A DNA stretch of 34,467 nucleotides, taken from Flavobacteriaceae bacterium. GTDB taxonomy: Bacteria; Bacteroidota; Bacteroidia; Flavobacteriales; Flavobacteriaceae. The position numbers and the translations under genes are program-made. The notes beneath the pieces are model-generated. The model worked only from the letters and a program-made list of their open reading frames with translations, made no database searches and was not told the DNA's origin. Location: positions 1-34,467 of the forward strand of contig DAOUPU010000002.1 of NCBI GenBank assembly GCA_030625995.1, written 5' to 3'. Shown one piece after another: positions 1 to 34,467 of the stretch (the stretch's first letter is position 1; every line of letters starts with the position of its first letter).

Positions 1-164
1 CGAATAAATTGATTTACAGATTTACCGGTTGATGCTTTTACTTTTCTCCATATCTGAGACTTACTAAAACCAATTTCAGAAGCTAAATTGTCAACACCAA
101 ATTTTTCATCTTCTAAATGGTCCAGTATGGTTTGTTTAACTTTATTGATAAAAGTTTTCTCCAT
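1..164 (-). CDS. AraC-type helix-turn-helix protein, 3' truncated by window edge (N-terminus MEKTFINKVKQTILDHLEDEKFGVDNLASEIGFSKSQIWRKVKASTGKSVNQF)
   Basis: Manual minus-strand translation from ATG at 164-162; matches AraC HTH pattern (LA..IGFSKSQIWRKVKA.TGKS). Confidence 0.7.
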   Translation of the reverse strand, partial: MEKTFINKVKQTILDHLEDEKFGVDNLASEIGFSKSQIWRKVKASTGKSVNQFI

Positions 165-228
165 CCGGTAAGAGACATTATCTTGGAAACTAAAGTTACA
201 ATATATTTCTAATTTTACACCTCTATAT

Positions 229-1005
229 CTAATCTATATTCTTTAAAATCATAAGTGTTTTCTCTTGAAAAAAGAAGTATAGTTTACCATCTATAAAATC
301 GTAGGCTATTTTTTTATTGCTCAAAGTTTTAGAAATCTGATTGCTTATTTCAAGGTTTGGGCAGGCCATCCTTGTACCGGCTAAATTCCCAATAATAATA
401 GACCCCTTCTCATAGCGAAATCCTCCCATAATATTATTGCAGCCATCATGCCCGGAAATTCTATTTTCTATCACATTGATTTCAATATATGGCTGGCCTT
501 TTATAAATTCTATTTCTTTTAAATTTTTGTTATCAATACCCTCAATAGCCCATATGTTGTGTAATCTATAATCGGGAACGAAATTACCGCACCCATTTAG
601 TCTGATATAATTTTTCTCTTTAATTTTTTTATAGTCGATATTTACTTTATAGTCAAATATAATGTCAGACATGGTATCCGAACAATCTTGACGTTGAACT
701 TGAATAATTATTTCGTGGGTATCATTAATGGATCTGTATCGTGTAACCTCTGCATCCATAGCTTTTATTCCTTTCACAGAAGGAACAATAATAGTAAGCC
801 CATCTAGGTTTTTAAATTGAAACTCGTTTTCAAAATCCATATCTAAAGACCAAAAGGGTTCATTCCCAAGAGCATAGAAATCAATGCCTTTACTAGCCTT
901 TGTTTGAGCAATCTTATTAATATTATTATCACCAGTATTTTGAGCCATGCATTTAAAATTGATAAAAATTATTATAAAAGTGCTGAATATTAAAGTATTA
1001 TACAT
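229..1005 (-). CDS. META (HslJ-like) domain-containing secreted/lipoprotein-like protein
   Basis: ORF with N-terminal hydrophobic signal; C-terminal 'ISGHDGCNNIMGGFRYEKGSIIIGNLAGTRMACPN' typical of META domain; N-terminal half COG3650-like (GNEPFWSLDM). Confidence 0.8.
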   Translation of the reverse strand: MYNTLIFSTFIIIFINFKCMAQNTGDNNINKIAQTKASKGIDFYALGNEPFWSLDMDFENEFQFKNLDGLTIIVPSVKGIKAMDAEVTRYRSINDTHEIIIQVQRQDCSDTMSDIIFDYKVNIDYKKIKEKNYIRLNGCGNFVPDYRLHNIWAIEGIDNKNLKEIEFIKGQPYIEINVIENRISGHDGCNNIMGGFRYEKGSIIIGNLAGTRMACPNLEISNQISKTLSNKKIAYDFIDGKLYFFFQEKTLMILKNID

Positions 1006-1099
1006 GGTATCGAATGTAATAATTATTATTGACCTATAATTTAACTATAAAAATAATATAAAATGACTAACTTTAAAGCACTTCGCAATTGCTTTTAAT

Positions 1100-1158
1100 T
1101 TTAAGTATAATTTATATTTATGTAAAAATAAAAACAATCGATAATAATTATACTTAAA
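1100..1158. repeat. Inverted repeat TTTAAGTATAATT ... AATTATACTTAAA (13-bp perfect arms, 33-nt spacer) upstream of the Prx6-like gene
   Basis: Arms at 1100-1112 and 1146-1158 read directly. Confidence 0.65.
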
Positions 1159-1174
1159 TTTTACGAATGTGATT

Positions 1175-1182
1175 TATTTTTG
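1175..1182 (+). promoter_or_regulatory. Candidate Bacteroidota -7 element TATTTTTG (TAnnTTTG) for the Prx6-like gene
   Basis: TAnnTTTG motif 36 nt upstream of ATG; no clear -33 TTTG seen. Confidence 0.4.
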
Positions 1183-1217
1183 TTGAGAAATTATTAACCT
1201 TTAATAAATTATTAATT

Positions 1218-1895
1218 ATGGAAGCACAGGAAACTACCGCAACAATTATGCCTAGAATAGGAGATAAAGCTCCTAATTTTAGAGCTAAAACGACAAAAGG
1301 AGACATCGAATTGCACGATTATGCCAAAGACAAATGGATCGTGTTATTTTCGCACCCGGCTGATTTCACTCCGGTATGTACAACAGAAATGAGTGGATTT
1401 GCCCTAAGGAAAGATGAGTTTACAGATTTAAATACTGAATTATTAGGTTTGAGCATAGACAGTATCCATGCTCATTTAGGATGGGTAAATAATGTAAGAG
1501 AAAAAACAGGGGTTTATTTTGATTTCCCAATCATTGCAGATATTGATATGAAAGTGTCAAAACTGTATGGTATGTTGCAGCCTAATGAAAGTGAGACAGC
1601 TGCTGTAAGAGCAGTGTTCTTTATAGATCCTGATAAAAAAATAAGACTGGTAATGTACTATCCTTTAAATGTAGGCAGAAATATGAATGAGATCTTAAGA
1701 GCATTAGAAGCTTTACAAACATCGGACGAATTTGGTGTTGCTATGCCCCTGGATTGGAAAAAAGGAGATAAAGTAATTATTCCACCACCAAAAAACTTGG
1801 ATGAAATGAATGAAAGGTTGGAAGATACTACTTGTGAAAGAACTGATTTTTATCTTTGTAAAAAGGATCTGATCAAAGAAGTTAGTCACAACTGA
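1218..1895 (+). CDS. Peroxiredoxin, Prx6-like
   Basis: HPADFTPVCTTE peroxidatic Cys motif; PLNVGRNMNEILRALEALQ and C-terminal PPPKNLDE typical of Prx6 family. Confidence 0.93.
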   Translation: MEAQETTATIMPRIGDKAPNFRAKTTKGDIELHDYAKDKWIVLFSHPADFTPVCTTEMSGFALRKDEFTDLNTELLGLSIDSIHAHLGWVNNVREKTGVYFDFPIIADIDMKVSKLYGMLQPNESETAAVRAVFFIDPDKKIRLVMYYPLNVGRNMNEILRALEALQTSDEFGVAMPLDWKKGDKVIIPPPKNLDEMNERLEDTTCERTDFYLCKKDLIKEVSHN

Positions 1896-1904
1896 TCAAA
1901 ACTT

Positions 1905-1988
1905 AGGTTGGTAAATATTTATACCATTTTAAAATAAATAAAATCTATTTCGATATAAAAATTTAGAATGAAAATATTTACCAATCCT
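1905..1988. repeat. Long intergenic inverted repeat AGG-TTGGTAAATATTT ... AAATATTTACCAA-T-CCT followed by CTTTTT-like tract (possible branched terminator or regulatory structure)
   Basis: 13-bp perfect arms 1908-1920 / 1972-1984, extended 3 bp past a 1-nt bulge; followed by ACTTTTT. Confidence 0.7.
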
Positions 1989-2045
1989 ACTTTTTATGGT
2001 TATTTTTACAGAAGTGAATAGTAATAATCAATAAAATAATTAGAT

Positions 2046-2684
2046 ATGTCATTAGTAGGTAGTAAATTCCCGAATTTAGAAGTAGATGCAATGAACGATA
2101 TGGGAGACACTTTTAAAGTGAACGTTCTTGAGGAAGCAAGAAAAAATAATAAAAAAGTAGTTTTATTCTGGTATCCAAAAGACTTCACATATGTGTGTCC
2201 GACAGAGATCTTCGCTTTCCAAGCAGCACTTAAGGATTTTGAAGAAAAGAACACAATAGTAATTGGAGCATCCTGTGATACCCCTGAAGTACATTTTGCA
2301 TGGTTAAATACTCCCAAAGATAATGGAGGTATCGAAGGTGTTACCTTCCCATTGTTGGCTGATACGAATAGAAACTTATCGGATCAATTGGGTATTTTAC
2401 AAACAGGTGAACAGCATTATGATGAAGAGATGGATACTTTAACTATGGAAGGTCCTTATGTTACATGGAGAGCTACTTATTTGATTGATGAAGAAGGGAC
2501 AATATTTCACGAAAGTGTAAATGTTGAACCGGTGGGAAGAAATATTGCGGAATACTTAAGAATGGTTGATGCCTATACACATTTTCAAAAAAATGGTGAG
2601 GTTTGTCCGGCAAACTGGGAAGAAGGGAAAGATGCATTGAGAGAAAACAGAGATAGTGTAGCTGATTATTTGAGCACACACTAA
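2046..2684 (+). CDS. 2-Cys peroxiredoxin, AhpC/Prx1-like
   Basis: YPKDFTYVCPTE peroxidatic motif and C-terminal resolving Cys NGEVCPANWEEG. Confidence 0.93.
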   Translation: MSLVGSKFPNLEVDAMNDMGDTFKVNVLEEARKNNKKVVLFWYPKDFTYVCPTEIFAFQAALKDFEEKNTIVIGASCDTPEVHFAWLNTPKDNGGIEGVTFPLLADTNRNLSDQLGILQTGEQHYDEEMDTLTMEGPYVTWRATYLIDEEGTIFHESVNVEPVGRNIAEYLRMVDAYTHFQKNGEVCPANWEEGKDALRENRDSVADYLSTH

Positions 2685-2742
2685 CACAAGGATTTTAACT
2701 AGGTTCAAAAGATATCATTAGGAACTTGAAATATTACAAATT

Positions 2743-3051
2743 ATGATGACAGAATTGCAAGAGGATAATTTAGCAGATATTATTGCAAATAATCCGAAAG
2801 TAATGGTTCAATATATGGCAACCTGGTGTGGGAATTGCAGAATAATGAAACCAAAATTTAAAAAATTGGCATCAGAAAATGAAGGTGTCCCTTTTGTTTT
2901 GGTGGATGCTGAAAAATTTCCAGAGTCGAGAAAATTGGCAATGGTTGACAATTTGCCAACGTTCGCTGGATTTGCCAACGGAGCGAAAGTGAACCAGGTT
3001 CAGACAAATAAGTTTGATGTCTTGAAAGAACTAGTAAATGGAGTTGTTTAA
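2743..3051 (+). CDS. Thioredoxin family protein (WCGNC active site)
   Basis: YMATWCGNCRIMKPKF active-site motif, cis-Pro NLPTFAGF. Confidence 0.9.
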   Translation: MMTELQEDNLADIIANNPKVMVQYMATWCGNCRIMKPKFKKLASENEGVPFVLVDAEKFPESRKLAMVDNLPTFAGFANGAKVNQVQTNKFDVLKELVNGVV

Positions 3052-3073
3052 TAACTTCTAAATCCTTTTTGTT

Positions 3074-3331
3074 ATGAAGTTACCAATCATAAAACATCTT
3101 ACCACTTTCATCGAGAATAATGACGAAGATTATTTAGTAGAAGCTATTGAGGTTTTGGAAGATCTCACTGAAGTTTCTTCTTTAAAAGATGAGGAATTAG
3201 ATGTAATTGGAGAATTGATTTCAAATATGTATGGTGCTCTCGAGGTAAATACCGCTATAAAAAATGGCACTCCAAAGAAAGAAGCATTAAATGGTTTTAT
3301 GAAAAGAGTTTTAGGTTCTATAGATCAATAG
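3074..3331 (+). CDS. Small conserved Bacteroidota protein (resembles DUF6952-type protein)
   Basis: ORF in operon-like order after thioredoxin; 85 aa acidic helical protein; family recalled from memory. Confidence 0.6.
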   Translation: MKLPIIKHLTTFIENNDEDYLVEAIEVLEDLTEVSSLKDEELDVIGELISNMYGALEVNTAIKNGTPKKEALNGFMKRVLGSIDQ

Positions 3332-3351
3332 AGGAAAAATATATATTTAGT

Positions 3352-3390
3352 AAAACTCTTCCTATTAATTTATGGAGAGTTTTTCTTTTT
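3352..3390 (+). terminator. Rho-independent terminator (AAAACTCTTCC-loop-GGAGAGTTTTTCTTTTT)
   Basis: Imperfect GC-containing hairpin with T-rich tail immediately after the stop at 3331. Confidence 0.75.
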
Positions 3391-3393
3391 ATG

Positions 3394-3401
3394 TAACTTT
3401 G
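3394..3401 (+). promoter_or_regulatory. Candidate Bacteroidota -7 element TAACTTTG for tpx
   Basis: TAnnTTTG motif 33 nt upstream of ATG; no strong -33. Confidence 0.45.
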
Positions 3402-3433
3402 AACTTAAATTAAAAACTTAATAAAATCTTATC

Positions 3434-3934
3434 ATGGCAAATATAACTTTAAAAGGAAACCCGGTAAAAACAGTTGGAAAATTACCTAAAGTAGGAAAAA
3501 AGGCACCAAAATTTAAATTGGTTAAGAGCGATTTATCGGTGGCAAAACTATCGGACTACAAAGGAACGAGATTAATTTTGAATATAACCCCAAGTATAGA
3601 TACAGGAGTTTGTGCAAATTCGGTTAGAGAATTTAATAAATTAGCAACAAGTTTAGAGAATACTAAAGTCTTATATATTTCAAAGGATTTACCTTTTGCT
3701 CAATCCCGTTTTTGTGGAGCAGAGGGTATTGAAAACGTTGAAACCTTATCAGATTATGTAAAAGGGAAATTTGGAAGAAAGTATGGTGTTACGATTAAAT
3801 CAGGACCTATGAGAGGATTGTTATCCAGGTCAATTGTGGTTATTGATGAAGATGGTAAGGTTATTTATACAGAGCAAGTGGAGGAAACGGTGAATGAACC
3901 AAATTATACTGCAGCAATTGATGCTTTAAATTAA
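3434..3934 (+). CDS. tpx: Thiol peroxidase
   Basis: NITPSIDTGVCANSVREFN and SRSIVVIDEDGKVIYTEQVEE motifs characteristic of Tpx. Confidence 0.95.
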   Translation: MANITLKGNPVKTVGKLPKVGKKAPKFKLVKSDLSVAKLSDYKGTRLILNITPSIDTGVCANSVREFNKLATSLENTKVLYISKDLPFAQSRFCGAEGIENVETLSDYVKGKFGRKYGVTIKSGPMRGLLSRSIVVIDEDGKVIYTEQVEETVNEPNYTAAIDALN

Positions 3935-3936
3935 TA

Positions 3937-4314
3937 ATGAAAGACCCGAACGATAGTTTTATTAGAGGAAGGGTTAGAAGTTTTAAATATGCATTTAAAG
4001 GTTTTTGGCTACTCATAAAAACTGAAGCAAGTATCAAAGTTCAATTGGTATTGGGTATTTTAGTTACTGTTTTAGGATGGGTAATGGATTTATCTTCTGT
4101 GGAATGGCTATTTCAAATTTTAGCAATTGCCCTGGTTTTAACTACCGAATCTTTAAATACCGCTATTGAGAAATTATGTGATTTTGTAAATCCAAATTAT
4201 AATGAACGAATTGGATTTATCAAAGATATAGCAGCAGGGGCCGTTACTTTTGCGGCCTTATTTGGTATCATTATCGGCTTGATTATTTATCTGCCAAAAT
4301 TTCTGAACATTTAG
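3937..4314 (+). CDS. dgkA: Diacylglycerol kinase family protein (DgkA-like)
   Basis: ALVLTTESLNTAIEKLCDFVNP and three TM segments. Confidence 0.9.
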   Translation: MKDPNDSFIRGRVRSFKYAFKGFWLLIKTEASIKVQLVLGILVTVLGWVMDLSSVEWLFQILAIALVLTTESLNTAIEKLCDFVNPNYNERIGFIKDIAAGAVTFAALFGIIIGLIIYLPKFLNI

Positions 4315-4330
4315 TTTAAAACATATAAAG

Positions 4331-4362
4331 TCAAGACTTAACTAATTGTAAGGCCTTGATTT
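4331..4362 (+). terminator. Weak possible terminator (TCAAGACTT...AAGGCCTTGATTTT)
   Basis: Imperfect inverted repeat followed by short T tract downstream of dgkA. Confidence 0.3.
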
Positions 4363-4448
4363 TCAAAATTAAAACTGCTTTAATTAATTAATTTTACATA
4401 CCGGAATCTTAACAATAAACCAAAAATAATTATGTATTTTTGTGGCTT

Positions 4449-6842
4449 ATGGCAAAAAAGAAAAAGACTATTTCCCGAAAAGGAGGATCTAAGAAAAAGA
4501 CAAATCGTATAGTTTCATTTTTTAAAAGCAGTCAAACTCATCTGTTTTTTGGTGTCTTCATTTTTTCAAGTGCCATATTTTTATTTGTTTCTTTCTATTC
4601 ATTTTTTATGCACTGGAAAGAAGACCAAAGTCAGTTGAATGACTTTGCTAATAAATCAATATATACCAAAAATTTGTTTGGGAAATTCGGAGCGCATATC
4701 AGCGATTTTTTAATTTATGATGGCTTTGGAGTTGCCATGTTTATTTTTCCAATATTATTATTCTTCACCGGATTATATGCTATTTTGAACATCCCATTAA
4801 GAAAGCTTCAAAAATTATGGTTTATGGGGATATTGACGATGATTTGGGCGGCATTGTTATTTGGTTACCTGGAGTTAGAGAATTCGTTGTTGGCCGGAAC
4901 TATAGGGTATGAACTAAATGATTATTTACAGATATACATTGGTAAGATCGGTGTATTTTTCCTATTACTTATAAGCTTTTTAGTTTATATCATATCAAAA
5001 TTTAAAATAACTCCTGAAAAGATAAAAAATTTATTTCCTAAGCCAAAAAAGAAAAAGAATATTGATTTGAAAGGTGATATAATAGAGGAAGGATATATCA
5101 CAGAAACAATTCAAGAAAATAAAAGGCAGGAACTTGAACTTAGTCTTGAAACCGAAGTTAATAATGAAGAGGAGAAGGTCTTGGTCGAGGAAGCATTTAT
5201 TGTGCCGAAAGAAGAAGAAAAAAGACCTATTGATGAAGAGAAAGAGATTGAAGATATTGAAGTTCTTGTTGAGAAACCTGTATTTGAAGAACATACTGTT
5301 GAGAACTTGTCCGATAAATTAATAAAGGATTTTGGCGAATTTGATCCGAAGTTGGAATTGGGCACCTATAAGTTCCCTAAACTCAATTTATTGAAAGATT
5401 ATACCAATGAAAATATTATTATCAATAAGGAAGAACTCGAAAATAACAAGAATAAAATTGTTGAGACATTACATAATTATAAAATTGGAATTACTAGCAT
5501 AAAAGCAACGATCGGACCTACGGTTACCTTATATGAAATAGTTCCCTATGCCGGAGTTAGGATATCAAAGATTAAAAATCTAGAAGATGATATCGCTCTC
5601 TCTCTGGCCGCATTAGGAATTCGAATTATTGCCCCTATTCCGGGTAAGGGAACAATAGGAATTGAAGTTCCAAATAAAAAACCTTCTGTGGTCTCTATGA
5701 AATCGGTGCTGTCATCGCAAAAATTTCAAGATTCTAAATTTGATTTACCAATAGCTCTTGGGAAAACTATTTCGAACGAAACTTTTGTTATTGATTTGGT
5801 AAAAATGCCACATTTACTAATGGCAGGTGCTACCGGACAAGGAAAATCAGTTGGACTTAATGCAGTTTTAGCATCCCTGCTTTATAAAAAACACCCTGCT
5901 GAAATTAAGTTTGTTCTGATAGATCCAAAAAAAGTAGAACTTACCCTTTTTAATAAGATTGAACGACATTATTTGGCTAAATTACCCGATGCTGAAGAAG
6001 CAATTATAACAGATACTACCCAGGTAATCAATACTTTAAATTCTCTATGTATTGAAATGGATGATCGTTATAATTTATTGAAGGCCGCGTTCGTCAGAAA
6101 CATAAAGGAATACAATGCAAAATTCAAAGCTAGAAAGTTAAATCCTGAGAATGGGCACAAATTTTTGCCTTATATAGTTTTGGTCATTGATGAGTTTGCT
6201 GATTTGATTATGACAGCAGGAAAGGAAATCGAAACACCAATAGCGCGTTTGGCACAGTTGGCCAGAGCTATTGGAATACATTTAATTGTAGCAACACAAC
6301 GCCCATCAGTAAATGTAATAACGGGAATTATTAAAGCTAATTTCCCTGTTAGAATAGCCTTTAGAGTTACTTCCAAGATTGATTCGCGGACAATACTTGA
6401 TTATCAAGGCGCCGACCAATTAATTGGTAAAGGGGATATGTTAATTTCAACAGGTAGTGAAATGACAAGGTTGCAATGCGCATTTATAGATACACCGGAA
6501 GTTGAACAACTAACAGACTATATTGGATCTCAAAGGGCTTACGCAAGTGCATATATGTTGCCCGAATTTATTGGGGAAGAAAGTGGTACGAGTATTGCAG
6601 TGGAAATAAAGGACAGAGATAAATTGTTTGAAGAAGCTGCAAATTTAGTGGTTGCCGCCCAACAGGGATCTGCCTCATTGCTACAGAGAAAATTAAAATT
6701 AGGATACAATAGGGCAGGTAGGATAATAGATCAATTGGAAGCTGCCAATATTGTTGGACCCTTTGAAGGAAGTAAGGCAAGGCAGGTTTTAGTACATGAT
6801 GTTCTAGCATTAAGACAATTATTAGACAATGAAAAATTATAG
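4449..6842 (+). CDS. ftsK: DNA translocase FtsK/SpoIIIE (start chosen at MAKKKKT; track start is 4440)
   Basis: N-terminal TM region, acidic linker, GATGQGKSVGLN Walker A, VLVIDEFADL Walker B, C-terminal winged-helix gamma domain (SLLQRKLKLGYNRAGRIIDQLE). Confidence 0.97.
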   Translation: MAKKKKTISRKGGSKKKTNRIVSFFKSSQTHLFFGVFIFSSAIFLFVSFYSFFMHWKEDQSQLNDFANKSIYTKNLFGKFGAHISDFLIYDGFGVAMFIFPILLFFTGLYAILNIPLRKLQKLWFMGILTMIWAALLFGYLELENSLLAGTIGYELNDYLQIYIGKIGVFFLLLISFLVYIISKFKITPEKIKNLFPKPKKKKNIDLKGDIIEEGYITETIQENKRQELELSLETEVNNEEEKVLVEEAFIVPKEEEKRPIDEEKEIEDIEVLVEKPVFEEHTVENLSDKLIKDFGEFDPKLELGTYKFPKLNLLKDYTNENIIINKEELENNKNKIVETLHNYKIGITSIKATIGPTVTLYEIVPYAGVRISKIKNLEDDIALSLAALGIRIIAPIPGKGTIGIEVPNKKPSVVSMKSVLSSQKFQDSKFDLPIALGKTISNETFVIDLVKMPHLLMAGATGQGKSVGLNAVLASLLYKKHPAEIKFVLIDPKKVELTLFNKIERHYLAKLPDAEEAIITDTTQVINTLNSLCIEMDDRYNLLKAAFVRNIKEYNAKFKARKLNPENGHKFLPYIVLVIDEFADLIMTAGKEIETPIARLAQLARAIGIHLIVATQRPSVNVITGIIKANFPVRIAFRVTSKIDSRTILDYQGADQLIGKGDMLISTGSEMTRLQCAFIDTPEVEQLTDYIGSQRAYASAYMLPEFIGEESGTSIAVEIKDRDKLFEEAANLVVAAQQGSASLLQRKLKLGYNRAGRIIDQLEAANIVGPFEGSKARQVLVHDVLALRQLLDNEKL

Positions 6843-6846
6843 AATA

Positions 6847-7491
6847 ATGAAATATATCTCATTTATTACCTTAACATTAATTACTTTTTTCACAGCATTT
6901 TCTCAAAATGGTGGGGATGCGAAAAAGTTACTGGAAGATGTTTCTTCTAAGATGAAATCCTATGACAATATTTATATTGCTTTTGATTATATACTTGAGA
7001 ATAAGGAGGCAGATGTAGAGCAGGTATTTGAGGGAGATGTAATCTTACAGGGTGAGAATTATGTTGTTAATCTATTCGACACAACAATTATTTTTGATGG
7101 AGAATTTTCGTATACAATAGTCCCTGAAAATGAGGAGGTTAATATTGCAAGGTCAGATGGAGAAAACAAGGAAACTATTTCCCCATCGAGTTTATTGACA
7201 TTTTATCAACATGGATATACTTTTTCCTCGGGGGAGAAGAAAAATATTAATGGAAATCAAATTCAATTTGTTGAATTAGTTCCAATAGATACTGACTCTG
7301 ATGTAATTTCTGTGGAAGTTGGGATAGATGCAAAAAAATTTCATATTTATAGCGTTAGAGAAATTGGAAATAACGAAACACATACAATTATCACAGTTAA
7401 AGAGTTGAGAACTAATCAAAAATTAGAACAGGGAACATTTACTTTTGAAGAAGAAAAGTACAAGGATGATGGTTATATCATCAACCGATGA
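6847..7491 (+). CDS. LolA-like outer membrane lipoprotein carrier protein (track start 6829)
   Basis: Signal peptide MKYISFITLTLITFFTAFSQ; LolA-like architecture (DVILQGENYVVNL, DGEFSYTIVPENEEVNI). Confidence 0.85.
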   Translation: MKYISFITLTLITFFTAFSQNGGDAKKLLEDVSSKMKSYDNIYIAFDYILENKEADVEQVFEGDVILQGENYVVNLFDTTIIFDGEFSYTIVPENEEVNIARSDGENKETISPSSLLTFYQHGYTFSSGEKKNINGNQIQFVELVPIDTDSDVISVEVGIDAKKFHIYSVREIGNNETHTIITVKELRTNQKLEQGTFTFEEEKYKDDGYIINR

Positions 7492-7530
7492 TGGATCTCT
7501 TATTGAATAATTTCCATCGATGAATATTTC

Positions 7531-8970
7531 ATGAGAATATTAAATAAATATATACTTAAAAGTTTCCTAACTCCTTTTTTGGCTACTTTTTTTATCATAC
7601 TCTTTGTATTGATTATGCAAGGATTATGGTTGCAGTTCGATAAAATTGCGGGAAAAGGAATTGACATATTCATAATTCTAAAGTTTTTAGGATATATGGC
7701 ATTGATGGTAGTACCAACAGCATTGCCTATAGCGATCTTACTTTCATCTATTATGGCCTTAGGAAACTTGTCTGAGAATTATGAATTTGCAGCTGTAAAA
7801 TCTGCCGGTATATCTTTACAAAGGTTTATTCGCCCTTTAGTGATGTTAATGTTGGTTCTGAGTTTTTTGAATTTTCTCTTTTTAAATTATATTTTTCCAT
7901 ATGCTTCTTTAAAATCTAAAAACCTGATATATAATATGAAGATGAAAGAACCTGGCTTGGCTTTGGTGCCAGGTACTTTTAATACAGAAATTCCTGGATA
8001 CAGTATTAAATTTGATGAAAAGTATGGGAAGGATGAAAATCTTTTAAGAAATATTTTAATCTATCAGATAGAACCGAATAGACAAAATAAAGTTGATATC
8101 ACTGCAGAAAAGGGGAAAATTGTTTCAGAGGAGGGGAGTAGGTATCTTACGCTTATCTTAGAAAATGGGCATTATTATGAAGACATGCTACGCAGTAAGG
8201 CTTCTATCCAAGATAAGAAAAAAGTACCTTTTTCAAAAACAAATTTTGATGAGTACAAAGTAAACATTGATATATCCACGATAGGTAATTTTGATCCGGA
8301 TGAATTAAAGTACAAAACTGGAAAAGAGATGCTAAGTTTAAGTCAACTGAATTACTATTCAGATTCCTTGGAAACTCCTTATGAGCAGTATATAGAGAAC
8401 CGCGCAACTAGAATGTTGCTAAGCCTCAGAGGGCGGAAATTAGTAAAGGACACAGTACCAGATTCAAAAATGGAACCTAATATATTAGATAATTTTAATG
8501 ATAGAGATAAGGAGGTTGTTATGAATTATGCAATGACATTGATCAAAGGTAACTTGGAAAATATAGAGAACTACAAAAGCGCCATCGTTGTGAAGCAAAA
8601 AATAATCAATGGCTACGAAACAGAGTACCACAAACGCATTGCTTTTTCCCTGGCATGTTTGGTTTTATTTTTTATTGGAACTCCATTGGGATCAATAATT
8701 AGAAAAGGCGGATTTGGATTACCAATGATAATGGCAATCGTTATCTTTGTTATCTATTTTTTCATTTCAATTTTAGGTAAAAATATGGCAGAATCCAATA
8801 CAATATCTCCTCTTCTCGGTGGATGGTTAGCCACTTTTGTATTATTGCCATTTGGTATTTTGCTAATGATAAGGGCGACAAGGGATAAGGGTATTTTTAA
8901 TGTTGACGCCTTCTTACAACCAATTACAAATTTTTTCACAAAAATATTTAAATTCAAAAAATCTCATTAA
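7531..8970 (+). CDS. LptF/LptG family permease (YjgP/YjgQ)
   Basis: N-terminal MRILNKYILKSFLTPFLATFFIILFVLIMQ and C-terminal TM cluster 'IAFSLACLVLFFIGTPLGSIIRKGGFGLP'. Confidence 0.93.
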   Translation: MRILNKYILKSFLTPFLATFFIILFVLIMQGLWLQFDKIAGKGIDIFIILKFLGYMALMVVPTALPIAILLSSIMALGNLSENYEFAAVKSAGISLQRFIRPLVMLMLVLSFLNFLFLNYIFPYASLKSKNLIYNMKMKEPGLALVPGTFNTEIPGYSIKFDEKYGKDENLLRNILIYQIEPNRQNKVDITAEKGKIVSEEGSRYLTLILENGHYYEDMLRSKASIQDKKKVPFSKTNFDEYKVNIDISTIGNFDPDELKYKTGKEMLSLSQLNYYSDSLETPYEQYIENRATRMLLSLRGRKLVKDTVPDSKMEPNILDNFNDRDKEVVMNYAMTLIKGNLENIENYKSAIVVKQKIINGYETEYHKRIAFSLACLVLFFIGTPLGSIIRKGGFGLPMIMAIVIFVIYFFISILGKNMAESNTISPLLGGWLATFVLLPFGILLMIRATRDKGIFNVDAFLQPITNFFTKIFKFKKSH

Positions 8971-8971
8971 A

Positions 8972-10117
8972 ATGGAGACTATAAAAAACCAAACGATTAA
9001 GCTCAATTCCATAGAAGATGCCGTAGAAGACGTCAAAAAGGGCAAATTAGTAATTGTTGTAGACGACAAAGACAGGGAGAATGAGGGAGATTTTATTGCA
9101 GCTGCTGAATTAGTTACGCCAGAAATGATAAATTTTATGGCAACATATGGCCGAGGATTGATCTGTGCCCCTCTTACAGAAAAAAGATGTGATGACCTGG
9201 ATTTGAATTTAATGGTTGGTAAGAACACTGTATTACATAATACGCAATTTACGGTATCTGTTGATTTGATTGGCAATGGCTGTACAACTGGTATCTCAAC
9301 TCAAGATCGATCAAAGACAGTAAAAGCTTTAACCTTGGACAAAACCAAACCGGAAGATCTGGGTAGGCCAGGTCATATCTTTCCTTTAAGGGCAAAAGAA
9401 GGAGGTGTGCTGAGGAGAACGGGCCATACAGAGGCGGCTATAGATTTGGCGAGATTGGCGGGATTAAAACCAGCAGGATTATTAGTGGAAATATTGAACG
9501 AAGATGGTACTATGGCTAGGATACCAGAATTGATAAAATTATCTAAAAAATTAAACCTAAAGATTATTTCAATTGAAGATTTGGTTGCTTTTCGTATGCG
9601 TCATGATTCATTGATTCATAAAATTGAGGATTTTTCTTTGGAAACTCGTTTTGGTAAATTTTGTTTGAGAGCCTATAAGCAAACAACGAATCGTCAGGTA
9701 CATTTAGCTTTATCGAAAGGAGATTGGAGAAGAGGAGAGGAAGTACTGGTTAGAGTGAATTCAACCTTGATAAATAATGATATTATAGGTACTTTAACGA
9801 ATAATCCAGATGATAAACTTGGAAAAATGTTTGATGTAATAAACAAAGAAGGCAAGGGAGTTATCGTTTTTATCAACCAGGAATATCAATCATTCGATCT
9901 GATTAATCGATTGACAGAATTAAAGAATATTCAAGGAGGTGGTAAGAAGTTAAGTGCCTTAACTAAAATGGATAATAAGGATTTTGGTATAGGAGCTCAG
10001 ATATTGCACGATTTGAATATTCATAAAATTAAATTAATGTCTAATGCCCAATCGAATACCAAAAGGGTAGGAATGATTGGATACGGACTGGAAATAGTCG
10101 ATTATGTAACGTTTTAG
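8972..10117 (+). CDS. ribB: 3,4-dihydroxy-2-butanone-4-phosphate synthase with C-terminal RibA-like (degenerate GTP cyclohydrolase II) domain
   Basis: DDKDRENEGDF and GGVLRRTGHTEAAIDLARLAGL motifs; C-terminal half RibA-like but lacking Zn cysteines; start at 8972 instead of track start 8900, which overlaps lptF/G. Confidence 0.93.
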   Translation: METIKNQTIKLNSIEDAVEDVKKGKLVIVVDDKDRENEGDFIAAAELVTPEMINFMATYGRGLICAPLTEKRCDDLDLNLMVGKNTVLHNTQFTVSVDLIGNGCTTGISTQDRSKTVKALTLDKTKPEDLGRPGHIFPLRAKEGGVLRRTGHTEAAIDLARLAGLKPAGLLVEILNEDGTMARIPELIKLSKKLNLKIISIEDLVAFRMRHDSLIHKIEDFSLETRFGKFCLRAYKQTTNRQVHLALSKGDWRRGEEVLVRVNSTLINNDIIGTLTNNPDDKLGKMFDVINKEGKGVIVFINQEYQSFDLINRLTELKNIQGGGKKLSALTKMDNKDFGIGAQILHDLNIHKIKLMSNAQSNTKRVGMIGYGLEIVDYVTF

Positions 10118-10186
10118 ATTTTAATCAATACCTTTTGAAGCTCGTTTTATAATTTAGATATTTCTTTTTTTTGTACATTCGTTCAT

Positions 10187-11209
10187 GTGAGTATTTTTCG
10201 TAAAATATTATTTCCATTCTCTTTAATTTACAGTGCAATTATAAGTATTCGAAATGTAGCTTATGATAAAGGAATATTACCATCAAGATCATTTGATTTT
10301 CCAATAATTGTTGTTGGAAATTTAAATGTAGGAGGAACAGGTAAATCGCCTCATATTGAGTATCTCATACGGCTTTTGAATAAAAAATATAAAATTGCCG
10401 TTCTCAGCAGGGGTTATAAGAGAAAGTCAAAGGGGTTCCAATTGGCCGATGAAAACTCTACCGCCTCCCAATTGGGAGATGAACCTTTGCAGTTTTATAG
10501 GAAGTTTAAAGATATTTTTGTTGCTGTAGATACAAACAGAGTTAATGGAATAATCTCTCTTCGAAGATTAAATGACCCCCCTGAAATAATTTTATTGGAT
10601 GATGCCTTTCAGCACAGAAGTGTAAAAGCCGGGTTGTTCATTCTACTTACATCTTTTGATGATCTCTATGTGGATGATTTAGTTTTGCCAAGTGGAAACC
10701 TAAGGGAAAATAGAAAGGGGGCTCGTAGAGCGGATATAATTATTGTAACGAAATGCCCGTCGAATATTTCAAAAGAAGATCGACTTAAAATATCTAAGAA
10801 ATTAAAACTCAAAAAACACCAATTGATATTTTTTAGTACCATTGTATATAGTGAATCTTTGATTGGAGTAAATGGAGAACTAAGCGTTTCGAGATTGAAT
10901 GAATTTAAGGTTTTGTTAGTAACGGGAATAGCAAATAGTAAACCGTTGGAACAATATTTGGAGAGTTTGAACATTGATTTCCATCATTTGAAATATCGAG
11001 ACCATTACAGTTTTAGTAAATTAGATAAGGAAAAAATAAATCGTAAGTTTGAAGGCATGAAGGGGAATAAAAAAATAATTCTCACAACAGAAAAAGATTA
11101 CGTTCGGGCTTTTTCCAACGGAAATGAGCATTTCTATTATTTAACAATTTTGTCAAAAATTCTTGAAGAAGAAGCTTTTAATGAAGAAATTTTAAATTAT
11201 GTACGATAA
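10187..11209 (+). CDS. lpxK: Tetraacyldisaccharide 4'-kinase (GTG start)
   Basis: VGNLNVGGTGKSPHIEYLIRLL and LSRGYKRKSKGF, DDAFQHR motifs. Confidence 0.95.
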   Translation: MSIFRKILFPFSLIYSAIISIRNVAYDKGILPSRSFDFPIIVVGNLNVGGTGKSPHIEYLIRLLNKKYKIAVLSRGYKRKSKGFQLADENSTASQLGDEPLQFYRKFKDIFVAVDTNRVNGIISLRRLNDPPEIILLDDAFQHRSVKAGLFILLTSFDDLYVDDLVLPSGNLRENRKGARRADIIIVTKCPSNISKEDRLKISKKLKLKKHQLIFFSTIVYSESLIGVNGELSVSRLNEFKVLLVTGIANSKPLEQYLESLNIDFHHLKYRDHYSFSKLDKEKINRKFEGMKGNKKIILTTEKDYVRAFSNGNEHFYYLTILSKILEEEAFNEEILNYVR

Positions 11210-12008
11210 AATACAAGAGACTGTAACTTTTCTTAAGAAAATGGGATTGGCAACGCCTGATTATGGTATTGTATTGGGAACCGGACTAGGTAGCTTGGTT
11301 AATATAATCGATATTATCCGAAAGATACCCTATGCTGAAATACCAAACTTCCCAATTTCTACTGTAAAAGGTCATTCGGGTACGCTTATATATGGAAATA
11401 TCGGCGGTAAAAAGGTTGTTGCCATGCAAGGCAGATTTCATATTTATGAAGGATGGGACATGAAACAAGTAACGTTTCCAATACGTGTAATGCAATTTTT
11501 AGGGGTGCAGAAGCTAATTGTATCTAATGCCTCCGGCGGAGTAAATCCCGATTTTAAAGTAGGTGATATTATGGTCATAACAGATCATATCAATATGATG
11601 CCAAGCCATCCCCTGCAAGGTAAGAATGATGATAGACTTGGACCTCGTTTTGTGGACATGCACGAACCATATAGTCTTGAAATGATCGCTAAGTTTGAGA
11701 AGATAGCAAAGGAATTTAACATTGAAATTCAGAAGGGGGTATATTTGGCCTTACAAGGACCAACTTTCGAAACACCCGCAGAATATAAAATGGTTGAATT
11801 AATGGGAGCAGATGCGGTAGGAATGAGCACAGTGCCCGAAGTAATTGTAGCGAAGCATATGGGAATGTCTTGCTTTGGATTGTCTGTAATTACAGATTTG
11901 GGAATTGAAGGTCATGTGGAAGCAGTTAGCCACGAAGCTGTCCAACTTGCTGCGAAATCATCCGAAAAAGTGATAAGTAAATTAGTTCAAGAATTTATTT
12001 TGAGATAG
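11199..12008 (+). CDS. punA: Purine-nucleoside phosphorylase
   Basis: VLGTGLGSL, GHSGTLIYG, SNASGGVNPDF, GPTFETPAEYKM motifs. Confidence 0.95.
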   Translation: MYDKIQETVTFLKKMGLATPDYGIVLGTGLGSLVNIIDIIRKIPYAEIPNFPISTVKGHSGTLIYGNIGGKKVVAMQGRFHIYEGWDMKQVTFPIRVMQFLGVQKLIVSNASGGVNPDFKVGDIMVITDHINMMPSHPLQGKNDDRLGPRFVDMHEPYSLEMIAKFEKIAKEFNIEIQKGVYLALQGPTFETPAEYKMVELMGADAVGMSTVPEVIVAKHMGMSCFGLSVITDLGIEGHVEAVSHEAVQLAAKSSEKVISKLVQEFILR

Positions 12009-12014
12009 TTATAT

Positions 12015-12045
12015 AAAAAAAGCACCCCTAAAGAATAGGGGTGCT
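12015..12045 (-). terminator. Intrinsic terminator of sRNA copy A
   Basis: 10-bp perfect stem (12021-12030 / 12036-12045), 5-nt loop, T-tract on minus strand. Confidence 0.85.
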
Positions 12046-12102
12046 AGCTTACTAACTCAAAATTAATCATAATTGAAGTAAAACTATTGGGAATTATACT
12101 TC
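12015..12102 (-). ncRNA. Predicted small RNA copy A (~88 nt), minus strand
   Basis: Sigma-54-like promoter 12130-12114; conserved body starting at GAAGTATAATTCCC; ends in perfect 10-bp hairpin AGCACCCCTA/TAGGGGTGCT plus T7 on the minus strand. Confidence 0.72.
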
Positions 12103-12113
12103 GTTTAGAATAT

Positions 12114-12130
12114 TACAAAACTCGTGCCAA
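12114..12130 (-). promoter_or_regulatory. Sigma-54-like -24/-12 promoter copy A: TTGGCACGAGTTTTGTA
   Basis: TGGCACG-N4-TTGT with canonical spacing; -12 GC replaced by GT. Confidence 0.65.
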
Positions 12131-12146
12131 AGAAAACAACCTATCG

Positions 12147-12161
12147 TTAATAAATTGTTAA
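12147..12161 (-). promoter_or_regulatory. Candidate upstream activator site copy A, TTAACAATTTATTAA (near-palindrome)
   Basis: Identical 15-mer at identical 16-nt distance from promoter in both copies, intervening sequence diverged. Confidence 0.4.
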
Positions 12162-12182
12162 ATATGTTATAATTATCTTAAT

Positions 12183-12211
12183 AAAAAAGCACCTCCAAAA
12201 ATAGAGGTGCT
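12183..12211 (-). terminator. Intrinsic terminator of sRNA copy B
   Basis: 8 Watson-Crick bp (12188-12195 / 12204-12211), extended by G-U and A-U pairs on the minus-strand RNA; T6 tract. Confidence 0.85.
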
Positions 12212-12268
12212 AGCTTACTAACTCAAAATTAATCATAATTGAAGTAAAAGTATTGGGAATTAAACTTC
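12183..12268 (-). ncRNA. Predicted small RNA copy B (~86 nt), minus strand
   Basis: Sigma-54-like promoter 12296-12280; conserved body starting at GAAGTTTAATTCCC; ends in hairpin AGCACCTCTA/TGGAGGTGCT plus T6 on the minus strand. Confidence 0.72.
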
Positions 12269-12279
12269 AATAACATTAT

Positions 12280-12296
12280 AACAAAATTCGTGCCAA
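12280..12296 (-). promoter_or_regulatory. Sigma-54-like -24/-12 promoter copy B: TTGGCACGAATTTTGTT
   Basis: TGGCACG-N4-TTGT with canonical spacing. Confidence 0.65.
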
Positions 12297-12312
12297 ATAA
12301 GTTCAGTTATTA

Positions 12313-12327
12313 TTAATAAATTGTTAA
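12313..12327 (-). promoter_or_regulatory. Candidate upstream activator site copy B, TTAACAATTTATTAA (near-palindrome)
   Basis: See copy A. Confidence 0.4.
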
Positions 12328-12336
12328 TTATCTTAA

Positions 12337-13206
12337 TTATACTAAGTGGTTATGTGCGCGATAAGAAGATCTTACCAAAGCTCCACTTTCTACATGTTTA
12401 AAACCTAAATCCAACCCAATCTTTTTGTATAGTGCAAATTGATCAGGTGTAATAAACTCATAAACAGGTAAATGTTTTTTACTTGGTTGTAAATATTGTC
12501 CCAGGGTTATAACATCTACTTTTGCCTTTCTCAGGTCGTGCAAAGTTTCAATTACTTCTTCTTCTTTTTCTCCCAGGCCAAGCATAATACCTGATTTTGT
12601 TCTTTTTTGACCACTATCCTTTATATAGGTCAAGACATCCAAGCTTCTATCGTATTTAGCTTGTATCCTTACCTCACGTGTAAGTCTTCTTACGGTCTCT
12701 AAATTATGCGATATGATCTCAGGAGCTACTTCAATCAGCCTGTCAATATTATTACGATCTCCTCGAAAGTCGGGTATTAAGGTTTCTAAGGTAGTATTTG
12801 GATTAGTTCTACGAATAGCCTCTACGGTTTCTGCCCAAATAATCGACCCTCCATCTTTAAGATCATCTCTGTCAACAGAAGTGATAACAGCATGTTTAAT
12901 TTTCATCAAATAAATAGAACGCGCTACTTTTTCGGGTTCATCCCATTCAACAGTTTCAGGTTTTCCGGTTTTAACCCCGCAAAAACCACAAGAACGTGTA
13001 CATATATTACCCAATATCATAAATGTAGCGGTACCTTCTCCCCAACACTCACCCATATTTGGACAACTACCGCTTGTGCAGATAGTATTGAGTTTGTATT
13101 TATCAACAATACCTCTTAATTCCGTATATTTTTTTCCCACAGGCAGTTTTACCCTAAGCCATTCAGGTTTTTTGACACGAGTTGTTAAAGTGGACTCTTC
13201 CGACAT
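12337..13206 (-). CDS. lipA: Lipoyl synthase (start chosen at [11 protein letters not shown]; track start 13254)
   Basis: [13 protein letters not shown] and [10 protein letters not shown] cysteine motifs. Confidence 0.97.
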
Positions 13207-13290
13207 ATTTCTGATATTTAAGCCTGCAAATTTACGAATAAAAGAATAAATCATTTCTTCTAGATTAAGAGAAAATTATAACACTGAGTC

Positions 13291-14526
13291 TTATAAATTT
13301 AACAAATACCAAACATTAAAACCTATTAAGAATATTATCCCCAAATAGCTTAAAATTTTCATTCCTAAGGAAGGTCGCCATTCTTTTGGGGTGTGTTTTC
13401 CAGAAATCAATAAGAAGTTGATGATTGCATAGAATGGAGCTGTAAGGAATGACAAGATAGTAGCCAACTTAATTAATGCTCCCATTTCTGATATGAAGTA
13501 TTTCAAAATTAACATCGTCCCGATAAACAAGATTGAAATCCAGATCCAATACAATTTACTGTTTCTTTTGTTCGAAAGAAGTTCCGTGGTTTTTGACATT
13601 GCTCGAGGTGAAGCGTCCAATGTTGTCAGTGTTGTGCTGAACATTGTTGTAAACGCAGCTATTCCAATGACGAGGTGCATGGATTCTCCCATATTTTCCG
13701 TATATAACCCAATAAGTTGATGGGCAAATTGTCCGGCATTTGCACTAAATTTTTCTTCAGAACCATACATCACCAATGCGCCTAATGCTATAAAACAAAA
13801 ACCTAAAAATATGGTACCTAGATATCCTATGTTAAAATCGAAAATACTTTTTTTAGTATTAAATTCAAGATTGTCATTCCTCTTTTCGATAGCCCATAGT
13901 GAATGCCAAATGGAAATATCCAATGGAGCAGGCATCCATCCTAAAAATGCTATTAAAAAACTAATTTCAATTGATCCTTGTGGCAAAATTTGCGCAAAAT
14001 TAAACGTTTTATCCGTATTGAAAACGGCAACTAAAACTGCTGTAATCGTTGATACTGACAGGATAATAATAATAATTTTCATTAAATTGTCAAGTAAATT
14101 ATATCGCCCAACAATTAGAATTAGCAATCCGATAATGGAAATAATGAAACTCCAGGTTATAGGATTGTTGGTCAACCCAAATAAATTGATCGCCAATCCA
14201 GCTGTGACAATGGTAACTGCTGCTTGTATGGTGAACATCACTACAAAACTTAAAATAAAATAAAATATTAAAACTCCCTTACCAAGCTTTCTATATCCAT
14301 CTAAAAGGCTTTCTCCTGTTGCAGTTGCATATCTTGGACCATATTGAAAAAAAGGATATTTAAATAAGTGAACTAAGAATAAAGCCCATAATAATCCAAA
14401 TCCAAAATCTGCACCGGCCCGTGTAGACATGACTAAATGAGACACGCCAATGGAGGCTCCGGCAAATAACAATCCTGGGCCTAAAAGTTGAAAAGTATTT
14501 GATTTGGTATTTCTATTTAGAGGCAT
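13291..14526 (-). CDS. Nramp family divalent metal transporter
   Basis: LGPGLLFAGASIGVSHLVMSTRAGADFG N-terminal Nramp motif; ~11 TM helices. Confidence 0.9.
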   Translation of the reverse strand: MPLNRNTKSNTFQLLGPGLLFAGASIGVSHLVMSTRAGADFGFGLLWALFLVHLFKYPFFQYGPRYATATGESLLDGYRKLGKGVLIFYFILSFVVMFTIQAAVTIVTAGLAINLFGLTNNPITWSFIISIIGLLILIVGRYNLLDNLMKIIIIILSVSTITAVLVAVFNTDKTFNFAQILPQGSIEISFLIAFLGWMPAPLDISIWHSLWAIEKRNDNLEFNTKKSIFDFNIGYLGTIFLGFCFIALGALVMYGSEEKFSANAGQFAHQLIGLYTENMGESMHLVIGIAAFTTMFSTTLTTLDASPRAMSKTTELLSNKRNSKLYWIWISILFIGTMLILKYFISEMGALIKLATILSFLTAPFYAIINFLLISGKHTPKEWRPSLGMKILSYLGIIFLIGFNVWYLLNL

Positions 14527-14555
14527 TTAAAAATTTAAAAAAAGAATAGATTAAA

Positions 14556-15110
14556 TTATGTATTGGTTATAATTTCAGCTAGTAATTTTTTGGCTCTTAA
14601 CAACTTAACTTTTACGTTGTTCATAGGCTCATCTAATTTTTCGCTAATTTCCTTATAACTCAATTCAAGAAAATATCTCATATTAATTACATCCTGATAA
14701 TGTGGTTTTAACTGCTTGATGTATCCTTTTAGTTGAGCCAAATTTTGTTCTTGTATGAGCTGGTCAGCAGGGGAAGGGTCATCATCAATAATTTTATGAA
14801 CTTCTTTGTGACTCTTGTTCAAGGAAATAGTTTCTGTCTTTTTCTTTCTTAAATAATCTATATAAATATTATTTGAAATTGTAAGGAGCCACGTCTTAAA
14901 TTGATAATTTTCATCATATGTTGCTATTTTATCAAAGGCTCTCGCAAAAGTTTTGATGGTAGTATCTTCTGCTTCATCTTCATCTTTACATTTGTTTAGT
15001 TGAAATCGATAAACATCCTTCCAAAAAGTGTTTAGTAAGGCATTAAAAGCTTTTTGATCACCTTCTTTGGCTTGATTTACCAATAAATTAATATTCGTGT
15101 TATCCTTCAT
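14556..15110 (-). CDS. RNA polymerase sigma factor, sigma-70/ECF family (start chosen at MKDNTNI)
   Basis: Sigma2 (DEAEDTTIKTFARAFDKIATYDENYQFKTWLLTISNNIYIDYLRKKK) and sigma4 (MRYFLELSYKEISEKLDEPMNNVKVKLLRAKKLL) regions. Confidence 0.93.
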   Translation of the reverse strand: MKDNTNINLLVNQAKEGDQKAFNALLNTFWKDVYRFQLNKCKDEDEAEDTTIKTFARAFDKIATYDENYQFKTWLLTISNNIYIDYLRKKKTETISLNKSHKEVHKIIDDDPSPADQLIQEQNLAQLKGYIKQLKPHYQDVINMRYFLELSYKEISEKLDEPMNNVKVKLLRAKKLLAEIITNT

Positions 15111-15117
15111 GAATACT

Positions 15118-16221
15118 TTACCAATGGTTTGGAGGAGCAATTTTATTTTTTAAAAAAATGTACAGTTGTATAAATATAATTGAAATTTCATAGATAGGCG
15201 CATATCTTATTAAATCTTTTTCGTCTAGCTTGTTGGCAGATCTTACAATGACCATATACCAAACTAGAAAACGGACAAATATAAGAAGGTTAACAAAGAT
15301 TAAATTATAATTTAAAAACAGCAAAATAATTGCTAAAAACCAAAACAAAAACTGTGAAACATAGAAAAGAGCAAGTAATAATTTATGAGTTTTATTATAA
15401 TGAGATGCTGTGGTAATATGTCTTCTTTTTTGATGGATCCAGGCTTTGAAACTAGTCTTTGGCTCAGAAATCGTAAAGCTATCTTTCGAAAAACAAATTT
15501 CTGTATTTTGTGAATTAGCTATTTCATTGATGAATAAATCATCATCGCCAGAAATGATCTCAATGTGACTATTGAATCCTTTTGCTTCAAGAAAATCATT
15601 TTTTTTATAAGCGATATTTCTTCCCACTCCCATATAAGGCATTCCGGTTATTGAATAAGAAAAATATTGGATTGCGGTGAACAAGGTCTCAAATCGTATA
15701 ATTTTATTTAAAAAGGAATTTTCAATTTTACGATAAGGGCCATATCCCAAAACAATTGACTTGTCAGATGAAAAACAAGAGGCCATTTCCCCTATCCAAT
15801 TCTTTGAGTTTGGCTTGCAATCTGCATCCGTTAACAAGAGATGATCAAATTTGGATGCCCTAATCCCAATATTCAATGCATTTTTTTTCCCCTTGGTATT
15901 TTCTTTATTAATGGTTATAATCTTAACAGATTTATTAACGGTAGAAATTTCTTTTTGAAAATTCTTCATAATTTCCAAGGACCTATCACTTGAATTGTCA
16001 TTAACTAAAACAATTTCAAATTCTGAATACTCTTGATTCGCGAGGTAAGGAAGATTTTTTTTTAAATTAGAGGCTTCATTTTTGGCACAAATAATGACAG
16101 ACACAGGAAAGAGGTCTCCATTTTTATTTCTAATTTTTGCAAAAGAAAATCTCCCGAAAAGAAGTAAGTAATAAGTAATTTGAATTGTGGTAATTATACA
16201 AAATAATATAAAAATCCACAT
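15118..16221 (-). CDS. Glycosyltransferase family 2, membrane associated
   Basis: VSVIICAKNEASNLKKNLPYL, ILVNDNSSD-like (EIVLVNDNSSDRS), DADC motif, C-terminal TM helices. Confidence 0.92.
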   Translation of the reverse strand: MWIFILFCIITTIQITYYLLLFGRFSFAKIRNKNGDLFPVSVIICAKNEASNLKKNLPYLANQEYSEFEIVLVNDNSSDRSLEIMKNFQKEISTVNKSVKIITINKENTKGKKNALNIGIRASKFDHLLLTDADCKPNSKNWIGEMASCFSSDKSIVLGYGPYRKIENSFLNKIIRFETLFTAIQYFSYSITGMPYMGVGRNIAYKKNDFLEAKGFNSHIEIISGDDDLFINEIANSQNTEICFSKDSFTISEPKTSFKAWIHQKRRHITTASHYNKTHKLLLALFYVSQFLFWFLAIILLFLNYNLIFVNLLIFVRFLVWYMVIVRSANKLDEKDLIRYAPIYEISIIFIQLYIFLKNKIAPPNHW

Positions 16222-16227
16222 TCTGAA

Positions 16228-16449
16228 TTAAGATACTTTAGTTGATGCAATCGTCGTGTCTAAATTGTCTAAATTTGTTTTACACCCATCTTCATTGCCA
16301 CAGCCGCAAACAATTCCTTTTTCTTTCATTTTAACGTTATTTCCGGCGCAAGTTCCATCAAATTCACCATCCTTCTTTGCCCATATTTTAATGGCAATAC
16401 CAGCGAAGGCCAATCCAATTAAAATAATTGATAATAAAACAACTTTCAT
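16228..16449 (-). CDS. Small membrane-anchored Cys-rich protein, unknown function
   Basis: 73-aa ORF with one N-terminal TM and CxCGNEDGC motif, tightly upstream of the GT2 gene. Confidence 0.65.
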   Translation of the reverse strand: MKVVLLSIILIGLAFAGIAIKIWAKKDGEFDGTCAGNNVKMKEKGIVCGCGNEDGCKTNLDNLDTTIASTKVS

Positions 16450-16536
16450 CTCTGATTCTATTCAAATATTGAGCTGCAAAGTTACTTATTTTGTCAAAAA
16501 GAAGCGCCATTTAAAAGTTAATATTTTTTAAATCTT

Positions 16537-17301
16537 CTAGGTTAAATTCTTTATGAATAAATCGGTATCCTGTTTAAAATCATCATGAATAAATTCCGAA
16601 TCAGTTTTGCATTTTACTTTTAGCAATTTAACATCTTTGTTCCATTTGTTTCCATCAAAAAAGGATAGTCCTTTAAAATCCCTCACTTTATATAAGGATT
16701 TCACTCCATAACAGGATCCTAAATAAACATAATCTAAATTATTCTCAGCAGCCCAATAAATCACACTCTGCATGATCCACTTACCCAAACTATATTCTTG
16801 ATATTCTAAGCTAAAAAATGCAAACCAATAATGTAGGGTGCCATTTTCTATTATGGTAATTACATAACCCACTTTTTTCCCCTCTAACATGAACTCAAAA
16901 ATATGGCTGATGCTCTTAGCATTTAATATGTAGTTTAATCTTTCTCTGCTTATCTCTGCCGTAAACCTTTTTGCAGCAAAATCCATACAGAAATTTTGAA
17001 AACCAGTTTCATTAACATCAAAATTATCGATAGAAATTACTTTGAATTCTGGTTGTAGAGAGGATATTTTTTTTTCTACTCTTCTGTTTTCAGAGGAAGG
17101 ATTAAAATCTTTCAATTCAACTCTTAAACTTCTTGCCAAATAATAAGTTTCGTGATCTAAGTGGATATTGTTAGAATAGGGTAAAAATCCTTTATTGTAA
17201 ATTTCTGGAATTTCTTTTTGTGATTCTTTGATACAATATATGGCATAATTAAATGTATAACTGTTATAATCAACAAGACTTTCTGATTTAAATATTTTCA
17301 T
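16537..17301 (-). CDS. Arginyl-tRNA-protein transferase-like / GNAT-fold protein
   Basis: GFLPYSNN...ETYYLARSLRVELKDFNPSSENRRVEKK and C-terminal acetyltransferase-like YSLGKWIMQSVIYWAAENNLDYVYLGSCY. Confidence 0.7.
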   Translation of the reverse strand: MKIFKSESLVDYNSYTFNYAIYCIKESQKEIPEIYNKGFLPYSNNIHLDHETYYLARSLRVELKDFNPSSENRRVEKKISSLQPEFKVISIDNFDVNETGFQNFCMDFAAKRFTAEISRERLNYILNAKSISHIFEFMLEGKKVGYVITIIENGTLHYWFAFFSLEYQEYSLGKWIMQSVIYWAAENNLDYVYLGSCYGVKSLYKVRDFKGLSFFDGNKWNKDVKLLKVKCKTDSEFIHDDFKQDTDLFIKNLT

Positions 17302-17342
17302 AGGAAGAACTAATAGAACGTAAACTTAATAAATAAACTCAA

Positions 17343-17376
17343 AAAACGCATCAAAATTTAAATTCTAATGCGTTTT
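17343..17376 (-). terminator. Rho-independent terminator downstream of the EF-G-like gene
   Basis: AAAACGCAT-16nt-ATGCGTTTT perfect 9-bp stem; T6 tract on minus strand. Confidence 0.8.
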
Positions 17377-17398
17377 CCGATCCAAATAAATAAAACTG

Positions 17399-19504
17399 TT
17401 ATTCTTGACTGATCAATTCTTTTTGGATATTTTGAGGTACCGGTTCAAAGGAGGCGAAAGTTGTCTTGAATGTTGCTCTTCCTTGTGTTTGCGATCTCAA
17501 ACTTGTGGAATACTTGTACAATTCCGCTAAGGGTACTTTTGCCTTGATTATTTGATGTTTCCCTTCACTATCCATACCGACAATTATTGCTCTTCGCGAC
17601 TGTAAATCGGTCATTACATTACCCATCAAATCTTCAGGTACTCTTACTACCAAATCTTGAACTGGTTCCATTAATTTTGGTTTTGCTGCCAAGAATGCTG
17701 CCTTAAAAGCATGCGCTCCGGCAATTTTAAACGAAATATCATTGGAATCAACCGAATGCATTTTTCCATCATATACCATTGCCCTGATATCTCTGGCATA
17801 AGATCCTGTAAGAGGCCCTTCCTCCATAACTTCCAGAATACCCTTCATAACAGATGGTAAGTATCTTGTATCGATAACACCACCGGTAATGCAATTGTAA
17901 AAGATTAATTTACCTCCCCAGGGCAAATCCACTTCTTCTTTTTTTCTTATGTTAAATCCTTCTGGTTCAGGTATTCCTTCATGCCAAGGCTCAATTTTTA
18001 AATGTACTTCACCAAACTGACCGGCACCACCTGATTGTTTTTTGTGTTTATAACTTGTGGAAGCAGGTCTTTGAATGGTTTCTCTGTAGGCTATTCTTGG
18101 TTGTTCAAATTCAACTTTGATACCGTATATGTTCAGTAGTGTCCAATTTATTGTGGCCAAATGAAGTTCTCCCTGACAATAAAGAATCAATTGTTTAATT
18201 TCTTTCGAATATCTAATTTCGGTAGTTGGATCCTGGCTATGGATTTTTTTAAATACTTCACCTAATTTTTCATCATCCTTTTTATTTGTAGCCTTTATCG
18301 ATTTTCGTATACGGGGTTCAGGAAATACAATTGGTTTAATGGTATTGTTAAAACCTTGTGCGCGCAAGGTGTCATTGGTTTCTGTATGTTTTAATTTCAA
18401 AGTAGCTCCTATATCCCCTGCAGTTAGCTTATCTACGGCGTGTCTTTTTTTACCGTCCATAATGTACAATTGATTTAAGCTCTCCACTTCATTAGTTCTC
18501 GAATTTACCAATCGATCATTTTGTTTTACTTCGCCCGATTTCACTTTAAAAAATGTTATTTGCCCTAGATTAGGTTCATGAAAGGTTTTAAAGATAAAAA
18601 GAGAAGTAGGCTCTGAAGCCTTACACACTATGTCATTTCCTTCTACACTTTGTTCAGGTTTTAAATCGGCTGCTGCGGGTGCTACATTGTCAATAAAGCC
18701 CATCAGTCTTCCACTGCCCATATCGTGTAATGCAGAGATACAGAAAACTGGAAATAATTCGTGATTCAACATCCCTTTTTGAATTCCAAGTCGCATTTCA
18801 TCTTCATTTAATGTTCCTTTATCAAAATATAATTCCATTAATTCTTCATCATTCTCTGCAGCTTTTTCCACAAGTTCGTTGTGTAAATGATCAGCAAGTT
18901 CTTTTTGATCTTCAGGAATTGCTAATTTTTCCGGTTTTCCGCCTTCTGGTTTGAACTTGTAAACTTTCATTTTTAAGACGTCAACAATACATTGTGACCC
19001 ATCAATGAGAATAGGATATTGTACTTTCACAGCATTGTTGCCAACCAGATCTAGTATGCTTTGAAAGCTTTGGTCAAAATTTGCTTTTGGATGGTCAATT
19101 TGATTTATTACAAATAGGGTAGGACGGCTAAAGCGATTAATATATTCCCAAATGATTTCTGTTCCAACTTCAACACCATGCTGTGCATTGATTACAGTAA
19201 CTAAGGAGTCTGCAACCCTCATGGTAGAGGCAATTTCACCAATAAAATCATCCAGTCCCGGAGTGTCAATAATATTGATCTTGTAGTTACGCCATTCAGT
19301 ATGTAGAGGTGTTGCAAAAATTGAAGTTTCTCTAACTTGTTCTATTTCGTGATAGTCAGAAACGGTATTTTTATCTTCAACTTTTCCTCTACGGTTCAGA
19401 AGCCCGGCTTCAAATAGCATTGTTTCTGCCAAAGTAGTTTTGCCACTATGATGAGCACCTACCAAAGCAATGTTTTTGATATGTTTTTCGTCGTATATTT
19501 TCAT
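17399..19504 (-). CDS. Elongation factor G-like paralog (EF-G2 type)
   Basis: P-loop GAHHSGKT, DTPGLDDF, domain IV/V hallmarks (GGAGQFGEVHLKIEP, VPLAELYKYSTSLRSQTQGRATF). Confidence 0.93.
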   Translation of the reverse strand: MKIYDEKHIKNIALVGAHHSGKTTLAETMLFEAGLLNRRGKVEDKNTVSDYHEIEQVRETSIFATPLHTEWRNYKINIIDTPGLDDFIGEIASTMRVADSLVTVINAQHGVEVGTEIIWEYINRFSRPTLFVINQIDHPKANFDQSFQSILDLVGNNAVKVQYPILIDGSQCIVDVLKMKVYKFKPEGGKPEKLAIPEDQKELADHLHNELVEKAAENDEELMELYFDKGTLNEDEMRLGIQKGMLNHELFPVFCISALHDMGSGRLMGFIDNVAPAAADLKPEQSVEGNDIVCKASEPTSLFIFKTFHEPNLGQITFFKVKSGEVKQNDRLVNSRTNEVESLNQLYIMDGKKRHAVDKLTAGDIGATLKLKHTETNDTLRAQGFNNTIKPIVFPEPRIRKSIKATNKKDDEKLGEVFKKIHSQDPTTEIRYSKEIKQLILYCQGELHLATINWTLLNIYGIKVEFEQPRIAYRETIQRPASTSYKHKKQSGGAGQFGEVHLKIEPWHEGIPEPEGFNIRKKEEVDLPWGGKLIFYNCITGGVIDTRYLPSVMKGILEVMEEGPLTGSYARDIRAMVYDGKMHSVDSNDISFKIAGAHAFKAAFLAAKPKLMEPVQDLVVRVPEDLMGNVMTDLQSRRAIIVGMDSEGKHQIIKAKVPLAELYKYSTSLRSQTQGRATFKTTFASFEPVPQNIQKELISQE

Positions 19505-19628
19505 AATACTTAGTTTTGTTGAATTTGTATAAAGTTATGAAAATATCAGAACTAATTTATGATAAAAGTTAGGGTATGGAAATAAGTTATTCAGTATTCA
19601 GAAATAAGGGTATTTGGAAGAGTAGAAA

Positions 19629-20642
19629 TCAAACAATATTTACTTCTGTGTCCAGGCCGATATCGAACTTTTCCAAAACAGCTTTTAAAATATTTTGTGA
19701 TAATTCATAAATTTCCAGACCGGTAGCATTTCCATGATTCACCAGTACCAAAGCTTGGTTTTTATGTACACCTGCATTTCCAAATCGCTTTCCTTTAAAA
19801 CCACATTGTTCTATCAGCCATCCTGCAGGTATTTTCACTAAATCCTCTGAGATGTTGTAGTTTGGTATTCCAGGATATTTTTGTTTTAAACTGTTGAATT
19901 TAGCCCTATTTATTACCGGATTTTTAAAAAAACTGCCACTATTTCCAATTTCCTTTGGATCGGGTAATTTACTTTTTCTAATAGCAATAACGGCATTGGA
20001 AACATCCTTGATGGAAGGAGCTTTAATGCTATTTTTTGTTAGTTCCTCTTGTATAGCACCGTAAGATGTATTTAAAGAATGCATTTTTTTCGTTAGCTTA
20101 AAAGTAACATTGGTGATGATAAATTTATTTTTATCAATATTCTTAAAAATGGATTCACGGTACCCAAAATTACAATTTGCTTTATCGAATTTTTTTATGG
20201 TGTTCGATGCAATTTCTAAGGCTTCCAGTTGGTAAAAAACATCTTTTATTTCAACACCATAAGCACCAATATTTTGCATTGGGCTGGTGCCTACATTACC
20301 TGGTATAAGTGATAAATTTTCTATACCGCCATAATTGTGTTCCAAACACCAAAGAACAAATTCATGCCAATTTTCACCTGCTTGAACTTTTACAAATACA
20401 GCGTTATTATCCGACTCATTTCCAACTAGCTCAATTCCTTTAATATTAATATGAACTACAGGTTTTTTAATTTTTTGGGTTAGTAGAACATTACTACCTC
20501 CACTCAGGACAAAAATATCCTTATGGCAGGAAATTATTTCTTTTAATTGAGATAAAGTATTTACCGAAATGAATTTTTCTGCAATGATATCAATACCAAA
20601 AGTATTGTACTTTTTTAAGGATATATTGTTCTGGAACTTCAA
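19629..20642 (-). CDS. murB: UDP-N-acetylmuramate dehydrogenase
   Basis: NISLKKYNTFGI, LSGGSNVLL, LSLIPGNVGTSPMQNIGAYGVE, GNSGSFFKNP motifs. Confidence 0.96.
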   Translation of the reverse strand: MKFQNNISLKKYNTFGIDIIAEKFISVNTLSQLKEIISCHKDIFVLSGGSNVLLTQKIKKPVVHINIKGIELVGNESDNNAVFVKVQAGENWHEFVLWCLEHNYGGIENLSLIPGNVGTSPMQNIGAYGVEIKDVFYQLEALEIASNTIKKFDKANCNFGYRESIFKNIDKNKFIITNVTFKLTKKMHSLNTSYGAIQEELTKNSIKAPSIKDVSNAVIAIRKSKLPDPKEIGNSGSFFKNPVINRAKFNSLKQKYPGIPNYNISEDLVKIPAGWLIEQCGFKGKRFGNAGVHKNQALVLVNHGNATGLEIYELSQNILKAVLEKFDIGLDTEVNIV

Positions 20643-21829
20643 TTTTTGTATTGTTCAAGTGCAAGTTTTATCAATTCAACAGACCGAATCAAACTTTTTT
20701 TATTTAATACATAGGCAATACGAATTTGATTTTTACCGGATCCTTTTGTTGAATAAAACCCACTGGCAGGAGCTACCATAACCGTTTCACCCTTGTCATT
20801 GAAACTTTCGAGCATCCATTGAGCAAAATCGTCCGCGTCATCAATTGGTAGTTCAGCAATACAATAAAAGGCACCTTTCGGGGTGGATACCTTTAAACCA
20901 CTAATTTTATTTAATTCTGAAACCAGAGTATTTCGTCTGTCAACGTATTCCTCGGTAACTTCATCAAAGTAATTTTGTGGTGTTTCTAATGCTGCTTCAC
21001 TTGCAATTAAGGCATAAGTAGGCGGGCTTAATCGAGCCTGTGCGAATTTTAATGTTGCTTGAATAATTTCTTTATTTCTCGAAACTATACAGCCAATCCT
21101 TGCGCCACACATGCTATAGCGTTTGCTAACAGAGTCGATCATTATTGCATTTTGATCAATTCCGGTTTCACTTAAAACGGAGTGATGTTGATGCCCATCG
21201 TAAATAAATTCCCGATAAACCTCGTCCGCAATCAAAAATAAATCATATTTCAAAACTAAAGTCTTTAACTTTTCGATCTCTTCTTTCGAATAAAGATAGC
21301 CTGTTGGATTGCCGGGATTACAAATTAGAATAGCTCTTGTTTTTGGTGTAATTAGTTTTTCAAATTCTTCAATTTTAGGTAGTGAGAAGCCATCATCTAT
21401 TGTAGAGACTATTGGTAAAATTTTGATTCCGTTAGCAATTGAAAATCCATTATAGTTGGCATAAAAAGGTTCTGGAATTATTATCTCGTCACCAAAATCA
21501 GTAATACTTCCTAAGGTAAATAACAAAGCCTCTGAACCTCCGGTTGTAACAATTATATCCTGAGCAGAAATATTGATATTGTGTTTTTTATAATAAGCAG
21601 CTAACTTTTCGCGATAAGTTTCCGATCCTTCACTGCGAGCATATGCCAGCACTTCTATATCATTGTTCCTAACGGCATCTAAGGCTACGCTTGGCGTTTT
21701 TATATCAGGTTGCCCTATATTTAAGTGAAAGACATTTAAACCTCTCTTTTTAGCATTTTCTGCATAAGGAACTAACTTTCTTATAGGAGATTCCGGCATT
21801 TTTTGCCCCTTTATGGAAATTTTTGGCAT
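20639..21829 (-). CDS. Pyridoxal-phosphate aminotransferase class I/II (aspartate aminotransferase-like)
   Basis: NPGNPTGYLYS, ADEVYREFIYDG, SVSKRYSMCGARIGC motifs. Confidence 0.93.
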   Translation of the reverse strand: MPKISIKGQKMPESPIRKLVPYAENAKKRGLNVFHLNIGQPDIKTPSVALDAVRNNDIEVLAYARSEGSETYREKLAAYYKKHNINISAQDIIVTTGGSEALLFTLGSITDFGDEIIIPEPFYANYNGFSIANGIKILPIVSTIDDGFSLPKIEEFEKLITPKTRAILICNPGNPTGYLYSKEEIEKLKTLVLKYDLFLIADEVYREFIYDGHQHHSVLSETGIDQNAIMIDSVSKRYSMCGARIGCIVSRNKEIIQATLKFAQARLSPPTYALIASEAALETPQNYFDEVTEEYVDRRNTLVSELNKISGLKVSTPKGAFYCIAELPIDDADDFAQWMLESFNDKGETVMVAPASGFYSTKGSGKNQIRIAYVLNKKSLIRSVELIKLALEQYKN

Positions 21830-21895
21830 GGTTTTAATTGATTAAACTTTGATACAAAATTGCAAAATATTATTTACTAATTCAGTTTTTTTTAG

Positions 21896-21923
21896 TTGAA
21901 TCTTTTTTTATTTTGTATCTTTA
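21896..21923 (+). promoter_or_regulatory. Candidate Bacteroidota promoter TTG-N17-TATCTTTA for the ytxH-like operon
   Basis: TTG 21896-21898, TATCTTTA 21916-21923 upstream of ATG 21955. Confidence 0.5.
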
Positions 21924-21954
21924 TTTAAATTAGTATTAACCAAAAACTATTGTT

Positions 21955-22317
21955 ATGTCTAGTGATTCAAAACTTTTAGTAGGACTTATAGTCGGAGCTG
22001 TAGCCGGAGCAGTGGCAGGTTTAATGTTTGCACCTGCATCTGGAAAAGAAACCCGGGAGAAAATTGCCGATAAGGCAAATGATTTAAAAGGCGATTTTGA
22101 GAGAAAATTTAACGATTTATCTGACAAAATTAAAGATCTTGAAGAAGATTCGATTCAAGATTTTAAAGCTAAATTTTACGATGTAAAAGGAGCAGTTAAA
22201 GTAAAATACGACCATATTGCAGCAAAAGTAAAACAATTGGAAAAAGAACTTGCTGAAAAAATGGAAGGCTTGAAAAAAGAAGCCAAGGAAGTAAAAGTTG
22301 AATCAAATACTGTTTAA
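21955..22317 (+). CDS. YtxH domain-containing protein
   Basis: LLVGLIVGAVAGAVAGLMFAPASGKETREKIADKANDLK. Confidence 0.92.
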   Translation: MSSDSKLLVGLIVGAVAGAVAGLMFAPASGKETREKIADKANDLKGDFERKFNDLSDKIKDLEEDSIQDFKAKFYDVKGAVKVKYDHIAAKVKQLEKELAEKMEGLKKEAKEVKVESNTV

Positions 22318-22340
22318 AATTTCACATTTAATTTTTAATT

Positions 22341-22694
22341 ATGGTAGAACTGATTAAAAAATATGTTGAAAATAGAATTCAACTTGTTAAATTAGAACTG
22401 ATCGGTGTTTTAGCAAATGTTGCTGCAGGATTGATTAGTTCTTTTTTAATTTTTATTATGGGAATGCTTATTTTACTAATGTTTAGTCTGTCATTAGCCT
22501 TTTGGCTGACTGGCATTTTTAATAGTGAAGTTATAGGTTTTGCTATTGTTGGTGGTATTTACACGTTAATTTTTATCATATATTTACGTTTTAGTAAAAA
22601 TATTATTGATACGAAAGTAAAAGATGCGATCGTAACAGCGGCTTTAGCTGATGAAGAAGAATTACCTGAATTTAATGAAAGTACTGAATTATGA
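22341..22694 (+). CDS. Phage holin-family / DUF1469-like membrane protein
   Basis: Two TM helices, KYVENRIQLVKLELIGVLANVAAGLISSFLIFIMGM. Confidence 0.75.
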   Translation: MVELIKKYVENRIQLVKLELIGVLANVAAGLISSFLIFIMGMLILLMFSLSLAFWLTGIFNSEVIGFAIVGGIYTLIFIIYLRFSKNIIDTKVKDAIVTAALADEEELPEFNESTEL

Positions 22695-23047
22695 GTAATG
22701 GTGTTAATTTCGAAATTAATTCTTATGAAGATTTAATAAGTGCCAAAAAAAGATTAAAATCAGAAATTGTAGATCAGGAAAATTCTTTTAGGAATAATCC
22801 TGTTTTTAAAATTTCTTCTTCTTTTTTTAGTGGAGATTCCTTTAAAGGCTCATTTCAAAAGTCATTCGATTCTTTATCTATTAATGATATAATAAAAACC
22901 GGCGAAAATTTATTGAGTACAGTTTTAATGGCGAATAAAAAAACACGTAAATTTTTTATTGCCTTCGTCGTGGCAAAAGAAATGGTTCCTTTTCTATTTA
23001 TGAAAATAAATGAAATGTTTAAACATAGTGATCCGATAGAGAAATAA
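22691..23047 (+). CDS. Conserved hypothetical protein, operon partner of the YtxH/holin-like genes
   Basis: 118-aa ORF overlapping the upstream stop by 4 nt. Confidence 0.65.
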   Translation: MSNGVNFEINSYEDLISAKKRLKSEIVDQENSFRNNPVFKISSSFFSGDSFKGSFQKSFDSLSINDIIKTGENLLSTVLMANKKTRKFFIAFVVAKEMVPFLFMKINEMFKHSDPIEK

Positions 23048-23163
23048 TTAATTTTCAAATTGTTAAGAATAAATTAAAATTTCCTTCCAAAAGCTAATGT
23101 TTTCTTAAATATATTGCTTTTATTTTTTTTTAGAGTAACTTGATAAATGTTATTTATAAAGTT

Positions 23164-24492
23164 ATGAATTTGAAGCAATTCTTTGTTTTCATTATAATAT
23201 ATGCACTTTCTTTTTCTCTTTGCGGTCAGGAGAAATTTTACCTTTCTAATAATTTAAAAAAAAGCAGTATTTCATTTCAATTGCTGAATAACCTGATAGT
23301 TATACCAGTAGAGGTTAATGGAATAGAATTATTATTTTTACTGGATACCGGGGTAGATAGAACGATCTTATTTAATTTGGCTACAAAGAACTCCGTGAGA
23401 CTTCAAGGAATGGAAAAAATCAGGCTTCAGGGTCTGGGAGAAGGCAGTGCAATTGAAGCTCTAAAATCAAAGAATAATACGCTTCGTATTGATCAAGTTA
23501 TAGGTAAAAGGCAGATGATATACGTACTTAGAGATGCCCAATTTCAACTATCTGCAAAAATGGGAATTGATATTAACGGGATCATTGGGGGAGATCTAAT
23601 AGAAGATTTTATTGTAAAGGTCAATTATTCTACCAAAAAAATTACTTTTTATGACCCTGCATTCTATAAGTACAAAAATTGTAAAGGCTGTTCTACTTTT
23701 CCTCTTGAGTTTTACAAACGAAAACCCTTGATCAATGTTAAAGTTGAAAATCATTTAGATGAAAAATTTGATGTTAAATTATTAATTGATTCGGGGGGTA
23801 GTGACGCACTGTGGCTTTTTGAAAGTTCACACCCTAAGATTGAAGTGCCGGAAAACTACTTTACCGATTTGCTCGGCCAGGGATTAGGTGGAAATATTTA
23901 CGGTAAAAGAAGTAAAATAAATAAATTGAAAATTGGAAATTTTGATTTTGAAAATGTTTCTGTTTCATACCCTGATTCGACTTCTATAGTAAGTGTTCAA
24001 AAGAATAAGGAAAGAAACGGTACTCTTGGCTCTGAAATTCTAAAGCGATTTCATATTATATATGACTATGGAAATAGCACGATTACCCTGAAGAAAAATG
24101 CGAACTACAAAGATATTTTTACGTATAACAAAAGTGGGATCGAGCTTGTTTATGGAGGAGATATGCTAGTTTCGGAAAAAAGACCTGTTTTTACAAGTTC
24201 TAATACGAATAATCAAAGTGAAAATTCCATCACTCAAATGATTTATACTTATAGTTTGGCGTACAAGCCCAGTTTCCAAATTTCGTTTATTCGCGAGAAT
24301 TCGACTGCTAAAAAAGCGGGATTGAGAGTTGGGGATATAATGTTAGAAATTAATGGTAAGACGGCCTATAATTATTCCTTAGAAGAGATAATTTTTCTTT
24401 TGTCAGGAAAAGAGAACAAAAGAATTCGACTAAAGGTAGATAGAGATGGTAGGCACTTGGATTATGCCTTCTTACTTAAGGATTTGCTGTAA
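23164..24492 (+). CDS. Aspartyl protease family protein with C-terminal PDZ domain (track start 23140)
   Basis: LLDTGVDRTILF and LIDSGGSDALWLF Asp motifs; PDZ region 'ENSTAKKAGLRVGDIMLEINGK'; signal peptide. Confidence 0.9.
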   Translation: MNLKQFFVFIIIYALSFSLCGQEKFYLSNNLKKSSISFQLLNNLIVIPVEVNGIELLFLLDTGVDRTILFNLATKNSVRLQGMEKIRLQGLGEGSAIEALKSKNNTLRIDQVIGKRQMIYVLRDAQFQLSAKMGIDINGIIGGDLIEDFIVKVNYSTKKITFYDPAFYKYKNCKGCSTFPLEFYKRKPLINVKVENHLDEKFDVKLLIDSGGSDALWLFESSHPKIEVPENYFTDLLGQGLGGNIYGKRSKINKLKIGNFDFENVSVSYPDSTSIVSVQKNKERNGTLGSEILKRFHIIYDYGNSTITLKKNANYKDIFTYNKSGIELVYGGDMLVSEKRPVFTSSNTNNQSENSITQMIYTYSLAYKPSFQISFIRENSTAKKAGLRVGDIMLEINGKTAYNYSLEEIIFLLSGKENKRIRLKVDRDGRHLDYAFLLKDLL

Positions 24493-24502
24493 TTGACGCA
24501 TG

Positions 24503-24526
24503 AAAAAAGCCCTTAAAAAAGGGCTT
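24503..24526. terminator. Bidirectional terminator AAAAAAGCCCTTAAAAAAGGGCTT
   Basis: 8-bp stem with 4-nt loop (24507-24514/24519-24526) between convergent genes. Confidence 0.75.
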
Positions 24527-24532
24527 AATAAA

Positions 24533-24970
24533 TTAGTTTTCAGAGACAATACTCTTCTTTTTTTGAAGATCCTCGGCTTCATCTTTCAAAACCCTTCCTT
24601 TTATTCTTAAAACTTTCGTCTGTTCAGAAGCATTTGAAGTGATTGTCACCGTTTTAGAAAACGGACCAACTCTATTAGTGGCATATTTAACCTTTATTTC
24701 ACCAACTTCTCCTGGCATGATCGGTTTTTCCGGCTTCGTTGGAACCGTACATCCGCAACTTCCTTTTACTTGAGAAATAATTAATGGTGTCTTTCCAATA
24801 TTTGTAAATTTAAAAACTCTGTTTCCATCAGAGTTATACGCTATATCGCCATAATCGATTACATCCTCTTCAAACTCAAATATCGGTACAATCGAATCAG
24901 GATTAACCTCTTGAGCTTTAGTTTGAATAGCAATGATTCCAATAAATAATAATAAAAGTAATTTTTTCAT
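24533..24970 (-). CDS. DUF1573 domain-containing protein (start chosen at MKKLLLLL)
   Basis: FEEDVIDYGDIAYNSDGNRVFKFTNIGKTPLIISQVKGSCGCTVPTKPEKPIMPGEVGEIKVKY. Confidence 0.93.
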   Translation of the reverse strand: MKKLLLLLFIGIIAIQTKAQEVNPDSIVPIFEFEEDVIDYGDIAYNSDGNRVFKFTNIGKTPLIISQVKGSCGCTVPTKPEKPIMPGEVGEIKVKYATNRVGPFSKTVTITSNASEQTKVLRIKGRVLKDEAEDLQKKKSIVSEN

Positions 24971-25087
24971 GACGTTTAAATTTTGTGCCAAAGTTAATGA
25001 ATTTTTGCATTAAAATAGTAACTAAAATAAAGGGAATATATTGCTTAAAATTGTAATTTTGCACCTTATTTTACATAAAATTAACAA

Positions 25088-27721
25088 ATGAATATTCCAA
25101 CTAAATACAATCCTAAAGCAGTTGAAGATAAATGGTATAGCTATTGGATGGAGAATAACTATTTCAATTCTGTTCCTGATGATAGAGAGCCATATACGAT
25201 TGTTATTCCACCACCAAATGTAACAGGGGTTTTGCATATGGGACATATGTTGAATAATACCATTCAGGATGTATTGGTCAGAAGAAAAAGAATGCAAGGA
25301 TTTAATGCATGTTGGGTGCCGGGCACGGACCATGCATCTATTGCCACTGAGGCGAAGGTCGTTGCTAAATTGAAGGAAGAAGGTATAAAGAAAACAGACA
25401 TAACTCGAGAAGAATTTTTAGATCATGCCTGGGATTGGACCCATAAGCACGGAGGAATTATATTAGAACAACTTAAGAAATTGGGTGCATCATGTGATTG
25501 GGGCCGTACAAAATTTACCATGGATGAGGAGATGTCAGAGTCCGTGTTAAAAACCTTTATAGACCTTTACGAAAAGGGATTGATATATCGTGGTTATCGT
25601 ATGGTAAATTGGGATCCCGAGGCAAAAACTACTTTAAGCGATGAAGAGGTGATCTTCGAGGAAAAAGCTGGGAATCTATACTATATAAATTACAAAATTG
25701 ATGGAAGTGAAGATGTCCTGACAATTGCCACGACAAGACCGGAAACGATACTTGGTGATTCAGCTATTTGCATCAATCCAAATGATGAACGATTTGCCCA
25801 TCTTAGAGGTAAAATGGCAATTGTACCTATTGTTAATAGAGTTATCCCGATTATTGAAGATGAATATGTCGATATTGAATTTGGAACAGGTTGTTTAAAA
25901 GTTACTCCGGCCCATGATCCAAACGATAAAGTTCTGGGAGAAAAACATAATTTGGAAGTTATAGATATTTTTAATGATGATGCCAGTTTAAATTCTCAAG
26001 GATTACATTATCAAGGTAAGGATCGATTTGTTGTTCGCGAGGAAATATCCGATGAATTAAAAAATATGGGTTCTTTGATAAAGATAGAACAATATATCCA
26101 TAAGGTAGGTACATCCGAACGGACCAAAGCGGTTATTGAACCTAAAATCTCGGCACAATGGTTCCTTAGCATGGAAGATCTGTCAAAACCGGCATTGGTA
26201 CATGTGATGAATGATGATGTTAAATTTTATCCTTCCAAAATCAAGAATTCCTACAGAAATTGGATGGAAAATATTAGAGATTGGAATATATCCAGACAAC
26301 TATGGTGGGGTCATCAGATTCCGGCATACTTCTATGGTGATGGAGTGAACGACTTTGTGGTAGCTAAAAATATAGAAGAAGCTTTGGAAAAAGCTATAAT
26401 AAAATCAAAGAATGAATTATTATCATTTGAAGATTTAAAGCAAGACGAGGACGTATTGGATACTTGGTTTTCTTCCTGGCTTTGGCCCATATCTGTTTTT
26501 AACGGCATTAATGATCCTGAAAATGACGATATAAAATATTACTATCCAACCAATGATTTAGTAACCGCTCCGGATATTATGTTTTTCTGGGTTGCAAGAA
26601 TGATCATTTCCGGATGTGAATATAGAGGAGAAGTTCCTTTTAAAAATGTTTATTACACGGGAATGGTAAGAGATAAACAAGGTCGTAAAATGTCGAAATC
26701 CTTGGGTAACTCACCAGATCCAATTGAACTTATTGAAAAGTATGGAGCAGATGGTGTAAGAGTAGGTATGCTGTTATGTTCACCCGCTGGAAATGATTTG
26801 CCTTTTGATGAGTCCCTTTGTGAGCAGGGTCGTAATTTTTCAAATAAGATATGGAATGGCTTTCGATTGGTAAATGGGTGGGAAGTTTCAGAAAAAATAG
26901 AACAACCGGTATCTTCAAAAATTGCGATAGAATGGTATAGATCTAAATTTCAAAGTGTTTTAAAAAGTGTTGAAGAATCGATGGATGAGTTCAGACTTAG
27001 TGAAGCACTAATGAGTATATACAAATTGATTTGGGATGATTTTTCATCTTGGTATTTGGAGATGGTAAAACCAGAATTCCAGAAACCAATAGATATGATA
27101 ACATTAAATGCTACCATTGATTTTTTTGAAGATAATATTAAAATGCTACACCCTTTTATGCCATTTATTACTGAAGAAATTTGGCAAATATTTAAAGAAA
27201 GAACTGCTGGCGAAGCACTGATAATATCAGATTACCCGAAACTGAGTGCATACGACAAAAGCTTATTGACTGATTTTGAAATTACAAAGGAAATTGTTTC
27301 GGCCATTAGAAATATGCGCAAAGAGAAAAATATTTCTTTTAAGGATGAAATAGGACTTTATGTGTTAGAAAAGGAAAGTTTAAATTCAAATTTTGATTCG
27401 GTAATACGAAAACTTTGTAATTTATCCGAACTCAACAAAGTAGATTCAAAAGTTGATAAGGCTCTGTCGTTCAGGGTGAATGCCAATGAATTTTTTATTC
27501 CGTTCTCTGATAATATTGATACAGAAAGCGAATTAAGAAAATTGGCTGACGAGCTTAATTATACGAAGGGTTTTTTAAAATCCGTACAGAAAAAATTGGC
27601 TAACGAGCGTTTTGTTAATAACGCACCGGAGCAAGTGATAAGTATCGAGCGTAAAAAAGAAGCGGATGCACTTACCAAGATCACTATGTTAGAAGAAAGT
27701 TTGGAAAGATTGAAGGTATGA
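25088..27721 (+). CDS. valS: Valine--tRNA ligase
   Basis: [21 protein letters not shown] (HIGH region), [12 protein letters not shown] (KMSKS), C-terminal coiled coil. Confidence 0.98.
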
Positions 27722-27770
27722 AAAGATAAAGAACTCTACTCAGGATGGCTTTAGGTCAGCCGTGTTTAAT

Positions 27771-28187
27771 TTATTTTGTAGTATTACCTTTTAAAAAATC
27801 AGTAAAAACCTGATCTACGGGTTCCCATAATTCAATTTTATTACCTTCCGGGTCCAGGATATGAATGAACTTACCATAATCAAAAGCTTCAATTTCATCC
27901 ACGATTATAACCTCATTTTTTTTAAGTTCTTCTATCAGTTGAACTAAATTTTCAACCCTATAGTTGATCATGAACTCTTTTTTAGATGGTTCAAAATATT
28001 TAGTGTCCTTGTCAAATGGACTCCATTGTAAATAATTAATTTCTTCAGGATTATTCGCATTTCTAAATTCAAAGGGTGAACCATAAGCATCCACAACTAA
28101 GCCCAGATTTTCATGATACCATTTTTTTATTTTTTCAGGATCATCGCTTTTAAAAAATATACCACCAATGCCGGTTACTTTTTTCAT
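27771..28187 (-). CDS. VOC family (glyoxalase-like) protein
   Basis: GIGGIFFKSDDPEKIKKWYHENLGL... ILDPEGNKIELWEP. Confidence 0.92.
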   Translation of the reverse strand: MKKVTGIGGIFFKSDDPEKIKKWYHENLGLVVDAYGSPFEFRNANNPEEINYLQWSPFDKDTKYFEPSKKEFMINYRVENLVQLIEELKKNEVIIVDEIEAFDYGKFIHILDPEGNKIELWEPVDQVFTDFLKGNTTK

Positions 28188-28189
28188 CT

Positions 28190-28810
28190 CTATTCCTTTG
28201 AAACCACTTTAATTTGTGCATTAATAGCCACTTCATTCCAGGTTTTACTGATGCCATCTGCAGCTTTGTGTTTGTCGTTACAAACTACATTTAGAGACTC
28301 AATCGCAAATTGCGCTTGCCAGGTGTCAAGATCCATCGTTGCATTCACTTCGATCTCATCACCTTGAACTTCATAAGTAAATGGTAATTCGTTTGTTAGA
28401 CCATTCATAGTTAAACTAATCTTTCCCTTTCCATTTTCTTTAGCATAAAATTTTCCGGTTAGTTTTAAAGTATTCTTCATCACTCCAAAAAAGTATTCCT
28501 TTAATTTCCAGTCACGTATACTATCTTTACTAAAGATACTAGCAACAGGAATTTCGAATTCCAAGCCGTCTAGAACACCAATAACACTTGTTGATGCCAC
28601 TTTATTTATTATTTTAACTTCCTGAAAAACACCTTTTACGGGAATCTTATCCGTTGTCTTATACGCCGTCCAATTTAGAACAGTATTTTCAAGTTCGATA
28701 GAATAATTAAGACTTTCAGATTTACTTTGTGATGGCTCGGTTTTTTTCTCTTTACATGAAACTATAGTGATCATTAAGAATAATATAGAATAATAAAATG
28801 CATTTCTCAT
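28190..28810 (-). CDS. YceI family lipoprotein-like protein
   Basis: Signal with VSC lipobox; NTVLNWTAYKTTDKIPVKGVFQEV; GKISLTMNGLTNELPF. Confidence 0.88.
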   Translation of the reverse strand: MRNAFYYSILFLMITIVSCKEKKTEPSQSKSESLNYSIELENTVLNWTAYKTTDKIPVKGVFQEVKIINKVASTSVIGVLDGLEFEIPVASIFSKDSIRDWKLKEYFFGVMKNTLKLTGKFYAKENGKGKISLTMNGLTNELPFTYEVQGDEIEVNATMDLDTWQAQFAIESLNVVCNDKHKAADGISKTWNEVAINAQIKVVSKE

Positions 28811-28835
28811 AAGTCGTATTTATTAAAAATTATAG

Positions 28836-29105
28836 TTAAGTTATTTTTTCATTGGTATATTTTTCAACCAGCTCAATATATTTTTGTTTCGCTTCTTCGA
28901 TTGAAATGTTATTTATTTGAAACCAGGCATTTAATTTAAAGGCGTTTCTAACCTGGCTGTTACCTGAAGGATTTTCGAAGGAATCTTTGCTCGTGGCATG
29001 TTTGTAGTAGGCATAAAAACGCAACATTACATCGGATGGAAGCTTCTTGGTCATCGCAGATGCAATATCAAAAGCCTTGATAAATTTTCGATCTAATTCC
29101 GTCAT
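28836..29105 (-). CDS. Acyl-CoA-binding protein
   Basis: LPSDVMLRFYAYYKHATSKD...KLNAWFQINNISIEEAKQKYIELVEKY. Confidence 0.92.
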   Translation of the reverse strand: MTELDRKFIKAFDIASAMTKKLPSDVMLRFYAYYKHATSKDSFENPSGNSQVRNAFKLNAWFQINNISIEEAKQKYIELVEKYTNEKIT

Positions 29106-29107
29106 TA

Positions 29108-29758
29108 TTAACTACTCGCAATAATTGTTTCTCCTCCTTTAGTTTTTTGATGAAGTTCAACTTCAATTTTCATATCCAAAGGTACAAAAATATCTATTCG
29201 AGAACCAAACTTAATAAATCCGGCATCTGCACCTTGAATAACATTTTGCCCAACCTGCGCATAGTTAACAATTCTTCTGGCGACAGCGCCAGCGATTTGA
29301 CGATATAAAATTTCACCTATTTTTGGATTTTCAATAACAATGGTCGTACGTTCGTTTTCTTCAGATGATTTTGGATGCCAGGCTACCAAATATTTTCCCG
29401 GATGATACTTACAGTAATTTACTTTTCCACCAACAGGATATCTCGTAACATGGACATTTAAAGGCGACATAAATATGGATATTTGCCTTTTTTTGTTTTT
29501 AAAATATTCTTTTTCAATTACTTCTTCTATAACAACCACCTTGCCATCTGCAGGTGCGATAATATGATTATCGTTAATAGTAGTTTTTCTTCTTGGGTTT
29601 CTGAAAAATTGAATAATAAGAATGAATAAAATTACAAATAAGATCATCAGTCCTTTTTGCAACCAATAATTGAGAACGTAGTTATCGATTATAAAAATAG
29701 ATAACACTAATATTGCCGCAGCAAAAAATATAATTTTAAAACCTTCTTTATGAAACAT
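29108..29758 (-). CDS. psd: Phosphatidylserine decarboxylase family protein
   Basis: IIAPADGKVVVIEE, FMSPLNVHVTRYPVGG, GADAGFIKFGSRIDIFVP (GS processing site). Confidence 0.95.
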   Translation of the reverse strand: MFHKEGFKIIFFAAAILVLSIFIIDNYVLNYWLQKGLMILFVILFILIIQFFRNPRRKTTINDNHIIAPADGKVVVIEEVIEKEYFKNKKRQISIFMSPLNVHVTRYPVGGKVNYCKYHPGKYLVAWHPKSSEENERTTIVIENPKIGEILYRQIAGAVARRIVNYAQVGQNVIQGADAGFIKFGSRIDIFVPLDMKIEVELHQKTKGGETIIASS

Positions 29759-30580
29759 TTATGTCGTTAAGAATAAGTAAATATAAATGAATGGTACTGT
29801 AAATATAATACTATCCAATCGATCTAAAAAACCTCCATGTCCGGGTATAAAACTACTACTGTCTTTCACTCCCGCCTGACGTTTAAACATAGATTCAATT
29901 AAATCACCCAGTACCCCAAATACGCTTACAATGATTGCAATTGAGAACCATTGAATCGGTTGTACGCTGTCGCAATAAATGGATATAAAATAACCAGCGA
30001 TAAAAGTAAATATAAAGCCCCCTAGAAAACCTTCCACTGTCTTGTTTGGGGATACACGTTCAATTAATTTAGTTTTACCAAAATTTTTACCTATAATAAA
30101 AGCGAATATATCATTGCTCCAAATTAAAATAAATATGCCTATAATTATGGTACTGTCAAAAGATTTATCCATCGTAAAAAAGGGCAATTTCAATAGCAAA
30201 GAAAAAGGTATGATAAGATAGATTAATGACAGGAATATCCTGCCTAAATATTGAATAGCTATTTTTCTTGAAGAAATCAGAGCAGAAATAAAAGTAAAAA
30301 AAAGAAAAAATACCGTCACGGAAACGATTAATTTATGTGACATTTTCTCTTCAATTGCAATAATATTCTCATTGGATAAAATGGCTATTGAATAAAATGC
30401 AACCGCTAAAATATAGGGATAAAGACTTTTTAACTCAATTATTCTTAAAAATTCGTATAGGCAAAAAATTAAAAATACAAAGAACAAACCGTAAAAATAT
30501 ATTGGACCCAAAATTGAAGAAAAAACTATCGTGGCAACATATATTAAACCGAATAGAATTCGTTTAGTTAGATTGTTCAT
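29759..30580 (-). CDS. cdsA: Phosphatidate cytidylyltransferase
   Basis: SNDIFAFIIGKNFGKTKLIERVSPNKTVEGFLGG and HGGFLDRLDSI signature. Confidence 0.96.
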   Translation of the reverse strand: MNNLTKRILFGLIYVATIVFSSILGPIYFYGLFFVFLIFCLYEFLRIIELKSLYPYILAVAFYSIAILSNENIIAIEEKMSHKLIVSVTVFFLFFTFISALISSRKIAIQYLGRIFLSLIYLIIPFSLLLKLPFFTMDKSFDSTIIIGIFILIWSNDIFAFIIGKNFGKTKLIERVSPNKTVEGFLGGFIFTFIAGYFISIYCDSVQPIQWFSIAIIVSVFGVLGDLIESMFKRQAGVKDSSSFIPGHGGFLDRLDSIIFTVPFIYIYLFLTT

Positions 30581-30584
30581 AGAA

Positions 30585-31178
30585 TTATAAATCTTCTAAT
30601 AAAAGCAAATATAAGGTTTTCGAATTGGTATTCCCATAAGTCATAAAATCCGTTTCGGTTTTATTAGGAATAAAGTCCTTAACAGAACTTATAATGGTAG
30701 CTTCATTTTTTTTTGATCTATTTCTAATACCGGATATACCCTCGCGAGTATCTTGAACAAGTTGGCTCGTTCTTGCAAAAACTATAAAATTATGAGAAAA
30801 TTCATGCAGTTTTTTGTCATATAATTGTTTGGATGAAAACATGATACTGCCGTCATTGGCAATTAGCGACTCACAACAAGTAAAAAAAGGTAATTTAGAT
30901 TTTAGTTTCCCAGTCTTTTCAATATTAATTTCAGCGAGGATGTCAGACATTTTATCATCAAAACAAATCACTTCATCCCAATCATTTTCATGTAAGATAT
31001 GTGCTAAATTAGATTTAGTTTCTTTTAGATCAGTACAGTATAAAAATTTACCACCTTTATGGATAAATTTTTTCACAAACTTCTGGTCAATGGAAACATC
31101 ATCCTGTGGAATGGAGAAATCATTCTCTTCAGGTAAAATTTCAACCTTCTTTTTAAAAATTTTATTAAAAAAACTCAT
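30585..31178 (-). CDS. LUD domain (LutC/YkgG-like) protein
   Basis: TCCESLIANDGSIMFSSKQ, FARTSQLVQDTREGISGIRNRSKKNEATII; start MSFFNKIFKKK. Confidence 0.8.
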   Translation of the reverse strand: MSFFNKIFKKKVEILPEENDFSIPQDDVSIDQKFVKKFIHKGGKFLYCTDLKETKSNLAHILHENDWDEVICFDDKMSDILAEINIEKTGKLKSKLPFFTCCESLIANDGSIMFSSKQLYDKKLHEFSHNFIVFARTSQLVQDTREGISGIRNRSKKNEATIISSVKDFIPNKTETDFMTYGNTNSKTLYLLLLEDL

Positions 31179-31217
31179 AATCAAAATGTATTGTTCAAAT
31201 GTACAAAAACACTTTAA

Positions 31218-33236
31218 TTATTTAGACGAATCTTTAGGAATTTCATCTTTTAAATTTTCTTTTTTCTTAACTGTTTTACTTTTTTTATTTACCTCCTCTA
31301 CGACGTGAGAATTGAAAGGTCTTTCTCCAAAAATATTTTTTAGATCTTTTTCAAAAATAACTTCCTTCTCAATTAAGATATTTGCCAATTCTGTTAGTTT
31401 TGTTTTGTTTTTTTTCAAAATATCGATCGCACGTTCATATTGTGATTTTATAATTTTTGAAATTTCTTCATCAATAATTTGAGCTGTCTTTTCACTATAA
31501 GGTTTAGTAAAGGTATAATCACTTTGACCACTCGAGTCATAATAGGTGATATTTCCAATTTTATCACTCAAACCATAAACACTAACAATAGCTCGGGCCT
31601 GACGAGTTACCTTCTCTAGATCATTTAATGCACCGGTTGATATTCTGTCGAACATTACCTTTTCGGCTGCTCTACCTCCTAGGGTAGCACACATCTCATC
31701 AAGCATTTGTTCAGTTTCAACAATTTGACGTTCCTCCGGCAAGTACCAAGCCGCACCTAATGATTTTCCCCTGGGAACTATGGTTACTTTTACCAATGGT
31801 GCCGCATGCTCTAACATCCAGCTAACAGTAGCATGACCTGCTTCGTGATAGGCAATGGTTTTTCTTTCTTTATCAGAAATTATCTTATTTTTCTTCTCTA
31901 ATCAACCAACAATTCTGTCAACTGCCGCTAAAAAGTCGACATGATGTACACTTTTTTTGCTGGTACGAGCTGCAACGAGTGCTGCTTCATTACAAACATT
32001 GGCAATATCAGCCCCGGAGAACCCCGGTGTTTGTTTTGACAAAAAATCAATATCTACATCTTTTGCAAGTTTGAGTGGTTTGATATGAACTTCAAATATT
32101 GCTTTTCTTTCATTTCTATCTGGAAGATCCACATAGATTTGACGGTCGAATCTTCCGGCACGCATCAATGCTTTATCCAATACATCCGCACGATTTGTAG
32201 CTGCAATAACTATAACATTAACATCAGTTCCAAAACCATCCATTTCAGTAAGTAGTTGGTTTAAAGTATTTTCTCTTTCGTCATTACCTCCGGTAATATT
32301 ATTTCTTCCTCTGGATCGTCCTATGGCATCAATTTCATCAATAAAGATGATGGAAGGAGATTTTTGAGCTGCTTGTTTAAAGAGGTCCCTAACTCTGGAA
32401 GCCCCAACTCCAACAAACATTTCAACGAAATCAGATCCTGAAAGCGAAAAGAATGGTACTTCTGCTTCCCCTGCAACAGCCTTTGCTAGCAAAGTTTTAC
32501 CCGTTCCAGGAGGTCCAACTAATATTGCCCCTTTTGGAATTTTACCTCCTAAAGCAGTATATTTATCCGGATTCTTTAAAAAATCTACAATTTCCTGCAC
32601 TTCTTCTTTGGCTCCTTCTAAGCCTGCCACATCTTTAAATGATGTCTTTACTTTGGTATTTTGATCAAATATTTTAGCCTTGGATTTTCCAATATTAAAT
32701 ATTTGCCCACCAGCACCGCCACCACCGCCTCCAGACATACGACGCATAAAGAACACCCATAAAGCAATGATGAAAATAAATGGCAACCATACCAAAAAGG
32801 AATCTAAAAAGCTGGTTCTCGTTACATTGTCCTTATCAAAATCTAATGAAAATTCAGCTTTTGATTTTTTTAATTCAGACTCGAAATTTTGTAAATCCCC
32901 AAAATCATATACATACATTGGTGAAGCAGGATTAAAAAAAGAAGAGTTCTTTCGCGTTTTATGAACATCTCTATCTAATGCTTCCGGTTTAATGTATAAT
33001 TGTGCAATATCACTATTAACAATAACAATTTTTTCAATATCGTTGTTGTTTAAGATAGATTCAAATTCATTTTCTGTTAATTTACTGGAAGATATATCGG
33101 AATTACCTAATAACTGGTATCCAATTAGTAGTGCGAAAATAATACCGTAGATCCAGTAAAAATTAAACTTAAAATTAAACTGTTTTAACGGATTATTATT
33201 TTTGTCCTTATTGTCGGTGTTCTCTTTTTTCATCAA
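31218..33236 (-). pseudogene. ftsH: ATP-dependent zinc metalloprotease FtsH, interrupted by an in-frame TGA at 31902-31904 (possible nonsense mutation, sequencing error or recoding); otherwise full-length
   Basis: ORFs 31902-33236 (TM + [35 protein letters not shown]) and 31218-31817 lie in the same frame; manual reading through the stop gives [41 protein letters not shown]. Confidence 0.9.
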
Positions 33237-33255
33237 TTTGTTTAAAAATTATTGC

Positions 33256-33627
33256 TTAATAAGCATTTTCAATGTTTGTAATTTTGGCATCTCCCCAAAG
33301 TCCTTCTAAATTATAAAATTCACGAACCTGTTTTTGAAAAACATGCACAACTACATTTACATAATCAATTAATATCCATTCGGCATTAGATTCACCCTCA
33401 ACATGCCACGGTTTGTCTTTGAGGGTCTTACTGACTTTTTTCTGAATGGAACCTGAAATTGCACTTACCTGTGTATTTGAATTTCCTTCACAAATAACAA
33501 AATAATCACAAACAGTATTTTCAATTTCTCTTAAATCAAGGATAGTTGTATTTTCACCTTTTACATCTTCAATTCCCATGATCACTTCGGTGATTAATTG
33601 ATCTGTGTTTACAGTTTTTATTGTCAT
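33256..33627 (-). CDS. rsfS: Ribosome silencing factor
   Basis: TTILDLREIENTVCDYFVICEGNSNTQVSAI... KPWHVEGESNAEWILIDYVNVVVHVF. Confidence 0.96.
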   Translation of the reverse strand: MTIKTVNTDQLITEVIMGIEDVKGENTTILDLREIENTVCDYFVICEGNSNTQVSAISGSIQKKVSKTLKDKPWHVEGESNAEWILIDYVNVVVHVFQKQVREFYNLEGLWGDAKITNIENAY

Positions 33628-33701
33628 TAATTTTATTAAATATTTCTTGCAAATGTATCACATTTTTATCATTTTAGATGTTCAATACTTGCAATATTCA
33701 T

Positions 33702-34433
33702 ATGTATTTAGTCAAACTTGATGCCACAACTTCCACTAACTCTTATCTAAGAGATCTGCTAAAAAAGGTTGATACTCCTGATTGGACGGTTGTAACAGCG
33801 GAATTTCAATCTCTTGGCAGAGGTCTTTCTAAATCGAACTGGGTATCAGAAGAAGGTAAGAATCTCTTGTGTAGTATTTTAATTAGGTTTGATGATCTAA
33901 AAATAGTCAATAGTTTTTACATGAGTTGTGCAATTTCAATAGGTGTTTATAATGCTTTAAATAAATATAATTTACCTTTTTTAAGCGTAAAATGGCCGAA
34001 CGACATTATGTCAGGGTCTCGTAAATTAGGAGGAATTCTAATCGAGAACAGTTTGAAGAATGAACATATATATCAAAGTATTGTCGGGTTGGGGTTAAAT
34101 GTTAATCAGGAATTTTTCCCGGACTATTTACCTGATGCAATATCAATGAAACAGATTAAAAAAAAGGAGTTTGATAGAGGTGAAGTACTAAAGAATATAG
34201 TAAATTCTATAAAGGAAACCATAGGTCTGTTAAAAACTAATGAATTTGATGTTTTACACAAGGAATACGAGAACAGATTGTTTAAAAATGGAAAGGTTCA
34301 AATGTTCGAAGATAAATACAAAAAACAATTTTTAGGTAAAATTGTAGGAGTTCACAGCAACGGAATGTTAAAAATCGAAAATGAGGAAAATTCAATAAAA
34401 CACTATGATCACAAACAAATTAAGTTTTTATAA
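33702..34433 (+). CDS. birA: Biotin--[acetyl-CoA-carboxylase] ligase (no N-terminal HTH; track start 33678)
   Basis: DATTSTNSYL, EFQSLGRGLSKSNWVSEEGKNL, LSVKWPNDIMSGSRKLGGILIE. Confidence 0.95.
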   Translation: MYLVKLDATTSTNSYLRDLLKKVDTPDWTVVTAEFQSLGRGLSKSNWVSEEGKNLLCSILIRFDDLKIVNSFYMSCAISIGVYNALNKYNLPFLSVKWPNDIMSGSRKLGGILIENSLKNEHIYQSIVGLGLNVNQEFFPDYLPDAISMKQIKKKEFDRGEVLKNIVNSIKETIGLLKTNEFDVLHKEYENRLFKNGKVQMFEDKYKKQFLGKIVGVHSNGMLKIENEENSIKHYDHKQIKFL

Positions 34434-34467
34434 TCTTATTTTGCTCCAATATTCTTTATTAAAGTAT

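Follow-up and report, generated by a model that had tools for sequence, protein, structure and literature searches.

The window analysed here is a stretch of 34,467 nucleotides from a Flavobacteriaceae bacterium (assembly GCA_030625995.1, contig DAOUPU010000002.1). Between lipA (12337-13254, minus strand) and punA, which is encoded on the plus strand and ends at 12008, the minus strand carries two units lying head-to-tail. Each opens with a direct repeat, followed by a promoter (TTGGCACGARTTTTGT) and a 12-nt spacer that has diverged; next come a body with GAAGTWTAATTCCCAATA at its start, a core identical in both copies, and lastly a terminator. The body is non-coding, approximately 86 nt long, and starts 12 nt past a -24/-12 promoter. 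The copies are 88% identical over 118 bases (BLAST), and the duplicated unit extends upstream beyond the promoter, taking in the TTAAC-N6-TTAA(C/T) direct repeat. A tandem pair at this position had been proposed in the first-pass annotation, and inspection of the sequence confirmed both units on the minus strand.

All features are given on the minus strand. In copy B, the direct repeat TTAAC-AATTTA-TTAAT (12312-12327), a candidate activator site from its sequence and from family statistics, precedes a sigma-54 promoter TTGGCACGAATTTTGT (12281-12296), assigned from its sequence and the promoters of the family. The predicted sRNA body with its terminator spans 12182-12268 and is supported by a match of 54.0 bits to the R1 model, by folding (z -4.1) and by covariation. 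It contains a 5' hairpin (12241-12268) and a core (12211-12239), both counterparts of those of copy A, and an intrinsic terminator hairpin (12188-12211) followed by a T-tract, located by a terminator scan. Copy A shows on the same grounds the repeat TTAAC-AATTTA-TTAAC (12146-12161), the sigma-54 promoter TTGGCACGAGTTTTGT (12115-12130), and a predicted body with terminator at 12018-12102 (61.7 bits to R1; fold z -4.2). Its 5' hairpin GAAGTATAATTCCCAATAGTTTTACTTC has a C-rich loop (12075-12102) and was found by folding, with helices 1 and 2 covarying. The invariant single-stranded core ATTATGATTAATTTTGAGTTAGTAAGCTA (12045-12073), identified from alignment columns and pairing tests, is the proposed pairing region, and the terminator hairpin (12021-12045) again runs into a T-tract. 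The body starts claimed earlier, 12102 in copy A and 12268 in copy B, were borne out. Comparison of the copies also verified that they align without gaps from promoter to hairpin and that the 12 nt separating promoter from body are the diverged segment. The terminators held as well: the stems at 12045-12021 and 12211-12188 are the sole terminator-like sites of the region, where 0.1 would be expected from shuffled sequence. Transcripts of lipA may also end at the terminator of copy B.

Both bodies fold better than their shuffled versions (z -4.2 for copy A, -4.1 for copy B), and the two terminators differ by a compensatory change from C-G to U-A. In an alignment of 58 copies made with a covariance model, 22 of the 23 base pairs of the 5' hairpin and terminator had changes on both sides, a result reached by none of 500 shuffles. 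Paired cells amounted to 96.3%, as against 84% with partners shuffled and at most 56% with partners slid; as the alignment was fitted to the structure, these counts lean towards it, and the gap is still large. Covariation is strong in body and terminator alike, in agreement with the earlier view of them as one RNA. The core is nearly invariant across copies, partly because the copies were retrieved with a 20-mer from it, and the hairpin loops vary from copy to copy. Folding and covariation show three parts in the predicted RNA: the 5' hairpin, whose loop is C-rich, the invariant single-stranded core (AUUAUGAUUAAUUUUGAGUUAGUAAGCUA), and the terminator. At the level of the predicted transcript it is short, structured, non-coding, and terminator-ended, as expected for a base-pairing sRNA. 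The body does hold a short reading frame (ATGATTAATTTTGAGTTAGTAAGCTAG, MINFELVS), which is probably not functional.

A 20-base piece of the core was scanned in 85,462 species genomes and occurred on 41 contigs, nearly all from Flavobacteriaceae and many with two or three copies. In the homologues, body and terminator stay together, and most of them also retain the sigma-54 promoter, as the first reading required. On the evidence of sequence, the homologues in Lutimonas and neighbouring Flavobacteriaceae settle that these units belong to a real RNA gene family. The covariance-model search that had been suggested was performed with a model built from four relatives against 400 Flavobacteriaceae genomes. 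Strong matches do exist, but they are confined to five genomes of two genera, that of the window and one neighbouring genus; the weaker matches are mixed with chance terminators. The assembly of the window, 61.6% complete and in 257 contigs, holds two copies only of this RNA.

No Rfam family was matched at threshold in the window or in the homologous loci. This includes Flavo-1, which was also absent from the permissive list for 11950-12400, so that the RNA is not the Flavo-1 motif with which a comparison had been advised. The permissive matches (GcvB, JA04, and others) were rejected as being below threshold and following the terminator. Synteny with lipA is not a family-wide feature either: in most of 30 loci another gene, often GAPDH-like, follows lipA, and the RNA is found there only in the genus of the window, together with an independent-looking sigma-54 unit in G002, a genome of another genus. 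This last unit (L115), like L067, is a different one, with TTTGGCACGATACTTGTG, a hairpin, GTTTGGTTAATAA, and a terminator. A general terminator element was rejected as well. In 1.6 Mb of genome G025, 158 intergenic terminators were preceded by stop-codon-like words and not by GTTAGT, and the single clear case with GTTAGT was an sRNA copy.

The sigma-54 promoter was recognised in 44 of the 58 aligned copies, and in 42 the TGGCAY-N5-TTG(C) element ends 12-14 nt before the body. Random intergenic sequence from G025 has such a motif at that position in 0.03% of cases. Most homologues thus retain the promoter at a fixed distance from the body, which bears out the sigma-54 reading. The GT in place of GC at -12 had been regarded as its weak point; it is no defect, since the base after TTG varies among the family promoters (of 39, 25 have C, seven A, and seven T). 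A check of the window's genome for rpoN found the gene (E 3e-52), and several strong sigma-54 activators (AAA+) are encoded there as well. Of the 44 sigma-54 copies, 31 have a WTAAY-N6-WTAAY direct repeat 15-17 bp upstream of the -24 element (TGG); anywhere in the sequence, it was present in one of the 14 copies without this promoter and in 29 of 880 shuffles. In the 1.6-Mb sample of G025, the top two matches to the family promoter matrix were the sRNA promoters, a ranking that is partly circular because the matrix was built from the family itself. A weaker match in that genome (contig 1, about 1090818) is a sigma-54-like promoter, TGGTATTTATTTTGA, 41 nt before the start of htpG, which agrees with sigma-54 control of chaperones.

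Of the 14 remaining copies, nine fit a pattern that is sigma-A-like and includes a -7 element of the TAnnTTTG type; five fit neither pattern. Relatives often have three copies, and many of the 14 are the third, punA-proximal one, which usually has a sigma-A-like promoter. Such third copies, with a sigma-A-like and no sigma-54 promoter, include L017, L090, L104, and L080; L017 and L090, counted among those fitting neither pattern, have a TAAATT(T/C)G-like end, and their body call starts too early for the pattern. The genome of the window is without the punA-proximal copy. The earlier suggestion of independently regulated sRNAs finds support in the relatives, since a sigma-A-like promoter usually replaces the sigma-54 one in their third copy. 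Short units at L079, L106, L088, and L110 were also seen to lack a 5' hairpin; in these, GATTAATTTTGAGTTAGTAAG comes very soon after a sigma-A-like -7 element (TATCTTTG, TATATTTG) and precedes a terminator. Taken together, the sequence evidence makes it very likely that the locus holds two small RNA genes in tandem under sigma-54 control; the search for rpoN, the homologues, and the covariation all came out in favour of the sRNA interpretation.

A second RNA of like layout was revealed by the pattern TTGGCAY-N5-TTG-N60-90-GTTAGTWAG, which matched in 33 of 151 Flavobacteriaceae genomes, in none with a scrambled -24 element, and in two when read backwards. The sole match in G025 belongs to the family of the window, and most other matches belong to the second RNA. 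This RNA has a sigma-54 promoter, a hairpin, GUUAGUUAG, and a terminator, and is distributed over many Flavobacteriaceae genera; its loop carries GAGUGGUUAC and is followed by UUUUGGUUGGUUAGUUAG (GGUUGGUUAGUUAG) ahead of the terminator. A model built from ten training loci without the promoter columns gave matches at E<=1e-4 in 140 of 400 genomes, the weakest of which may be due to chance. Tandem sets of two to four occur in several genomes, G350 having four tandem matches. In all 30 best loci, some of which overlap the ten training loci, the sigma-54 promoter is present, at a distance of 37-40 nt to the loop. The second family (loci L144-L173 and L331-L360) has a gene resembling D-Ala-D-Ala dipeptidase close by in 24 of 30 loci inspected. 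The second RNA was not found in the genomes that hold the RNA of the window, nor in Flavobacterium gawalongense, a single genome that carries little weight. Layout and the GUUAGU element are common to both RNAs. In addition, the genome of the window has on contig C97 (about 960-1060, minus strand) a unit with a hairpin, GATTAATTTTGAGTTAGATTAGGTTAG, and a terminator, and no recognisable sigma-54 promoter.

The sequence of the core suggests where the RNA may act. Gene starts and signal peptides were assigned by simple rules, and pairing of the core was compared with that of shuffles. A looser test in G025, which took several starts per gene and the region from -40 to +12, showed an excess that was marginal, with 2-7 of 60 shuffles equally high. 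A narrower one (-35 to +5, one start per gene, with signal-peptide-giving starts preferred) covered 1413 translation starts. The mean energy of the top 20 was -16.6 versus -15.0, half of these 20 had signal peptides versus 23%, and 13 genes with signal peptides paired at or below -14 kcal/mol versus 3.5; none of 151 shuffles reached any of these values. Genes without a signal peptide also showed some excess, and a mild excess appeared on the antisense strand of the starts. Inside the coding regions of G025 no excess was detected, and a core shortened by removal of AUUAUGA gave a weak signal. In 0.48 Mb of the window's genome, 23 signal-peptide genes paired at or below -10 versus 11.2, with one of 200 shuffles as high; ranking tests there pointed in the same direction and were mostly not significant (16-40 of 200 shuffles). 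The narrower test was picked after the looser one had been seen, and the evidence that the core pairs with translation starts, clearest for genes with signal peptides, is therefore only suggestive. Candidate sites include a lipoprotein start on contig C153 of the window's genome (-18.7 kcal/mol), skp of Lutimonas halocynthiae (-21.2 kcal/mol), and a SusC-like gene in G150 (-13.9 kcal/mol), examples that are selected in that they were found by similarity to the core. The skp site is retained in most of the Lutimonas-clade relatives tested and is absent from the window's own genome, on which ground skp was rejected as a universal target.

Other functions may be attributed to these units. The closeness of copy B, which starts right after lipA on the same strand, could mean that both are the 3' end of the lipA mRNA, either as two spare terminators or as sources of 3'-UTR-derived RNAs. 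There is no terminator-like site before copy B, and lipA read-through RNA would therefore end there. However, 44 of 58 copies have sigma-54 promoters at a fixed spacing, other contigs carry further single copies, with several in one genome, and a covarying 5' hairpin would be needless for termination, so that units dependent on lipA are very unlikely. Slightly less credit still can be given to a tiny mRNA whose core encodes the eight-residue peptide MINFELVS. ATG with this peptide and a stop is present in 29 of 58 copies, but about one third of the copies have no ATG as first codon and several frames continue to 20-30 residues. Moreover, third codon positions are as invariant as the rest, as constraint at the RNA level predicts, an observation partly biased by the 20-mer retrieval. 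The micropeptide reading is consequently disfavoured.

Two further proposals accept the small RNA and assign it a different action. The core might be the site of an RNA-binding protein, the RNA being a protein sponge or chaperone-dependent, with specificity located in the C-rich hairpin loop. This would fit the recurrence of GUUAGUWAG with different 5' hairpins (in the family of the window, in the second family, and in the C97 unit), the presence in the C97 unit of a core variant, GAGUUAGAUUAGGUUAG, without a recognisable sigma-54 promoter, and the difference in loops between copies. RbpB, an RRM-1 protein of Bacteroides, binds members of a multicopy sRNA family where they are single-stranded (PMC11697453). 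The complementarity of the core nevertheless appears, in G025, to be specific to translation starts and above that of shuffles, and a protein site as the main function appears rather unlikely, while deserving serious attention. An RNA that activates instead of repressing, for instance by opening inhibitory leader structures, is improbable. It has a precedent in the same bacterial family: in F. psychrophilum, protease mRNAs drop when Rfp18 is deleted (PMC9723704); the sites predicted here, however, cover the leader close to the start codon, where pairing usually blocks initiation.

Stress-induced antisense repression is inferred to be the most likely action. Each tandem copy downstream of lipA would be a paralogous gene for a trans-acting small RNA of about 86 nt, transcribed to its own terminator by sigma-54 RNA polymerase with an enhancer-binding activator, from a start some 12 nt below the -12 element; the TTAAC-N6-TTAAC repeat is perhaps bound by a further factor. 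The core would pair with A/U-rich leader sequence immediately before start codons and block translation, preferentially of mRNAs for lipoproteins, TonB-dependent receptors, and other exported proteins. The sigma-54 motif of F. psychrophilum controls GroESL, DnaK, GrpE-DnaJ, Lon, envelope stress, gliding, and exported proteins (PMC9723704). As sigma-54 runs protein-quality-control and envelope-stress genes in this related flavobacterium, the RNA would ease the burden of exported proteins when the envelope or proteostasis is under stress. The chances that it acts by pairing with the starts of exported-protein mRNAs are judged to be about even, and its relatives across this large marine bacterial family probably reduce the synthesis of surface and secreted proteins. 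A broader idea is more tentative and, on balance, doubtful: that both RNAs are two branches of one family-wide, multicopy sigma-54 "anti-leader" system, whose core is complementary to the A/U-rich translation-start leader of the phylum, which globally damps exported-protein synthesis under stress, and whose extra sigma-A-driven copy provides a basal level.

Few outputs of sigma-54 are known in Bacteroidota. In a search limited to open-access literature, no paper describing the RNA of the window was found, and no sigma-54-dependent small RNA of Bacteroidota was found in that literature either. The family described here is recognisable, widespread, and structured, has a built-in promoter signature, and comes with models for finding its members. 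It offers a candidate site for an activator and a specific hypothesis of pairing that can be tested, and it connects the sigma-54 stress response with control of exported proteins, the class that dominates the way these marine polymer degraders live. The exchange of sigma-54 for sigma-A-like promoters in adjacent copies is a natural experiment in promoter replacement.

Several known systems share parts of this arrangement. The Qrr sRNAs of Vibrio act in quorum sensing with LuxO and Hfq. They are likewise multiple, paralogous, sigma-54-dependent small RNAs that involve an activator, end in a terminator, and act in trans, the latter being predicted here. They differ in phylum and locus and are unrelated in sequence (no match at threshold to Qrr in Rfam was obtained for the window or the homologous loci), and some copies here have a sigma-A-like promoter. 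RybB and MicA, controlled by sigma-E, and CpxQ are envelope-stress sRNAs of enterobacteria. The logic proposed here resembles theirs, a stress sigma factor or sensor leading to sRNAs that pair near the starts of envelope mRNAs; sigma factor, sequence, and phylum are different, and the pairing is a prediction in the present case. The Flavo-1 motif, which we take to be Rfam RF01705, is also a flavobacterial RNA motif, but has no Rfam match to the RNA of the window or related loci. FopS and GibS, which work with RbpB in Bacteroides, are multicopy sRNAs of Bacteroidota that also combine a conserved, single-stranded seed with a terminator; unlike the RNA described here, they have Sigma-ABfr promoters, a single-stranded 5' end, and another sequence (PMC11697453). 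No Rfam match to them was found in the window or homologous loci, assuming that their model is in release 15. Rfp18 of F. psychrophilum, compared by its description, is a conserved structured sRNA from the same bacterial family and, in the accessible part of the report, is not listed as a sigma-54 (SM4) transcript (PMC9723704). A further point of similarity is the sigma-54 regulon of that same species, which joins chaperones, Lon, and exported proteins (PMC9723704).
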